Part shown: positions 1 to 64,000 of the stretch, piece after piece
Layout: each line of letters opens with the position of its first letter
Position numbering within the stretch: position 1 is the stretch's first letter
Translations under genes and position numbers: made by a program
Notes under the pieces: generated by a model
Told to the model about the DNA's origin: nothing
The model's database searches: none
Seen by the model: the letters and a program-made list of their open reading frames with translations, nothing else
From: Calditrichota bacterium
Lineage (GTDB): Bacteria > Zhuqueibacterota > Zhuqueibacteria > Zhuqueibacterales > Geothermadaptataceae
Length of the DNA stretch: 64,000 nt
Assembly (NCBI GenBank): GCA_008501765.1
Contig: QQUE01000002.1
Span: 432,336 to 496,335, forward strand
Direction of reading: 5' to 3'

Positions 1-84
1 CCCTTGCCATAATAAAATTTTCGTTCACCAAATCTAAAACGCAGACAACACTGATTGACAACTTATGAGAAAGTGTATTAAGCA

Positions 85-714
85 ATGACAGGACTTCTCG
101 CCACACTTATCTATCTGCCCGCGCTGTTTCTTTCCGTAGAAACGGAAATAAGCTGGAGCGCCAACTCCGAGTCGGATCTCGCCGGCTATAAAATTTACTA
201 CGGCAAAGCCTCTCGAAATTACGATCAGGTTATCGATGTTGGCAAACAGCCCGGCTATTCAATCACGCTCACAGAAACGAACGTAACCTATTATTTCGCA
301 GTGACAGCCTATGATAGCTCGGGCAATGAAAGCGCTTTTTCCGAAGAGGTCGAAGCCATCATCGAGGGCCAGGTTGACCCCGATCCGGATCCGGATCCAG
401 ACCCACAACCGGATCCCACAGGTATAGACGAAAAAGTTTACAATTTCCCCAATCCATTTATTGCCGGACAGCAGGAAACCCATATCCGCTATTCACTTCA
501 AGAAGCCAGTCCCGTTACAATTGAGATATTCAACGTCAATAATGAGTTGGTACGAACACTGGAAAATGAAACGGAAAAAAGCGCGGGCACGCACACCGAA
601 ACAATCTGGAATGGCCAAACCGAAAGCGGTGAAAACGTGCCGCACGGAATTTATTACGGCAGAATAATGACTGCCAACAAAATTCGAATAATAAAAATTG
701 CCGTATTGCGATAA
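85..714 (+). CDS. Exported FnIII + FlgD-like C-terminal module protein
   Basis: Small predicted surface or secreted protein of 209 aa. After a hydrophobic leader (about residues 4-17) comes a fibronectin type III module (about 20-95; SDLAGYKIYYG and YFAVTAYDSSGNES are typical strands). A Pro-Asp repeat linker (about 98-111) leads to a FlgD-like Ig/C-terminal sorting module (about 118-209; YNFPNPFIAG near its start, GENVPHGIYYGRI near its end). In FCB bacteria this last module usually marks proteins exported and attached at the cell surface. An in-frame stop lies just upstream, so 85 is the earliest ATG. The leader lacks the usual basic residues, although a short ORF at 65-88 in another frame would supply them (see findings). 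The PorV-like gene follows after 22 nt, so the two probably form one unit. The exact role is unknown. Confidence 0.8.
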   Translation: MTGLLATLIYLPALFLSVETEISWSANSESDLAGYKIYYGKASRNYDQVIDVGKQPGYSITLTETNVTYYFAVTAYDSSGNESAFSEEVEAIIEGQVDPDPDPDPDPQPDPTGIDEKVYNFPNPFIAGQQETHIRYSLQEASPVTIEIFNVNNELVRTLENETEKSAGTHTETIWNGQTESGENVPHGIYYGRIMTANKIRIIKIAVLR

Positions 715-736
715 GCGAAGTCAGGGAAGACTCACT

Positions 737-1906
737 ATGAAATTTGCAGCATCCTCAATTACAAAAATTCTTATTCTACTCATCTGCTCAATACAAATTA
801 GCATTGCCCAGGATGGGCAGGCCACAGCCGGTGCTTTTTTAAGGATGGGCGCTGGCGCACATGCAAAAAGCATGGGCGGTGCTTTTACAGCCATAGCGAA
901 TACACCCGCGGCATCGTACTGGAATCCGGGTGGTTTGGCGCACATTGAGAGCATCAGTGTGCTGGCTTCCCACAATGAAATGGCGCTTGACCGGACTTAT
1001 ACTTTTATCAGCGGTGTCGTGCCGAGTTCACGCAACAGTTCGCTCGGAATCAGCTGGATTGGTTTAAATGTCAGCAATATCGAAGCGCGCACGGATGATA
1101 CATCCGAGCCTGACTATTACTTTAACAGCGCTAATAGCGCCTTCCTGCTATCCTATGCTTACAAATTTACTTCCTGGTTTTCTGTAGGCCTAAATTACAA
1201 ATGGCTGCAGGAGCGGGTGTACACATCAAGCCTTTCCGGCCATGGTTTTGATTTCGGGGTATTTTCCAAATTAACCGACACTTTTACAGCCGGATTGATG
1301 CTGCAGGATATTCAATCGACCGTGAAAGCGGAGGACGGATACAAACAGCCATTTCCCTTAATTTATCGTCTCGGGCTCGCTGCGCAAATTTCCAACGGAT
1401 TTAACACAGCTTTTGATATCAGCTTCAACGAAAACAAATACAGCAGTTTTGCTCTTGGGATTGAATACAAGCCAATGGCCATGCTGCCAATCCGCGCTGG
1501 ATTCAACCAACAAGGATTTGTCTTTGGTTCCGGCTTGCACATGCCGCTACAAACGATGAATTTAAGGCTGGACTATAGTTACGGCCAGGATCCGCTCAGC
1601 GGCAGCGATACGCACACAATCAGTGTTGGTGTTGGTTACAAACCCGCGGCACTGAACTTTTCCCGCGACAGAAAATCTAGTCCGGTGAAGCAAAACCGCC
1701 AGCCGTTGCAATATGTGGTGGTGCAAACCAAAAATCTCAATGTGCGTGAGGGACCAAGCACGAAATATCGAGTTCTCGGGGCTATCCATCAAGGCCAGCG
1801 ATTTCGCAAAACCGGTTCCATCGGCAACTGGTGTAAAATCAAAATTGGTAAAAAGAAATACGGCTGGGTGCACAAAAAATTTATTAAAGAATATATCCGG
1901 CGATAA
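737..1906 (+). CDS. PorV/UPF0164-type outer-membrane protein with SH3b tail
   Basis: Predicted outer-membrane beta-barrel of 389 aa. A signal peptide (about residues 1-24, ending SIAQ) is followed by the family signature AGAHAKSMGGAFTAIANT and YWNPGGLA, as in the PorV/PorQ/UPF0164 group. Alternating beta strands run to about residue 305. The last ~65 residues form a bacterial SH3 module (NLNVREGPSTKYRVLGAIHQ, then YGWVHKKFI), which often binds peptidoglycan. PorV proteins in type IX secretion hold cargo carrying C-terminal sorting domains, and the gene just upstream encodes such a module, so a cargo-handling role is plausible but inferred. The ATG at 737 is chosen over an upstream in-frame ATG at 698 because a GGAAGA lies 6-12 nt before it and the signal peptide begins there. 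Confidence 0.85.
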   Translation: MKFAASSITKILILLICSIQISIAQDGQATAGAFLRMGAGAHAKSMGGAFTAIANTPAASYWNPGGLAHIESISVLASHNEMALDRTYTFISGVVPSSRNSSLGISWIGLNVSNIEARTDDTSEPDYYFNSANSAFLLSYAYKFTSWFSVGLNYKWLQERVYTSSLSGHGFDFGVFSKLTDTFTAGLMLQDIQSTVKAEDGYKQPFPLIYRLGLAAQISNGFNTAFDISFNENKYSSFALGIEYKPMAMLPIRAGFNQQGFVFGSGLHMPLQTMNLRLDYSYGQDPLSGSDTHTISVGVGYKPAALNFSRDRKSSPVKQNRQPLQYVVVQTKNLNVREGPSTKYRVLGAIHQGQRFRKTGSIGNWCKIKIGKKKYGWVHKKFIKEYIRR

Positions 1907-1919
1907 CTCTCCTCCTCAG

Positions 1920-1966
1920 CCCGGTATGTTGACACAAAAGTGTTGCCATACCGGGTTTTTATTTTC
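1920..1966 (+). terminator. Intrinsic terminator
   Basis: A 9-bp GC-containing stem (1920-1928 with 1947-1955) is extended by an inner stem around an AAAA loop and followed by a T-rich run from 1956. It sits 14 nt after the PorV-like gene and closes the 85-1906 unit. Confidence 0.85.
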
Positions 1967-2027
1967 TACCTACCCTTGTCATTTCAAAAATAATTCTTAT
2001 ATTTTCTATTCGATTTATAGAATTCAG

Positions 2028-2091
2028 GAGTTCATTGCCTTTATGCAATGCGGGCGTAGAAACTAAGCAATCCATAAAGGGATTGCACTCC
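2028..2091 (+). repeat. Dispersed structured repeat B, left copy
   Basis: About 64 bp with outer arms GGAGTTCA and TGCACTCC, enclosing two small palindromes: CATTGCCTTTATGCAATG at 2033-2050 and GCAATCCATAAAGGGATTGC at 2067-2086. A near-identical element in the opposite orientation lies at 50090-50142. The left copy has about 10 extra bases between its two hairpins. The fold is REP/BIME-like. It lies between the terminator at 1920 and the HAD gene, and no ORF of its own is credible. Confidence 0.75.
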
Positions 2092-2125
2092 GATTATAAA
2101 CGGCCATTTTAAAACAGGAAAATAA

Positions 2126-2896
2126 ATGATACCCAACAATCCAGAAATTATAAACGAAATCAAAAAAAACATAAAAGCCATCACTTTCGATTTGTGGGGC
2201 ACATTAATCAACGACGTGCCCGTTCGGGATCGCGCTATCAAATTCAAACAAATGCGCAAAGACTTTTTTGTTGAAACACTGGCTGAATTTGGCCACGAAA
2301 TCGACCAGCCCACGGTGGACGCCGCCTACCAACATGCCAGCGAGGTATTCGACATAAACTGGAAGCAACAACGCGCTTTCGATGCCACTTTGGGAATTGA
2401 CGCGATGCTGGATTTTGTGAAAGTTGATGTGCCCGAGGAAACGAAAGAAAAACTGGTGCTGTTTTTTGAAGAAGTGATAAATGAGACATTGATTCGCATT
2501 GTGGAGGGCGGCAAAGAAGTTGTCCTCGAATTACACAAAAAGTATAAAATCGGTCTGATCAGCGACACGTCGTGGACGCCGGGGCGTGTTTTGGAGCAGC
2601 ACCTGCATCGACACGGTATTGGCCAGTGTTTCGATTCGTTGATTTTCTCCGACCAGCACGGCCAAACCAAACCAGCCCCCGCCTTGTTCGAAAAAGCCAT
2701 GTCTGAGCTCGGTGTTACACCCGAAGAAACCCTGCACGTCGGCGACCTGAAATTCACCGACATCCGCGGCGCCAACCAGGTCGGCTGCTACTCGGCGTGG
2801 GTTCACCGGCCGGATTATCTTGAAAATGGTACATCAGAAGATATGCCCCATTTGACTATTGACTCGGTGGCGGATTTGAGGGAGGTTTTGCTGTGA
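2126..2896 (+). CDS. HAD-superfamily hydrolase (DxW variant)
   Basis: Cytosolic 256-aa HAD-IA type hydrolase. Motif I is FDLWGTL at about residues 21-27, with the nucleophile Asp but Trp where phosphatases usually have the second Asp. Motif II Ser/Thr is in GLISDTSW (about 141-148). Motif III Lys is in QTKPAPALFEKAM, and motif IV is HVGDLKFTDIRGA (GDxxxxD). A helical cap lies between motifs I and II. With Asp+2 missing it may be a haloacid dehalogenase-like or phosphonatase-like enzyme, or a phosphatase of altered mechanism. The substrate is not readable from sequence. The ATG at 2126 has AGGAAA 7-12 nt upstream. It stands alone behind repeat B and converges on the next gene. Confidence 0.85.
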   Translation: MIPNNPEIINEIKKNIKAITFDLWGTLINDVPVRDRAIKFKQMRKDFFVETLAEFGHEIDQPTVDAAYQHASEVFDINWKQQRAFDATLGIDAMLDFVKVDVPEETKEKLVLFFEEVINETLIRIVEGGKEVVLELHKKYKIGLISDTSWTPGRVLEQHLHRHGIGQCFDSLIFSDQHGQTKPAPALFEKAMSELGVTPEETLHVGDLKFTDIRGANQVGCYSAWVHRPDYLENGTSEDMPHLTIDSVADLREVLL

Positions 2897-2940
2897 TTTT
2901 TAAATGTTTGGAATTAACTCTAATCTGTTGTAAAACTCCC

Positions 2941-3423
2941 TTAAAACCGCCAACCTACTTGAAACTGAAAATAAGGCAATAGTTGAACTGAAGTAAGACC
3001 CAATTTGAGAAAAAAACTATTGTCCATTGGTGCCAAACAATAGCCTGCTGCCCATGCAGGGAAAATCGCAGAACCAACTCTTTTATGATAAATTGAAAAA
3101 CCGAATTCCAAGTAAGTCCATGAAGCATCACCGATTGATTTGTATTTATGAAAACTACTTGACCAGGTTGGAAAAGATAAATCCAAATGGGAATCACCTT
3201 GTTTCATAAAAAAAGAACTCACGCCAACGGAGATTGAAAAATTCTCAATAATAGAGGGGAGAAATGCACGTTCATAATAAAATCCAGGATTGATCCCCTT
3301 GCCCCAAATTTCCGTTGCCAGCGCCTGTTCAGATTGTTCAAGGAACAGACTCTGAGCCACGAGAGGAATATTGAATAAAAAGATAGAGACTATTGAAATA
3401 AAATATGAAGACGATTTACTCAT
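2941..3423 (-). CDS. Small outer-membrane beta-barrel protein, unknown
   Basis: A 160-aa protein with a clean signal peptide (basic start, hydrophobic core about 6-22, VAQS cleavage region). Short alternating polar/aromatic strands follow, and it ends in an aromatic strand (FQFQVGWRF). A C-terminal Phe is the usual BAM insertion signal, so a small outer-membrane barrel is the best reading. No family is recognised. The ATG at 3423 has GGAAG about 5 nt upstream. The decayed CopG antitoxin lies upstream of it. Confidence 0.6.
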   Translation of the reverse strand: MSKSSSYFISIVSIFLFNIPLVAQSLFLEQSEQALATEIWGKGINPGFYYERAFLPSIIENFSISVGVSSFFMKQGDSHLDLSFPTWSSSFHKYKSIGDASWTYLEFGFSIYHKRVGSAIFPAWAAGYCLAPMDNSFFLKLGLTSVQLLPYFQFQVGWRF

Positions 3424-3529
3424 TTAACTTCCCACATTAATATTTTATACCCCAATACGAAATTTTATAAAATTCAGCTTCAAAAGAAATCAAGATTGAA
3501 GAACCACAACACAAAATCATTTTCAATTC

Positions 3530-3823
3530 TCACCTACGTGGCTGCACGCTCACAAAATTGCCAACGACAAATTTATGCGGGATACTATAGATAAATGTTT
3601 GATATAACAAAACTTTCTGAACTGCCTGGCGCTGCAGTTCGTTGAGGTCCCGTTCGGATATGCGAATGTTCACTCGTTGATTTTTTCGCACCGTAGCACG
3701 TGCAAAATACTTAATATCCGTTTAGTGGTACTTGAGAGTTGGCACGGATTTTCACTCATAATTCTCAAATGAGTCCAGAATCTCGCGTTTATCTTTGGTT
3801 AAATTGTTTTCATGGATTATCAA
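3530..3823 (-). pseudogene. Decayed CopG-family (ribbon-helix-helix) antitoxin
   Basis: Reading the minus strand from about 3823 in one frame gives a recognisable CopG_antitoxin-type protein: REILDSFENYE, then stop TGA (3754-3752), KSVPTLKYH, then stop TAA (3724-3722), then YFARATVRKNQRVNIRISER, DLNELQRQA, YQTFIYSIPHKFVVGNFV, and the natural end at 3530. Intact relatives carry GEWKSVP at the first stop, so a Trp codon appears to have become TGA. The RVNIRIS strand and DL..LQ..A helix are the DNA-binding ribbon-helix-helix. No partner toxin is visible on either side. Only a possible TTG (3823) serves as start. Confidence 0.78.
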
Positions 3824-3852
3824 ATTCAATTCTCTATTTTACATCTCCCAGG

Positions 3853-5232
3853 TTACCGCATTCTAAATATATAAATAATCACAGACAAAACAAGCCCCGG
3901 AAATATTGCTTCAATCCTCAGGGGCAATTGCCCGGTCAGCCAGCTCAGGCTGAGCCACAGCGCAGAAATCCCCCCGGCTGCCACGATATTTATGAATGCT
4001 GCTGTTGGACTCATTTTCCATTTTGCGCTAAAACTTGTCAGCAACGGCAGCAGCAATGCCGGTGTCGCGACACTGCCGAGTTGGTACCAGATTGTTATGA
4101 TTGATGAACTGAGAAGAGCGATGACAATCGAGATGGCAAATGTGATCAGCAGGCCCAACCGGGTGTAATGATTGAGTCGATCGTCTTTTCCACCGCGCAA
4201 GCGCCAGAGAAAATCCCGGCCAATTGTGACGGCCGAAACAAATCCGAAAGAGTCGAGCGTCGACATGATTGTTGCAAGCAGGGCGACGAAAAACAAGCCT
4301 TGCAATATAGTGGGCAGAAGAGTCACGGCCAATTGGGGAAAACTGTGGGTTGGGTCGCTCAATTGCGGCAGCAAAACCCGGGCATAGAGCCCGGCCGTTG
4401 TAGTGAGAAAATCAAAAAATACCCAGAACAAGATTGAAATAAAAATTCCCCACCGCGCTGTTTTTTCCGATTCTGCAGCAAAACAGCGCTGGTAAAAATT
4501 GGCGTCCACCAGCGTTGCCATGGCGATAACGTACCAAACGAGTATGTATTGCAGTGAATTGCCACCGTGCCAGGTCAGATGCCGGGCCGGCAAATTTTCC
4601 TGTAAAAATGTGATACCGCCATAATTCCACCAGGCTGTAGCGACCAATACAATAAATCCGGAAAACATGAGAATAAATTGCAGGATATCGGTGCGAATCA
4701 CGGCCTGCAATCCACCGCGAAATATATAGAGAAATGAAAATCCGGCCGCAAAAAGAATCCCGGCCCAAACCGGGATCGGCAAAAACAAGTGCAGCAAAAT
4801 CCCCAGCATGAGTAAATAGGGCGCGGGCAAAGCCAATATAAAAATAAAAAAAGCACCAGCCGTGCGTGCCCGGCTCCCATAGGCTTTTTCCAATTGGTCG
4901 GGAATAGTGTAGTGCCCGCTGCGCCGGGCGACTTTGGCGATAAAAACCGCAAAAATGATGGCACACAAATAATAGGGCACACCGAAGACCAGCCAGTTGG
5001 AAATGCCGTACAAATAAGTAAATTCACCAACCCCAAGAATGCCGCCGTACCAAGTCGAGACCATGGAGGCGACAAAAGCAGGCAGCGTTACACGGCGGCC
5101 GGCCACAAGAAAATTCTCTGCCGATTCCTGTTTGTTTTTCTTTCCGAAACCCAGCCAAAATGTGAGCACAAAATAGGCAAGAATCAATAACTGATCGATG
5201 GCCGCCAAATTGACCACAATTACAATCCCCAC
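3853..5232 (-). CDS. SSS-family sodium:solute symporter, probable thiamine-related permease
   Basis: Inner-membrane transporter of 459 aa with about 12-13 hydrophobic helices spread over the whole length. Family signs are the first helix with GFGKKNKQESAENFLVAGR, SMVSTWYGGILGVGEF in TM2-3, and SMLGILLHLF-like and RGGLQAVIRTDILQF segments. Members couple Na+ entry to uptake of sugars, amino acids, vitamins or ureides. Its start (GTG at 5232) overlaps the end of the thiamine pyrophosphokinase gene by 13 nt. It is the last gene of a unit headed by a TPP riboswitch and a TonB receptor, so inner-membrane uptake of thiamine or a thiamine precursor is the natural inference. Substrate specificity cannot be read from the sequence. 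Confidence 0.88.
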   Translation of the reverse strand: MGIVIVVNLAAIDQLLILAYFVLTFWLGFGKKNKQESAENFLVAGRRVTLPAFVASMVSTWYGGILGVGEFTYLYGISNWLVFGVPYYLCAIIFAVFIAKVARRSGHYTIPDQLEKAYGSRARTAGAFFIFILALPAPYLLMLGILLHLFLPIPVWAGILFAAGFSFLYIFRGGLQAVIRTDILQFILMFSGFIVLVATAWWNYGGITFLQENLPARHLTWHGGNSLQYILVWYVIAMATLVDANFYQRCFAAESEKTARWGIFISILFWVFFDFLTTTAGLYARVLLPQLSDPTHSFPQLAVTLLPTILQGLFFVALLATIMSTLDSFGFVSAVTIGRDFLWRLRGGKDDRLNHYTRLGLLITFAISIVIALLSSSIITIWYQLGSVATPALLLPLLTSFSAKWKMSPTAAFINIVAAGGISALWLSLSWLTGQLPLRIEAIFPGLVLSVIIYIFRMR

Positions 5233-5858
5233 GCCTGGTTGTTATGCGAAATAAAGACGAAGAGACATCCCGACGTCAGCGAAATGCCCACTGGATTCGC
5301 GACAATTTCATTGCTTTGGCCATCGCGGACAGCCCATTCCAGGGCTTCATTTTGCAAGGGATATTTCAGTCCGCTGGTGACAATTCCCTCAACACGGCGC
5401 ATGGCGTGCAGGCTGATTTGTTGTCCGATTTCCCCTTCAAACTCCAACCTGCTGGTGATAAAAAAACCGGTCCCCCAGTCATCAACAAAGTTCAGCTCTA
5501 TTTTAGGATTATATTTTTCCATAACATTAAGATTGCAGAGCTGATGATCAAAACGGGCACCGGAAATTCCAAGAACTGTTGCGGAATCGACTCCTTTTTC
5601 CAGGGCAATCTGCAGCGTTTTTTCGAAATCGGTTGCATTTTGGTCTGGCAGATGAATAAAGCTCGTATCCGCGAAATGACCGATGGTTTTGCTGTTAATC
5701 GAATCAAAATCGCCGACAATAAAATCCGGCATAATCCCCCGTTTGATCGCCTGATTGGCACCCCCATCGGCACATATTATTAAGTCACATGTCTGAAGAA
5801 GCGGCTCAACCAGGGCTGAGTTTGGCAGGGTTCCATTGATAATTATCAGAGCTTTCAT
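5220..5858 (-). CDS. thiN: Thiamine pyrophosphokinase
   Basis: Cytosolic kinase converting thiamine to thiamine diphosphate with ATP (AMP released). The 212-aa protein shows the TPK signatures in order: LIICADGGANQA, MPDFIVGDFDSI, DQNATDFEKTLQIAL and SGARFDHQLCNL in the catalytic domain (about 1-130), then the B1-binding beta domain (GLKYPLQ and a SNEIV strand, to about 212). The ATG at 5858 is preferred because AAAGGA lies 8-13 nt upstream; two upstream in-frame ATGs (5876, 5867) lack such a site. It is the second coding gene of the riboswitch-led unit and overlaps the permease gene. Phosphorylation would trap imported thiamine inside the cell. Confidence 0.93.
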   Translation of the reverse strand: MKALIIINGTLPNSALVEPLLQTCDLIICADGGANQAIKRGIMPDFIVGDFDSINSKTIGHFADTSFIHLPDQNATDFEKTLQIALEKGVDSATVLGISGARFDHQLCNLNVMEKYNPKIELNFVDDWGTGFFITSRLEFEGEIGQQISLHAMRRVEGIVTSGLKYPLQNEALEWAVRDGQSNEIVANPVGISLTSGCLFVFISHNNQAWGL

Positions 5859-5953
5859 TTGATACATCCTTTGCATGATGCTGATATTTTACCTTCACGG
5901 CACGTTTAAATTTGCAAAACTAGAGGCCGCAGGGGCAACTGTTGAATATATTA

Positions 5954-8374
5954 TCACTTGGTGTACTGGAGACTCACAAATACATTGCGTGTTGCCGCAG
6001 GCCAAAACTGATCACCTTCCCCGTAAGAAAGGTATTTCTTGTTAAGTAAATTATTAACGCGGGCTTGCAAAGCCACACCTCTGAAACCCAATTTGTCCAG
6101 CGTATGTCGCATATTTAAATTTATAACCGCAAAAGGTTCTACAGAGAATTCATCGGATTGGGTGTTGTCCGTATATTGCCGTCCAACATATTTGGCAATC
6201 ATTGAAATATAAGCTGCATCCCATGCCCATGTCAAGCGCAGGTTTGCCAATGTATTGGGGAATCCCGCGATCTGGTTGCCACTAAAATCCGTTACAACAT
6301 CGCCCCAATCGTAAGTTTTATAGGATTCGAGTTTATTGCGGCTTATCAAAAAATTACCCGCAATAGTGAGCTGCGGCAGAACATGCATTTCCGAGCTCAA
6401 TTCAAGGCCTTTGTGTGTCGTGTGTTCGGCATTTCCTGTGATAGGTTGGCCGAAGCGGTCGAGCTGGCCACTTTTGATAATTTCATCTTTAAAATCCATA
6501 TAATAAATATTGGCAAAGGCATTTAAATGCTGGCTGCGATAGCCAATTCCCAGTTCAAAATCTGTGAGTTTTTCAGGTTTGACGAGCGGTGAATCAAAAT
6601 CAAATGATCCGTCATCTTTCAAATTAAACTGCGGTTGCACAACGCCCCAACTTTCGGGATAACTCGCCTCGGCTGCATCGTAATAATTTTTTAGCCGTGG
6701 TTCGCGAGTCGTGTGCGATATATTTGCATAAATATTGGTTCTCCCAGTTAAATTATAATTCAGACCAAAACGTGGATTAATAAAATTATGTGGCACAGTG
6801 AAATCATTATTTAGAAATTTCTCATCAAACAACCGGTATTCCTTGCGAGCGAACTGCACATCGCCCACGGCAATTACATTTTCACTCAACCGATACGTTT
6901 CATGAAGATAAAAAGAAACGATATTTTTCCCCCCTTTGTACTCATAATATCGCCTGGCGCCATCGCCGGCAACATCGGAGGGCAATCCGGTACCATTTTG
7001 CAAACGTCCCCAATGCAGGGAGCGGTGCAGGCGAAATTCGGCGCCGGCAACCAATTCTCCTGATTTGTGTTTCCAGGTTAAATTCGGCAGCCAGCCGACT
7101 TGATTGTTGTCAACATAGGCCCGAATGAGTGCATCAGCTGGGATGGCATCGATATTCGAATACCCATAATCTGCGGTAAGCCGATAGTATTCGGGCGTGC
7201 CCCAACTGCCGTCGTAATCGAAAAATCCGTAGCCTTTTACATAAAATGCACTGTTATTAAGCGAAACATTTGGCGACACACGCCATTCGTGGATGGCTTC
7301 AAAGTGGGGCTGGTTAAAATTTTCCAGCTCATCCGGCCGGAAAGAATTGCTGCGGCGCAAGTCTTTATCGCCATTGTATTCTTTGGGAATGCCGTAATAG
7401 CCAAAGCCGTCTTCCACCGGTCCGCCGAATGCGTGCAACCGCAAACTGCTTTGTTTTGTGTAATACGCCGCGCCGGCAAAATAATTCCTTAAATCCACCC
7501 AGGTGCCATCGCGGTAGCCGTCGCTGGTAATTTTTGAAACGCGGGCGAAAAGCACGAAATTGTTATTTAGCAGCCCGGTATTGTAGGATAGCGAGTATTT
7601 TCTCGTATTAAAAGCACCGGTTCCGGCAAATGCTTTCACCTCCTTTTCTGTCGAAAAATAATTGGTGAGAATGTTAATTGAACCACCGATGGCCGCGGGG
7701 CCATAAAAAGCAGAACCGGCGCCACGCTGCACTTGGATACTTTGTACATTGGAAGTGAAATCGGGTAAATTGACCCAATACACATTGTGATCTTCCGGAT
7801 CATTCTGCGGAATTCCATTGATGAGCACAGCAACACGGCGTTGATCAAAACCGCGAATACTCATGTAATTATAACCCAGATTATTGCCACCATCCGAGTA
7901 AAAAGTAGTCGAAGGCATTTCCGAAATGACTTCCGGAATTTCTTCGATGCTATAGCGGGCTTCAAGCTCGTTTTTCACCATTGTGCTGTATGTAACTGGC
8001 GAAACCCGGTCTTTGGCATGCGTCGCCACGACTGTTACCACCGGACCCGATAGAACTTCACTGCTCAAAACAATATTTAGTTCTTTTTTTATTGACGGAA
8101 TGGATACACGAACTTTTTGTGTGCTGTAACCAATGTAGGAAATTTGTAATTCATAGCTGCCTGCAGGTAATTCGGGTAGGATAAAAATGCCATTTTCATC
8201 CGTTGTCGTGCCGAGTGAGGTGTGCAACACAGTGATGTTTGCCCCGACGAGTGGTTCTTTTGTTTCTCTGCTTACTACTATCCCGCGAATGGTTTCACCA
8301 CTTTGTGCGAACAATGCATTAGTAATGAAATAGAAGAGCATCGAGAACAGGCTAGTTCGTAAAAGAAAATTCAT
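5954..8374 (-). CDS. TonB-dependent receptor, probable thiamine uptake
   Basis: Outer-membrane receptor of 806 aa. A signal peptide (about 1-24) precedes a carboxypeptidase-regulatory-like domain (about 27-100; GIVVSRETKEPLVGANI, GSYELQISYIGYSTQKV). The plug domain (about 120-225) carries YNYMSIRGFDQRRVAVLING and GSAFYGPAAIGGSINIL, and a 22-strand-type barrel runs to the C-terminal LQYTK. Such receptors import scarce ligands using TonB energy. A TPP riboswitch and attenuator lie directly upstream, and thiamine pyrophosphokinase and a permease follow 95 nt downstream. The ligand is therefore most likely thiamine or a phosphate or precursor of it, as for the thiamine-regulated receptors known in Bacteroidetes. 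The ATG at 8374 follows a weak AAAGGA. Confidence 0.92.
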   Translation of the reverse strand: MNFLLRTSLFSMLFYFITNALFAQSGETIRGIVVSRETKEPLVGANITVLHTSLGTTTDENGIFILPELPAGSYELQISYIGYSTQKVRVSIPSIKKELNIVLSSEVLSGPVVTVVATHAKDRVSPVTYSTMVKNELEARYSIEEIPEVISEMPSTTFYSDGGNNLGYNYMSIRGFDQRRVAVLINGIPQNDPEDHNVYWVNLPDFTSNVQSIQVQRGAGSAFYGPAAIGGSINILTNYFSTEKEVKAFAGTGAFNTRKYSLSYNTGLLNNNFVLFARVSKITSDGYRDGTWVDLRNYFAGAAYYTKQSSLRLHAFGGPVEDGFGYYGIPKEYNGDKDLRRSNSFRPDELENFNQPHFEAIHEWRVSPNVSLNNSAFYVKGYGFFDYDGSWGTPEYYRLTADYGYSNIDAIPADALIRAYVDNNQVGWLPNLTWKHKSGELVAGAEFRLHRSLHWGRLQNGTGLPSDVAGDGARRYYEYKGGKNIVSFYLHETYRLSENVIAVGDVQFARKEYRLFDEKFLNNDFTVPHNFINPRFGLNYNLTGRTNIYANISHTTREPRLKNYYDAAEASYPESWGVVQPQFNLKDDGSFDFDSPLVKPEKLTDFELGIGYRSQHLNAFANIYYMDFKDEIIKSGQLDRFGQPITGNAEHTTHKGLELSSEMHVLPQLTIAGNFLISRNKLESYKTYDWGDVVTDFSGNQIAGFPNTLANLRLTWAWDAAYISMIAKYVGRQYTDNTQSDEFSVEPFAVINLNMRHTLDKLGFRGVALQARVNNLLNKKYLSYGEGDQFWPAATRNVFVSLQYTK

Positions 8375-8389
8375 TTCTTCATCCTTTCT

Positions 8390-8434
8390 TTTAAAAGTAA
8401 AAAGCCGATTCCCGACGTTTGGAAAACGGCTTTC
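8390..8434 (-). terminator. Riboswitch expression platform terminator
   Basis: On the minus strand GAAAGCCG (8434-8427) pairs with CGGCTTTT (8407-8400) and is followed by a T-rich run. It sits between the TPP aptamer and the TonB receptor start, as expected for transcription attenuation. The 58 nt between aptamer and hairpin could hold an antiterminator. Confidence 0.8.
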
Positions 8435-8492
8435 TAATAATATTTATTGGAAAGTCTGAAGATCTGCGCTTTCAGTTCAAGAAAGTTAGCGA

Positions 8493-8572
8493 CCGTTTCC
8501 TACGCCGGTATAATCCGGTTCAGGTTCGAAGGGTGTGTTCTCAGTCCTTTAATTTGGGGGACACCCCTACGG
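8493..8572 (-). promoter_or_regulatory. TPP (THI-element) riboswitch
   Basis: The minus strand carries the conserved thiamine-diphosphate aptamer in order: P1 CCGT, GGGGTGTCC, ACTGAGAACACACCCTTC, GAACCTGA, a TACCGGCG loop region, GTAGGAAACGG closing P1. The CUGAGA and GAACCUGA blocks contact the pyrimidine side and the pyrophosphate sensor helix in known structures. High TPP should fold the aptamer and favour the downstream terminator, switching off the receptor, kinase and permease. Confidence 0.95.
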
Positions 8573-8581
8573 ATTGCGGTA

Positions 8582-8610
8582 AAAATAGCGGATCAGGGAA
8601 GAAAAAGCAA
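8582..8610 (-). promoter_or_regulatory. Candidate sigma-70 promoter of the thiamine operon
   Basis: Minus-strand TTGCTT (8610-8605) and TATTTT (8587-8582) are separated by 17 nt. Transcription would start close to the first base of the TPP aptamer, which is the expected geometry. The -10 box is a moderate match only. Confidence 0.45.
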
Positions 8611-8700
8611 GGGAATTTCATAATGAAATGCTCATGATTTCTTCTTCAAAAAAACCGGTCAACAAAAAATGGATGGCACCAGAATACGGTTTTCAACTGA

Positions 8701-8823
8701 AATTAATAATAGGATATAGTCCGAAGGCGTCCCGCCGAGGATAACACACGAAACGCTCGGCGAGACACCTTCGCTCTATTTTAATTATGCTTGGTAAAGA
8801 ATGTTACAGCTTACATCGAACTC
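8701..8823 (+). repeat. Dispersed palindromic repeat A, left copy
   Basis: About 122 bp. It contains a 17-bp imperfect inverted repeat (8723-8739 with 8756-8772, core GGCGTCCCGCCGAG) around a 16-nt loop. A conserved tail follows, containing TTGGTAAAGAATGTTACAGC and ending near CGAACTC. The reverse complement recurs at 49826-49946 with about six differences. No transposase is nearby. The structure suggests a MITE/REP-type element, or an RNA hairpin insulating the thiamine operon from the sigma operon, whose starts diverge around it. Confidence 0.85.
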
Positions 8824-8895
8824 ACGCTAATTAACAACTTAATTTCATTCATGGAAGAATCATTGTATTTCCGAACAAATTCCCTACATTTCAGT

Positions 8896-8921
8896 AAAAC
8901 TTTTAAAATCCATTCTTCGTC
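8896..8921 (+). promoter_or_regulatory. Candidate ECF-sigma promoter
   Basis: AAAAC (8896-8900), 17 nt, then CGTC (8918-8921) resembles the GAAC-N16/17-CGTC promoters used by many ECF sigma factors. It lies 73 nt before the sigma gene start, which would make the operon autoregulated. The -35 element is a partial match. Confidence 0.35.
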
Positions 8922-8993
8922 ATACCTTTGCTTGGAATTCAAGCAAGAAAAATTTCGGAGAAAAATATTTTTCTCTTACTCAAAGCCAGGCTA

Positions 8994-9596
8994 ATGACAG
9001 ACATCAACTTAATCGAAAAATTTTTGGATGGCGATGTGAACGCTTTCAACACCCTTGTTTGGCGTTGGCAAAAGCCCATTTTCAATTTCACATTGAAATA
9101 TCTCAACAATGTCGACGACGCCAAAGACATAACCCAGCGCACGTTTATCAAAGTCCATTCCAGCCTGGGAAAACTGAAAGAAAAAGAGAAATTTTCATCG
9201 TGGCTTTATCAAATAGCACTCAATCAGTGCCGCGATGAATCAAAAAGAAAGAAAAACAAACACAATTATTCTTTTGAAGAAATGAGGGAAAATATCGGAT
9301 TTGATGTTTCAAATGAACGCGACGATTCCGGCATGGCTGAGCACAATCCAGCGCGTAAATTGCACCGAAACGAGTTGAATGGAGTGCTAAAATCTGCATT
9401 GGCGGAAATCCCGGAAGAACAAAAAGAAATCGTCATAATGAAAGAATATCAGGGGTTGAAATTTATAGAAATCGCCGCCATCCTCGATCTGCCGGTCAAT
9501 ACGGTCAAATCACGGATGTACTACGGCCTAAAAGCTTTACGTAAACAATTGGAAAAATGGAATATTGACAAGGAGATGCTGCAATATGAAATGTGA
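8994..9596 (+). CDS. ECF-family RNA polymerase sigma factor
   Basis: A 200-aa sigma-70 family protein lacking region 1 and region 3, as in ECF sigma factors. Region 2 spans about 5-80 (AFNTLVWRWQKPIFNFTLKY; DAKDITQRTFIKVHSSLGK; FSSWLYQIALNQCRDESKRK). Region 4 spans about 130-190 (EIPEEQKEIVIMKEYQG; FIEIAAILDLPVNTVKSRMY is the helix-turn-helix for the -35 box). The ATG at 8994 is preferred to a TTG 66 nt upstream because homology begins there and CCAGG precedes it. The end overlaps the anti-sigma gene by 11 nt, so translation is coupled. The trigger stress is unknown. Confidence 0.93.
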   Translation: MTDINLIEKFLDGDVNAFNTLVWRWQKPIFNFTLKYLNNVDDAKDITQRTFIKVHSSLGKLKEKEKFSSWLYQIALNQCRDESKRKKNKHNYSFEEMRENIGFDVSNERDDSGMAEHNPARKLHRNELNGVLKSALAEIPEEQKEIVIMKEYQGLKFIEIAAILDLPVNTVKSRMYYGLKALRKQLEKWNIDKEMLQYEM

Positions 9597-10242
9597 TAAT
9601 GCAAAATCCCTTCTTATGGATTATCTATACGAGGAATTAGACGCCAGGTCCAGAGGTGATTTTGAACAACACCTGCATTCCTGCACGGAATGTATGGCTG
9701 AATTAAAATCGCTGCAACAGACCCACAAATTATTTTCTGCACTACCGGAAGTTGAACCCGAAGAACGGCTCATATTTAATGCATCGCCCCGGAAATCGTG
9801 GTTTTCAGAGTTCCGGCTTCCACTGCCACAATTTTCTCTTGCTAAAATCGGATACGCAGCTGGACTGGCCATCGTTGTTCTGCTTGTTGCAGGTTCGCTC
9901 GCCAATCTGCAAATTAAGAACGACGAGAGTGGATTTGCAGTTAAAATGAGCCTGTTTCCGCAGCAAACACAGGAATTAAGTCCGGAAATACAAGCGGCCA
10001 TGCTGGCACAATTGCGCGAGGAAAACAATGTCATTCTTGCGAATTATTTGCAGGAAGAAAAGCGACGCAACGAGAAAAAACTCGACGTTATGTTAGCCTC
10101 CTATTCTCAGCAACTGGAAAGGCAACGCCGCAATGATCTTCAGCTAATCGGGCGCGGTCTGGATGCCGTGCGTGAATCGCAGAATTCACAACTGATGAAA
10201 TATGAGCAACTCATAAAAAATGTAAATTTACAGCAAAAATAA
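9586..10242 (+). CDS. Zinc-finger anti-sigma factor, membrane-anchored
   Basis: A 218-aa partner of the preceding sigma factor. The N-terminal anti-sigma zinc-binding domain (about 1-55) holds HLHSCTECMAEL, the HxxxCxxC motif of zf-HC2 proteins, with a Cys at position 3. A single transmembrane helix (about 88-108, AAGLAIVVLLVAGSLA) anchors it in the inner membrane. The periplasmic part is rich in Gln, Glu and Arg and likely coiled coil (about 140-218). Such proteins hold the sigma factor inactive until an envelope or redox signal releases it. The start at 9586 has AAGGAG about 12 nt upstream and overlaps the sigma stop. Confidence 0.9.
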   Translation: MKCDNAKSLLMDYLYEELDARSRGDFEQHLHSCTECMAELKSLQQTHKLFSALPEVEPEERLIFNASPRKSWFSEFRLPLPQFSLAKIGYAAGLAIVVLLVAGSLANLQIKNDESGFAVKMSLFPQQTQELSPEIQAAMLAQLREENNVILANYLQEEKRRNEKKLDVMLASYSQQLERQRRNDLQLIGRGLDAVRESQNSQLMKYEQLIKNVNLQQK

Positions 10243-10254
10243 AGGTAATTATTA

Positions 10255-11454
10255 ATGGGTCGAAGTTGGTTACGCTTTTTGTTACTTGGCATACCTGTTG
10301 TTTTTTTGCAGGCTTTTCAACCGGATACTATCTTCAGTCAGCAAAAGACTGGTGAACTGGATATGTCGATGATGGACAAAGATTTAAACATCATGGAATC
10401 CATTCTCGATAAATTATTATCCGAAGACGATTATCGCCGTATCCATTTAACGCACAGCTCGACTCGCGGTATTTTTATCCCGAGTTATGGCGTAATTTTC
10501 ACCGTGCCAATTCGCAGACCCATATTTCAGGTGTTGACCGAAAGATTTCATCAATTGCAGATGGAAGAGGAAGAACACGTAGCAATCATCAGCACGGAAA
10601 ATTCGCGGTCGCCGCAGAAAAAAGCAACCAGAGAGGAAACCGAATTAAAAATAAATTATTTTCTTGGGAAATATGCGGACGCCATTCGACAGCTACGCGG
10701 ACAGGATAAAATTACCGTTATTTATTCTGATCAGTCGATGAACAACGCAGGTTCAAACTGGCAATCGGCATCCAGCTTTGACTCGGGTTTTACAAGTTCA
10801 ATTGCTTTTAACACTATTCAACAATTCAATGCTGGTAAAATAAATCGTCGGACATTTGACAATTTAGTGTCTGTGAATTCCGAGGTTGTTACGCATGACA
10901 GACAGCCTGAAATAGGCATTTTCATCAATGCAATGCAAACGATTTTGCACAGCCGTTCTGCCGAGACTTTCGATTTACGCGGTGGTATTTCCCAATTTCA
11001 TCTTGCAGATTTCGGTGTCATTTTTTCGTTTCAAGCCAATTTTCTAAGCTCAAATTCGCTTGAATATTTTTTTAGTGTCGATCCCAATTCGGCTGAATTT
11101 TCCGAGACCAGAATCATTCGAGGGAAAAAAGGCAAAACCGGAACAGGGATAAACGTCTGGACACAATTTTCGCATATCGACACGGTAAGCACAGCGCAAT
11201 TAATCAAGGCATTTTCAGATTTTGAAAATAAATTACAGCACTTAATTACCCAGTATGCTCCGACGCTCGATGTGGAAAAACCAGAATCCTGGCTGGTTCT
11301 GGCTGTGAAGATCGATCAACTGAACCCCCAAATTCCGACCCGGGCTGTGTATAAAATTCAAAACAAAAATATTCAAGCACTAATGGACCGGAAAATTAGC
11401 CGCGAAAAACTCATCAATGAAATCGAATCTTATAAATACTATCCAATTCAATAA
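10255..11454 (+). CDS. Exported protein of the ECF sigma operon, unknown
   Basis: A 399-aa protein with a signal peptide (hydrophobic about 7-20, then DTIFSQQ). No family is recognised. Two related stretches can be seen: about residues 45-85 (ESILDKLLSED ... STRGIFIPSYGVIFTVP) and about 215-262 (INAMQTILHSR ... GGISQFHLADFGVIFSF). Both have a short helix followed by a strand pair ending GVIF, suggesting an internal duplication. It begins 12 nt after the anti-sigma gene and is surely co-transcribed, so it is likely a periplasmic target or sensor component of this system. Its 3' end overlaps the convergent DUF4430 gene by 7 bp. Confidence 0.75.
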   Translation: MGRSWLRFLLLGIPVVFLQAFQPDTIFSQQKTGELDMSMMDKDLNIMESILDKLLSEDDYRRIHLTHSSTRGIFIPSYGVIFTVPIRRPIFQVLTERFHQLQMEEEEHVAIISTENSRSPQKKATREETELKINYFLGKYADAIRQLRGQDKITVIYSDQSMNNAGSNWQSASSFDSGFTSSIAFNTIQQFNAGKINRRTFDNLVSVNSEVVTHDRQPEIGIFINAMQTILHSRSAETFDLRGGISQFHLADFGVIFSFQANFLSSNSLEYFFSVDPNSAEFSETRIIRGKKGKTGTGINVWTQFSHIDTVSTAQLIKAFSDFENKLQHLITQYAPTLDVEKPESWLVLAVKIDQLNPQIPTRAVYKIQNKNIQALMDRKISREKLINEIESYKYYPIQ

Positions 11455-11831
11455 TTTTTCAGCCGCCAAACGACCTGCATTGAGTCTTCGACACTAATTT
11501 GTGTTAATCCAACCTGTGATGCTTTTCCATTAATTTCCAAAAACCAGAATTCTTTTTCTGCCGCATCCGCAGTCACACCGACAATTGAATTTACAAAGGA
11601 ATTCGCCGGATCGTTGTATCCAATTTGGACAACAGCCTGCATAACTTTCTGCAGCGGTATTCCGTGAATCACGCTGGTTTTAACGACAACTTCGTGGGTT
11701 GAATCTGCAACGATATGAATTTCAAGTGGGATATCACCACGAAATGCTTCGAGGGAAACGTCATTATTTTTTTCATTGTTACAAGAAAAAATCAGTAATA
11801 AAATCGCAACCGTCATCATTATTTTTTGCAT
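11448..11831 (-). CDS. DUF4430-like lipoprotein
   Basis: A 127-aa predicted lipoprotein. The leader ends LLLIFSCN, so Cys about 17 would be lipidated. The rest resembles the DUF4430/transcobalamin-C-terminal fold: IPLQKVMQAV early, FWFLEINGKASQVGL (the W.. NGK.. turn), and DSMQVVWRLKNY at the end. In relatives this small beta domain binds corrinoids or serves as an extracellular adhesion domain. The ligand here is unknown. The ATG at 11831 is preferred over 11834 because AGGAGG then sits 4 nt upstream instead of 1. It follows the tRNA operon terminator on the same strand. Confidence 0.7.
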   Translation of the reverse strand: MQKIMMTVAILLLIFSCNNEKNNDVSLEAFRGDIPLEIHIVADSTHEVVVKTSVIHGIPLQKVMQAVVQIGYNDPANSFVNSIVGVTADAAEKEFWFLEINGKASQVGLTQISVEDSMQVVWRLKNY

Positions 11832-11846
11832 CATTCCTCCTATGTG

Positions 11847-11883
11847 GGCAAAAAAAAAGCAGCTTTAGTAAAAGCTGCTTTTT
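11847..11883 (-). terminator. Terminator of the tRNA operon
   Basis: A perfect 12-bp stem (11855-11866 with 11871-11882, AAAAGCAGCTTT) with an AGTA loop is followed by T residues on the minus strand. It abuts the tRNA-Asp 3' end. A shorter T run also follows on the plus strand, so it may work both ways. Confidence 0.85.
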
Positions 11884-11884
11884 G

Positions 11885-11959
11885 CGGGACCGACGGGACT
11901 TGAACCCGCGATCTTCGGCTTGACAGGCCGACGTGTTAACCAAACTACACCACGGTCCC
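11885..11959 (-). tRNA. tRNA-Asp (GTC)
   Basis: Minus-strand cloverleaf: acceptor GGGACCG pairs with CGGTCCC, D-arm TGTAGTTTGGTTAACA, anticodon loop CTGTCAA giving GTC, T-arm GCGGGTTCAAGTCCCGT. CCA is not encoded. It lies 7 nt after tRNA-Val in the same transcript. Confidence 0.95.
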
Positions 11960-11966
11960 AAAATCT

Positions 11967-12044
11967 TGGTGGGCGATACTGGAGTCGAACCAGTGACCCC
12001 CTGCTTGTAAGGCAGGTGCTCTAAACCAACTGAGCTAATCGCCC
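11967..12044 (-). tRNA. tRNA-Val (TAC)
   Basis: Minus-strand cloverleaf: acceptor GGGCGAT with ATCGCCC, D-arm TAGCTCAGTTGGTTTAGAGC, anticodon loop CTTACAA giving TAC, T-arm CTGGTTCGACTCCAG. Discriminator A followed by an encoded CCA (11969-11967). Its 5' end overlaps the end of the DUF3098-like gene by 10 nt. Confidence 0.95.
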
Positions 12045-12295
12045 TGTTTTTCTTCTTTTTTCTCGCCTGAGTTGCGATAGAGAATTGCCAAAGGAATAAC
12101 TACACAGTAGCCCAATACTAAAAAAACGGGTGCAACACTTAAGGACGAAAAACTGTCAGCGGGACCCTGCGCCAAAGCGAAATATCCGATCAACAAAAAA
12201 AGCAAGCCAATGGAGAAAATTACAAAATTTGCTTTTGTAAATGCGATTTGATTTGCTGAATTTCGAGCACTGAATTTTTGTTTTACCTTTGCCAT
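12035..12295 (-). CDS. DUF3098-like small membrane protein
   Basis: An 86-aa inner-membrane protein with two hydrophobic helices (about 23-43, FVIFSIGLLFLLIGYFALA; about 54-72, APVFLVLGYCVVIPLAIL) and a charged C-terminus. The order FT..N, first helix, LAP-like turn and second helix fits the DUF3098 family of Bacteroidetes-type genomes, whose function is unknown. GAGG lies 6 nt before the ATG. The final codons GGC GAT TAG are also the first bases of tRNA-Val, so coding region and tRNA share 10 nt. A strong promoter lies upstream. Confidence 0.75.
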   Translation of the reverse strand: MAKVKQKFSARNSANQIAFTKANFVIFSIGLLFLLIGYFALAQGPADSFSSLSVAPVFLVLGYCVVIPLAILYRNSGEKKEEKQGD

Positions 12296-12319
12296 ATCGC
12301 CTCGTTTTTAAGAGTCGCT

Positions 12320-12348
12320 AATATAGCAAATCATTCTCTTGTTGTCAA
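12320..12348 (-). promoter_or_regulatory. Sigma-70 promoter of DUF3098-tRNA operon
   Basis: Minus-strand TTGACA (12348-12343), 17-nt spacer, TATATT (12325-12320). This is close to consensus and lies 25 nt before the DUF3098-like start. It should drive that gene and both tRNAs. Confidence 0.75.
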
Positions 12349-12481
12349 TATAAAATAAATATATTTTAACAGGCAGGCCTATCAATATTCTATTCCCGGA
12401 ACCAATCCTAAAACAAGATAAAAATTGATAGTTACATCCCTTAATTTTGTTCATTATTTTTAATTCAAACGTAGGCTGGTA

Positions 12482-14341
12482 TTAAAAACCAGTTTCGAAA
12501 ACCTTCATTTCTTCCTCGTCTTCAGGCAACTGCGCAGATGGAGACAATTCGTTGCTACTCTTTGTCTTAAAACGGCTAACGAGAGAAACCAATGTTCCAA
12601 TTTGCATTTGCAGACCGGAGCCGGTTTCCTGCACATCCTGAACGTAAACCTTGTTTTGCTTGGCAACTTCCTGTATTAAATCGATTTGCTCAGAAATTTG
12701 TTCGCCCGCAAGATGTTGTTCCTGGCTATTTTCAACAAGATGCTCAAATTCATTCTGAATCGATTCCACAGAACCAACGATATCCTGCAAAACGCCGCCA
12801 ATATCCTGCACCAGGTCACGGCCATTTTTCATTTCTGTGTTGCCGGTGTTCATCGCATCAACTGCGTCTTCGGTGAGCTGCAGGACTTTTTTAATCAATG
12901 AGGCTATTTCACCGGTCGCCTGCGATGTGCGCTCTGCCAACTTGCGTACTTCATCCGCTACAACTGCGAAACCGCGCCCCTGTTCCCCGGCACGCGCGGC
13001 CTCAATCGCTGCATTCAAGGCAAGTAAATTCGTCTGGTCAGCAATTTCCTCGATCACCTGGACAATATCATTAATTTGTTGTGATTGTTCGCCCAATGAT
13101 CGAACCGTTGAAGTTGAGTCATCGACTATGCTGGCAATACGATTTATTCCTTCGATGGCACGATGTACGACAACGCCGCCGTCATTGGCTTTTTGCTGTG
13201 CTTTATCGGCGACGGAGCGGGCATTTTTGATTCCCGCTTGCGACTGCTCCAGGCTGTAAGCAACACCTTTAACGGAGGAAGTAATATTTTCGGTTTGTCC
13301 ATATTGCTTTTCTGCGCCAGCCGTAATTTGATTGCTCACATCATTAATTGATTGCGATGTGGCCTCAAGTGAATGTGTCATATTTCGAATTTGCTCGAGA
13401 ATGCTGGAAAATTCATCGAGCATCGCATTCAACCCCTCGCCAACCTGACTAAATTCACTTTCGCTGCCCAATACAACCCCTTCACTCAAATCGCCTTTTT
13501 TGATACGATCGAAGGTTTTTTGCATGCGATTGGCAGCTTCGTCAAGTGCGGCTTTTTCTTTTATAGCCTGCTCGTGTGCATGCGCTAAAGAATTGGCTGA
13601 TTCCTGTGATTTAGCAAAATTCTCCTCGGCCTCTTGAATTGCTTTCCCAATTCTTTTAGACATGATATTCAATGATTCAGCGAGTTCGCCAATTTCATCG
13701 GTCGCTTTTACTGTCACAGTCTCCCCATGCCGACCGCTGGCCAGTTGTTCTGCAAATATTTTAATCTGCTGAAGTTGATTTAATTTTTTTGTAGCGATAA
13801 ATGCGATACAGACGATGCTTATTACGCTCATAAAAATTGTAATAAGAATCGCGTTGAAATTGGCACTCTGAATTTTTGCCCGCAATTTTTCCGTTGAGAG
13901 CCCAATAATAACAGTCCCGACAGCCTCTCCATCGTTAATGACAGGATGAATCAAATTAACACGCTGTTTAAAAGAGCGATCGAGCAGGGGCTCTTTTTGA
14001 TCTTCTTTAATTTTCTTTATCAGGCTTTTAGCAACACTTTTTTCATCGCCGAACTTGATGAGCGTGTTTTGTTCAGCATCGAGAATGAGTACAAGCTTGA
14101 CGCCAGATTCTTTGGCCACCCCGTTTACCAATTCCTGCAAATTATCCGTATCCTGAAAAACCAAACCGATTTTTGCATTAAATGAAAGATTTCGGGTCAA
14201 AACCTCTCCTCTCGAAATGAATTCCTGCTGCACTGACTCATTTGCATTGCTCTGTAAGTTATAGCCCATAATTCCCGCAAAAATTAAAATAAAAACGAGG
14301 CTAAAAATGATTACTTTTCCGTTAATGCCAAATTTCAACAT
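12482..14341 (-). CDS. Methyl-accepting chemotaxis protein
   Basis: A 619-aa inner-membrane chemoreceptor. TM1 spans about 10-27 and TM2 about 165-187, enclosing a periplasmic sensor of about 135 residues. A HAMP domain (about 188-245) is followed by a second HAMP-like segment (about 265-320) and the long signalling coiled coil. The hairpin tip carries [20 protein letters not shown] and [18 protein letters not shown], which contact CheA/CheW. No C-terminal NWETF tether is present. A periplasmic binding-protein-like gene lies just upstream on the same strand (25-nt gap), suggesting it delivers the ligand signal. No che genes are in the window. Confidence 0.95.
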
Positions 14342-14366
14342 AATTGATTTACCTGTTTATTTCGAA

Positions 14367-14924
14367 TTAAAATATTATGACTTCGGCTGTTTCCGGCAAA
14401 CCGGGAGGAATACTTAAAGTTAGCAGGTCAACTGCTTTCTGGTTTAAGAATATAACCGGCTTACTCGTCCCTTTTCGAATACAGACAGTACCGCCTTTTT
14501 TAATTATCTCTGGCTCTGCCGACAATAATACAATTTTCGATTGCAGTGAATATTTAACCAAATAACTTTGGGTTTTAGGATCCAGCAATATTTCATCTGC
14601 AAAAACCCAAAGGGCATCCACATTTTTCGAGATAGTTGCATTTTTAGCATGTTTCGCAACATCAGGCATATTTTTTATATTGTACAAGACGAACTCCAAC
14701 TGTGCCTGCTTTTGCAGCCGGCCAAGCTTTGTTTCCAAATCCTTGTAATTTTTGATTTGGCAAAGAACACCGATTTTTTTTATTTCCGGGGCCAACTGTT
14801 TTAAAATAAAAATTTGCTGTAAATAAGACGCCTCTGTTGTTTCGACATTATCATTGCGCGCAACCACCAATTGTACACTTAGAATTAAACCAACAATAAA
14901 CAACCAGCCGCTTTTAAGCCACAT
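14367..14924 (-). CDS. Periplasmic ABC_sub_bind-like small protein, receptor partner
   Basis: A 185-aa exported protein. The ATG at 14924 gives a standard signal peptide (WLKSG then a hydrophobic core, ending VVARN) and has GAGG 6 nt upstream; an in-frame ATG at 14936 lacks a site. The mature part has alternating beta-alpha units (IKKIGVLCQ, LEFVLYNIK, VDALWVFADEILLD, KIVLLSAEPEIIKKGGTVCI) that resemble one lobe of tryptophan/ABC_sub_bind or YfiR-like periplasmic proteins. It is shorter than a full two-lobe binding protein. It precedes the chemoreceptor gene and probably acts with it. The ligand is unknown. Confidence 0.6.
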   Translation of the reverse strand: MWLKSGWLFIVGLILSVQLVVARNDNVETTEASYLQQIFILKQLAPEIKKIGVLCQIKNYKDLETKLGRLQKQAQLEFVLYNIKNMPDVAKHAKNATISKNVDALWVFADEILLDPKTQSYLVKYSLQSKIVLLSAEPEIIKKGGTVCIRKGTSKPVIFLNQKAVDLLTLSIPPGLPETAEVIIF

Positions 14925-15441
14925 GCTAAACCTCATTGCACAAAGTACTCATTTTTCTAATTTTAACAATTTTAACTAAATTTCGATTCTCGATATTCAA
15001 TGAGTCAGGTGAAAACCCAACAATTAAAATGTCGGTTATAAAACCAAATAGTTTCTGTTTCTTGAAATAATTAATACTGAAGCAAATGTTAAATAACATT
15101 ATATTTATGGAACTAATTTATATCATTAAAGTGCTTTGTACAGTGCAGCAAAAAGCAATTTTTTCATTTCAACAGGAATGTGCTTCTCCATTTTTCAGCT
15201 GTTTAACACCAATAAAAGCATGCAATAGTCACCTTGACTTAAAATGTTATCGGTATATTGTTTGTAAAATTTGCATAAAAAAAGTAATTTCAACATTTAA
15301 AAAATGGCAGGAAGACGGAAGCGCTGATTTTTTCCGGTAATTTTTATTTTTTTTAAAGAAATAATCACGTGATTCGAAATATTTAACAGTACTTTAGAGA
15401 AAACGAAAGCAGCCCCAAACTTAACACCGTGGAAGATATTA
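14925..15441. other. Intergenic region, divergent promoters
   Basis: About 500 bases separate the chemoreceptor unit from the transglycosylase gene. It is AT-rich. It contains AATGTTA-AAT-AACATT near 15083 and a perfect 12-bp palindrome AATCACGTGATT at 15363-15374, about 70 nt before the transglycosylase, which could be an operator. An 84-codon ORF at 15086-15340 has no start signal or family resemblance and is not called. Confidence 0.4.
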
Positions 15442-17565
15442 ATGAATCGAATGCAGCCAGTAAATTTTTACTCCCGCAAAATCTTATTTATGCAAGTTAT
15501 TTTAATTACAGCGTTTACCTTGTTTTTCTTACCACCCGGTCAGGCAAAACCAGCTAACGGCCCAAATCCGGTCCTTTTCCCGGTGCCCGAGTCTCTTAAA
15601 TCGGCGGTATCTTTTTGGAAACTGGTTTATGCGGAATACCCATCCAACAAAGTAATGATCCACGATGCGCGCGATTTGGGCATCATTTATGATGTAATAA
15701 ATTTTAATGATCTTTATGCAAATCCTAACAATATCAGCAATCGCAACAAGTGGCGCCGAATTGAAAAAATAAAGAAACGCTATAAATCCGAGCTCTATCG
15801 GCTTGCCAACAAGATACTGAAAAAGCAGAAATTATCTGCAAACGAGACTCGACTGGCAGCACTTTTCGGGGACAAGGCATCGTATAAACGCATTCGTGAG
15901 GCTGCAAAAAATATTCGGGGGCAACAAGGCCTGAAAAACGAATTTAAAGCGGGGCTTGAGCGCTCGGGACTTTATTCCGCTCATATTACCAGGATTTTTG
16001 AGGAAAATGAATTGCCAGTCGAATTAACGATGCTCCCCCACGTCGAATCGTCCTTTAATTTCAAAGCTTATTCTAAATACGGCGCCGCTGGAATCTGGCA
16101 ATTTACGCGCAGCACTGGCCGCATGTATATGAAAATCAACTACGATATTGACGAACGCTCAGATCCCATTATTGCTTCAGAAGCGGCAGCAAAATTATTA
16201 AAGAAAAATTATCAGGATTTGCAATCATGGCCGCTGGCAATTACAGCCTACAATCATGGGCGTGCCGGAATGAAACGCGCCCAAAAAAGGCATGGCAATG
16301 ATATTGGAAAAATTGTTAAAAATTACCGGAGCCGAACTTTTGGTTTTGCTTCGCGAAACTTTTATGCGGAATTTATAGCTGCCTATGCTGTTGCCTCAAA
16401 TTATCAGGAATTCTTTGGGCCGGTCGTTTTTAAAAATCCGATTGAATTCGTCACCTTTAAAACCCAGCGCTATCATAGTGCAAAAAGCATCTGCAAAACC
16501 TTTAATCTGACAATTAATGAATTGAAAAATCTTAATCCGGCATTGCGTTCGCCTGTGTTGCGCGGGCAAAGAAGAATTCCCAAAAAATATACTCTACGCA
16601 TCCCCGACCGGGCTGAGGTGGACGAAAAAGCATTGTGGGCCGCCATATCCCCGGCAGAAAAATTCGAGGAGCAGATTTATTCGGACTATTATCGGGTCCG
16701 GCGTGGGGATAATTTGAGCGCAATTGCCCGACGAACACGCTCATCAATTCCTGATTTAATGGCGTATAATGATTTGCCCAATGCCCACCGCATTTATGTG
16801 GGGCAGATTATAAAAATTCCAAACGGCAAAAACACACCGCAATCCAAGCCGCCGGTGATTGATTTAAAACCGACAACGGCTGTTGCCGCCGCATTTAAGC
16901 CGGAGATAAAAATACCCGCAGCTGACAATAAAAATATGACGCCGACCGGGGTCACAAGCGAGGGGTTTTTCAAGCTTGCTGACGGGCTTTCGACGCCGGG
17001 GCAATATATCGCGCCACCGAATATGCGTACAGAATTTGTCACTCGTGATGAATCAAAGATGGTTTTGGTTCCGCAACAAGAGCCGCTGGTCGAGGTAAAC
17101 GAAATCGCAGCACCCCTTGAATTTGTTCCCGAACCCCCAAGCGAATGGATCACGGTTGAACCCGAAGAAACCCTCGGACACTTTGCCGAGTGGCTGGAAA
17201 TTTCGGCTCGTGAACTGCGTAAAATTAATGGATTCGGTTACAATCGCGCTATTCATGTTGGACAAAAATTAAAATTGACTTACCGAAAAATTGCGCCGGA
17301 AGAATTTCAACGGCGGCGTTTCGAGTATCAAAAAAGTATTGAAGAAGACTTTTTTTCCACCTTTGTTGTCGATACGGTTATCACACATAAAGTAAAACGC
17401 GGGCAATCAATTTGGGCTATCACCAACAATATTTACGATATTCCCCTCTGGCTTGTGATGAAATACAACCCTGATAGCAACCTGCAGGAATTGCACATCG
17501 GCGACCAAATAAAAATACCTACTCTCGTCAATCGAACCGACGGGGAACCGGGCCAAGATGAGTGA
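15442..17565 (+). CDS. Lytic murein transglycosylase with three LysM domains (MltD-like)
   Basis: A 707-aa exported enzyme cleaving the glycan strand of peptidoglycan to 1,6-anhydro-muropeptides. Signal peptide about 14-35 (ends GQAKP). The GH23/SLT domain (about 170-320) has LPHVESSFNFKAYSKYGAAG with the catalytic Glu, WQFTRSTGR and LAITAYNHGRAGM. Three LysM repeats bind the wall: about 412-456 (YYRVRRGDNLSAIARR, YVGQIIKIP), about 570-615 (VGQKLKLTY) and about 645-695 (KVKRGQSIWAI, IGDQIKIP). The Pro-rich linker between LysM 1 and 2 is unusually long (about 110 residues). GGAAGAT precedes the start by 5-11 nt. It leads a cluster of wall enzymes on the plus strand. Confidence 0.93.
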   Translation: MNRMQPVNFYSRKILFMQVILITAFTLFFLPPGQAKPANGPNPVLFPVPESLKSAVSFWKLVYAEYPSNKVMIHDARDLGIIYDVINFNDLYANPNNISNRNKWRRIEKIKKRYKSELYRLANKILKKQKLSANETRLAALFGDKASYKRIREAAKNIRGQQGLKNEFKAGLERSGLYSAHITRIFEENELPVELTMLPHVESSFNFKAYSKYGAAGIWQFTRSTGRMYMKINYDIDERSDPIIASEAAAKLLKKNYQDLQSWPLAITAYNHGRAGMKRAQKRHGNDIGKIVKNYRSRTFGFASRNFYAEFIAAYAVASNYQEFFGPVVFKNPIEFVTFKTQRYHSAKSICKTFNLTINELKNLNPALRSPVLRGQRRIPKKYTLRIPDRAEVDEKALWAAISPAEKFEEQIYSDYYRVRRGDNLSAIARRTRSSIPDLMAYNDLPNAHRIYVGQIIKIPNGKNTPQSKPPVIDLKPTTAVAAAFKPEIKIPAADNKNMTPTGVTSEGFFKLADGLSTPGQYIAPPNMRTEFVTRDESKMVLVPQQEPLVEVNEIAAPLEFVPEPPSEWITVEPEETLGHFAEWLEISARELRKINGFGYNRAIHVGQKLKLTYRKIAPEEFQRRRFEYQKSIEEDFFSTFVVDTVITHKVKRGQSIWAITNNIYDIPLWLVMKYNPDSNLQELHIGDQIKIPTLVNRTDGEPGQDE

Positions 17566-17578
17566 AATTTAAAACAGA

Positions 17579-17609
17579 AAACCGCATCATCGAATGCGGT
17601 TTTTTTTTG
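17579..17609 (+). terminator. Intrinsic terminator
   Basis: Stem ACCGCAT/ATGCGGT (17581-17587 with 17594-17600) followed by a run of ten T residues, 14 nt after the transglycosylase stop. Confidence 0.85.
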
Positions 17610-17711
17610 CCCCTCGCTCATAAAATTCGACAAGCAGCCACTAAGATTGTGAAACGTGTATTCAGTCCCTCAATATCTCTTCTCCTAAATTTTTTACTTA
17701 ACCGTGTAAAG

Positions 17712-17797
17712 GTGCCGAGCACTTATTCGCTTTTTGTTAAATACGAGCATGATATTTAACCTCTCAAGTTTTATAAAATCCAATAAGTGCGCGGCAC
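17712..17797. repeat. 16-bp inverted repeat pair
   Basis: GTGCCGAGCACTTATT (17712-17727) and AATAAGTGCGCGGCAC (17782-17797) are inverted copies matching at 15 of 16 positions, with 54 bp between. They could be the ends of a tiny mobile-element remnant or operator half-sites upstream of the muramidase gene. No ORF lies between. Confidence 0.6.
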
Positions 17798-17888
17798 ATC
17801 ATCTGAAATTTATGAATAAAATCTTGTTTTTGATGAAAAAATACGATACTAATTAATTCGCAAACTTAACTAATACAAAGCCCATATT

Positions 17889-19118
17889 ATGAAAAAAGTA
17901 CTCACATTAGTATCAATTATTATTTTATGCGTTAACTATGGATTCGCGGGTCAAGCAAAAACAGGTCTTGATGTTTTAAAAGCCAATGAGTTCAAAAGTC
18001 TCCACGGGCTCAGAATTGGCGTCATTACAAATCAAACCGCGGTAGACTTCCATGGCACCCACATCATCGAATTATTCAAAGCGAACGAAAACGTGCAACT
18101 CACCGCCATTTTTGGACCGGAACACGGCGTCTTTGGCAAAGCAGAAGCTGGGAAAAAAATAGCATCAACAACAGATTCCACCAAAATTCCAGTTTACAGC
18201 CTTTATGGAATCACCCGGTCACCGACGGCCGATATGTTCAAAAATATTGACGCCCTCGTTTTTGACATTCAGGACGTCGGCACGCGATTTTATACTTACA
18301 TCAGCACGATGTGCAAAACCATGGAAGCCGCCGCAGAGTTTGGCGTAAAATATATCGTATTGGATCGCCCAAATCCCATCGGCGGGCTCATTGTCGAGGG
18401 GCCGGTACTCGATCCCGAATTGAAGAGTTTTGTCGGAATCCAGCCAATTGCGCTGCGCCACGCGATGACGGTCGGAGAATTGGCAACGATGTTCAATGAA
18501 GAAGGCTGGCTGCAAGCCGGGAAAAAAGTTGATCTAACAATCATCAAAATGCAGGATTGGCAGCGGCACATGCACTTCGAAGACACCGGGCTTTCATGGA
18601 TTCCACCTTCACCGAACATGCCAACAACCCAGACAGCTCTGCTGTATTGCGGCATGGGTCTCATCGAAGGGACAAATTTTTCTGAAGGCCGTGGAACCCG
18701 TGCCCCCTTTCAGAAAGTTGGCGCTCCCTGGCTCGATGCAAATATATTAATCGCCCGGTTAAAAGAACAAAATATTCAAGGCATTCGGCTCAAACCGGTA
18801 CGGTTCACACCCATCGATATTCCGGGCATGGCAACCAACAATAAATACTCCGGTGAAATTTGTCAGGGAATCGAGGTGAGTATTTTGGATGCCGCAAATT
18901 TTAAATCCGTTGAATTTGGTTTTAAATTGCTGACAAGTCTGCAAGAACTGTATCCGCAACATTTTGAGTTAAAACCGCGCCGGCTGAACAAGTTATCGGG
19001 CCAAAACTGGGTTGCTAACGCGATTAAAGATGGGCGAACTTCGGAGCAAATGATTGCATCGTCACAGGGTGATTTGCACAAGTTTGAAAAAATACGAAAA
19101 AAATACCTGCTTTATTGA
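17889..19118 (+). CDS. namZ: NamZ-type exo-beta-N-acetylmuramidase (DUF1343)
   Basis: A 409-aa exported protein of the DUF1343 family, whose characterised member NamZ removes terminal MurNAc from peptidoglycan-derived disaccharides. Signal peptide about 1-20 (ends GFAGQ). The family landmarks run through the protein: LRIGVITNQTAVD, FGPEHGVFG, PVYSLYG, DALVFDIQDVGTRFYTYIST (about 118-137), YIVLDRPNPIGG, WIPPSPNMPT and LIEGTNFSEGRGTRAPF. Length is normal for the family. No clear Shine-Dalgarno precedes the ATG. It lies between a transglycosylase and an NlpC/P60 peptidase, supporting a role in wall turnover or muropeptide salvage. Confidence 0.9.
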   Translation: MKKVLTLVSIIILCVNYGFAGQAKTGLDVLKANEFKSLHGLRIGVITNQTAVDFHGTHIIELFKANENVQLTAIFGPEHGVFGKAEAGKKIASTTDSTKIPVYSLYGITRSPTADMFKNIDALVFDIQDVGTRFYTYISTMCKTMEAAAEFGVKYIVLDRPNPIGGLIVEGPVLDPELKSFVGIQPIALRHAMTVGELATMFNEEGWLQAGKKVDLTIIKMQDWQRHMHFEDTGLSWIPPSPNMPTTQTALLYCGMGLIEGTNFSEGRGTRAPFQKVGAPWLDANILIARLKEQNIQGIRLKPVRFTPIDIPGMATNNKYSGEICQGIEVSILDAANFKSVEFGFKLLTSLQELYPQHFELKPRRLNKLSGQNWVANAIKDGRTSEQMIASSQGDLHKFEKIRKKYLLY

Positions 19119-19164
19119 ACTGACAGACAGTGCTCAAATTTTAATCTGATTCCGGCTATTAAAA

Positions 19165-19614
19165 ATGACATTTTCAAAATTGCCCACCGTCGATATCTTG
19201 ATATTCCTCATTGGAAACTTGGTAAATATTCTCATCAGCGCGATTATGATTTCCCGGACGAGTAGCTGGAAGAAATTTGAATTTTATTCCGGACTCATAA
19301 TCGTGACTATGGCCATTCCGCTTGCTGCCTGCGTTTATCTCAACTTCATCGAAAATCGCGGTGTTTGGACTGTCATTTTACCGCTGTTTTTAATTGTTTA
19401 CTGCCTTATAGAATTAATCTTTGACTATATTTTCAAAAGCAATTTCCGGGAAACCAATCTTCTCTGGCCGTATCTGCTTGTTTTTTATTTGGCACTCATG
19501 GGCATGATTGGCTATGCCTTTTTACTGGGTAAGCCGTTCGGTTTTATTACTCTATCCACTTATTTTTTGAGCCTGTTCGCAACGCGGTATTCCTATACCC
19601 GTGTCGGTCATTGA
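19165..19614 (+). CDS. Integral membrane protein, unknown
   Basis: A 149-aa protein that is nearly all membrane: hydrophobic segments at about 9-28, 38-60, 67-88, 100-122 and 125-143. No catalytic motif or named family is recognised. The end overlaps the open frame of the NlpC/P60 gene region and the spacing (46 nt after NamZ, 56 nt before the next start) suggests co-transcription with both neighbours. Possibly an accessory of the wall-turnover cluster, but no function is claimed. Confidence 0.65.
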   Translation: MTFSKLPTVDILIFLIGNLVNILISAIMISRTSSWKKFEFYSGLIIVTMAIPLAACVYLNFIENRGVWTVILPLFLIVYCLIELIFDYIFKSNFRETNLLWPYLLVFYLALMGMIGYAFLLGKPFGFITLSTYFLSLFATRYSYTRVGH

Positions 19615-19670
19615 TAATTTTTTTCTCAAAAGGCATATTTCTATTTTATTTTTCAAACGAGAGCGTAAAG

Positions 19671-20825
19671 ATGCCCCAAATCGTCAAATCAGAGCAACTG
19701 CAATCACTGGCAGTTTTTTTTATCTGTTTCATTCTCCTTTTTTCCTGCCAGCAAAATCCACCGCACGTCCCGGAATCAATCACCCAAATTATCGATAAAA
19801 CAAAGGTTGAATTCTGCCCCGACCGTCGACTTGCTGTATTCGATCTAAAAACATCCACAGTCGGTGATTCAATTTTTATCAGCGGGGAAATTGATAATCC
19901 TGATGCATTAAAAACTCTCTCGGGAAACCTTGGCTCTTTGGATGGCAATAATAAAATCAATATCCAAATTTCGCTTCTGCCGGATAGCACGGTCGGCCAC
20001 AAAAATTGGGGTTTGATATCCGTAAGTGTGGCCAATCTACGCTCAAAACCCGGATATAGCGCTGAGCTGCTCAATCAAGTTTTAATGGGCACATTTGTTG
20101 AAATTTTAAAGAAAAAGAAAGGCTGGTATTATGTCCGTGTAGCCGATGGCTATCTCGGATGGATGAACGGCACTTTTTTTAGCCGGCTCCCGGAAGAAGA
20201 AAAACAAGCGTGGGAGGAAGAAAAACGGCTTGTTTTCCACCAACTTTACGGCAAAATTTATGAGAATCCGGATGCGAGCAGCATGATAAAATCGGATGTC
20301 GTCGGCGGAAATATTCTCAACATTGTAGAGCAAGGCGCCGTCTGGTCAAAAGTTAAATGGACGGAAAAAGAGAGTGGTTACGTTAAAACCAATCAATGCA
20401 CAGATTTTGATGTTTGGATGAAAACAAAATCCGTTGATGCGGATGAACTTATAAAAACAGCTTTTCAGTTCAAAGGATTACCTTATCTATGGGGAGGGAA
20501 TAGCACCAAAGGTGTCGATTGCTCAGGATTTACACAATCGATATTTAAATGGAACGGTTTTAATCTTTTACGCGACGCAAGTCAGCAATACCGACAGGGA
20601 AAAGTAGTGACAACAGGGGATAATTTTGAGAATTTGCACCCGGGCGATTTGTTGTTTTTTGGACTGCGTGAGAATAAAATTATCCATGTCGGGTTGTATT
20701 TAGGGCAGAAAGAATACATGCATTCCAGCGGTCATGTGAAAATCAACAGCTTTGATTCCACCGCAGCCAATTTTAGCCGATATCGTTTTGATACGTTCAG
20801 AGGAGCAAGACGTATTCTGAATTGA
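19671..20825 (+). CDS. NlpC/P60 peptidase lipoprotein with SH3b domains
   Basis: A 384-aa predicted lipoprotein that cuts peptide stems of peptidoglycan (gamma-D-Glu-diaminoacid type in relatives). The leader ends LLFSCQQ, making Cys about 24 the lipid anchor. Two SH3b modules (about 125-180, SVANLRSKPGYSAELLNQV; about 195-245, GKIYENPDAS and GYVKTNQC) precede the C40 catalytic domain (about 258-384). The nucleophile is in TKGVDCSGFTQ, the catalytic His in IIHVGLYLG and a third polar residue near YMHSSGHV. The ATG at 19671 is chosen because the signal peptide starts there; the frame is open 20 codons further up. It converges on the PilZ gene with 23 nt between. Confidence 0.92.
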   Translation: MPQIVKSEQLQSLAVFFICFILLFSCQQNPPHVPESITQIIDKTKVEFCPDRRLAVFDLKTSTVGDSIFISGEIDNPDALKTLSGNLGSLDGNNKINIQISLLPDSTVGHKNWGLISVSVANLRSKPGYSAELLNQVLMGTFVEILKKKKGWYYVRVADGYLGWMNGTFFSRLPEEEKQAWEEEKRLVFHQLYGKIYENPDASSMIKSDVVGGNILNIVEQGAVWSKVKWTEKESGYVKTNQCTDFDVWMKTKSVDADELIKTAFQFKGLPYLWGGNSTKGVDCSGFTQSIFKWNGFNLLRDASQQYRQGKVVTTGDNFENLHPGDLLFFGLRENKIIHVGLYLGQKEYMHSSGHVKINSFDSTAANFSRYRFDTFRGARRILN

Positions 20826-20848
20826 GTTCGAATGGGAGTGCTGAATAG

Positions 20849-21496
20849 TTATTGTCGCTGATAACCGCCGGTTCCCTTGCGGCAGAGATCCAAATATTCC
20901 ACCAACAGGCCTTTTTGATATCGTTGCCCGGTATTCTTCAGTGAATCGATAACGCAATAAAACCACCAGCGTTCTTCCGGCGGCAGTCCGAAGGCAATAT
21001 CGTGAAAATTATAATGCAAGTCCGTGCGTCGTTCACCGCGTCGATGGATGTCGCGGACTTTGCCATAAGCCTGGGTCTGTTGCAATCGGGCAAGAAAAAA
21101 ATTCTTGTTTACTTCCAATCTTTGAGCGCGCTTGCGAACGATTTCTTCATTTTCGTTAATTTCATGCAAGTTTGACAATACCGCAGAAAATTCAACTCCT
21201 AATTCAATGCCTTGCCGACCAGAAAGGGCTTTCTTACGACGGACGATCCCGGAAAATATCAGCGGATTACCAAAAGTGGTCGAAAAAACATAAATTCGAT
21301 CAAAATAGGTATTGATAGCAGGGATTTCTGTAGTTTCCCGCGAAATCGCACAGCGTAACCCGCCGCCCCCGACATCCAGCAAGCGTGCTTTTATGCGGGA
21401 TCCATTTGGCAAAATAAATTCTGCCCGGCCGCCCTTGCGGTTTTTAAATTGCATGCGAAAATGTTTACGCCGATCATTTTTTATTTCTAAACTCAT
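20849..21496 (-). CDS. PilZ-domain protein
   Basis: A 215-aa cytosolic protein with a PilZ domain (about 1-115). The c-di-GMP contact motifs are visible: NDRRKHFRM (RxxxR) near the start and LLDVGGGGLRC ([D/N]xSxxG type, here Gly in place of Ser). The remaining 100 residues are basic and helical (RKRAQRLEVNK, RRGERRT, PPEERWWFYCVID) and are not recognised. It likely couples c-di-GMP level to motility or envelope functions. The ATG at 21496 has TTGGAG 9 nt upstream and is preferred to a TTG at 21511. No cyclase or phosphodiesterase is in the window. Confidence 0.8.
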   Translation of the reverse strand: MSLEIKNDRRKHFRMQFKNRKGGRAEFILPNGSRIKARLLDVGGGGLRCAISRETTEIPAINTYFDRIYVFSTTFGNPLIFSGIVRRKKALSGRQGIELGVEFSAVLSNLHEINENEEIVRKRAQRLEVNKNFFLARLQQTQAYGKVRDIHRRGERRTDLHYNFHDIAFGLPPEERWWFYCVIDSLKNTGQRYQKGLLVEYLDLCRKGTGGYQRQ

Positions 21497-21826
21497 GGTT
21501 GGATACTCCAAAATGATGCGTTCTGGGAATGGATTTTTGATAATATTTTGGGAGAGACAAACAAGTCAACATATCCTGTTTCATTGAAAAAGGCAAATAA
21601 AATTCAGTTCATTTATTTTACAATGCTATCACTTTTTGTCAGGAATTTCAGGAAAATCAGCGCGTTTTCCAAACAATCGGTCATCGGTCAGTTCAGACTT
21701 TAAAATACCCGCATAAATAAATCGGCAAAGGTCTCTTATTTATCGGCATTTTTATCAGATATTTAATTTAAATGGAATCGCTGTTTGAGTAAATTGAAGA
21801 ATTTGGCAGGTCATCTAAAAATAGAA
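21497..21826. other. Intergenic, nothing recognised
   Basis: About 330 AT-rich bases between the PilZ and FecR-like genes, both on the minus strand. Apart from a short direct repeat (ATCGGTCATCGGTCA near 21676) I see no ORF, tRNA, riboswitch or convincing terminator. Confidence 0.4.
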
Positions 21827-22801
21827 TTACTTCGAAAAAATCAGGGAATCACGACGGCTGTTCCAGCGCATCCATCGTTCAGTGGCATCCATTTCAACAG
21901 CGATTTCGGAAGCTATGAGCCGGCCTGTTGCCGAGATGTGAATTGATTGATTAGCAGCAATCGATTTTTCCCATGCTGCCGGTATTGCTGTATTTCCCTT
22001 TTGCTTCGCCCCATCGATCGACGAACCCAATGACATTTGCGCTAAAACAGTTCCCGAATAAACATGAATAGCCATCGATTTATCTTCCGCCACGATAGCC
22101 TGAAAATTAGCCCCATTTACCCGCATTGTGGAATTTGGAAACCGCAACTCAAAAAAGCCATTTTTACTCGGAACATCAGGCATGTTTAACCATAGTTTGC
22201 CTCGTTCCAATCTACAGGTTGTCGTGACGCGCCCCTTCTGGTGAAATTGAAAATGCTCGATTTCAAATTCTGAAGCAGGCCCGATGCGGACCAGGGATTT
22301 ATTAGCGAAGAGAATTTCAGCCCACCCGTCGTCTGTGCGAATTTTAGTCCCGGATCCGAGAATTAAATTAGAATTAATGGGAACCCATGCAGACTCAACC
22401 GGTGATTTTACAGTTACAAGCCCATCTGCAAAAGTCAAAACGGCCTCACCACTTTTCTTCTGCGGAACTCCCAAAGTAGTGCTGGTAGAGAAATCCGGTT
22501 TTCTGAAAATCTGTGTTTCCATTTCCATTTTCGTCATATTTGGAAAGAAAACAGTGTCCCCGCTGGCAATATTATTAAAGTCGGCCAAGTGCTGATTGTA
22601 ATGACGCAGAACCTGGTCAAGAAATGCGTTGTAGTTTTTATACTCCCGAAACGCTAGCAGAGAAACACTTTCATTTTTGCCAGCGATACGGAATGTTTTA
22701 TCCTGCTTGTTTTGAATTAACAATCCAAGGATAAAGTCGATCATTGCAAATGCCAAAATGAGTGCGATCACTATGGGGAATAAATGGATATTTTTCTTCA
22801 A
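21827..22801 (-). CDS. FecR-domain protein, membrane-anchored
   Basis: A 324-aa protein with one N-terminal transmembrane helix (about 9-29) and a periplasmic region. A FecR-type beta domain covers about 145-260: SNLILGSGTKIRTDDGWAEI, LVRIGPASEFEIE, RLERGKLWLNM, STMRVNGANFQAIVA and YSGTVLAQ. FecR domains relay or scaffold envelope signals; this one is not beside a FecI sigma or TonB receptor. The start is a TTG at 22801, since no ATG or GTG occurs upstream before the stop. It follows an FHA gene by 25 nt and a PBP4 gene, suggesting an envelope-associated phospho-signalling set. Confidence 0.8.
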   Translation of the reverse strand: MKKNIHLFPIVIALILAFAMIDFILGLLIQNKQDKTFRIAGKNESVSLLAFREYKNYNAFLDQVLRHYNQHLADFNNIASGDTVFFPNMTKMEMETQIFRKPDFSTSTTLGVPQKKSGEAVLTFADGLVTVKSPVESAWVPINSNLILGSGTKIRTDDGWAEILFANKSLVRIGPASEFEIEHFQFHQKGRVTTTCRLERGKLWLNMPDVPSKNGFFELRFPNSTMRVNGANFQAIVAEDKSMAIHVYSGTVLAQMSLGSSIDGAKQKGNTAIPAAWEKSIAANQSIHISATGRLIASEIAVEMDATERWMRWNSRRDSLIFSK

Positions 22802-22826
22802 TCTATCGATCCGGCAATTCTATCAA

Positions 22827-23126
22827 TTACTCCTCAACAAACTTCAGGTTATAAATGCCAATTTCGATTATATCCTGATCAAATAAAACGGCTTTTTTCA
22901 GTAGTTCAGCGTTATTGACAAATACGGGATTGGTTTGGCTTAAATTGTTTATCAGCCAAATTTTTAATGTTGGCTGGAAAATAATGGATGCATGTACTCT
23001 CGAGACCGTTTTGTCCGAGAGCACCAGATCATTTTCCTCTTGCCGGCCAATATTGAATCTTTCCCCCGACAGAGCGGAAATCTGCAGATTTCCGTCCTTT
23101 TTTTTGATGAGCAACTTAGCCATCAT
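22827..23126 (-). CDS. FHA-domain protein
   Basis: A 99-aa stand-alone forkhead-associated domain that binds phospho-threonine peptides. Core motifs are present: RFNIGRQEENDLVLSD (GR at about 27-28), TVSRVHASI (S and H at about 43-46) and NPVFVNN near 67-73. The domain fills almost the whole protein. It lies 5 nt after the PBP4 gene and 25 nt before the FecR-like gene, so all three are co-transcribed. No Ser/Thr kinase is in the window, so the phosphorylated partner is unknown. Confidence 0.88.
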   Translation of the reverse strand: MMAKLLIKKKDGNLQISALSGERFNIGRQEENDLVLSDKTVSRVHASIIFQPTLKIWLINNLSQTNPVFVNNAELLKKAVLFDQDIIEIGIYNLKFVEE

Positions 23127-23131
23127 TATAC

Positions 23132-24673
23132 CTATTTTTTAACTTCCCGAAAACGGGAAATAGCATCGCAAATCTTGTCCTGTGCATTTCGGTAAGATTT
23201 AGAACTTCCTACAAAGTGCGACATCATTATCGAAAAAGCCAATTCATCTCCATCTGCAGATGTTGTATAACCTGCCAAAGATGAGACTCCGCTGAGCGTG
23301 CCTGTTTTTGCATGAACTACTGCCGCCGCTGCGGTATTTTGCATCCGTGATCTGAGCGTACCATCGACACCAGCCACCGGCAACGATGCAATAAACTCAT
23401 GCCGCCATGAAAATTCATCGTACATCGCCACCAGCAGTTTATGTGTAGTGGCCGGAGTGACCAACGTGTATCGGGATACCCCGGAGCCATCAGAAAATTT
23501 GATCCCTGTTGTGTCGATGTCCCAACTGATTAATAGTTTATTTAAAGAATGAATACCATCTCGTGCGGTTCCTGGTTTTCCGGTCGATTTTGCCCCAACG
23601 GTCTTCAAGAACAATTCTGCGCAAAGATTGCTACTCGGTTTGTTCATATCGGCAAGCAATTGTGCTAAAGATTTCGATTCGTGGGCTGCCAATGCAAGCC
23701 GTGATGCGGGTGCCATGCCTTCGATTATTTTCCCGGCGATGCCGATACCATTCGACGCGCACTCCTCTTTAAACAGGGTGCCAAAATATAGGGGTGCATT
23801 GACGATATCAACTGTAGTTTGGTCTTCCGCAAACCAGTCACCGATGAGGCCGCTCACTTCCAGTGTATTTTCTTTTTCGCGCCACCGTCGCTCGATGTTG
23901 AATTTCTCAAAAGTTTTTGTCGTATCAAATAGCTGCGAATAATAAGTCACGCTATCAACTGTCGTACTGGTATTTACAATTTTGAGGTAATCAGTAGCTG
24001 GTAAAAGTGAAATTTTGGCTGGATCATCGCTATTTACAGCAGGCCGGGAAAACACTTCGATGCAATTTTCCTGTATGGACAACGCACTCAGAGGAGCGGA
24101 GTACCAACTGCCGGCGTCATCCCACATCCAGCCATCACCTACCGACTGATCATCGAGAAAACTGGCATCACAAATAATGTCACCGGAAATATAATTTATT
24201 CCTTTGTTGCCCAATGCGTTGACAAGCCCGGCGAGATCGGCGGTTGAAAAAACGGGATCGCCACCACCAATTATATATAAATTACTCTTCAATGTGTCCG
24301 CAACGACTGTCCCCGAGTCAACAGCAATTAATGTGCGAAAACTGTAGTCCAGGCCAAGATAATTCACGGCAGCTGCGGAGGTGTATAATTTCATCGTTGA
24401 AGCAGGATGAAATAATTTGTCGGTATTATGTTCGAATAAAACTTTCCCGTCTTCTATTCGCGAAACCACAACTCCGGTATTGGCTGCGGCCAATTCGGGA
24501 TCTGCCAAAATTAAATTGAGTTCACTTTGCAATGCCTCCAATCCATAAATTGGTTCGAATTTATTAACTTGCGGGACGGTATTACTCTTCAATAAAGAAG
24601 ATGATGTTGAGCACGACTGGGTCAAAAACAGGAGACTGCTGAGCAAGGTCAAAAAAACTGGACGTAAATTCAT
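23132..24673 (-). CDS. dacB: D-Ala-D-Ala carboxypeptidase/endopeptidase, PBP4 family (S13)
   Basis: A 513-aa penicillin-binding protein of class C that trims pentapeptides and opens cross-links. The leader ends FLTQSCSTS, so it is probably a lipoprotein. Catalytic motifs in order: FHPASTMKLYTSAAA (SxxK, about 92-95), NKPSSNLCAEL (SxN, about 350) and HAKTGTLSG (KTG, about 458). The large insert between SxxK and SxN, typical of S13 enzymes, is present. The ATG at 24673 lies 1 nt past the upstream gene's TAA, indicating translational coupling; a GTG at 24682 is less likely. It groups with FHA and FecR-like genes downstream. Confidence 0.92.
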   Translation of the reverse strand: MNLRPVFLTLLSSLLFLTQSCSTSSSLLKSNTVPQVNKFEPIYGLEALQSELNLILADPELAAANTGVVVSRIEDGKVLFEHNTDKLFHPASTMKLYTSAAAVNYLGLDYSFRTLIAVDSGTVVADTLKSNLYIIGGGDPVFSTADLAGLVNALGNKGINYISGDIICDASFLDDQSVGDGWMWDDAGSWYSAPLSALSIQENCIEVFSRPAVNSDDPAKISLLPATDYLKIVNTSTTVDSVTYYSQLFDTTKTFEKFNIERRWREKENTLEVSGLIGDWFAEDQTTVDIVNAPLYFGTLFKEECASNGIGIAGKIIEGMAPASRLALAAHESKSLAQLLADMNKPSSNLCAELFLKTVGAKSTGKPGTARDGIHSLNKLLISWDIDTTGIKFSDGSGVSRYTLVTPATTHKLLVAMYDEFSWRHEFIASLPVAGVDGTLRSRMQNTAAAAVVHAKTGTLSGVSSLAGYTTSADGDELAFSIMMSHFVGSSKSYRNAQDKICDAISRFREVKK

Positions 24674-24674
24674 A

Positions 24675-25343
24675 TTATTCACTGTGCGTTAAATTTTTAA
24701 TAAAATCTGCGAAGAGAAAAAGACATCCTGTCGCTGAAGGCGTAAATTTTTCTCCATTTTTTTCTAAAAACGGTTTTAAAATCGATAGATCAGCATCAAC
24801 AAATGATAATTGTGTGTATTCAAAATTTTCTTTGGCATTTTCGGTTCGCGAAACAATATCCACAGCTCCCAGTTCTGTTTTTCCGGTGAAAACCAACTCC
24901 GGCTTACGGGTTGCTGTGTTTTGCAGAAGGCCAATACAATTTTCTATCTGAAATTCATTGGCAGTGATACCAATTTCATCCCGAACTTCATTTTCAATTG
25001 CTGCAAACAGACCATCAGCCGTAAAATTCTGGCAATCAACCTGCACATCGATATGCCCACCAAGGACATCGAGTTTGTCCGGGTATTCTCCAACGTGCTG
25101 ACTTCGATGCATCAATATATTTTTTTTGTCAGAAGTTTGCATCACCGCACTAATTCCCAACGTCTGCGATAAATATTCTTCTTTCCCGGCTTGCAACCAT
25201 TCCACAGCCTTTTCATTCGAAAAAAGCAGATCGCGATAACATGCCACGCCCAAAGATAATGTTAAATAATTAGTTTCCGCCGACCAGGAAATGAGCGAGG
25301 CTAAAGTCCCGTTAAAAAGCGCCGGGTTTTTCTGGCATGCCAA
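24675..25343 (-). CDS. Nudix-like hydrolase (start uncertain)
   Basis: The region from the TTG at 25343 gives 222 aa. A Nudix fold is suggested by DVLGGHIDVQ followed, after an insert, by AIENEVRDEIGIT, which matches the REuxEExGu part of the box with Asn for the first Arg. CNxNP..LFNGT near the N-terminus and the late LELGAVDIV-type strand recall NUDT22/UDP-sugar pyrophosphatase-like proteins. The same frame stays open upstream to about 25478 and reads sensibly (LFEILNTGKWPRDKIKVSG), but no ATG, GTG or TTG is found there except at 25343. The true start may be a rare ATT (25469), or the gene has lost its start. Its stop precedes the PBP4 ATG. Confidence 0.6.
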   Translation of the reverse strand: MACQKNPALFNGTLASLISWSAETNYLTLSLGVACYRDLLFSNEKAVEWLQAGKEEYLSQTLGISAVMQTSDKKNILMHRSQHVGEYPDKLDVLGGHIDVQVDCQNFTADGLFAAIENEVRDEIGITANEFQIENCIGLLQNTATRKPELVFTGKTELGAVDIVSRTENAKENFEYTQLSFVDADLSILKPFLEKNGEKFTPSATGCLFLFADFIKNLTHSE

Positions 25344-25621
25344 TCGCCAAAACTCTTCTCGTTCTGCAGCTAAAGAAATCGGAAAAAAATCCGGTTGCCG
25401 GGAACCGGAAACTTTGATTTTATCACGCGGCCACTTGCCGGTGTTTAAAATTTCAAACAGACTGATAATTACTTCTCGCTTTTATTCTATGGGATCTGCA
25501 CATCACTATTTTTTTGATGAAATTAGCTTGTCCCGACAGCACATTGCTCCAATAAAATTTAGTATTTATGCACAAATAATCAAGAGAAATGGGCAGGCAA
25601 ATTTTCATGGGTGTGGATAAA

Positions 25622-26503
25622 TCATTTTCGGGATTTTTTTTCGATGGATATCTGATATTTATATGTGGAGAATTTTTTATCGAGCCGCAGATCGCAACCG
25701 GCCCAGTTCGTAGAAACATGTCCGTACCAGTGCCAGCGAGCCAGCGTTTCACGACCCAGATATTTTAACGTTTCCATATTATCTTTTATCCAAAAAGTTA
25801 TTCCAAGTCGCGGAGCATGCACGCCAAGCATGGCCATTGGAACAGGGGTTTGCCACTGGATCAAGTCGATTTTCTGACCAAGCGCATTCAAGCCATAGCG
25901 GAAATCCCGCCCCGATTGTTCATTCATAAAATAGACATAATCATAATTCACTTCGACGAGGCCTTTTAAATCCGCAGTCACCTCGATCGTATTTTTGTAA
26001 ATGAGGTAATCGACGCGGATTGTGCCGATGGGACGGGTTTTCTCATACCTGCGGCGTGGAAACTGGACATCATTTTCCCGCGTGTCAAATATGTATTCCT
26101 TGGACAAAATCGTGGTATCCCCGTGGACGAATTTGCCGGTTTTTGACTGTGACGCCAGCCAGGATGCGCCATTTGCCACCACCAAAGGCAGGCCAAATCC
26201 GTAGCCCTCACCAACCAGTGGTTTACCGTATTGTGTGAGAATTAATCCTTTTTGCAGCCCGGCGATTTTCCCAACATGCGGTTGTGCACCCGGATACATT
26301 TCAATTTCCAGACCATTTTCAAGCGCAACCCGCAAAGGTGGTTTGCTTTTGGAATAGATTTCTTTTATGTGATAACGCCAGTAAGGCGCAGCATATTCTT
26401 TATAGGCGACGAATGCAATAATAGTCACGAAAATTAAAACTTTTGGCAGAACTTTTTTTAACACGCTTTTCACTCCAACTTTATCCGGGAAGAAAAAAGT
26501 CAT
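25622..26503 (-). CDS. Membrane-anchored periplasmic protein, unknown
   Basis: A 293-aa protein with a basic N-terminus and one transmembrane helix (about 20-36, VLIFVTIIAFVAY). The large extracytoplasmic region is rich in beta strands and aromatic residues (YGFGLPLVVANGASWLAS, GTIRVDYLIYKNTIEVTA, YVYFMNEQSGRDFRYG, RWHWYGHVSTNWAG). The fold looks like a beta-sandwich of the type seen in carbohydrate-active or DUF4861-like proteins, but no catalytic motif is certain. It precedes the Nudix-like region by about 280 nt. Confidence 0.65.
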   Translation of the reverse strand: MTFFFPDKVGVKSVLKKVLPKVLIFVTIIAFVAYKEYAAPYWRYHIKEIYSKSKPPLRVALENGLEIEMYPGAQPHVGKIAGLQKGLILTQYGKPLVGEGYGFGLPLVVANGASWLASQSKTGKFVHGDTTILSKEYIFDTRENDVQFPRRRYEKTRPIGTIRVDYLIYKNTIEVTADLKGLVEVNYDYVYFMNEQSGRDFRYGLNALGQKIDLIQWQTPVPMAMLGVHAPRLGITFWIKDNMETLKYLGRETLARWHWYGHVSTNWAGCDLRLDKKFSTYKYQISIEKKSRK

Positions 26504-26628
26504 TTAAATTTGGAAATTCTTTTCTGGCTTCAAAAATGTTGCAACTGGATTCAAGCAATAAAATATAGTCTATACATCGGTAAATTTTAATGAAAATTCG
26601 CAATCCTTTTCAAAATGTAAAATTTTAC

Positions 26629-27525
26629 TTATTTATCCGTGATAGTAAGGCCGGCAAGCAAATAATGGCAGGCCAGATTGGCGTTATCACCCCATTTTTT
26701 AGCATGCTCCCGAATTTCTTCTTCATCTATTTTTTGACTATTAAAGTAACATTTTTGCACGGCTTTGCGGACAGCTAAATCGCCTGCCGGAAATGCCTGT
26801 GGCCAGCCCAATCCGCGGGCGAGAAACCAATCGACCGTCCAGCGGCCAATCCCTTTTAATGCCGTCAATTGATTATAAATTTCGGATTCGCTCAAATATG
26901 CCAGATTCTGTAAATTGATTTCGCCACTTTCGATGGCCTGCGCCAATCCGACAATGTATTCAGATTTTCGCCGGGTAAATTGCAATTCCCGCAGTTTGGC
27001 CGGATCTGTTTTTGCTAATATTTCAGGTGTTGGAAAGGCAAAATAAGTTTTCTTTTCAAAGGATAATTTTTTCCCGAATTGCCGCACCAATCTGGATCGA
27101 ACGGTGAAAGCAAAAGCCAAGTTGATTTGCTGGGCCGAGATTGAGGTGACCAGCATTTCAAAATAGTCAGAACTGAGAGTGGGCCGAAATCCGTGAAATT
27201 TATTGATGAGCGGAGCAAAAACGGGATCGTGCGAGACCGCTGCATAAAATCGTCGCAAATCAAAATCGAGACCGAGAATATGGTTAACCTGTTTTTCTGC
27301 CAGAGCGATTAATTCAGAATCCGAAGTATCCGGAAACAGATGCCAATTTACAGCATTTTGATTTTGGCACAAGCGTAGTAAGAAATACTGGCGACCAAGT
27401 CGAATTACTTTACAGAGAGTTTGGCCATCGAAAAAATTGGCCGCATCCTCGCCATAGGCTTGAAAACGGCGTAAAGTTAACCCGAAATTCAGGGGCCGGT
27501 CTTTGGAAATTTTAATTAGTTTCAT
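26629..27525 (-). CDS. AlkA-like DNA-3-methyladenine glycosylase (HhH-GPD)
   Basis: A 298-aa base-excision repair enzyme that removes alkylated or oxidised bases. The N-terminal AlkA/OGG-like beta domain covers about 1-110. The HhH-GPD domain follows (about 115-290): LVTSISAQQINLAFA, then the hairpin LKGIGRWTVDWFLARGLG and FPAGDLAVRKAV, where the Asp is the catalytic residue. No [4Fe-4S] Cys cluster is present, favouring AlkA over EndoIII/MutY types. The start ATG overlaps the stop of the methyltransferase gene (TAATG), so the two are coupled. Confidence 0.9.
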   Translation of the reverse strand: MKLIKISKDRPLNFGLTLRRFQAYGEDAANFFDGQTLCKVIRLGRQYFLLRLCQNQNAVNWHLFPDTSDSELIALAEKQVNHILGLDFDLRRFYAAVSHDPVFAPLINKFHGFRPTLSSDYFEMLVTSISAQQINLAFAFTVRSRLVRQFGKKLSFEKKTYFAFPTPEILAKTDPAKLRELQFTRRKSEYIVGLAQAIESGEINLQNLAYLSESEIYNQLTALKGIGRWTVDWFLARGLGWPQAFPAGDLAVRKAVQKCYFNSQKIDEEEIREHAKKWGDNANLACHYLLAGLTITDK

Positions 27526-28211
27526 TAGTTACGCTCAAATTCCAAGATAAAAAATTGCTCAAAAAAACGAATAAAACGTTGATGATTGCCTAATTTGAAA
27601 CCATGTTTCTGAATCAAATCGATCATTTGGGGAACAGGCCACCCGGTTGGAGGGACAAACACAATTTTTCCACTTTCCCCGACATTCAAGCTGGCCATTT
27701 TAAAAAAATTCCCCACATTTTCGCTTTCCTGTAGATTTAACTGTCTATCATTCTGATATAAAATAAAATCGAATTTTTCCGTTTCAAGATTTCGCGCAAA
27801 GATATCACCCCTGACAATTTTAATTTCTGCACGGACCGCATTTAATTCAGCATTTTTTGCTATCAAACTTATCGCCAGAGCTCGCTGATCGAAGGCTGTA
27901 ACCATGGCGCCACTCCTGGCGGCTGAGATTGCAACACACCCTGTTCCGCTATTTATATCGAGGACAGATTTTCCATTTAAGTTGAGCTGATTAATGTAAG
28001 CCATTAAAATGCGACTGCTAAAATCGAAGTGGGGATTTTGCAATTCCAATGCGGTAAAAAAAGTCAAATCGCCGAACTTTGCAATTCGGTTTTGTTTGCG
28101 AAAATGCCAGGTCACTGAATTAATAATTGAGGCTATCAGCGGATTAAGCGGTTTGAAAAGTCGAATCCAAAATGGTGTTTCAAAGCTGGTTGATTTGCTC
28201 AAACTTTCCAT
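27525..28211 (-). CDS. Class I SAM-dependent methyltransferase
   Basis: A 228-aa Rossmann-fold methyltransferase. Motif I is SVLDINSGTGCVAISAARSG (about 80-99), the acidic motif II is in MVTAFDQRALAIS, and motif III lies around IVRGDIFARN. The usual NPPY is replaced by LYQNDRQ, so it is not a typical N6-adenine or Gln methyltransferase. A related reading is an RsmC/PrmC-like enzyme acting on small molecules or protein. The ATG directly follows the K+ channel stop codon (TAAATG), and the 3' end overlaps the glycosylase start. The substrate is unknown. Confidence 0.8.
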   Translation of the reverse strand: MESLSKSTSFETPFWIRLFKPLNPLIASIINSVTWHFRKQNRIAKFGDLTFFTALELQNPHFDFSSRILMAYINQLNLNGKSVLDINSGTGCVAISAARSGAMVTAFDQRALAISLIAKNAELNAVRAEIKIVRGDIFARNLETEKFDFILYQNDRQLNLQESENVGNFFKMASLNVGESGKIVFVPPTGWPVPQMIDLIQKHGFKLGNHQRFIRFFEQFFILEFERN

Positions 28212-29030
28212 TTAGAGTCTGGCACCACAATACTTACAATAAACAGCATCAAAATCATGCCCTTCCGCGCTGCATACCGGACAAGCCTGCGTGCTGACAC
28301 GGGTTTCGCTCGCCCGTGAAAGTTCCACTGTTACGATTCCCGTTGGCACCGCGATGATGCTGTATCCCAAAACCATAATTAACGAAGCAAATGCCTGCCC
28401 CAATGCGGAGACAGGAGCCATGTCGCCGTATCCGACGGTTGTCAGTGTAACAATTGCCCAATAAACACTGCGGGGAATGCTGGTAAATCCATTTTCTTCC
28501 CCTTCGATGACGTACATCAAAGAGCCCAAAATCAGGACAAGGCTGAAAACAGCAAATAAAAATACGATGATTTTCCGCCGGCTGGCATGCATGGCTCTAA
28601 GCAGGAGTTGCGCCTCTTTGAGATATTTAACAAGTTTGAGAACTCGAAAAATTCGTAAAACCCGCAGACTGCGAATGACGAGAAAATAATGTGTCCCGGG
28701 CAGAAATAATGAAATATACGTTGGCAAAACTGCCAACAAATCAATTATACCGAAAAAACTGCGCGCATAGGCAAGCGGTCGAACAACAGCAATCAAGCGC
28801 AAAATATATTCGATGGTGAAAACGATAGTAATCACCCATTCGATGAATATAAAATAGATGCGAAATTGGTGCAGCGAATTCACGCTGTCGAGCATAACTG
28901 TGATGACGCTCAACAGAATTAATATCATAAGTACGATATCAAAATATTTGCCAACAGGTGTATCCGCCTCAAAAATTGTTTCGTGCAATTTTTGCCGCCA
29001 TTGAACTTGTTGTTGTTCGTTATTTTTCAA
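28212..29030 (-). CDS. Voltage-gated potassium channel with zinc-ribbon tail
   Basis: A 272-aa six-helix Kv-type channel of the inner membrane. S1-S4 lie at about 30-150, with the voltage sensor S4 RSLRVLRIFRVLKLVKYLKE carrying Arg/Lys at every third position. S5 and the pore follow (about 160-235), with the selectivity filter TLTTVGYGDMAP. The C-terminus has a four-Cys zinc ribbon, CPVC ... CKYCGARL (about 252-270), not usual for simple Kv channels and possibly a regulatory or assembly module. The first gene of a tightly packed set with the methyltransferase and glycosylase. Confidence 0.93.
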   Translation of the reverse strand: MKNNEQQQVQWRQKLHETIFEADTPVGKYFDIVLMILILLSVITVMLDSVNSLHQFRIYFIFIEWVITIVFTIEYILRLIAVVRPLAYARSFFGIIDLLAVLPTYISLFLPGTHYFLVIRSLRVLRIFRVLKLVKYLKEAQLLLRAMHASRRKIIVFLFAVFSLVLILGSLMYVIEGEENGFTSIPRSVYWAIVTLTTVGYGDMAPVSALGQAFASLIMVLGYSIIAVPTGIVTVELSRASETRVSTQACPVCSAEGHDFDAVYCKYCGARL

Positions 29031-29070
29031 CTGATCTCCCTGAATTTTCTTGCACAGAAATCCAATTTTA

Positions 29071-29442
29071 TCACAATATAATTATCGTTCCGGTTACATG
29101 GGAATCAATATCGTGATAAACGTATGTCCCTTTTTGGTTTATAGTAACAGTTTGGGAATTATTATTGGTTAGATTTCGTGTCGAAAAAAGCGCTGTTGGA
29201 TTGTTCGGTGTTCCACTTTGGATGGCATGTGTTTCGGTGTCCTTATTTGTAAATACCACTGATTCACCCAACTGGATAGTTAGTCTTGTGGGTTCAAAAC
29301 CAGTTGCTGTAATCCAGATTTCGTTTTCATCCCGCTCTTCTCCCGGGGCGAGTGGATTGTTATCCCCACAACTTGCAAGTAAAGAAAAAACAACCAACAA
29401 GCCCATGAGCCGCACTTGTCGCAAAACTCCTGTTTTTGTCAT
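29071..29442 (-). CDS. Cupredoxin-like lipoprotein
   Basis: A 123-aa predicted lipoprotein (leader ends SLLASCGDN; Cys about 25 lipidated) with a plastocyanin/azurin-type beta-sandwich at about 40-123: WITATGFEPTRLTIQLGESV, VVFTNKDTETHAIQSG and GTYVYHDIDSHVTGTIIIL. His in THAI matches the first copper ligand. The C-terminal ligand loop, normally C-x-x-x-H-x-x-M, here reads YHDIDSHVTG without Cys or Met, so type-1 copper binding is doubtful. AGGAG lies about 5 nt before the ATG. Confidence 0.82.
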   Translation of the reverse strand: MTKTGVLRQVRLMGLLVVFSLLASCGDNNPLAPGEERDENEIWITATGFEPTRLTIQLGESVVFTNKDTETHAIQSGTPNNPTALFSTRNLTNNNSQTVTINQKGTYVYHDIDSHVTGTIIIL

Positions 29443-29478
29443 GACAATCTCCTGTAGTCATTACATTAACTAATCTAA

Positions 29479-31437
29479 TTATGATAAATCAAACTCATTT
29501 TCAATCAGCAAGGTCTGATTTTCCAGTTCAGCAGACAAGGTTTCCCATTCCCGGTAGGCGCCATCCAACCGCTTTGATATCTCGTTCAATTCCCGGTTTT
29601 TTGCGGCGAACACCGCAGTTGCAGAAATTATTTCCGGTTCGCAGATTTCTGAGGTGAGCGATTCTTTTAAATCCTCAAGTCCGGCAATATCTTTTTCCAG
29701 CGAGTCCAACGATTTTTGAATGGGGCCAATTCGTCGCTGTTTCTCTTGTAAAAAAAGCGCACGCCGTTTTCGATCCCCTTTTTTATTGTGCCGGGCATTA
29801 TCGTGGCGCTTCGCTTCAGCCACAGCCTGAGATTCAGCTTTGGTTTCTTCGTCCTTTTTCCACAAATAATATTCATAATCACCAGCAAAAACTTTCAACG
29901 TGCCCTCTTGTACTTCAACAATGGTTTGCGCTATGCCGTTAAGAAATTCCCGGTCGTGCGTGATAAAAATAATTGTTCCTGCATAATCGGTCAGCGCGGT
30001 TTGTAAAACACGGCGAGCTGCTAAATCGAGGTGATTGGTTGGTTCATCGAGAATAAGAAAATTGGCTGGGTTTGCCAACATTTTGGCCAAAGCGACACGT
30101 GCCTTTTCACCGCCACTTAATATGGATATCTTTTTAAAAACATCATCATTGATGAAAAGAAACATCCCGGCCAATGTCCGCAATTGTTGCTCACTCAAAT
30201 TCGGCGCAGCACCTGTCAATTCTTCCAAAATATTATTTTTTGAATTGAGAATTTCCAATTGGTGCTGGGCATAATAATAGGGTGTTACATTTTGTCCGAG
30301 GGCAATAGTCCCGTCTTGAATCTCTGTATTTTGCGCTAAAATTTTCAACAAGGTGGATTTGCCCGCCCCATTATACCCAACCAGTCCAATTTTCTGCCCA
30401 CGCGTTATCAGAAAATCCAGTGATTTATAAACTGTTAAATGCCCGTATTGCTTTTTAATTCCCTCGAGTTCCACCACAATTTTCCCGGATCGCACCGGAG
30501 GCGGCAGTTTAAATTTTATCTTTTTAGCATGTGCGTCCAGTTCAATTCTTTCGACTTTTTCCAACTTTTTGACACGTGACTGAACCTGTTTTGCCTTCGA
30601 AGCCTTGTAGCGAAAACGCTCAATGAACTGCTCCGTTTTTTCAATTTTCTTTTGCTGATTTTTGAACTCGGCTTCCTGTTGGGCTTTGCGCAGCTTTTTT
30701 TCTTCGAGGTAAAAGTCGTAATCGCCAGAATAGGAAACCAACTTTTTCGCCTCAATTTCGACGATTTGTGTAGCTGTTCGATTAAGAAAATATTGGTCAT
30801 GCGAGATCAGAATTATCGTACCGGGATAATTTTTAATAAAATTTTCCAGCCAAATCACCGAGTTTAAATCCAAATGGTTCGTCGGTTCATCCATCAATAA
30901 TAAACCCGGCTGCAAAAGCAGAAGCCGCGCCAGAGCCACCCGCATCATCCAGCCGCCGGAAAAATTTTTCATCGGTGTTTTAAATTCACTGGCATCAAAC
31001 CCAACACCCGAAAGAATGGCTTTTGCCCGGTTTTCCAGTTGGTACCCTTCATGTTGCTCAAATTCATCACGCAGTTGTCCATATTTTTTTAATAATTCGT
31101 TATTTTGCGGATTTTCAGAAATCTTGATTTCCAGCTCAATAAGCATATGTTCCAACTGCGCGATTTCCGGAAATCCATGCATCACTTCTTCGAGTAAAGT
31201 TTTTTTCGCATCCAGAGTCACGTCTTGCTTGAGGTAACCAATTTTTACGGAGGAAGGAACGACGATTGTACCGGAATCAAAGTCCTCCTCATCGCACATC
31301 ATTCGCAACAATGTTGTTTTACCCGAGCCATTTGGACCGATCAATCCAATTCGTTCATTGGGTTTTATTTCGAGCGTGGCTTGATCAAATAAATGATTGG
31401 GGCCGAATTGTTTGGACAACCGAGAAATTTGAATCAT
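29479..31437 (-). CDS. ABC-F family ATPase (Uup/YheS-like)
   Basis: A 652-aa soluble protein with two ABC cassettes and no membrane segment. First cassette: Walker A GPNGSGKTT (about 35-43), signature FSGGWMMRVALARLL, Walker B LLLMDEPTNHLDL. The linker (about 240-310) is basic and coiled-coil. Second cassette: GYNGAGKST, ILSGGEKARVALAKML, FLILDEPTNHLDL. A C-terminal coiled coil (about 540-640) resembles the DNA-binding tail of Uup. ABC-F proteins act on the ribosome E-site or in DNA/RNA metabolism; which one applies here is not decided by sequence. Confidence 0.94.
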   Translation of the reverse strand: MIQISRLSKQFGPNHLFDQATLEIKPNERIGLIGPNGSGKTTLLRMMCDEEDFDSGTIVVPSSVKIGYLKQDVTLDAKKTLLEEVMHGFPEIAQLEHMLIELEIKISENPQNNELLKKYGQLRDEFEQHEGYQLENRAKAILSGVGFDASEFKTPMKNFSGGWMMRVALARLLLLQPGLLLMDEPTNHLDLNSVIWLENFIKNYPGTIILISHDQYFLNRTATQIVEIEAKKLVSYSGDYDFYLEEKKLRKAQQEAEFKNQQKKIEKTEQFIERFRYKASKAKQVQSRVKKLEKVERIELDAHAKKIKFKLPPPVRSGKIVVELEGIKKQYGHLTVYKSLDFLITRGQKIGLVGYNGAGKSTLLKILAQNTEIQDGTIALGQNVTPYYYAQHQLEILNSKNNILEELTGAAPNLSEQQLRTLAGMFLFINDDVFKKISILSGGEKARVALAKMLANPANFLILDEPTNHLDLAARRVLQTALTDYAGTIIFITHDREFLNGIAQTIVEVQEGTLKVFAGDYEYYLWKKDEETKAESQAVAEAKRHDNARHNKKGDRKRRALFLQEKQRRIGPIQKSLDSLEKDIAGLEDLKESLTSEICEPEIISATAVFAAKNRELNEISKRLDGAYREWETLSAELENQTLLIENEFDLS

Positions 31438-31521
31438 TCTGTTGTATTAGCTGGTGAAATTTCTACTTTAATTGGGAAAGGCTATAGAATATTGAAAATA
31501 AAAGTAAGATTCAAGAGTAGC

Positions 31522-31920
31522 TTATGCTTCCAATTCAATTTTATGTTCAGGCAGGTATGGTTTTATAAAATTTTGAATCGATTGGGCCATATTTGCATTT
31601 GCGGGATGTATAGCGGTTGTTTTTTCGGATTGAGGGGTAGTCCGATCATGCGTAGAACCAGCTTTTCGAATATCAAACTTGAATGTTAATTTCGCATAGG
31701 TTTTGTAGCCTAATGTCACATGGTACCCAGGTCCCTTGTGCGAAATAATGCGTGAAACTTGTTCAGTTTTGGTGTGATTTATAGATTCTGATTTTGGGGG
31801 GACATCAAGTTCTATTGTTCGAGATTGCAGCAGTGGGGCTGCGGGTCGTTCTGCTGCAACACCGGCCTTCTCAGCTTTTATTAGCGGTATAGCGGGACTT
31901 ATATTTGCGATGGATTGCAT
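31522..31920 (-). CDS. Hypothetical protein
   Basis: A 132-aa protein without signal peptide or membrane segment. The first half is Ala/Pro-rich and low complexity, then GPGYHVTLGYKTYAKLTFKF suggests a short beta hairpin, followed by a polar linker and a helix (MAQSIQNFIKPYL). It is not recognised. It lies between the ABC-F gene and the LytTR regulator on the same strand. Codon use looks normal, and no strong Shine-Dalgarno is seen before the ATG at 31920. Confidence 0.5.
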   Translation of the reverse strand: MQSIANISPAIPLIKAEKAGVAAERPAAPLLQSRTIELDVPPKSESINHTKTEQVSRIISHKGPGYHVTLGYKTYAKLTFKFDIRKAGSTHDRTTPQSEKTTAIHPANANMAQSIQNFIKPYLPEHKIELEA

Positions 31921-32035
31921 ATTAGTTTTCGGTTAGGTTCCGAATATTAATTGAGATGCCGGCGTCCCTTCCTGGCAATATTTTAGGCTATAGGTTGTAT
32001 ATCGGCTACTCACGAATATAATTAACTTAATATAT

Positions 32036-32869
32036 TTATTGATAATATTCGATGATATTCCGTATTGGCTGTGTTCGGGAGACGCTGAGAGGCAGCAGGC
32101 GTTTATGCGGTTCATTCAGCAAAACCTTGTTTCGGCCACCGTCGACGGGAACAATATCTTCGATCCTTCTTTTATTAACTATCGTTGATCGATGAACACG
32201 AACAAACAGTTCCGGATTCAGCCGGCGTTCCAGTTCTTCAAGACCGAGGTCAATGGGGTATCGCCGCTTTTCAGTGTAGGCATAAACAAGACGAAATTCA
32301 GTTCCAAACCACAGTACTTTTTCTACCGGGAGAAGCCGAAAACGCCCCTGTCGTTTAACTACCAGCCGGTATAAATAGGCCTGGATTTGATTTTTAACAT
32401 ATTTGGTGTTGCCTACTTTGAGATTAAATTGAGGCTTAATTGAATTGAAATTATGAACCCCCCGCCGCTGGATTTCGGCGTATTTTTTTCTAAATGCCGA
32501 AAGGGCATCGAGCAAATCCCGTAGATTTTGCGCATCGACCGGTTTTTTCAAATAATAGCCACCAAGCGCACTAATGATATCTTTTGTGCCGGTGTAATCT
32601 TTACAAATAGAAATCTTTGGTATATCTCCGGCAACGCCATTCGTGAGTACGTGAGAAAGTTTATTATGAGTGGGGCATGAAACAAAAATGACGGCTGGAT
32701 TTGTACTTTTGATTTTGGTAATCGCATCGGCTGCGTTTGATGTTTCAGTTATTCGGTTGATTTCCGGGGCAATTTCCCTGAGTAGTCTCGATAAGCGCTG
32801 GCGTGAATGTAATTCATCATCGACAATTAAAGCAGTTGACGGATTGCTCCCAACTCTTCTTACGTCCAT
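32036..32869 (-). CDS. LytTR-family regulator with degenerate receiver
   Basis: A 277-aa DNA-binding regulator. The receiver-like domain (about 10-120) keeps the acidic pair (ALIVDDELHSR) and Lys (YYLKKPVD), but the phospho-acceptor position reads VIFVSCPTH instead of an Asp, so phosphorylation is unlikely. A LytTR domain follows (about 170-277): FRLLPVEKVLWFGTEFRLVY, DLGLEELERRLNPELFVRVH, RSTIVNKRRIEDI and LPLSVSR. Between them is a helical linker. The start ATG at 32869 has GGAGGAAGGA directly upstream; a TTG at 32881 is less likely. No sensor kinase is adjacent, so this may be a stand-alone regulator. Confidence 0.88.
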   Translation of the reverse strand: MDVRRVGSNPSTALIVDDELHSRQRLSRLLREIAPEINRITETSNAADAITKIKSTNPAVIFVSCPTHNKLSHVLTNGVAGDIPKISICKDYTGTKDIISALGGYYLKKPVDAQNLRDLLDALSAFRKKYAEIQRRGVHNFNSIKPQFNLKVGNTKYVKNQIQAYLYRLVVKRQGRFRLLPVEKVLWFGTEFRLVYAYTEKRRYPIDLGLEELERRLNPELFVRVHRSTIVNKRRIEDIVPVDGGRNKVLLNEPHKRLLPLSVSRTQPIRNIIEYYQ

Positions 32870-33484
32870 TCCTTCCTCCAAAAATACCCCTAACCGCGTA
32901 CTGTAACTGTTTTAAAATCTATATTACCTACCTGTACAACTCAAATTATTCAAAATGAAATCGACATCTCAAAATAAAATAATTTTGATAATACTATTTA
33001 AGCACATCAATATATGGTAGCTGAATATAAAATTGTTAAGCAAGGAACATCTATTATAACAATAAGCGCATTTTATAAATCAAGAAGGAAAAACAAATTG
33101 TTGAACGCGAGATCAACCATGCGGGTTTGCTTGTTGGTTGGGATTGTCGAATTGATCTCATCTGGATCATCAATTTGAAGAATATAGTCTACAAAAATTA
33201 CCTTTTCCGTACAATTCAAGTTAATCCAGAGTGGTGTATTTTAAAAATTTAACAAATATTAAGCAAGAAAAAAATATTTCTGTTATTGCAGGGCACGGTT
33301 AATATACTAAATCTATGACAAAATTTTTTAATGAAATTGGTTGTTTTTTTTAAATTAAATAGCATCTTACGTATGGTTATTCTACGCAGGATTACTCGCT
33401 GCAATCTATATAAAAACTGAGTGTTAGCCCATTGAATAATTCAACTATTATCCCCAACAGACTTATTTTACAGGAGGCATATAA
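32870..33484. other. Long intergenic region before fbp
   Basis: About 600 AT-rich bases between the divergent LytTR and fructose-bisphosphatase genes. I see no tRNA, known riboswitch or long ORF. Any short ORF (for example around 33103-33177) lacks convincing support. Promoters for both genes must be here but no clear box pair stands out. Confidence 0.4.
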
Positions 33485-34489
33485 ATGCCACATGTTGTAA
33501 CGATTGAACGGCATATTCTTGAGATGCAAAAGGAGTATCCCTCTGCTACTGGTGATTTTTCTGCATTAATGTACGATATTGCATTCGCCGCTAAAATAAT
33601 AGGCAGTTCAGTTAGAAAAGCAGGGCTGGTTGATATTTTAGGTCTCACAGGTAGTGAAAATGTGCAGGGGGAGAAAGTTCAAAAACTCGATGATTTTGCC
33701 AACGACACTATTTTTCGAGCATTGGACCATACTGGCCGGCTTTGCTGTATGGCAAGTGAAGAGATTGAGGGTCTCATTGAAATCCCAAAAGAATTTAATT
33801 GCGGAAAATATGTACTGGCTTTTGATCCTCTCGACGGATCATCCAACATTGATGCCAATGTATCAATAGGCACAATTTTTAGTATTTTCCAGAAAGTCAG
33901 CAAAAAGGAAAGAGGAACTATTGAAGATTGCTTGCAGCAGGGCAAAAAACAGGTTGCTGCAGGATACATTATTTATGGAAGCTCAACCATGCTTGTTTAT
34001 ACTGCAGGCAATGGCGTACATGGGTTTACTCTCGATCCAAGCATAGGCGAATTCCTGCTATCACATAGTTATATTATCACACCAAAACGTGGAAAAATAT
34101 ACAGTTGCAATGAGGGGAACTATGCGAAATGGGATACAAATCTTCAGAAATATATCGATTATATTAAAACACCTGATAAAGCTTCCGGCCGACCGTACAA
34201 GTCGCGCTATATCGGTTCGCTCGTTGCAGATTTTCATAGAAATTTGCTTTACGGCGGCATATTTATTTATCCGGCTGATAAATCAAATCCAAACGGCAAA
34301 CTTCGTTTGCTTTATGAAGCCAACCCGTTGGCTTTTATTGTTGAACAAGCGGGCGGTGCCGCCAGTGATGGTGAAATAGATATCATGGAAAAAACAGCGG
34401 AAGAGTTGCATGAACGGAGTCCACTTATCATTGGAAGTTATGAAGATGTGCGAGAGGTCGAGGATTTTCTCAGCGGGAAACGAACGTAA
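33485..34489 (+). CDS. fbp: Fructose-1,6-bisphosphatase class I
   Basis: A 334-aa cytosolic enzyme converting fructose-1,6-bisphosphate to fructose-6-phosphate, the key gluconeogenic step. Metal and substrate motifs in order: EEIEGLIEI (about 95), [20 protein letters not shown] (about 117-136), [19 protein letters not shown] (about 242-260) and [17 protein letters not shown] (about 280-296). Length matches the class I family. AGGAGG lies 9 nt before the ATG. It is a single-gene unit ahead of tRNA-Lys. Confidence 0.97.
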
Positions 34490-34554
34490 AATGTGGATAC
34501 TTTAAAAGCAGAATTATCTGTGCAGATGAAAAACAGAAAATTGGAATTTTATTC

Positions 34555-34583
34555 TTGACTATTACTTTCAATTGTAGTATTAT
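34555..34583 (+). promoter_or_regulatory. Sigma-70 promoter of tRNA-Lys
   Basis: TTGACT (34555-34560), 17-nt spacer, TATTAT (34578-34583), 19 nt before the tRNA start. A near-consensus housekeeping promoter. Confidence 0.7.
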
Positions 34584-34602
34584 TTCAGTCTTCAAAATTG
34601 CC

Positions 34603-34676
34603 GAGGGTATAGCTCAGCTTGGTAGAGCAGCGGATTTTTAATCCGTTGGTCGAAGGTTCGAATCCTTCTACCCTCA
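34603..34676 (+). tRNA. tRNA-Lys (TTT)
   Basis: A 74-nt cloverleaf: acceptor GAGGGTA with TACCCTC and discriminator A, D-arm AGCTCAGCTTGGTAGAGC, anticodon loop ATTTTTA giving TTT, T-arm GAAGGTTCGAATCCTTC. CCA is not encoded. Confidence 0.96.
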
Positions 34677-34682
34677 TTAATT

Positions 34683-34713
34683 AAAAGAGTATCCATTTGG
34701 TGCTCTTTTTTTA
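34683..34713 (+). terminator. Terminator after tRNA-Lys
   Basis: AAAAGAG (34683-34689) pairs with CTCTTTT (34703-34709), followed by a T-rich stretch. It begins 6 nt after the tRNA. Confidence 0.7.
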
Positions 34714-35111
34714 TTTTTCAGAGTTTGTAAAATATAGCTCTGTACATATTGATTAATTCCTGCCACGTTCCCCAGATTTAAAATCGCCTCTAATTTAATT
34801 CACAAAAAATCCCCTTCGGACCACCGCCAATTACAACGTTATTTAATAAGTGTGACGCCCCACCAACTATCAATTATATTTAAAAACAAATACAGAAAAC
34901 CTGATTTAACAAAAATAGCAACAAGTATCAACATGAGACAATGTACCAGCAAAAAACAAGATTTCAACTTTGTTTTGAGCTAAAAAAAGATGAGCTGGAC
35001 TCATTAAGATAGAATAAACAGGGGATAAATTTTAGTGGTATAGATGTTGCCAAGGTGAAACCATCTGCAAAAAGCATCCAGGGTTTAATACGCACAAAGA
35101 GACCAGCACAC
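34714..35111. other. Intergenic, nothing recognised
   Basis: About 400 AT-rich bases between the tRNA-Lys terminator and the sigma-like gene. No ORF, RNA gene or repeat is evident. A GTG at 35055 is an alternative start for the next gene. Confidence 0.4.
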
Positions 35112-36221
35112 ATGAAAAAATTTAAACTCAACGCACTAGTTCATCGAATTTGTACAGAAGAGTATTCACAGGACGAATTAACGCAGTTCGTCAATTTAGT
35201 TCAGAAAATATCGCTTAGTTATCTCAAATATCAAGAAGTAACCGGAAAACACATTCGCTGGGAAAAAACGGAAAATGGGACCGAATTAGAGGATATGGCT
35301 CTCGATTGCGTTGCCGGGCTTTTTATGCGCAATGAAGACAACGAATTTGTCCAGCTGAAAAGATATTTTGAGCCCTACCTGACTGGCGATCAGCCTGTTG
35401 AAGACGCTGATTTAATGATTTTACTCCGTCGTCTCATCATCAAAAAAACCAAACAAGAGCTATCGAGGATTTTCAAAGAACGCGATCCGGAGGGAGCGAA
35501 AATTATCCGAAACATTCGTGTTGCCGTAAAAAATGCGGAATCGTTCGGAACTTTCCGTGAAATGGGACGGGAGTATATTTTCACAAATCCCAATAATGAA
35601 GATCACGATAATGGCGGTGATAGCACAACTTTGCTGGCCCCCAAAAACAAGGTAGAACAAAACGAATTTTTAAGAAAAGACAAGCCAACCATCCCGGAAA
35701 AAACCTTGCGATCCCAATATCTTGATGTTTATAATCCGAAAGATCATGTTTCTGCATCGATCCGAAAAATGTTGGCAGTTGTGGATCAGGAAGAAGAATT
35801 CCAAAAATGCATCCCAATGGATGTCATCGCCCGGTTAATCAGGCAAACATATCTTGAAATGGCACGGACAAAACTTCTGGCCCAATTTGAGGAAGATTCT
35901 CCCCTCGATTATGTCCGGATGAAAGAAATTGAACAGGCAAAGAAAAAAGTTCTCACCTTAGTACGATCAAAAATATTTTCTCAGTATGTTGATTCGGCGA
36001 AAATTACACCTGAAAAAGGTGAAATTTATTACCGCACTCTCGGAGATGTACTCGATGATATCACGCACAATAAAAAAATCGAGAGCTATTACAGGCACCT
36101 GCAAAAATACCTTCCCGAACTAACGCAAAAACGCTATCGAGCTGAAGAAAGAACAATTTTCGAATACCTTGGCAAGCTGACAAAAAAGTGGTTTAGAGAA
36201 TATTTAAAAGATTTATTATGA
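35112..36221 (+). CDS. Uncharacterised protein with sigma-70-region-2-like segment
   Basis: A 369-aa soluble, mostly helical and charged protein. The segment at about 10-95 (LVHRICTEEYSQDELTQFV, LEDMALDCVAGLFMRNEDNE, FVQLKRYFEPYL) has the spacing of conserved residues expected of sigma-70 region 2 (helix, D-A-D-x-V-A-x-L-F, then aromatic stretch), but the match is distant. DPEGAKIIRNIRVAVKNAE follows at about 120-140. No clear helix-turn-helix of region 4 is seen. The next gene encodes a small HxxxCxxC protein like anti-sigma zinc fingers, which strengthens the idea of a divergent regulator pair. That remains an inference. The ATG at 35112 is chosen; GTG 35055 is possible. Confidence 0.55.
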   Translation: MKKFKLNALVHRICTEEYSQDELTQFVNLVQKISLSYLKYQEVTGKHIRWEKTENGTELEDMALDCVAGLFMRNEDNEFVQLKRYFEPYLTGDQPVEDADLMILLRRLIIKKTKQELSRIFKERDPEGAKIIRNIRVAVKNAESFGTFREMGREYIFTNPNNEDHDNGGDSTTLLAPKNKVEQNEFLRKDKPTIPEKTLRSQYLDVYNPKDHVSASIRKMLAVVDQEEEFQKCIPMDVIARLIRQTYLEMARTKLLAQFEEDSPLDYVRMKEIEQAKKKVLTLVRSKIFSQYVDSAKITPEKGEIYYRTLGDVLDDITHNKKIESYYRHLQKYLPELTQKRYRAEERTIFEYLGKLTKKWFREYLKDLL

Positions 36222-36301
36222 TTTTTACGCCAAAGATTAGGCATGTCCGTATAATGTCTATGAATATTAAATGATATGTTCAATCTTTGTGCGTGAAATA
36301 A

Positions 36302-36574
36302 ATGAAAATCAAACACCAAATCAGTCGCTTGCAAATTACTTGTCCAGAACAATTCGATGTTGAAAAAATACTTTTGCAATCCCACAAGCATCGAATTTTG
36401 TTTCGTGCCTTTGAAGAGCATATGTTAAATTGCTCGAGATGCTTTCGCATCGTTCGCAAGATTCATAAATTTTATGAAATTCTTGATAAAGAAATGCAAA
36501 AAGAAGCGTCCCCTGAGGTCGTTGCTTTTGCAGAAGCTGTTTACGCTGATAAAGAAAAGACTATAAATAATTAG
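36302..36574 (+). CDS. Small HxxxCxxC zinc-finger protein, anti-sigma-like
   Basis: A 90-aa soluble protein with FEEHMLNCSRCFRIV at about 38-52, the HxxxCxxC motif typical of zf-HC2 anti-sigma domains, and a Cys at position 14 that could complete the site. No transmembrane helix is present, unlike the anti-sigma at 9586. It follows the sigma-like gene by 80 nt on the same strand. It could hold that protein in check, or simply be a small zinc-binding regulator. Confidence 0.6.
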   Translation: MKIKHQISRLQITCPEQFDVEKILLQSHKHRILFRAFEEHMLNCSRCFRIVRKIHKFYEILDKEMQKEASPEVVAFAEAVYADKEKTINN

Positions 36575-36636
36575 CCGTCTATCGGCATTTGTCCTTCGGG
36601 ATAACTTTGATCAGTTTAAACTCAATTATGAAATTT

Positions 36637-36668
36637 GAAAAAAGGCACCTGACTCAGGCGCCTTTTTC
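36637..36668. terminator. Bidirectional terminator between convergent genes
   Basis: GAAAAAAGGC pairs with GCCTTTTTC, with an inner CTGA/TCAG stem. A-rich on one side and T-rich on the other, so it can stop transcripts of the zinc-finger gene and of the DUF2914 gene. Confidence 0.75.
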
Positions 36669-36682
36669 ATTTTAATTAATGG

Positions 36683-37099
36683 CTAATTAGCATCTTCAGT
36701 TCTCATGAAACTCTTCTGTGTCAATTCATTTCCAGCTTCATCCAGAATTATAACTTTCCATTCGCCGACCCATTCATCAACAAAATTTTTGGAACTAAAA
36801 GTACGCCAGGATTTGCTCCGAACGGGTAATTTTACATCCCAGGTCAAACTGTCATTATAAAACCACCTGTGCGTAATCGTCGTTTCTCCTTCGACGCCGG
36901 TGATGTGTGTAAAACAAAACAAAGTGGCAGTTTCAGTTGAAAATGAATCACCACTCTCAACAGGCTCACGATCAACAATCGCCTTCGCGATGGCTATGCG
37001 CTCAACTGCAACCGTTGCTGCTTCCTCCTGTGCCAAAAGATTTATAGCACACCCTAAAATCAATAATAACAGCCAAGCTAATGAAAAATGATGCTTCAT
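36683..37099 (-). CDS. DUF2914-domain exported protein
   Basis: A 138-aa exported protein. The signal peptide spans about 1-23 (ends NLLAQE). The rest fits DUF2914: RIAIAKAIVDREPVESGDSF, LFCFTHITGVEGET, THRWFYNDSLTWDVKL, SKSWRTFSSKNF and GEWKVIILDEAGNELTQKSF. The family is a beta-sandwich found in periplasmic or membrane-bound proteins of unknown role. Length is close to the domain alone. No operon partner is evident. Confidence 0.8.
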   Translation of the reverse strand: MKHHFSLAWLLLLILGCAINLLAQEEAATVAVERIAIAKAIVDREPVESGDSFSTETATLFCFTHITGVEGETTITHRWFYNDSLTWDVKLPVRSKSWRTFSSKNFVDEWVGEWKVIILDEAGNELTQKSFMRTEDAN

Positions 37100-37316
37100 A
37101 ATAATTTCTCCTGTTAATCGTTAATTTTCCTGATTTACAATTCAAACAGATGGCTCAATAAAAAAAAGACAACTCTTTGAATTTATTTGTGCAAAAATCA
37201 AATTATTCTTGATTTGGAGTATAATTATACAAAATATTTCTCAAATCGACTCACAATCGTTGCGACAAATTAATTTTAAAGAAATAATGTTAACATAATT
37301 TTTTACTGGACAGCTA

Positions 37317-37361
37317 TAAAAAAAAAACAAGCTCCCAGACCACAACTATGGTCTGGGAGCT
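37317..37361 (-). terminator. Strong intrinsic terminator
   Basis: A perfect 13-bp stem (37330-37342 with 37349-37361, AGCTCCCAGACCA) followed on the minus strand by a T-rich tail. It lies 146 nt past the HAD gene end at 37507, inside a 400-nt stretch that otherwise shows only an AGGAGG-like purine run (37364-37379, plus strand) with no credible ORF behind it. Confidence 0.8.
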
Positions 37362-37506
37362 TTAGGAGGAAGGAGAACAACAGAAAGAGTTCGTTAAAAC
37401 ACAAACAACTCGCCTTTTCATTTGTGTTCTACAGATGGAACAACAATTCCCATCAATTTGTTCCCGTCGAAAAAAAAATTAAATTTTCTGGAGTGAAAGA
37501 TGCAAT

Positions 37507-38196
37507 TTATGCGCGGTGATCTAAAACTTGTAAAAAGGCTTTTGTATCGCTCAGATCATTAAACAGAAAATGCGGGTTTTCCATTGCAAGATCCTCAGTT
37601 GTAAAACTACCGGTTGCGACTGCAACGGACCAAGCATTGTGGGGTTGGGCGCAGGCAATATCTCGTGGTGTATCGCCAATGATCCACACTTGACTTCCAT
37701 GAGGAATTAAACCGTATTTTTTCGTAAACCGCTCAATGGCGTAATTATAGAGTAAATTCCGATCACTATTGTCATCCCCGAAAGCGCCAAACTCAAAGAA
37801 TTTATTTAGCCCGAAATCATCCAATTTAATCCGCGCACCTTCAGTAAAATTGCCAGTGAGCAAGCCAAGATAAATATCTGGAATATCGGCAAGTACGGGC
37901 AATAATTCGTCTATGCCCGGGCACATAAATTTTTCAGGATTTGGTTTTGGCATCTCCACCCGTAGAAATTCCAGATAGATTTTTTTAAATTCAGCTTGCT
38001 TGTGGTTTTGAAAAGCTACATCATTCGCTTCACAAGCATTTTTAAAAATCACGGCATCCGTCATTCCAGAAAGTGTTACACCTTTTAATCCATTTTCAAT
38101 ATCAAACAACGCTTTAAATGCACGGGTCATCGCGCGATACCCCGCGCCACCGGAATTAAGCAACGTGCCGTCGATATCAAATAAGAGTATTTTCAT
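37507..38196 (-). CDS. HAD-superfamily phosphatase (phosphoglycolate phosphatase-like)
   Basis: A 229-aa soluble HAD-IA phosphatase. Motif I LLFDIDGTLLNSGGAGYRAM has both Asp residues at about 6 and 8, a helical cap spans about 20-95, motif II is GLLTGNF (about 115), motif III Lys lies near IKLDDFGLNKFFEFGAFG, and motif IV is VWIIGDTPRDIACAQ (about 178-192). Relatives dephosphorylate 2-phosphoglycolate or small sugar phosphates; the exact substrate is open. The ATG at 38196 is preferred to 38208 because GAGAA then sits about 7 nt upstream and homology begins there. Confidence 0.88.
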   Translation of the reverse strand: MKILLFDIDGTLLNSGGAGYRAMTRAFKALFDIENGLKGVTLSGMTDAVIFKNACEANDVAFQNHKQAEFKKIYLEFLRVEMPKPNPEKFMCPGIDELLPVLADIPDIYLGLLTGNFTEGARIKLDDFGLNKFFEFGAFGDDNSDRNLLYNYAIERFTKKYGLIPHGSQVWIIGDTPRDIACAQPHNAWSVAVATGSFTTEDLAMENPHFLFNDLSDTKAFLQVLDHRA

Positions 38197-38252
38197 TTCT
38201 ATTCTCATTTTTGATTATAATTAAACAGACAAAAATATTAAATTTATATAAG

Positions 38253-38295
38253 TTATAAAAAAAAAGCCGTTCGTGGTGAAAACCGGAACGGCTTT
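38253..38295 (-). terminator. Intrinsic terminator after the S41 protease
   Basis: A perfect 10-bp stem AAAGCCGTTC/GAACGGCTTT (38263-38272 with 38286-38295), followed on the minus strand by nine T residues, 20 nt past the protease stop. Confidence 0.88.
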
Positions 38296-38315
38296 AAACT
38301 ATACAAAGTTCAAAT

Positions 38316-40409
38316 TTATTTGAAATAACCTGATAAACCATCCTTCGAAAAAATAATCATATCAGCGACGATACGGGCACTTTCTTCGAGCAGAAAATCA
38401 CGCGGGTCATCCTCTTTCGGAATTTTTTCCCCATCATTAAGCGGCGCCAGTCCTTTGAGTTTTCTGCGGTCATTGGTTCTTGTTAATTTTTTCATTTCAC
38501 TTTTTTTACGCTCATCACGCCGTTTTGATTCTTGCAGGCTCACATATTTATTTTCACGTGTTTTTACTGCTTCCGAGATATCATCCTGCAAGTATTTAAA
38601 TTCGGGATTTTTGGCTGCACGGACTTTGTGTCGCAAAGAGAGTTTTGGAATATAATTTTTAATATTACCCTGGGTGTTAAATTTTGTGCTCGCAATCTGA
38701 TCCCAAGGCAATGCTGTAGGCTGCGATGCCTCGCCAAAATTATGAATTCCATATTTTTCCGGGAAAAGTATATCCGGAATCACTCCTTTGTGCTGGGTGC
38801 TCGCGCCGGTAATACGATAAAATTTAGCAATAGTAAGTTTTAGTTGTCCAAGTTTTTCCTCATCAACCCTGCGGACAAATCTTTTGAGTGGAATTAAATT
38901 TTGTACTGTGCCTTTGCCAAATGTTTGGTTTCCAATAATTACACCCCGCTCATAATCCTGAATTGCAGCAGAAAATATTTCGGAAGCCGAGGCGCTGAAT
39001 CCATTTACCATGACTGCCAGGGGGCCGTCATAATAGGTCGTTCCATCCGGATCTCGCTCAACATCAATATCCCCTCCGCTACTACGGACTTGCACCACTG
39101 GTCCACTTTTAATAAACAATCCTGTTAACGAAATCGCTTCTGTTAAGGAGCCGCCACCATTATTTCTCAGATCAATAATAATTCCATCAACATTCTTTTC
39201 TCGCAGTTCATCGATTAATATTTTTACATCACGCGTTGTACTTTTGTAGTTTTTTTCACCACGGGAATGCGCCGCAAAATCAGCATAAAACGTTGGGATG
39301 TCGATGACACCAAGAACATATTGTCGCCCATCATACTGCAGTTGCAATGTGTCCGCCTTGGCTGCGCTGTCTTCCAGCTTCACTTCATCGCGAACAAGAC
39401 TGATAATGGTTGATTCACCCGAGGCTTCTTCGTCCGCAGCAATGATTTGCAGCCGAACCACGGTTCCTTTTTTCCCACGAATTTTTTGCACAACATCGTT
39501 GATTTTCCAGCCGATGACGTCAACTATTTCACCATCAATCCCCTGCCCCACACCGATAATTTTATCATTGGCATGCAATAAAGCACTTTTATCGGCTGGC
39601 CCACCAGTGACAACGGATACAACATTTGTATATTCGCCCTCGCGAATTAAACGTGCACCGATTCCCTCCAGCGATAAACTCATCCGGATACGAAAATTTT
39701 CTGAATTTATTGGTGAGAAATAGTTGGTATGCGGATCAAATGCCTCTGTAAATGCATTCATAAACAATTCGAAAACTTCTTCACTATCAAGTTCAACGAC
39801 AGCCCGTTCGAGATTTTCATATCTTTTAGTCAGCATCTCACGAATTCCCGTATCGTCCTTGCCGGCCAGTCGTAGATTTATGGCATCATATTTTACTTTT
39901 CTACGCCATATTTCATCGAGCTCGGCACGGTTTACCGGCCAGGACTCATCTTCCCTGTCATACTGATAATTTTCATCAACGGTAAAATCGAACTCCGCTT
40001 TTAGTTGAGTCTTCGCAAAAACGATCCGTTCCTGCAAGCGTTCTTTAAACACATTAAACATATAATAAACCGGCCCCAGTCTGCCATCACGGAGAAAGTT
40101 ATCGAATTGGAGCCGGTATTTTGCAAAAGCTGTTATATCACTGGCGTAAAAGTAGTACTTGTTCGGATCCAGTGTTTCAGTAATATATTGATCAAAAATG
40201 ATTGCTGAGAGTGAATCGGTAAGTCCTTGATGATTATAGTGATAACGTGAAAGACTGTATGCAAGTTTGCTGGCAACTGCTGTGTGGTAGTGTTCCGGTT
40301 TGACTTGTTCCAGTCCCCGCGAACCCAGTAAAAATGGGACGAGTAATATTGTCAAAACAAAAGGTACAGCACTTGGTTTGAATCTTTTCATGAATTGGCC
40401 TTTCACCAT
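38316..40409 (-). CDS. prc: C-terminal (tail-specific) processing protease, S41A
   Basis: A 697-aa periplasmic protease of the Prc/Tsp type. A signal sequence (about 12-30) precedes a long N-terminal helical domain (about 40-220; ALDPNKYYF-like region near EQYITETLDPNKYYFY). A PDZ domain follows (about 235-325; GIGARLIREGEYTNVVSVV, GPADKSALLHANDKIIGVG). The S41 catalytic domain (about 360-560) shows GIIIDLRNNGGGSLTEA, the nucleophile in VNGFSASASEIF and the general base in GNQTFGKGTVQNLIPL. The C-terminal extension matches Prc/Tsp proteins rather than the shorter CtpA. The ATG at 40409 has AGGAG about 5 nt upstream; 40445 and 40391 are alternatives. Confidence 0.93.
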   Translation of the reverse strand: MVKGQFMKRFKPSAVPFVLTILLVPFLLGSRGLEQVKPEHYHTAVASKLAYSLSRYHYNHQGLTDSLSAIIFDQYITETLDPNKYYFYASDITAFAKYRLQFDNFLRDGRLGPVYYMFNVFKERLQERIVFAKTQLKAEFDFTVDENYQYDREDESWPVNRAELDEIWRRKVKYDAINLRLAGKDDTGIREMLTKRYENLERAVVELDSEEVFELFMNAFTEAFDPHTNYFSPINSENFRIRMSLSLEGIGARLIREGEYTNVVSVVTGGPADKSALLHANDKIIGVGQGIDGEIVDVIGWKINDVVQKIRGKKGTVVRLQIIAADEEASGESTIISLVRDEVKLEDSAAKADTLQLQYDGRQYVLGVIDIPTFYADFAAHSRGEKNYKSTTRDVKILIDELREKNVDGIIIDLRNNGGGSLTEAISLTGLFIKSGPVVQVRSSGGDIDVERDPDGTTYYDGPLAVMVNGFSASASEIFSAAIQDYERGVIIGNQTFGKGTVQNLIPLKRFVRRVDEEKLGQLKLTIAKFYRITGASTQHKGVIPDILFPEKYGIHNFGEASQPTALPWDQIASTKFNTQGNIKNYIPKLSLRHKVRAAKNPEFKYLQDDISEAVKTRENKYVSLQESKRRDERKKSEMKKLTRTNDRRKLKGLAPLNDGEKIPKEDDPRDFLLEESARIVADMIIFSKDGLSGYFK

Positions 40410-40509
40410 GAACTCCTGTCTTCTGATTATTTTAAAATAACACAAGGATGTTTCAACGTACTACCAACAATTTTGTTTATTGGTATTATTCCTATGGAAT
40501 ATTAATGTG

Positions 40510-42969
40510 CTAATTAACTATTCGCCACAAACGGTACCCATCTGTAGCAAATTGCAGCGCCCCGTCACAATCTGTGCGCGCAATTTTAATATTCTTTTCC
40601 CGGTATCGGTCGATGACTTCGCCTGCCGGATGGTCAAACTTGTTAAACGCACCCGCTGAAATGGTAACCCAGTCTGGATTGACCTTTTGCAAAAAATTTA
40701 TTCCAGAAGACGTCTTACTCCCATGATGCCCCGCTTTAAGCAAATTCGATACCAAAAAATTGTCAAATTTCTGCAACTCAAATTCGCCTTGCAATTCTGT
40801 ATCACCAGTAAAAAGCGCTGTCGAATTACCGTAACGTAACTTTAAGACGAGCGAAGCATGATTCCAGTTTCTTTTTATTTTTGCCTGTTCGAGAGTCGGG
40901 CCCAAAATATAGAAAAGCACGGGATCAAAATCAGTCACCACATCCCCTCTTTTTATTATATTAATTACCACTCCTTTGGAACGCAAACTTCGCACGAGTT
41001 TCTGAAAAGTCTTGTCAGCATAAGATGTATCAGCGAATATCACCTGACCCATCGAAATATTTTCAGCGAGAAACGCCAGTCCGCCATAGTGGTCGAGATG
41101 GGGATGAGTGATTATAACTTTATCCAGACAGTTGACACCTGCTTGCATCAGATATGGTAGAATCACTTCCTGAGCTGAGTTATAACCAGGAAATACTGGC
41201 CCGGCATCAATTAATATAACTTTGTTCCCGGGAATCTCGATAACTGTCGCATCGCCCTGGCCAACATCGAGCATCGTTATTTTCATATTTCTGTAATCCC
41301 GAAAATAAATTTCAGCCCAGATATCCCAATTGAGCACGGAAAGTAGAGTGAGTATTAAAAAGTAGCGGACATATTTTTTTTGCCATTCAACGAGATAGAT
41401 AAATATAAGAAAAACAACTGTAACATGCAATGGATCCGGGTAATAATTGACAATATTTGCCCATGAAAATTCGGAAAAATATTCGGAAACATCTAAAATA
41501 ATATGTACGATCAGATCAATAACATTCCCTGACAGAGCGGATAATAATGGCAACAAAAAATATATACACAAAGTTGGAACAGAGATAAAAACAGTTACAA
41601 ATATCGCGGGTATAACGAGCAAATTCGCAATAAAGCTGACAAACGAAAAAGTGCCGAAATGCAAAAACATAAAGGGGGCGGTTCCGAGCTGCGCAGCCAG
41701 TGTTACCAGAAAAAGCGCCGGGAAAAATTTTAACGGCCGGATTTCGATCGAGGACTTTTTGAGAAATTGTCCCATTTTCGAATTTTCATTCACTAATTTT
41801 ACCAGAGCACCAACAAATTCAAAGTTCCAAATGAAAGCCCAAAATTTGAATTTATTGAGAAACCTCTCCAGCTTGGGGTAAAAATACAGAATACCTGCGA
41901 CAGCCGAAAAAGAAAGCTGGAATCCTACCATAAATATTTCAGCGGGATTTATGAGCAGTATAATTAAACCGGACAGTGCTAAAAGTGAGAAACCGTTGGT
42001 TGATCTGTCTCTCAGCCTGGCGACTGTGAAAACCGTAAACATAATTACCGCTCTGAAAACAGGGGTTTTCAATCCAGTAAAAAGTGCAAAACTCCAAATG
42101 ATCAACAGTACAAAAATATTTAATGGCACGCGCGGGAAATGCAATAAATTTCCAAGGCCGTAGGCCATCAATAATATAAAACCAACATGCAGCCCGGAAA
42201 TGGCGAGGACATGAATGATGCCGATTTTTGAAAAAGTGGCTATTATTTCTGGATCGATCAAATCCCGATCCCCAACGAGCAAGCCTTTTAAAATTGGAGC
42301 AGCTTCGCTATCAGCGATGATTTGAATGATCGACCAAACATTTTCGCGCGCCATAGCCATCAAAACTGGTAAAGTTGTCGTGTAATTCTGTGCGGGTTCG
42401 AGTGGAACGATGGCCCCGTCCTTTCGCACTTTTATCAGCCCACCAATATCCTGAGCGAGCAAGTACCGGCGATAATCAAATCCCCCGGGGTAACGTGGTG
42501 GTTTTGGCCGCAGCCAATTTCCCTGCAGGAGCAAACGACTGCCATATTTCAGGGCCTCCGGTATGGACTTCGCTGTAACGCGTACGCACCCTTTCTCGGA
42601 TTCCCAACTTCCAGCTAATTCAATGGATTCTATGGCTAAGTCGAAGCGAAACTGATTATTTTTAAAGGTGATGTCACTGGCAATTTTACCTGTTACTCTT
42701 ACCCGGGCAAATGTTTCGATATCTGCTAAATGGGTAAATTTCGTTTCTTTCTCAGCAAATTGATAAGATGCACAACCTGCTAATAAAATGGCAGAACCTA
42801 AAAATAATGCCGAAATGCGCTGATATCGCAAAAAAAGCACGGTTGCCAACAGGCAAATTGATATGCCTGAAATAAGTTCAGAAATCGTCAACCATTCGCG
42901 AAAATTACTGGCGCTAATTATTCCAATAGTGAAAAACACCAATAAGAACATCACCGGATAACGGTTCAT
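40510..42969 (-). CDS. comEC: ComEC/Rec2 DNA-uptake channel
   Basis: An 819-aa inner-membrane protein that carries single-stranded DNA into the cytoplasm during transformation. N-terminal helices and a DUF4131 beta domain (about 30-175, FARVRVTGKIASD, LLLQGNWLRP), then the competence transmembrane domain (about 215-510, HVLAISGLHVGFILL, LLIWSFALFTG). The C-terminal metallo-beta-lactamase-like domain (about 545-800) has MLDVGQGDATVIE, VILIDAGP and IITHPHLDHYGGLAFL, which keep the metal-site HxHxDH, plus LKAGHHGSKTSSG. Full length for the family. Other competence genes are not in the window. Confidence 0.96.
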   Translation of the reverse strand: MNRYPVMFLLVFFTIGIISASNFREWLTISELISGISICLLATVLFLRYQRISALFLGSAILLAGCASYQFAEKETKFTHLADIETFARVRVTGKIASDITFKNNQFRFDLAIESIELAGSWESEKGCVRVTAKSIPEALKYGSRLLLQGNWLRPKPPRYPGGFDYRRYLLAQDIGGLIKVRKDGAIVPLEPAQNYTTTLPVLMAMARENVWSIIQIIADSEAAPILKGLLVGDRDLIDPEIIATFSKIGIIHVLAISGLHVGFILLMAYGLGNLLHFPRVPLNIFVLLIIWSFALFTGLKTPVFRAVIMFTVFTVARLRDRSTNGFSLLALSGLIILLINPAEIFMVGFQLSFSAVAGILYFYPKLERFLNKFKFWAFIWNFEFVGALVKLVNENSKMGQFLKKSSIEIRPLKFFPALFLVTLAAQLGTAPFMFLHFGTFSFVSFIANLLVIPAIFVTVFISVPTLCIYFLLPLLSALSGNVIDLIVHIILDVSEYFSEFSWANIVNYYPDPLHVTVVFLIFIYLVEWQKKYVRYFLILTLLSVLNWDIWAEIYFRDYRNMKITMLDVGQGDATVIEIPGNKVILIDAGPVFPGYNSAQEVILPYLMQAGVNCLDKVIITHPHLDHYGGLAFLAENISMGQVIFADTSYADKTFQKLVRSLRSKGVVINIIKRGDVVTDFDPVLFYILGPTLEQAKIKRNWNHASLVLKLRYGNSTALFTGDTELQGEFELQKFDNFLVSNLLKAGHHGSKTSSGINFLQKVNPDWVTISAGAFNKFDHPAGEVIDRYREKNIKIARTDCDGALQFATDGYRLWRIVN

Positions 42970-43076
42970 TTTGGGCTCACATGAAAAGATAAATTACAAT
43001 TGAAGCAGGAAGAAGTGTTTGTCCCTAATTTAAAGATGGTGGTAAATATAATACGAAAACTACAGAGGAAGTCCAA

Positions 43077-43110
43077 TAAAAAAAGCCCGGCTTTTTGAAT
43101 TCCGCCAGGC
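43077..43110 (-). terminator. Terminator after glnA
   Basis: On the minus strand GCCTGGC (43110-43104) pairs with GCCGGGC (43091-43085) using one G-T wobble, followed by seven T residues. It lies 26 nt past the glutamine synthetase stop. Confidence 0.75.
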
Positions 43111-43135
43111 TCAATTTGAAGGGTCGTCCGTAGAT

Positions 43136-44554
43136 TTAAATATCGTAATACAACTCAAATTCATGTGGATGTGGGCGCAGACGAACGGGATCAACTTCAT
43201 GAACACGTTTGTAGGCAATCCAGGTTTCGATAACATCTTCTGTAAAAACATCGCCTTGCAAAAGGAAGTCATGATCATTTTCAAGGGCAGTCAGGGCTTC
43301 GTCAAGACTGGCAGGTGTGGAAGGCACGCCGGCCAGTTCTTCCGGTGAAAGATCGTAAATGTCCTTATCCAACGGTTCCCCCGGGTGAATTTTGTTTTTG
43401 ATTCCGTCGACACCCGCCATAAGCATTGCACTAAATGCCAGATAGGGATTACAAGACGGATCGGGACAGCGAAACTCAATTCTCTTTGCTTTCGGACTAT
43501 TGGAATACATCGGAATCCGGCACGAGGCGGAGCGGTTACGCATGGAATAAGCCAGATTTACCGGGGCTTCATAACCCGGCACCAGACGTTTAAACGAATT
43601 TGTTGTCGGATTGGTCAAAGCGATCAGAGCCTGCGCATGCTTTAACAATCCGCCAATATAATAAAGTGCTGTTTCACTTAAACCGGCATAGCCGGATCCG
43701 GCAAAAAGAGGTTCACCTTTTCTCCATAAACTCTGATGAACGTGCATGCCTGAGCCGTTGTCATTATACAAAGGTTTCGGCATAAAGGTAACAGTTTTAC
43801 CGTGTTTGAATGCCACATTTTTAATAATATATTTATACATTTGTAAATGGTCGGCCATCTGCACCAATGGACCATATTTCAGATCGATTTCTGCCTGACC
43901 ACCGGTAGCTACTTCGTGGTGGTGGGCTTCAACATCCAGGCCACATTCGATCATCGTCATGACCATTTCACTGCGCATATCGTGAAATTTATCAAATGGT
44001 GGCAGCGGGAAATACCCTTCCTTGTAACGCGGTTTATATCCCAGGTTCGGACCTTCATCCTTGCCTGAATTCCAGCGACCCTCAACTGAATCGAGAAAAT
44101 AGAAACCGGAGTGTTCGTTGGTCTGAAAGCGCACATCATCAAAAATAAAAAATTCCGCTTCCGGGCCAAAATAGGCTGTGTCAGCCAGACCGGATGAGTG
44201 AATATAAGCCTCTGCTTTTTGGGCGATATTTCGCGGGCAACGTGAATATTTTTCTTTGGTGATCGGATCGACAACGTCACAAATCATGATTAATGCTTTT
44301 GGATTCATAAAGGGATCAACAACTGCCGTATCCGGGTCAGGAATAATAATCATATCACTCTCATTTATGGCCTGCCACCCTCGAATACTCGAGCCATCAA
44401 AACCAATTCCATCCTCAAACAAATCCGCAGTTAACATCGAGATTGGGATTGAAAAATGCTGCCAAAGGCCGGGAAAGTCCATAAAACGTAAGTCTAAAAT
44501 TTTAGCATCGCTTCCTTTTGCCAATGCAATTACGTCCGGGATTGTTTTTGCCAT
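43136..44554 (-). CDS. glnA: Glutamine synthetase, type I
   Basis: A 472-aa cytosolic enzyme forming glutamine from glutamate, ammonia and ATP, active as a dodecamer. Characteristic stretches are [20 protein letters not shown] (about 50-69), [11 protein letters not shown], the His-containing [14 protein letters not shown] (about 270), [20 protein letters not shown], and [18 protein letters not shown] near residue 400 aligns with the adenylylation Tyr region of enterobacterial GSI-beta, so adenylyl control is possible. GAGGAG lies about 10 nt before the ATG. A candidate sigma-54 site and an NtrC-type activator lie upstream. Confidence 0.97.
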
Positions 44555-44734
44555 GATGTAATTCTCCTCAAATTATATTAAAACAGGTTGTGATAGATTT
44601 CTAAAATTCCTCAAATACCAATAATAAATTATCGGGTTTCAAATCATGTTGCTTAACCGGGGCCGAACCGAGGCTCCAGCCGCACAACCAACGCGGCTCG
44701 TACGATGATTTTAACAAAACAATACGCCCCATTT

Positions 44735-44750
44735 TACAAGCATTATGCCA
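44735..44750 (-). promoter_or_regulatory. Candidate sigma-54 promoter for glnA
   Basis: Minus strand TGGCA (44750-44746), 6 nt, TTGTA (44739-44735): the -24/-12 layout TGGCA-N6-TTGCW with one mismatch in the -12 element (GT for GC). It lies about 180 nt before glnA, downstream of a gene for a GAFTGA-containing activator. Apart from this the 400-nt interval 44555-44968 shows nothing definite. Confidence 0.45.
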
Positions 44751-44968
44751 GAAACAACTCTGGATTCGCAAACCACATCAAATCATAATCTTATCCTGTT
44801 TTGAGCAGCAGCTCGCCAAGTCGTTCTGCATTTATAAATCAGGTGAATGCTGCCCCGATTTGTACAGAATGCATAAATTAAGGCAGGAAAAATAGATTGC
44901 AAAATGGGGATACCACAAGTGTGAAAGGGAGTTTACTTATGGGCAGGAAATTACTGGGTTGGTGGGAT

Positions 44969-46369
44969 CTAAAGACCATATTTTTCAATTCGATTGCGTA
45001 ATGTATTTCGATGTATTCCCAAAATACGTGCCGCCTGAACCTGGTTCCTCTCCGTTTTTTCTAACGTTTTTTTAATGAGAATTTTTTCAACCGCTGGCCA
45101 CAACTTTAACGACGATTTTCCTTCCATTATACTTTCAACTATTTTCTCCAAAGACGCATAATTATCGGCTTCTCTATATATTCCACTCTCCTCAGTATGT
45201 GGTTCCAAATCGATCTCGTCGGCTGATATGAGCACACTTTTTGCCAGGACCACCGCCCGACGGATACAATTCTCAAGTTCGCGTACATTTCCCGGCCATG
45301 GGTGTTCCGAAATTTTTTGCAGGGCTTTTTTATTAATTCCTGTGACTTTTTTGCCTGATTCAAAGCTGTGGCGGACAATAAAATAATTGACCAAATCAGC
45401 AATATCTTCACGCCGTTCCCGGAGAGCCGGGAGTTGAATTTGAATGATATTCAAGCGATAATATAAATCTTCACGGAATTTTCCTGCGCGAATAGCCGCC
45501 TCAATGTCGCTATGCGTTGCGGCTATCAAACGGATATTTGTGCGAATATTTTCCTTACCGCCCAGTCGGCTGATCTCCCCGTGCTGAATGACCCGTAAAA
45601 TCTTCGCTTGCGTGGTCAATGACATTTCGCCAATCTCGTCGAGAAAAAGCGTACCACCATCAACTTGCTCAAACTTGCCAATATGCCGGTTATGCGCCCC
45701 GGTGAACGCCCCTTTTTCGTGGCCAAAAAGCTCCGACTCAAGTAAATTTTCAGACAATGCCGCACAGTTAACTTCCAAAAAAGGACGTGCGGCACGCTTG
45801 CTATATTGATAAATTGCGCGTGCTACCAGCTCTTTTCCCGTGCCACTTTCTCCTCGAATTAATACCGTCACATCTTGCCCGGCAACTTGTCCAATGAGCT
45901 TGTAAACTTCCTGCATAGCCTCCGATTGACCAACGATCGTATCTCCCTGAGTATCCGGTTTTTCGCCGGCCGGAATTGAAACCGATCGCCGCATTTGCTC
46001 GCTATTGTGCAGTGCATTTTTTATCAAGGTGCGCATTTTATCGAGGTCAAACGGTTTCAACAAATAATCGAAGGCGCCGTTTTTCATTGCAGTGATGGCT
46101 GTATTGAGCGTGCCGAAAGCCGTCATCATTATTATTGGAATGCGTGCATCGATTTCTCGCATTTTCGTTAGCGCATCAAGGCCGCTCATGCCCGGCATTT
46201 TAATGTCCATCACCACTACATCAGGCTGGTCTCGCTTAAATTTATCGATTCCAGACTGTGCATCGTGCGCAGAAATTATGCTATATTCCTGCGGCAGTAT
46301 TTTCGCAAACGAATAATGAATATTGGGTTCGTCATCGACGATAAGAATCGTATTATTTTTCGAACTCAC
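44969..46369 (-). CDS. NtrC-family sigma-54-dependent response regulator
   Basis: A 466-aa transcription activator. The receiver (about 1-120) has LIVDDEPNIHYS and the phospho-acceptor in VVVMDIKMPGMSG, with Lys in YLLKPFD. The AAA+ domain (about 145-385) has Walker A GESGTGKELVARAIY, the sigma-54 contact loop ELFGHEKGAFTGA, Walker B GGTLFLDEIGEMS and an Arg-finger region. A Fis-type helix-turn-helix ends the protein (NQVQAARILGIHRNTLRNRI). The start is GTG at 46369, with GAGGG 5 nt upstream. It follows the histidine kinase by 21 nt and lies upstream of glnA, so nitrogen control is likely. Confidence 0.95.
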   Translation of the reverse strand: MSSKNNTILIVDDEPNIHYSFAKILPQEYSIISAHDAQSGIDKFKRDQPDVVVMDIKMPGMSGLDALTKMREIDARIPIIMMTAFGTLNTAITAMKNGAFDYLLKPFDLDKMRTLIKNALHNSEQMRRSVSIPAGEKPDTQGDTIVGQSEAMQEVYKLIGQVAGQDVTVLIRGESGTGKELVARAIYQYSKRAARPFLEVNCAALSENLLESELFGHEKGAFTGAHNRHIGKFEQVDGGTLFLDEIGEMSLTTQAKILRVIQHGEISRLGGKENIRTNIRLIAATHSDIEAAIRAGKFREDLYYRLNIIQIQLPALRERREDIADLVNYFIVRHSFESGKKVTGINKKALQKISEHPWPGNVRELENCIRRAVVLAKSVLISADEIDLEPHTEESGIYREADNYASLEKIVESIMEGKSSLKLWPAVEKILIKKTLEKTERNQVQAARILGIHRNTLRNRIEKYGL

Positions 46370-46390
46370 ATTTCCCTCATGGCTTTCAAC

Positions 46391-48076
46391 CTAATTATTT
46401 GATAGCGGCAACCACATTGTGACCAGCGTTCCTCTGCCTGGCTCCGATGCAATAGCGATGGAACCTCCGTGGGCTTCCAATAAACTTTTTACAATCGATA
46501 ACCCAAGGCCAAGGCCTTTTTCTTTCGTTGAATTGAAAGGAACAAAAAGTTTATCCTGGATTGAAGGCGGTAATCCCGGCCCATCATCTTTAATCCTGAT
46601 TTCAACATTATCAGCGTTGGCAGAGATTTTCATCTCAATGCGTCCATCGCTTCCAATTGCTTCGCTGGCATTGAGAAGGATGTTTAAAAATATCTGTTGT
46701 AGTTGAACTGGGTCCGCGGAAATCAGGGGCAAATTTTCCGGGATATCTTTTTGTAAAACAATATTCTTTTTATTCAATTCGTAATGCAACAACAAGAGTG
46801 TATTATCAATAATCTCGCTCAGCGGACATATTTCTCGTTCCGGTTCTTTTAGTCGGGTATAATCCAGCAAATGGGTAATTATTTTATTCATACGCCCCAG
46901 TTCTGAACTGATCACCTTTTTATCTTTCGCGTTGAGATTTTCTTCGGCCTCAAATATCATTTTCACAATCGTCAGTGGATTGCGAATTTCGTGGGCAATT
47001 CCCACCGCCAGCTCCCCCACTGCCGCGATACGTCCGGCCCGCCGTGACTGGTCTTCCAGCACAATTGTTTTTTCGTGCAAACGTGCATTTTCGATTGTAA
47101 TTGCACAGAGATCGGCAAACGTCCGCAGCAAACGATTTTCATTATTGCTAAAACTGTATTCATCACTTTTATAAATATTGAGCAAACCAATAGATTCGCC
47201 ACGGGCCACCAACGGTACCGATAAAAGTGAGTTTATTCCTTCAATTTCACTCAGTTTTTCCTGTTTCGCATCCGCCAGGTTTTTTATTCGACGTGATTTT
47301 TTTTCGCGAATTATTTTACCATAGAGCGTTCCGGCTATCGGAATCCGCGGTTTTTGCAGGTAAAATTCGCTGTCCCCGTGCTGCGCTTTTAGTTCCAAAT
47401 ATTTGCCATCTTCAGATATGAGCATTACGGAACATATTTTCGAATGCATCAATGTCGCCGTACGCTCAACAATTTGCTGCAGAATTTTTTCAACAGATAA
47501 AGAACCGGCAATCATTTTATTGATTTCGATCAACGTCGCCAATTCATCGACCTGGCGCGTGACATCTTCAAATAAATTGCCATTGCGAATAACCTGCGCT
47601 GATTGATTGGCCAGCAGGCTCAGGAGCTCAACGTCCTCTTCAGTGAAAGCATTCATACGCGTGCTGTCAACATTGAGGACTCCGATGATTTTATCGTCCA
47701 GCTTCATCGGAACCGCAAGCTCTGTTTGAATGTCCTCTCTCACCTGAACATATTGCGGTTCATTGGCTACATCGGTGACCAGCATGGCTTGGCCGGAGAG
47801 CGCGACCCAACCGGTAATCCCCTCACCAAGACGCAATCGTACGTTGCCGATATGCTCAACAAATCCACGGGAAACCTTGATTTCCAGTACATTACTCTCC
47901 CAATCGATCAGGATGAGAGAACCACTTGTGGCGCCTGTGATTTTCACAGCAGCATCAATTATCGAGTTAAGTGATTCTTGCGGATCGAGGGACGCCGATA
48001 TTTCCTGAAACAGCTCGTAAAGGAGGAAATAGCGATTTTCTTTGGTCTCTGATGCTGATTTTTTTATTTTAGACAA
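46391..48076 (-). CDS. GAF-domain sensor histidine kinase
   Basis: A 561-aa soluble kinase without transmembrane segments. Two GAF sensor domains (about 20-165, GEGITGWVALSGQAMLVTDV; about 185-330, IPIAGTLYGKII and GINSLLSVPLVARGES) are followed by a dimerisation/His domain, with the phospho-His in AVGIAHEIRNPLTIVKMI (about 355-372). The HATPase domain has the N-box (LLNASEAIGSDG), G1 (IKDDGPGLP) and G2 (KEKGLGLGLSIVKSL). The cytosolic layout recalls NtrB. The start is TTG at 48076. It is upstream of the NtrC-type regulator in the same unit and is its probable partner. Confidence 0.94.
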   Translation of the reverse strand: MSKIKKSASETKENRYFLLYELFQEISASLDPQESLNSIIDAAVKITGATSGSLILIDWESNVLEIKVSRGFVEHIGNVRLRLGEGITGWVALSGQAMLVTDVANEPQYVQVREDIQTELAVPMKLDDKIIGVLNVDSTRMNAFTEEDVELLSLLANQSAQVIRNGNLFEDVTRQVDELATLIEINKMIAGSLSVEKILQQIVERTATLMHSKICSVMLISEDGKYLELKAQHGDSEFYLQKPRIPIAGTLYGKIIREKKSRRIKNLADAKQEKLSEIEGINSLLSVPLVARGESIGLLNIYKSDEYSFSNNENRLLRTFADLCAITIENARLHEKTIVLEDQSRRAGRIAAVGELAVGIAHEIRNPLTIVKMIFEAEENLNAKDKKVISSELGRMNKIITHLLDYTRLKEPEREICPLSEIIDNTLLLLHYELNKKNIVLQKDIPENLPLISADPVQLQQIFLNILLNASEAIGSDGRIEMKISANADNVEIRIKDDGPGLPPSIQDKLFVPFNSTKEKGLGLGLSIVKSLLEAHGGSIAIASEPGRGTLVTMWLPLSNN

Positions 48077-48184
48077 AATGAATAGCCCGCTTTAGAAATT
48101 GAAAATATCGATGTGCAACTTAATTATTTTCACATTGTTTCGCAATATTTCTTTATCGAACTCAATTTGACAGGTTGACAATCT

Positions 48185-49117
48185 ATGCACACAAATGATT
48201 CGAGAATAAACGACTTTAATGGCATGATGCCGATCCTGCCGACAGCAATTACACCCGATGGAAAAATTGATGAAAAGAGCCAGCGGCGATTGGTTCAATA
48301 TTGTCTGAAATGTGGCGCTGTAGCCATCGGTCACTTCGGAATCGCCTCCGAATTTCATAAAATTTCAGATAGCGACAGGTCACTTTTAACCCATATTATT
48401 ATTGATGAAACTGCAGGCCGGGTGCCGGTTTTTATCGGAGTGACTGCACAGGGTTTTGATGTGGCAATCAATTACGCCAAAGAAGCAGAACAACTTGGCG
48501 CTGATATAATTATGGGTGCCCTGCCCTTGCTGAATGTCCCATCCCCGGAAGAAGCGTATCAATTTTATAAATCTTTATCCGATGCCATTTCAGTTCCAAT
48601 TATTATTCAGGACATTCCGGAATCGGCCTATGTGCTTTCACCGGAGTTGATCTGTCAAATGTTTCAGGAAATTGAGCATGTAAAATATATTAAAGCCGAG
48701 GGCACAAACTTTATAGCCAAAATTGAGGAAATCAAACGTCTATCCAACAATTCACTTGAGATAATTGGGGGGGCGGGCGGTAAACATTTAATTCACCTGC
48801 TGCGGCTTGGCATCACCTCTTTTATGACCGGAACCGAAGCGCTCGATATACATGGGGGGGCCGTAAAATCCTATCTCGCAGGTGAAGTTGAAAAAGCAGC
48901 TGATATCTATTTTGAGAAAATCTCACCCTATTTTATGTTTTACGAATCCTACAGTGAAGAGCTGCTGAAAGCGATGTTGTATCAACGTGGGATAATCGAT
49001 CACCCCGATATCATCTCTCCGAGCGCCAAACCACCGATGAGCGAAATCGAATGGCGAGAATTCAACTGGGTTTTGGATCGCATTGGGTTGCGTAAAAAAT
49101 GGCCTGAGATCCCTTAG
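48185..49117 (+). CDS. DapA/N-acetylneuraminate lyase-like aldolase
   Basis: A 310-aa TIM-barrel enzyme of the dihydrodipicolinate synthase family. The Schiff-base Lys is in HVKYIKAEGTNF (about residue 164), and ILPTAITPDGKID and GAVAIGHFGIASEFH mark the N-terminal strands. The usual GTTGE substrate motif reads GIASE, and the Tyr of the YNxP motif is replaced (IIIQDIPES). True lysine biosynthesis is therefore doubtful, and another pyruvate- or keto-acid-dependent lyase is more likely. It diverges from the histidine kinase gene. Confidence 0.85.
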   Translation: MHTNDSRINDFNGMMPILPTAITPDGKIDEKSQRRLVQYCLKCGAVAIGHFGIASEFHKISDSDRSLLTHIIIDETAGRVPVFIGVTAQGFDVAINYAKEAEQLGADIIMGALPLLNVPSPEEAYQFYKSLSDAISVPIIIQDIPESAYVLSPELICQMFQEIEHVKYIKAEGTNFIAKIEEIKRLSNNSLEIIGGAGGKHLIHLLRLGITSFMTGTEALDIHGGAVKSYLAGEVEKAADIYFEKISPYFMFYESYSEELLKAMLYQRGIIDHPDIISPSAKPPMSEIEWREFNWVLDRIGLRKKWPEIP

Positions 49118-49136
49118 CACTGTCACAGAAAAGAAC

Positions 49137-49175
49137 TTGCATTTCAATCACAATTAAACTAAGTTTAGTTTAATT
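49137..49175 (+). promoter_or_regulatory. Palindromic operator/promoter of the TA operon
   Basis: AATTAAACTAA-GT-TTAGTTTAATT (49152-49175) is a perfect 11-bp inverted repeat around 2 nt, 25 nt before the antitoxin start. It overlaps a possible promoter (TTGCAT at 49137, 17 nt, TAAGTT at 49160). Phd-type antitoxins bind such palindromes to repress their own operon. Confidence 0.6.
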
Positions 49176-49199
49176 ATAGTTGAAAACAGGAGGTAAAAA

Positions 49200-49439
49200 T
49201 TGCGTTCAATAAACATTCATGAAGCCAAAACACATCTGTCCCGCCTTGCAGAAGAAGTGGCAGCAGGAGAAGAAATTATCGTAGCCAAAGCAGGTAAACC
49301 CAAAATGAAACTTGTTCCCATCGACTACAAAAAGAAAAAAATAAAATTTGGTATTTTAAAGGATAAAATTCATGTCGGCAAAGATTTTGACGCTCCTTTA
49401 CCAAATGAAGTTCTCGATGCATTCGAAGGGCGAAATTAA
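49200..49439 (+). CDS. Phd/YefM-family antitoxin
   Basis: A 79-aa antitoxin. The N-terminal DNA-binding fold has the family signature SINIHEAKTHLSRLAEEVAA, followed by GEEIIVAKAGKPKMKLVP (about 25-41). The flexible C-terminus (FDAPLPNEVLDAFEGRN) neutralises the toxin. The start is a TTG at 49200 with AGGAGG 6-11 nt upstream; no ATG is available. The stop overlaps the toxin ATG (TAATG), and a palindromic operator lies upstream. Confidence 0.93.
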   Translation: MRSINIHEAKTHLSRLAEEVAAGEEIIVAKAGKPKMKLVPIDYKKKKIKFGILKDKIHVGKDFDAPLPNEVLDAFEGRN

Positions 49440-49822
49440 TGCGATTGCTGCTTGACACTCACATCCTTATTTGGTGCCTGGGGGAGAGCAAAGAATTGCC
49501 TGCTTCAGCACGCACTTTAATCTCATCTGCTGATGAAGTTTTTGCCAGTACTGCAAACATCTGGGAAATTGTAATCAAGAAATCGATTGGAAAATTAGAC
49601 CTGCAATTCAACCCACAAGACCTTCTCCCGGCAATTGAAGAAAGTGGTTTTGAGATGTTGTCAATTAAACCAGAACATACAATCAAATTAATGGATTTGG
49701 AAGACCACCATCGAGATCCTTTTGATAGAATTCTGATTGCCCAGAGTTTGGTCGAACCGTTGCATTTAGTGACATGTGACTCAATGGTGAGGAGATACAG
49801 CGCGAACATTATTGAAGTTTAA
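49439..49822 (+). CDS. PIN-domain toxin (VapC-like)
   Basis: A 127-aa PIN-domain ribonuclease toxin. Acidic metal-site residues are visible: LLLDTHILIW (first Asp), STANIWEIVIK (Glu), HHRDPFDRILIA (Asp) and LVTCDSMVRRY (Asp). The length and the Phd-type partner match the PhdYeFM-associated PIN group, whose members cut tRNA or mRNA. Translation is coupled to the antitoxin. Dispersed repeat A begins 3 nt after the stop codon. Confidence 0.93.
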   Translation: MRLLLDTHILIWCLGESKELPASARTLISSADEVFASTANIWEIVIKKSIGKLDLQFNPQDLLPAIEESGFEMLSIKPEHTIKLMDLEDHHRDPFDRILIAQSLVEPLHLVTCDSMVRRYSANIIEV

Positions 49823-49825
49823 CAT

Positions 49826-49946
49826 GAGTTCGATGTAAGCTGTAACATTCTTTACCAAACATAATTATAATAGAGCGAAGGCGTCTCGCCGAGCGTTTCG
49901 TGGGTTATCCTCGGCGGGACGCCTTCGGACTATATCCCATAATTAA
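49826..49946 (-). repeat. Dispersed palindromic repeat A, right copy
   Basis: Reverse complement of 8701-8823 with about six differences. The 17-bp hairpin arms are at 49877-49893 and 49910-49926 (core GGCGTCTCGCCGAG). The differences keep the pairing largely intact. It starts 3 nt after the PIN toxin stop and may act as its terminator. Confidence 0.85.
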
Positions 49947-50089
49947 TTCGATTTGTCCCAATTCTTTTTATATTGAACTCGCGTAAGTTTAATAATTCTT
50001 CCAAATGGTTTGTCAAGTTTAAACCTGTGAATGGCTATCCGGGTTGAAAATATTTATTACACAGTGACATTAATCCGATTCGGTGCACT

Positions 50090-50142
50090 CGGAGTGCAAT
50101 CCCTTCATGGATTGCTGTGCATTGCATAAAGGCAATGCACTC
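50090..50142 (-). repeat. Dispersed structured repeat B, right copy
   Basis: GGAGTGCA ... TGCACTCC arms enclose GCAATCCCTTCATGGATTGC and GCATTGCATAAAGGCAATGC. It is the reverse complement of the element at 2028-2091, lacking that copy's ~10-bp spacer. It lies 144 nt beyond the right A copy. The rest of 49947-50212 shows no gene. Confidence 0.75.
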
Positions 50143-50212
50143 CAAATCTAACAATTAAGACTTGACAAAACCTTAGCATTCAATCAATGCAGTCGTAGAA
50201 AAAGGGGTATAA

Positions 50213-51190
50213 ATGATTGATCAGAGCACTCAAATCGCATCTAAAATACTGAGTTTTTTCATACTGCTAATCGCCCTTCAAAGTCAATTTTTTTCACCTG
50301 TACAGGCGCAAAATTTCCATTCCAGAGAAAATGATGAAAATTCATCTCATTGGGGTAAAAGTGCATTGGTAACTGTTGCCAGAGTGGTAATGGGGGTTGG
50401 CTTAGGAGCAGGCTTTGGTCAAATTATGCCAGAATCACGTGGATACTTACCTGAACTTGAAAATGGATTTAAATATGCTCTGATAGGTGCGGTTGTCGTA
50501 CCAGTCTTTTTTTATGATTACTCTTTATTTAAGAAAAAAAAGAAATACCCTCTGAGATATTGGTATCCGGTTTTTGGAGTGAATAGAACGTTTACAAATC
50601 ATAAAGCAACACAATCACAATCAAGTTTTGTGGCGGGAATAGGGCGCAGCTATCAAAGGAAAAGTGGGTCTTGCTGGCAACTGGAAATGCTTTTTTCCCG
50701 GCGTTTGTTTCTACTGCCGCCGCAAGTGATTTATGCTCAACCGTTGGGAGCATATAATTACAGGTGGGAAAGCTCTGTAGTATTTTCAGTAAATTATATA
50801 GATATGTTGTTCATGAAAAAAATACTGATCCCACATCTTAATCTGGGAAAATATCACTTTACAATTGGCGGGGCTTTGATGGTACCGGTGAGTGATAAGA
50901 CATCGTATGATATTCATAGAAGAGAAGAGCTAGGGTTTGGGTGGGGACCGTTACCTGTTGTTGGAGATTTTTACTACAATGATGCTGAAACAAGCGGAAT
51001 CATGCCATATTTAGGAGCAATTATAGGACTTGAATATGAAAACTCCTATTTAGCAGCAAGATTAAACATGAATATTGCGCTCTTTAAAAGTAACCAGATG
51101 TATGCATTGAATGATAAAACACGATTGCATACAATAAGTATTTCTTTTGGTTATAAGTTGCCAAATCTGGCGAGAATACTTAGGGATTGA
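50213..51190 (+). CDS. Outer-membrane-like protein, unknown
   Basis: A 325-aa exported protein with a signal peptide (about 12-33, ends SPVQAQN). A hydrophobic glycine-rich stretch (about 50-75) and a second hydrophobic run (about 85-105) precede a region of alternating strands with many aromatic residues (YPLRYWYPVFGVNRTF, WQLEMLFSRRLFLLPP, YRWESSVVFSVNYIDML, ISISFGYKLP). It may be an outer-membrane barrel of the PorT kind. No family is recognised. It is a single-gene unit ending in two hairpins. Confidence 0.6.
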   Translation: MIDQSTQIASKILSFFILLIALQSQFFSPVQAQNFHSRENDENSSHWGKSALVTVARVVMGVGLGAGFGQIMPESRGYLPELENGFKYALIGAVVVPVFFYDYSLFKKKKKYPLRYWYPVFGVNRTFTNHKATQSQSSFVAGIGRSYQRKSGSCWQLEMLFSRRLFLLPPQVIYAQPLGAYNYRWESSVVFSVNYIDMLFMKKILIPHLNLGKYHFTIGGALMVPVSDKTSYDIHRREELGFGWGPLPVVGDFYYNDAETSGIMPYLGAIIGLEYENSYLAARLNMNIALFKSNQMYALNDKTRLHTISISFGYKLPNLARILRD

Positions 51191-51234
51191 TCTACCGATG
51201 CTGACTAAAGGATTACCTCTTTTGAGGCAGTAGC

Positions 51235-51304
51235 CAAAGTGGCCGCACCTCGGGGAACTTGCTTGAAAAAGCAAACCCGAATTCTGGCGAATTCGGCCAC
51301 TTTG
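51235..51304. repeat. Compound hairpin between convergent genes
   Basis: CAAAGTGGCCG (51235-51245) pairs with CGGCCACTTTG (51294-51304). Inside are TTGCTTGAAAAAGCAA and CGAATTCTGGCGAATTCG, so the whole folds as a branched hairpin. It is REP-like, with a single copy in this window. Confidence 0.65.
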
Positions 51305-51331
51305 TTTCCATCACTCTCGAGTGATGGAAAC
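51304..51331. terminator. Perfect 12-bp hairpin, likely convergent terminator
   Basis: GTTTCCATCACT (51304-51315), CTCG loop, AGTGATGGAAAC (51320-51331). No T run follows, so intrinsic termination is uncertain. It sits between the ends of two convergent genes. Confidence 0.5.
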
Positions 51332-51385
51332 AATACCTGATCCTGTAGCGATCACACCAGCAAAAAGCGCTGGTCTCATCGCAAA

Positions 51386-54300
51386 TCATTTCAAATACAT
51401 CATTTTCCGCGTCTGCACAAACACTCGCCCTGAAGCACCGCGGGCTGTCATTTTGTAAATATAAACTCCTGCTGCCACAGGCTGACCAGTAGCATTTCTT
51501 CCCTCCCATTTAACTTTATAATGCGAGGTGTTTTGCAATTGATCCACCGCGATGTACACCAGCCTGCCGGAAATATCGTAAATTTTCAAGCTCACCCAGG
51601 CCTGTTCCGGCAAAGCGTACTGAATGACAGTTCCCGGATTAAAAGGATTGGGGAAATTTTGTGATAAAAGAAAATTTACCGGTAGCTGAGCATCGGTAAA
51701 AATGCCAGTCGCTGGATGGACAGTAAGTACAATTTCCAGATAAATCGACCGCTTGTCCGGATCATTGCTGGCGATTTCAACAACATGCTTGTACGTTTCT
51801 CCACCCGTAAGATTCGCCGCATCAACGGTTACTTTGACATTTGCGCTAATTCCGGGAGATACACTGCCGGAATCGTGGTCGATGATGAGCCATTCCGGAA
51901 AAGCAGAATCATCGATGCGCCAGTGTAAATCTGCTGTTCCAATATTGCCAATTTCGAATGTTGTCGAAATTTTTTCATTGCTGTTTACCGCAACATGCAC
52001 TGTATCCGGTACCAATGTAATGAACGGAGCGCCGGTAACTTCAACCATGATTTCAACCACGATGTGCGGTGTATCGGGATCGTTCGACTGCACCATCACC
52101 GCACCCTGATGCATACCGAGAGCCAATGTGTCGGTGGCCATTTTAACCAGCACTTTCACAGAATCATCCGGATTTAATGAACCCGATTGAGGCTGAATCA
52201 TCAGCCATTTTGCGAAAAATGCTGTTGAAGTTGTAAAATTAAGAATGCCCGATCCCCGATTAATAATTTGAAATGATCGCTCCGCTTTGCTCCCCAGGGC
52301 CACTTTTGCGCGTAAAGTATCGACCTGCACAAAAATATCCGGTAAACTTCCGTTTCCGGTTTCAACATTCAATGAAATTACCACTAGCCATAATGAGTTT
52401 TGTGGATCATTCGAGCTGATTGTAAGCGTATCACTATAACTTCCAGTATTCAATCCTATTGCCGAGAGGACCACGCGCATTGTATCTTCTTTCCCCGGTT
52501 GTACAGTACCATCGTTGTGGGATGGTTGCACCCAGGGTTCATTTTTCACCGCGGACCATTGAAGATCTGCAGTGCCATAATTGGAAATTATTATTTCGTG
52601 CTCGTGCGTTGTGCCTTGTGGAATTCGGCTGCCAAGGTTATCTTGCGATACAGCCATTACTGGATTTTTAGCTGTAATCGTTAACCAAACGGCGACTTTC
52701 ACAACTGGTGAGTTGGGGTCGTTGGATGAAATTAACAAGGTATCTGCGTGGTCACCGGGAGCCAGCCCGGTGCCATCTGTTACAATCGAGAAATCAACCG
52801 CGCCACCGGCTGCAACGACGCCACCGGTCTGCGCCGGTTTTACCCAGTCGCTGTTCCACGTCATTGCCCACTGTAAATCGGCGGTGCCATTATTGAAAAT
52901 CGCAATTGGATGCACGGCTCCTTCGCCTTCATCCACCGTGGCAACCAAACTGGATTGCGAAACACCGATGGCAGGAAGTTCGTTGGTTACCTGCATTTGC
53001 ATGGCTATTTTGCGCACCGGTGTATTCGGATCTAACGAAGCAAGCTGCAAAGTATCTGTATAAGTTGCGTTCGCCAATCCTGCTGATTTGACCTTGATCC
53101 GGACAGTGTCGATTGCATTCATCAGCCCCAAACCAACGGTTGGATTGGCATCAATCCAGCCGGCATTCCAGGTAAGCGCCCAGTTCAAACTGCCTGTTCC
53201 AGCATTTTTTATCTGCAAAATAAAAATTAAACTGTCATCCTGCGCAATCGTCGTGGTGAAATTATCCGAATTAAGCCATAATTCCGGCGCCGATTCTTGA
53301 ACCGTCATTTCAACCGGCACGAGAATCAGCGGATTCAAAGGATCATCGGAGGAAATTTTTACCGTGTCCTGATAGACGGCTGCAGCCAGTCCTGTGGAAT
53401 TGAAATGAACCGAGATTGTATCCATTGCGCCGCTCATTGTTACCGAGCCTTTGTTACCTAATGCAAGCCAGCTTTGGGTTTTCGTTGCTGTCCACGTCAG
53501 GTTTTCCGTTCCCAAATTCTGAACAAAAATTTGTGATTCCACGCTATCGCCCGCCACAACCGGCGCTGAGATATGTGCCGGACTCACATCGATTATCTTC
53601 CCGGTGCCGGTCACCAGTAACGAAACAGGTATGAGAGTCAGTGGATTATCCGGGTCGTTGCTATTTATGGCCACCTCACTATTGTAAGTTCCCGAGTTGA
53701 GATTAGCCGCACTGAACTGAACGTTAAAACTCGCCGATTGGCCCGGGTTCAAACTGCCATTTGCATTTGCAATAAAACACCACGGTTTGTCAAATGGTGT
53801 ATTCGCCATCCAATTAAGCGACCCGTTGCCATTGTTGGTGATCGTCAATGATTTGGTCAGGCTTCCGCCCTCCGCCAATGTCGCAGTCAGGCTGTCTGCA
53901 CTGACGGCAAGTTGTGGTGTGGCAGTGACCGTTAACTGAACTGGAATTTTCAGAGCTTCCTGTGTCCCATTGCTGTTGCTAACAACCACGGTATCGCGAT
54001 GGATGCCTTCGTTTAAATCTGTCGCGTCAAAAGTTAGCACAACATTATTTGATGTTTGTGGTTGAATTGTGCTTGTTGTTTGAGGTGTTGAAATCCAGGC
54101 ATTACTCCAACTCAATGTCCAGTCCACAGCGAGATTGCCGGTGTTGCTGACGAGAATATCTTCCGTTGCTGTCGAGTTGATTTCCATCGATTTTTCAACG
54201 TAGTCTGGCGTCACAACCAGGATGCCTTCAAAAGGATTGGCAGTAACACAATTGGAAAACTCCGAGGTATTCCAATTTGGATCCGTGGCAGTTGCTGTGA

Positions 54301-57013
54301 TAAATTTACCCTGCTCAACCGATTTTGCCAGTGTCGTATTGATTGTCGCGTTGCCGGCCGCATTGGTGGTGATTTCCATCGCATCGAGATATTTTTGCCC
54401 CTCGCCAAATCCGGAGGGATCGCAGGTATCGCTGACAAAAAATTCAATTCGAAAAGCCGTATTGGGTGTGCTGTTTAACGATCCGTTAATTTGGGTTTCA
54501 CCGTTGGTGGCAGAAATCAAAACAGGTGCATTTTGCCAATTGTTGACCCCGGTATCGCTATCTTTGTCGTCGCCTTCGTTCGGCCAATCGTCAAATCCAA
54601 GATCGATGCCAAGGCCGTTGGCATTTTTATAAATAGCATTGTTCCACATTTTAATGCCCGTTCCGGCATTGACCTGCAGCACGATACCGCCATTTTGATT
54701 GTAGGCAATCGTGTTGGCTTCGCCTGCGCCGGCGCCACCGATAAAAAGGGATTCGCAATTGTTTTGCAAATAAATGCCCGCCCCGGTATTGCCGAAATCT
54801 ATTAATCCGGTCGCGTCTGTCCCGATGTAATTGCCTTGAATAAAATTTCGTGGAGCCCCATCGATCCAGATACCAAAATCTTCCGATCCCGCAATTATGT
54901 TTCCAGCTCCCGGCATTCCTATGTAATTGCCTTCTGCCCCGCCATTAATTATCACGCCAACATAGTTTGGGATGACCTCGGTTCCTGCCGCATTGAGGCC
55001 AATATAATTGTTTAAAATTTTGTTGCCACTGCTGCCACTGTGGTTAATTTGTACGCCGTTGGAATGATTTCCCGAAATCAAATTCCGGGCTTTCACGTTT
55101 GTGCCGCCAATCAAATTCGCCTGTGCATCATCCTGCAAAGTAACTCCGGCAGCCCACTGGTCGAGATTTGTAGTACCGGTAATGTCTGTGCCAATATAAT
55201 TGCCTTCGACTCTATTTTCGCGGCTATCCGGCCCTTTGATGCGAATACCACCGAGAATTAAATTGCGGCCGGCTGCTGTTGTATCGCCAATTAAATTATA
55301 GGATGACGAAGTTAAAGTCATTCCATCGTTGTTCGGATTTGCGTTGCCTGTGCCGGTATTGTTTGTATTGATCATCACGCCCTGCACAGTGTTGCTATCA
55401 GAAAAATCAAAGGCCAATCCGGGCCCTTGTTGCCCATTGATGATGAGTCCTTTCACCGTATTGCGATTGGATTCAAAAGCCAGGCCAACGACACTATTGG
55501 CGCCATCAAATTTCAGTTCGACCATATAATTCGCATTGATCGGTTCACCGAATGGCGCTGTGTTCGGGCTGGCCCCCGGTTGGGTAAATCCATCGATAAA
55601 CACGGGGTAAAGAACGCTGTTAATACCGGCATCAACATTTATTGTTTTAAGCTCGGTAAAATCCATGTTGAATGCGATGTAAATTGTCGAATCTGCGTAC
55701 CATGGCGGTCGGTTGTTGGATTCTTCGATAGCAGCTTTGAACGAACATTTCCCTGCGGCTGTTTTACAAACCCCGTCTCCCGCAGTGGCATCCTGCTTGT
55801 TTGCACCGCCGGTAACGACCAAAGTATCAACCAAAAGTTTATTAAAACGGATGGGTACACGCACGAGATCACGGTCATAAGTATTTCCCGGGTGCATGCG
55901 GGTAAAATACAGATGCACATCCCTGCCGGTAATTTCAAAATTTCGTGAAGTATCTGCGTGATCGACGATTGCCGGATAAGCCAGCACATCCTCATTGAGG
56001 CTGTGCTTTGGATTGATAAGCAAATTGGCATTCATTATTTTTTTACGCACAGTCCACCGGATCAGATCTTCGGAAAGAGAGTAATAAAATCCCCAGACAC
56101 CGCTTTTTTGCGCTGAACCAACGAGCATCCATTTATTAAAATAAGTATTCCACGTCAGGCTCTGGTGCATTTTTTCCAGTGCACCATTGCCGGCAATGGG
56201 TTTGGCAACATGATCGTTGGGATCGAAACCCGAATCGTTGTGCGGATCAACAAACTGTACATTATAGCCTTCTCCGTCCCAGGCGCGCCAGCTTGTGGGA
56301 TCACTTAAATCGGTCGTGCGCATAATTCCAGTGCCCCAGTCGTATGCCCCACGTGCCTCCAAATGGATGAGCACATAATAATAGCCATCTGTCGGATGTT
56401 TGACGATGTTGCTGCCACCAAAAATTCCCGAAGGCCCAATGTCAGGCTCGTACGGATATGGGATTGTCGCCACAAAATGATTGGGTGCGGTTGCATGGGT
56501 AAAAGTACGACCGGTATCGCTGGAAGAGGCGTAAGTGAGGCCGTTGTACCAGCATTTCAAATAATCACCCGAAGGGCAGGAAACAACGTCTGTATTCTCA
56601 GCCCCATGGAATTCATTATGAATTATGGCATGGATATTTTTGCCGTCCGTTGTGTAGGTACCGAGAATCCATTCGTGATCGTTCCACATAGCCGGATCGT
56701 GATTTTTATGGGAGCTTAAAATCGGTCCATTGCTGCAATCGCGCACCAACGAATTAAAATCGTCACCGATCATTCTGTAGTTTGTGAAATGCGGTGCAAT
56801 GACCTGAATTTTGCCGTCCGCGTCCCGGAAAAAACGTGCCGGTGCATCTGGAATATCGATTTGCTCGCAGCTGTCGGCTGACCAGTCAAAGACTGTTTCC
56901 TCTGCATCTAAAAAATCAACCGAACCAGGATAGACGAGTTGGGCGGACGATTGTGCGGGGATTATTAATAAAAAAAAGATGACTTTAGCAAAATAGCGTG
57001 AACAAAATGACAT
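51386..57013 (-). CDS. Giant surface protein: sialidase-like, beta-helix, repeat and sorting domains
   Basis: A 1875-aa exported protein. The signal peptide (about 1-25, ends SSAQ) is followed by a beta-propeller-like region (about 40-395; WILGTYTTDGKNIHAI, GGSNIVKHPTDGYYYVLIH) of the glycosidase/sialidase type. A CSLREA-like segment (GVCKTAAGKCSFKAAIEESN, about 420) and right-handed parallel beta-helix repeats come next (about 500-830; NRNTVKGLIIN, GNYIGTDITG, GIWIDGAPRNFIQGNYIGTD). Eight BACON-like or ASPM/Hydin-type Ig repeats follow, about 100 residues each (SSNDPNSP / NSNDPDNPL motif in most). The FlgD-like C-terminal sorting module is at about 1780-1875 (NFPNPFNPGTVIQYALPEQA, YDISGRLVY, GVYIYKMTA). 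AGGAG precedes the ATG. Likely a surface polysaccharide-binding or -degrading protein. Confidence 0.88.
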   Translation of the reverse strand: MSFCSRYFAKVIFFLLIIPAQSSAQLVYPGSVDFLDAEETVFDWSADSCEQIDIPDAPARFFRDADGKIQVIAPHFTNYRMIGDDFNSLVRDCSNGPILSSHKNHDPAMWNDHEWILGTYTTDGKNIHAIIHNEFHGAENTDVVSCPSGDYLKCWYNGLTYASSSDTGRTFTHATAPNHFVATIPYPYEPDIGPSGIFGGSNIVKHPTDGYYYVLIHLEARGAYDWGTGIMRTTDLSDPTSWRAWDGEGYNVQFVDPHNDSGFDPNDHVAKPIAGNGALEKMHQSLTWNTYFNKWMLVGSAQKSGVWGFYYSLSEDLIRWTVRKKIMNANLLINPKHSLNEDVLAYPAIVDHADTSRNFEITGRDVHLYFTRMHPGNTYDRDLVRVPIRFNKLLVDTLVVTGGANKQDATAGDGVCKTAAGKCSFKAAIEESNNRPPWYADSTIYIAFNMDFTELKTINVDAGINSVLYPVFIDGFTQPGASPNTAPFGEPINANYMVELKFDGANSVVGLAFESNRNTVKGLIINGQQGPGLAFDFSDSNTVQGVMINTNNTGTGNANPNNDGMTLTSSSYNLIGDTTAAGRNLILGGIRIKGPDSRENRVEGNYIGTDITGTTNLDQWAAGVTLQDDAQANLIGGTNVKARNLISGNHSNGVQINHSGSSGNKILNNYIGLNAAGTEVIPNYVGVIINGGAEGNYIGMPGAGNIIAGSEDFGIWIDGAPRNFIQGNYIGTDATGLIDFGNTGAGIYLQNNCESLFIGGAGAGEANTIAYNQNGGIVLQVNAGTGIKMWNNAIYKNANGLGIDLGFDDWPNEGDDKDSDTGVNNWQNAPVLISATNGETQINGSLNSTPNTAFRIEFFVSDTCDPSGFGEGQKYLDAMEITTNAAGNATINTTLAKSVEQGKFITATATDPNWNTSEFSNCVTANPFEGILVVTPDYVEKSMEINSTATEDILVSNTGNLAVDWTLSWSNAWISTPQTTSTIQPQTSNNVVLTFDATDLNEGIHRDTVVVSNSNGTQEALKIPVQLTVTATPQLAVSADSLTATLAEGGSLTKSLTITNNGNGSLNWMANTPFDKPWCFIANANGSLNPGQSASFNVQFSAANLNSGTYNSEVAINSNDPDNPLTLIPVSLLVTGTGKIIDVSPAHISAPVVAGDSVESQIFVQNLGTENLTWTATKTQSWLALGNKGSVTMSGAMDTISVHFNSTGLAAAVYQDTVKISSDDPLNPLILVPVEMTVQESAPELWLNSDNFTTTIAQDDSLIFILQIKNAGTGSLNWALTWNAGWIDANPTVGLGLMNAIDTVRIKVKSAGLANATYTDTLQLASLDPNTPVRKIAMQMQVTNELPAIGVSQSSLVATVDEGEGAVHPIAIFNNGTADLQWAMTWNSDWVKPAQTGGVVAAGGAVDFSIVTDGTGLAPGDHADTLLISSNDPNSPVVKVAVWLTITAKNPVMAVSQDNLGSRIPQGTTHEHEIIISNYGTADLQWSAVKNEPWVQPSHNDGTVQPGKEDTMRVVLSAIGLNTGSYSDTLTISSNDPQNSLWLVVISLNVETGNGSLPDIFVQVDTLRAKVALGSKAERSFQIINRGSGILNFTTSTAFFAKWLMIQPQSGSLNPDDSVKVLVKMATDTLALGMHQGAVMVQSNDPDTPHIVVEIMVEVTGAPFITLVPDTVHVAVNSNEKISTTFEIGNIGTADLHWRIDDSAFPEWLIIDHDSGSVSPGISANVKVTVDAANLTGGETYKHVVEIASNDPDKRSIYLEIVLTVHPATGIFTDAQLPVNFLLSQNFPNPFNPGTVIQYALPEQAWVSLKIYDISGRLVYIAVDQLQNTSHYKVKWEGRNATGQPVAAGVYIYKMTARGASGRVFVQTRKMMYLK

Positions 57014-57417
57014 GGATGACTCCTGACTGGGCTGTTGGCAATTGGCATTTGGCTGTTAGCTAATAACCAGAAGCCAACAGCTAAGAGCTTTTTGAGAACA
57101 TGGTAACTCCTTTTTAATCGACGGGTTGTCTGAAAACCACAATTTGAAGATGAAAACTTAACACAATGATCTGTGGTGAAACGGATGAGCACGCGGAAAA
57201 ATTTTAATTTGCACTATTTATCAAATAGATTAATAATAAATGTTAAATGACGGAATACCGTTCAACCGTTCCCTAACTGCGCCCCATGCTCCAATTCCCA
57301 TCAATTAAATTCAATTAACATACTTAACCATAATGCACGAATCTGTCAACCTATTCAACGAACAGGCGATATTATGAGCTAAGCCCAAAAAAATTTCGCA
57401 GCAGTTGGAGATCAGAT
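57014..57417. other. Divergent promoter region with short repeats
   Basis: About 400 bases between the divergent 1875-aa gene and the beta-barrel gene. Near 57031 TTGGCAATTGGCATTTGGC is a short imperfect repeat, and GCTGTTGGC (57031-57039) and a GCCAACAGC (near 57071) form an inverted pair. No ORF or RNA gene is evident. Confidence 0.45.
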
Positions 57418-58989
57418 ATGATGCAACGATTACGGTGTATTGCTGTGCTGATTTTTGTCAGCACCAGCCTTCTCGCGCAGGATGATTTAACGATGTCCTA
57501 TTTTCACGGGGGCGATTTCAAAATACGGTTTGGCCTCTCTTCCAGCCTGCTCAGCGGTATCGGAGCACGAAATTCCGGACTCGGTGGCGTCATAACCGGA
57601 TTTCACGGCGACGTATCTTCCACGATTCATCATCCGGCCGCACTTGCTACTTTCACCCGGCCCGCGATGATCGTCGATATGACGCCCTCGATGATGTTCA
57701 GCCCCTACACTTTTGCTGATATCGACGCTGAAGTTGAATCCGGGGTGGACAGTGCGCTGGTTGATTATGCTATCCCACAGGAAAAACTCAGCTATCCCGG
57801 CCTTAATATCGCATTTGGTCAATCCGGATTCTCCGGCTCTGGCGGGCTGGTCATCCCGACAAATTACGGGCAAATTGGATTCGCCGTCTACCGGCCACTC
57901 TCGTTGAAACTGGACGTGGTGGGTTCCGGTTTTTCAACGATGATTGAAACGAGCAAAGCCATCGGCGATGCCGTAACCGTCGTGCAATTTGCCACAACCA
58001 TGAGCTCATCTATCGAATTTTATCTCGATACGCGGGCGACAAGTTTTACATTCGCCCGCGCCCTCACACCCAAATATTCAGTAGGCGCTTCGCTGGACTG
58101 GTTTGACTCCCATATCAAACTGGACGCCAATTTTGATCTCGAAGGCATCATGCTTTTACGGCAAGAAGGCGCTGTTTCCGGGCAAGAATATGTTTTTAAT
58201 GATCCCTACGATGAAAGTATCCGAACCGAAGACGGCGAACAAAACAATCTCAACCAATGGGCGAACGGTGGATTTGATGGTTCCGGGTGGGGATTTAAAT
58301 TATCATCTATCTATCTGCCAACGCGCTGGATTTCAGTCGATGCGGTTTTTACCCTGCCCCAGGAGCTGAACTTAAAAGGGCAATTTGAATTTGTGCAAAA
58401 TTCGATGCCGGCACTGATTGCCGAAAATCTTTTTTCTGATAATGATGATGATGAAATTTTTGATGTCACCGAATTGAGCCTGGCCAAACCGACAGCTACC
58501 GAGCAATTTATCAATCCCAGTGCCGACCACATGACATTAAAAATGCCTGGCTCACTGGTTCTTGGCACTTCATTGAGACTGGGTGACCGCAGCCTGTTGG
58601 CATTCAATTTTACCCAATATTTCGGGGAATTGTCCTATAGTTATCTTAACTATCAACAAGGAATTAAATTCAAACAGGGCATGCGTTTTGGCGCTTCTTT
58701 TCCGTTCGCCTGGTATTTGAGTCCTGAAACAGCCCTCCTCAAATTTCTCGGGATAAAACCACTTCCGCGTTTGCGGTTGGGAGGCGGATTTATTCTCGCT
58801 GATGAAATTAAAAGTGGATTCAGTTATCAGGATCTTGAATCCGACAGGACTTATTCACGTTCAGGACTCATCATTCCGGCTTTTTCATTGGGCAAAAGTT
58901 TTACCATCATTCCCCGTGTCGTGGCGGACGTGCTGATTTTCAGCATTCCGACATCCATTTTTAAAATGTCATTTCACTACCAATTTTAA
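57418..58989 (+). CDS. PorV/UPF0164-like outer-membrane protein
   Basis: A 523-aa predicted barrel protein. The signal peptide ends SLLAQDD. IGARNSGLGGVITGFHGDVS followed by HHPAALATF aligns with the GARAxGMGGAF...NPAGLA signature of PorV/UPF0164 proteins. Repeated amphipathic strands (FGQSGFSGSGGLVIPTNYGQ, TSFTFARALTPKYSVGASL) run to a C-terminal aromatic end (MSFHYQF). GGAG lies 7 nt before the ATG. It lies next to two very large surface proteins, one of which carries a sorting module. By analogy it may help export or anchor them (inference). Confidence 0.75.
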   Translation: MMQRLRCIAVLIFVSTSLLAQDDLTMSYFHGGDFKIRFGLSSSLLSGIGARNSGLGGVITGFHGDVSSTIHHPAALATFTRPAMIVDMTPSMMFSPYTFADIDAEVESGVDSALVDYAIPQEKLSYPGLNIAFGQSGFSGSGGLVIPTNYGQIGFAVYRPLSLKLDVVGSGFSTMIETSKAIGDAVTVVQFATTMSSSIEFYLDTRATSFTFARALTPKYSVGASLDWFDSHIKLDANFDLEGIMLLRQEGAVSGQEYVFNDPYDESIRTEDGEQNNLNQWANGGFDGSGWGFKLSSIYLPTRWISVDAVFTLPQELNLKGQFEFVQNSMPALIAENLFSDNDDDEIFDVTELSLAKPTATEQFINPSADHMTLKMPGSLVLGTSLRLGDRSLLAFNFTQYFGELSYSYLNYQQGIKFKQGMRFGASFPFAWYLSPETALLKFLGIKPLPRLRLGGGFILADEIKSGFSYQDLESDRTYSRSGLIIPAFSLGKSFTIIPRVVADVLIFSIPTSIFKMSFHYQF

Positions 58990-59086
58990 GAGTATCAATT
59001 TATTTCAGAGATAGAAAAATTGCGGCCTGTTCCTCGAGCACAGGATGTGCTGAAAAAAATATTGAAATCTCAAAGGAGAAATTCCG

Positions 59087-62000
59087 GTGAATTATAAAAA
59101 CAATTTTCGACGCCTTGTCTTGCTACTTTTCCTGGGAATTTTAACACAATCGATCCTGCGAGCGGCAGATCCATTGACAGTGATCAGGCGGCCAATTATT
59201 AACCTGCCGGCAATCGTGCAGCAATCCCAAACTTTTGAGATTATTTGCGAAGCGCCACAAAGCACTTTTGGCTGGACAGCCGTGCTACTGGCGCCGGGAG
59301 ACCTGCAAAATCTCAGCATTGACTCCAGCACATTTGATGCATCGAATGGACGCTGGACGCTCGATGCTACGGTTCCCGGAGCCGTAAATGTAGCATTGTA
59401 CGATCTCATCATTGCAGCGAGTGGCGGCATCGCCGATACCAGCACAAACGCCGTAAAAGTCATCGGATCTCCGAAAAACAGCTATACGATTATTCATATT
59501 TCCGACACCCACTTCGACCGGCGCGCCAATATCGACTACAACACGGTACCGGAATTCTTAAAAATAGCTGAAGAAATCAACCTAATCAATCCGGAATTTG
59601 TCTTGCACAGCGGCGACCTCGTCGACGAAGCGACACTTGAGCGTTATTACCAGGTTGCGCAGGAAGCGCTCAACATTTTGGAAGTGCCTATCTGGGTAGC
59701 CCCCGGTGGCAGCGATATCCAGATTTTTCAAAGCAATTCGCAGGATAAACAGTACTGGGAAAGCTATTTTGGCGATATCATGGATTTCAGATTTAATTAC
59801 GGTAATCATATCTTCTCGGGCCTGCAGGAATGGGAATTTCCAACGGAGAGTTTCACGCAACAGCAATTTGACTGGTTGGCAGCCGAGTTCAGCCCAGGTG
59901 ATGCGATGCGCGTACTTTTTTATCATTACGACGTGCAAAACCAAATCGATGCTGCATTTGTTGATGCGAATAATATCGACCTATTGCTTTACGGGCATCT
60001 CAACAAAAACCGCGATGAAGTGATTGGTTCTGCCACACGAAATATTGGCACTGCCGCAACGATGCACGGTGGTTACGGCCAATATACCTACAATGGTGAA
60101 TACCGGATTCTGCAAATTGAAAATGATCAGTTGATCGACACAGAAGTTGTGCAATACAACAACCTGAACGTCACCTATTCCCCGGTAAACAATGGCACCA
60201 ACCCGGAGAACTTTGCTGAAATTGAGAACAATCTCAACCGCAATTTTTCGGGCGCCACCCTGAGATTTTACGTGCCCACCAGTTTTGCCCCATATACGGT
60301 GAGCAACGGTACGCTCAGCGCAGAGCGGGCGACGGGCACCGGTATTTCCGTCCTCGAAGTCAAAACTGATCTCATCGCCAATAGTTCAAAAACCGTGCAT
60401 ATTGAACCTGTATCTTCCCTTGCCAATCATCCGCCACGCATTACCACCACCTCACCGGAGAAAGTTTTTTCTCTCACCGTCGGACAATCACAGGAATTTT
60501 CAACAACAGCCACAGATGCCGACAATGACCAGCTTTCTTATTCCTGGAAATTGAACGCTGCTTCGCAAAGTGAAACCGGCAATGCATTTACGTTTCTCGC
60601 AAACAGCACCCACATCGGTTTGAATAGTCTCGAACTCACGGTGTCCGACGGAAATTTTGCTGATATTTATTCGTGGACAGTCACGGTTGTTGAGTTGTCG
60701 TCAGATTATGCAATCATCGCGCATCCGTTTAATCTTGTGGGGCCGGATGAAAATGCCAAAACGACCTGGGACGAAGTCATTTCCCTCGATTGTTATTTTC
60801 GTTTCGGGACACAACCGGGCAACTATAATATCGGGGCTGTCGCCGAAGATGGTATCAGCAAATCAGCCAGTTTCATTCCATCCCAGGTTGGGCTCGCCAA
60901 TCCGGGCATATATTATGGCATTATTACCAACTCCTCGGATGCAACTATTTCTGCGGAAGAGTACAAGTCTGTGGAATTTCCGGTCATTATTGAATCGCAA
61001 AATACGGCAGAAGTGCTCGGCCCCAAGGGAACAATCACCGATCAAACGCCAATTTTGCAATGGCAGGCTGTCGATGGTGTTCCGTATTTTCACGTGCTCG
61101 TTTCCGACAATCCGATCACGATTACCGAAGATGCCAACGGCGAAACGATTGTTCAAGGGGCAAATATAATTTGGCAGGCGATAACCTCAAACACTTCAAT
61201 TCGTTACGGCGATTTTGACCCGGCGGATTATTTCAATGACACCAACGGCACGGCGCCTCCGCTGATGTCCGGACTCACGTATAATTTTATGGTTTTGAAT
61301 AATTACGGCAACCATCCAGCATTTACTTCGGCCGTGCAACCCAGTGTTAACGAATTTGTGGTAGATGTACAATCCAGTTTGACGCCACCTGTTTTGTCGA
61401 GCCCGATGGATAACGCGCTCATTTCCGGCGCTGAAATCACATTTCAGTGGGATGAGGTCGTCGGGGCAATCAACTACAAAATTTCCATTTTTGAAGAACG
61501 GGAAGAAAGCGGCAGCACTGTGAGTTTTCTCGTTTGGGAGACAACAACCACAAACACGCTGGTTGATTTTCCGGCGGGCGACTTTCTCATTAATTCAGAT
61601 TACACGTGGAAAGTGCTGGCGTGGGACGAGACCGGCGGTGGCGTGCAAAGCGGTAATTTTCATTTCAATTATGCCACGTCAGTTGGCACAATGGACGTAA
61701 CCACACGATCGGAAAATGGCAATATCCTGCCACGGGTTGAATTGCGTTTTACAGCCATTGCGGGCAGTTCCGATTTAATCCCCTTGCTCACAGATGATGG
61801 TGGCAAGGGCAGTAAAGTTTTAAGAGAAGGTGTTTACAACGTCACCGCGAGCAAGGACGGTTATGAAAAAGCAACCGTGCAAGTTGATCTAAAAGAAGAT
61901 ATCGATCTTGAATCTGCAGTCGGCAACCAGGCTGTTACTATTTATTTGGCTGAAAGCCCGGGAAGCATTTCAGGGCGGGTATTTGACAACAACACAAATT

Positions 62001-64000
62001 CCGGCATTTCAACAGCAACAATTGTGGCTACGCACACCACAAATGGTACACGCAAAGAGGTTGTCACTGATATCGAAGGTAATTTTATTGTTGGCGTCAG
62101 CTCGGGTAGTTGGGATATTTATGCGCGAAAAACCGGCTATACCGATTCAAATATTGCAACCGTCAACATCGCTGCAGGCAATGCAATCAACCTGGGTCAG
62201 AATGCATTTGGACTTACGTTTAAATCGGGAACGCTGAGCGGCGTTGTGCGCAACACAAATTATTCGGGTGTTCTTGGCGCTGTCGTTCGAGCCTACAACA
62301 ATACGGACACCAGCACCACAACGACTGCGGTCAATGGTTCGTACAGTTTTACGCTAACAGCAAAAACATGGACTATCGTTGCCGAAAAAACAGGGTACGT
62401 CAGCCCGCAACCTGTCTCGCGCAGCGTTCCAAATGGTGGCGTTGCAACGGCAGATTTCTCGTTAATTCCGCGCGCCAATATTATCGTTGGCTACGTTACG
62501 GACGGCAGCCGTGCTTTAAACAGCGCCACAGTCACAGCAACACCCGAAGCTGGTGCGCCCGTAAACGCAAAAACCAATAACCTTGGGCAATTTTCATTAA
62601 GCTTGGGCTCCGGTACTTTTACACTCCACGCTACAAAAACCGGCTACAGCAGTGGAAGTGACACACAGGTTTCGGTCACCGTTGGAGAAACAGTTTCGGG
62701 TGTTAATTTCGAGCTCTCACCGAATCCATCTTCAATTTCCGGAAAGGTAACATCAGACGGGACAAATAGCGTTGCCGGGGCAACGGTTACAAATGGAACC
62801 GTCAGTGCAATCACCAGCAGCAGCGGCAATTTCAGTCTGTCACTGCCGGAAGGCGAGCACAGTATTTACGCTACAAAAAGCGGTTACGCAACATCGGCGA
62901 CCCAAATACTTACGCTTTCTCCCGGGCAAAATCTTGCCAATCTTGATTTTCGAATTACACCCAACGCAGCAACTGTTACCGGAACAGTTACCGGTAGCGG
63001 GCTGGCTCTTTATCAGGCAACAGTACGTGCATCCGGGGAGACGGGCCAATTTCAGACTACAGCTGATGAACAAGGAAATTATTCGCTCAGCCTGCAACCC
63101 GGCAGCTATTCGATTTTAGCCACAAAACCGGGATATATTGTGCCTGCAGCAATAAATGTTACCGCCAATCCGGGGCAAAGTGTTGCCAACATTGATTTTT
63201 CCCTCATTTTAAATAAAGGAACAATTAAAGGAGTTGCACAATCGGCCTCAGGAGAGCTGCTGCGAAATGTCAAAATTATGGCAACTGAATCAGGCAAAAG
63301 TGAGAATTCCGCATCGACGACAACCACTATTTCAGGTGAATATACGCTTAAAATTACAGCTGGTATTTCCTGGGCAGTTTCCGCTACAAAAGTGGGTTAT
63401 GCCAGTGACGCTGCTGAAGCGGCAATTTTGGCGACCGGCAGCACCCGAATCGAAAACTTTACACTCACGGCCCTTCCCAGCTCGGTCGCCGGCACCGTGC
63501 GTGATGGCTCGGGCAATGGAATCGAAAATGTGATTGTTAAATCTGCTCTCGACAGTATAGCCACGAATCACCTTGGCAATTATATGCTGCATTTGGCCAG
63601 CGGCACCCATGCATTGAGCGCGGAAAAATCCGGGTACACAAAAAAATCTGCATCAATCGTGCTGACGCCCGGGCAAAACCTGACCGGTGTCAACTATACT
63701 TTAGATGGTTTGTTTGCTTCTTTTACCGGCACAATTTTTTCCGGCCAGGCTTTTCTTGAAGGGGCTGTGGTAAATCTGAGCTCACCACAAGAAAATGCCT
63801 CAGCCAGCTCAAACAGTCAGGGGAAATTTACCTTTTCCCAACTCATTCCCGGCACGTATTCACTTGCGATCTCACGTACAGGCTATCAAACTCTGGATTC
63901 TACGATCGTTCTTGCTGAAAATGAAAATAGCTCTGCAAATTTAAATCTAAAAATTATTACCGGTGAAATCAATGGAATCGTGCAAAGTAGTAGCCGGGTT
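59087..64000 (+). CDS. Giant exported multidomain protein, right-truncated, with phosphoesterase-like domain
   Basis: The frame beginning at GTG 59087 (AAAGGAG 8-14 nt upstream) stays open to the window edge: 1638 codons, no stop. Signal peptide about 9-26 (LLLFLGILTQSILRAA). A metallophosphoesterase-like domain lies at about 145-330 (IIHISDTHFD, LHSGDLVDEA, WVAPGGSD, LFYHYDV, LLYGHLNKN). A cadherin/PKD-like module is at about 450-530 (TATDADNDQLSYSW) and a FnIII-like module at about 765-865. From about 960 at least eight carboxypeptidase-regulatory-like repeats follow, about 70 residues each (SGRVFDNNTNSGIS, GSWDIYARKTGY, GSYSILATKPGY), and a ninth is cut by the edge. It is probably a surface protein exported with the PorV-like neighbour. 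Confidence 0.85.
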   Translation, partial: MNYKNNFRRLVLLLFLGILTQSILRAADPLTVIRRPIINLPAIVQQSQTFEIICEAPQSTFGWTAVLLAPGDLQNLSIDSSTFDASNGRWTLDATVPGAVNVALYDLIIAASGGIADTSTNAVKVIGSPKNSYTIIHISDTHFDRRANIDYNTVPEFLKIAEEINLINPEFVLHSGDLVDEATLERYYQVAQEALNILEVPIWVAPGGSDIQIFQSNSQDKQYWESYFGDIMDFRFNYGNHIFSGLQEWEFPTESFTQQQFDWLAAEFSPGDAMRVLFYHYDVQNQIDAAFVDANNIDLLLYGHLNKNRDEVIGSATRNIGTAATMHGGYGQYTYNGEYRILQIENDQLIDTEVVQYNNLNVTYSPVNNGTNPENFAEIENNLNRNFSGATLRFYVPTSFAPYTVSNGTLSAERATGTGISVLEVKTDLIANSSKTVHIEPVSSLANHPPRITTTSPEKVFSLTVGQSQEFSTTATDADNDQLSYSWKLNAASQSETGNAFTFLANSTHIGLNSLELTVSDGNFADIYSWTVTVVELSSDYAIIAHPFNLVGPDENAKTTWDEVISLDCYFRFGTQPGNYNIGAVAEDGISKSASFIPSQVGLANPGIYYGIITNSSDATISAEEYKSVEFPVIIESQNTAEVLGPKGTITDQTPILQWQAVDGVPYFHVLVSDNPITITEDANGETIVQGANIIWQAITSNTSIRYGDFDPADYFNDTNGTAPPLMSGLTYNFMVLNNYGNHPAFTSAVQPSVNEFVVDVQSSLTPPVLSSPMDNALISGAEITFQWDEVVGAINYKISIFEEREESGSTVSFLVWETTTTNTLVDFPAGDFLINSDYTWKVLAWDETGGGVQSGNFHFNYATSVGTMDVTTRSENGNILPRVELRFTAIAGSSDLIPLLTDDGGKGSKVLREGVYNVTASKDGYEKATVQVDLKEDIDLESAVGNQAVTIYLAESPGSISGRVFDNNTNSGISTATIVATHTTNGTRKEVVTDIEGNFIVGVSSGSWDIYARKTGYTDSNIATVNIAAGNAINLGQNAFGLTFKSGTLSGVVRNTNYSGVLGAVVRAYNNTDTSTTTTAVNGSYSFTLTAKTWTIVAEKTGYVSPQPVSRSVPNGGVATADFSLIPRANIIVGYVTDGSRALNSATVTATPEAGAPVNAKTNNLGQFSLSLGSGTFTLHATKTGYSSGSDTQVSVTVGETVSGVNFELSPNPSSISGKVTSDGTNSVAGATVTNGTVSAITSSSGNFSLSLPEGEHSIYATKSGYATSATQILTLSPGQNLANLDFRITPNAATVTGTVTGSGLALYQATVRASGETGQFQTTADEQGNYSLSLQPGSYSILATKPGYIVPAAINVTANPGQSVANIDFSLILNKGTIKGVAQSASGELLRNVKIMATESGKSENSASTTTTISGEYTLKITAGISWAVSATKVGYASDAAEAAILATGSTRIENFTLTALPSSVAGTVRDGSGNGIENVIVKSALDSIATNHLGNYMLHLASGTHALSAEKSGYTKKSASIVLTPGQNLTGVNYTLDGLFASFTGTIFSGQAFLEGAVVNLSSPQENASASSNSQGKFTFSQLIPGTYSLAISRTGYQTLDSTIVLAENENSSANLNLKIITGEINGIVQSSSRV

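Follow-up and report, generated by a model that had tools for sequence, protein, structure and literature searches.

A window of 64,000 nucleotides (the whole stretch of DNA that was analysed) carries on its minus strand a set of genes that we read, with a probability of about 0.87, as an operon for thiamine salvage in a KSB1-group bacterium that is auxotrophic for the vitamin, with one TPP riboswitch as its control. The genes encode a TonB-dependent receptor, a thiamine pyrophosphokinase (TPK) and a permease of the sodium:solute symporter family (SSS). An earlier note on this DNA had named the same three minus-strand genes, and their products pass the Pfam and NCBIfam cut-offs; the enzyme that its title called a thiamine kinase is, by TIGR01378, a thiamine pyrophosphokinase. 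The features of the operon and its leader are as follows.

8610-8605, minus strand: probable -35 hexamer TTGCTT, read from the sequence, a weak match to consensus.
8587-8582, minus strand: probable -10 hexamer TATTTT, 17 nt from the -35 hexamer and 3-4 nt upstream of the aptamer.
8578-8480, minus strand: TPP riboswitch aptamer (THI element), RF00059.
8508-8492, minus strand: 3' part of the aptamer, CCGGCGUAGGAAACGGU, antiterminator-capable by its complementarity to 8430-8412.
8436-8398, minus strand: intrinsic terminator hairpin with a 15-bp stem (-17.4 kcal/mol) and a U-rich tail to about 8393.
8387-8382, minus strand: Shine-Dalgarno-like AAAGGA of the receptor gene, read from the sequence.
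8374-5954, minus strand: TonB-dependent receptor of 806 aa, predicted outer-membrane thiamine receptor (PF07715, PF00593, PF13715).
5858-5220, minus strand: TPK (TIGR01378, PF04263, PF04265); the reading frame is open from 5876.
5217-3853, minus strand: sodium:solute symporter, predicted inner-membrane thiamine permease (PF00474); the reading frame is open from 5232.

Elsewhere in the window, the gene of a small DUF4430 protein (11448-11834, minus strand) adjoins two tRNA genes.

The leader contains a complete TPP aptamer. The earlier note had placed it at 8572-8493 and proposed scoring the region with the TPP model; Infernal against Rfam returned a full-length match to RF00059 (model positions 1-105) at 8578-8480 on the minus strand, with 69.5 bits against a gathering threshold of 54.3 (E 1.4e-11) and the conserved core present. 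It is the only TPP riboswitch that the Rfam search found in the genome. Across 30 members of the class, 6 of 17 aptamer pairs covary and the aptamer invariants are conserved, and we infer that the RNA binds TPP. Related aptamers vary at their periphery: those of the f8 leaders L056, L058 and L059 and of the f9 leaders have long inserts in a peripheral stem, and the f9 aptamers, at 40-45 bits, fall below the Rfam threshold yet precede receptor-TPK-SSS genes.

The promoter-like pair that the earlier note reported is present, and a similar TTG(A/C)-17/19-TATnTT pair recurs, by eye, in several relatives a few nucleotides ahead of the aptamer; both hexamers of the window are, however, weak against the consensus, which is that of E. 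coli. Since a generic promoter scan gave many comparable chance matches, no single site counts as evidence, and the recurrence in class leaders is better support for a promoter than such a scan.

Downstream of the aptamer, the terminator that had been proposed at 8434-8390 was found as a hairpin at 8436-8398 with its U-rich tail. Its 5' arm and loop (8430-8412) can instead pair with the 3' part of the aptamer (8508-8492), forming 16 bp at -23.7 kcal/mol; shuffled arms gave a mean of -12.3 kcal/mol (sd 3.0), and none of 300 matched the real pairing. Terminator and antiterminator are mutually exclusive and overlap the aptamer, as is usual for terminating (TPP-off) riboswitches. Most class leaders have terminator hairpins, and the complementarity between terminator and aptamer reaches p<=0.05 in 19 of 26; the value for leader L058 is discounted, as the wrong motif position was measured. 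Leaders of class family f9 gave no such complementarity, and outside the class a terminator-like hairpin was found in 24 of 44 leaders and the complementarity in 9. Because the pattern is not general there and is missing from f9, other lineages probably switch differently.

These features point to TPP-dependent termination at the window leader. Transcription would begin close to the aptamer's 5' edge or exactly there. With ample TPP, the nascent aptamer would bind the ligand and retain its own 3' strand, so that the terminator at 8436-8398 folds and transcription ends ahead of the genes; when TPP is scarce, 8508-8492 of the aptamer would pair with 8430-8412 and RNA polymerase would read through. 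The three genes, presumably co-transcribed, would then provide a receptor that takes thiamine across the outer membrane, an SSS permease that brings it through the inner membrane together with Na+, and a TPK that converts it to TPP, which would both trap the vitamin and close the feedback loop.

The receptor has a Plug domain (PF07715) and a beta-barrel (PF00593) above cut-off, together with CarbopepD_reg_2 (PF13715), and its homologues sit behind TPP riboswitches in the class and across FCB lineages. The second gene product scores 154.2 bits against the TIGR01378 equivalog cut-off of 76.4, matches both PF04263 and PF04265, has 2omk as its nearest solved sequence and is the sole TPK of the genome. 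Its start is probably at 5858, a position conserved among relatives. This leaves an intergenic gap of 95 nt after the receptor gene, which could hold another promoter. The junction with the permease gene is tighter. The earlier note described overlapping gene ends, and a reading frame starting at GTG 5232 does overlap TPK; the alignment of relatives, however, favours GTG 5217, which is probably the start and lies 2 bases after the TPK stop.

The permease is an SSF-domain protein (PF00474, 100.7 bits). Assignments as PanF (66.8 bits against a cut-off of 328) and PutP (51 against 515.5) were rejected. Its AlphaFold2 model (pLDDT 95.6, pTM 0.93) has a LeuT-type fold and is closest to the human choline transporter CHT1 (Z 46.2, rmsd 2.9 over 447 residues), ahead of the sialic-acid symporter SiaT (Z 38.4) and SGLT1 (Z 37); the outward-open CHT1 entries may be favoured by conformational state. 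By sequence profile, a bacterial CHT (sfCHT) likewise ranks first. Choline in CHT1 is contacted by W62, Y67, Y91, W141, W254 and W406 (PMC11589582). In the profile alignment W61, Y87 and W382 of the permease match CHT1 W62, Y91 and W406, and they are conserved in 52, 54 and 54 of 54 sequences, respectively, while the position of W254 is D/E243, acidic in all 54. With three of six choline contacts kept, the site alone is no proof of substrate, and its aromatic and acidic character would fit a cation such as thiamine. Residues of the sodium sites Na2 (S324/T325) and Na3 (D182/D327/S328) also align with those of CHT1; the Na2 side chains are kept in nearly all of the 54 sequences, and the Na3 aspartates vary in some lineages. 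Thiamine is the predicted substrate of receptor and permease alike.

The metabolism of the genome (5.9 Mb, 98.9% complete) agrees with a salvage function. The earlier note had suggested a look for thiamine biosynthesis genes, and family searches, on which all gene absences reported for this genome rest, found neither ThiC nor ThiE. No true ThiD was found either: its matches, at 24-46 bits against a cut-off of 205, and those of ThiG, at 20-33 bits, were treated as paralogues rather than synthesis genes, and matches to ThiL (about 80 bits against 184) as related enzymes. Transketolase-family TPP enzymes are encoded, and no PF04973 match, and hence no PnuC/PnuT homologue, was detected in the genome. 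Lacking ThiC, ThiE and a true ThiD, the organism should be a thiamine auxotroph that depends on imported thiamine.

Comparison within the class shows that the genes travel together. The unit that the earlier note described as compact and as joining capture, entry and trapping is conserved in relatives: behind class riboswitches, families f1 and f9 and parts of f2 keep the receptor-TPK-SSS order. Receptor and SSS follow one another with no TPK between them in f8, f11 and f12, and in f7 the riboswitch precedes the receptor alone, with SSS elsewhere. Where class members have synthesis genes, the riboswitch heads ThiC or ThiE/ThiL/ThiD operons. The window permease belongs to a distinct SSS subfamily, as judged over 63 genomes, in which members are 45-82% identical and paralogues, across a wide gap, about 31% or less. 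The subfamily occurs in 34 of these 63 genomes and in none of the 34 together with ThiC or ThiE (Fisher 6e-6 and 5e-12, uncorrected for kinship). In the tree the window groups with another MAG of its genus and with JdFR-76, and the records of its relatives are labelled candidate division KSB1, which upholds the earlier placement in an FCB lineage outside Bacteroidota.

When the SSS alignment was run against GTDB genome contigs, at least 557 relatives were found, and the best 80 of their loci were examined. These 80 are mostly from FCB lineages, with the labels KSB1, Zixiibacteriota, Ignavibacteria, Bacteroidetes, Neomarinimicrobiota, Kryptonia, Latescibacterota, Krumholzibacteria, Eisenbacteria, Armatimonadetes and others. 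Receptor-(TPK)-SSS operons are found outside the class in many FCB phyla. Among the best 80 loci, a TPP riboswitch was present in 48 of the 62 with room upstream, including every such locus headed by a TonB receptor. Two Zixiibacteriota contigs (L084:4172-4429 and L093:4158-4547) have two complete tandem TPP aptamers upstream of receptor-SSS. Five Neomarinimicrobiota loci (L113, L116, L124, L129 and L130) have TPK-SSS with no TonB receptor, and TPP riboswitches were not detected in them.

Other readings of the operon concern either its control or its cargo. The aptamer might be a relic or control the receptor only, with TPK and SSS expressed independently. The 95-nt gap, a weak promoter-like site at 5979-5950 and the f7 arrangement all lend themselves to this; the class, however, keeps the aptamer invariants, the terminator and the antiterminator, and the receptor-TPK-SSS order persists in f1 and f9, in parts of f2 and in other phyla, which makes independent expression quite improbable. 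It is hardly credible that SSS carries the thiamine precursor HMP, for which ThiV of SAR11, a protein of the same superfamily under the same kind of riboswitch, is the described precedent (PMC11452348): the genome lacks both ThiE and ThiD, without which HMP would be of no use, and the SSS subfamily and ThiE never occur together in the class.

The import of thiamine monophosphate, TPP or another B1-related compound, with TPK using thiamine from its dephosphorylation, is also improbable for the window, and it is the reading that other class members bring to the fore. The substrate of ThiL is thiamine monophosphate. SSS and a true ThiL occur without TPK, ThiE or ThiC in five class genomes (G027, G028, G038, G043 and G044), and in G044, where neither TPK nor ThiE was found, locus L064 (G044:C158, about 688-5923 in riboswitch orientation) has a TPP riboswitch followed by ThiL as the first gene of the operon, then the TonB receptor and SSS. 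A search for ThiK in these ThiL-only genomes, with a narrow model, gave nothing above cut-off. These genomes suggest either an unrecognised thiamine kinase or thiamine monophosphate import, and several of them are incomplete. Against phosphorylated cargo in the window, the partner enzyme TPK uses free thiamine and the nearest structural relative of the permease carries choline, a monocation. A broader proposal, that the SSS subfamily is a general inner-membrane B1 importer of FCB bacteria outside Bacteroidota and, with the receptor, imports thiamine monophosphate in lineages that have ThiL and lack TPK and ThiE, is doubtful as a whole; we know of no established uptake route of this kind for thiamine monophosphate. 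For the window we retain the reading of a riboswitch-controlled operon for the salvage of thiamine itself.

The arrangement is less novel than the earlier note held. Kublanov et al. (2017) described the Cabys_3975-3977 locus of Caldithrix abyssi, an organism with incomplete thiamine synthesis; there a TPP riboswitch precedes a TonB receptor by 163 nt, and the locus also encodes a sodium:solute symporter and a thiamine pyrophosphokinase (PMC5317091). By that published description, the two loci share the set of parts, incomplete synthesis and a host outside Bacteroidetes; Caldithrix abyssi is of a different lineage, and the passage on its locus gives neither the terminator pairing nor the breadth of the SSS subfamily. 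In Bacteroidetes, OMthi-pnuT-tnr3 likewise combines a TPP riboswitch, an outer-membrane receptor, an inner-membrane permease and TPK, often in one operon (PMC5613172), but its permease is PnuT whereas that of the window is SSS, and B. thetaiotaomicron also makes thiamine, which the window genome should not. The B. thetaiotaomicron transporter genes beside TPP riboswitches changed little with thiamine (PMC5613172), so strong regulation of the window operon cannot be assumed. ThiV of SAR11 and the algal SSSP/SSSQ are also SSS permeases linked with a TPP riboswitch and with thiamine metabolism, and the descriptions by which we set ThiV and SSSP beside the window permease mention no TonB receptor or TPK partner for them (PMC11452348). 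The nearest solved relatives of the permease, by fold or profile, are the choline transporters CHT1 and sfCHT (PMC11589582, PMC13220886); identity is about 19%, and three cage positions differ, one of them invariantly acidic in the subfamily. With the parts published for Caldithrix abyssi and the design known from Bacteroidetes with PnuT, the window operon is a further member of an already reported arrangement, sound and largely ordinary. The additions made here are how the terminator pairs with the aptamer, how widely the SSS subfamily is spread, and that this subfamily is excluded from genomes that have synthesis genes.

The operon makes the dependence of an uncultured lineage on vitamin B1 cleanly testable. 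In many FCB phyla, TPP-riboswitch receptors are commonly partnered by SSS and not by PnuT, and from this association a substrate can be predicted for hundreds of SSS proteins left unnamed by the family models used. It also predicts that organisms with such operons live on B1 released by their neighbours.
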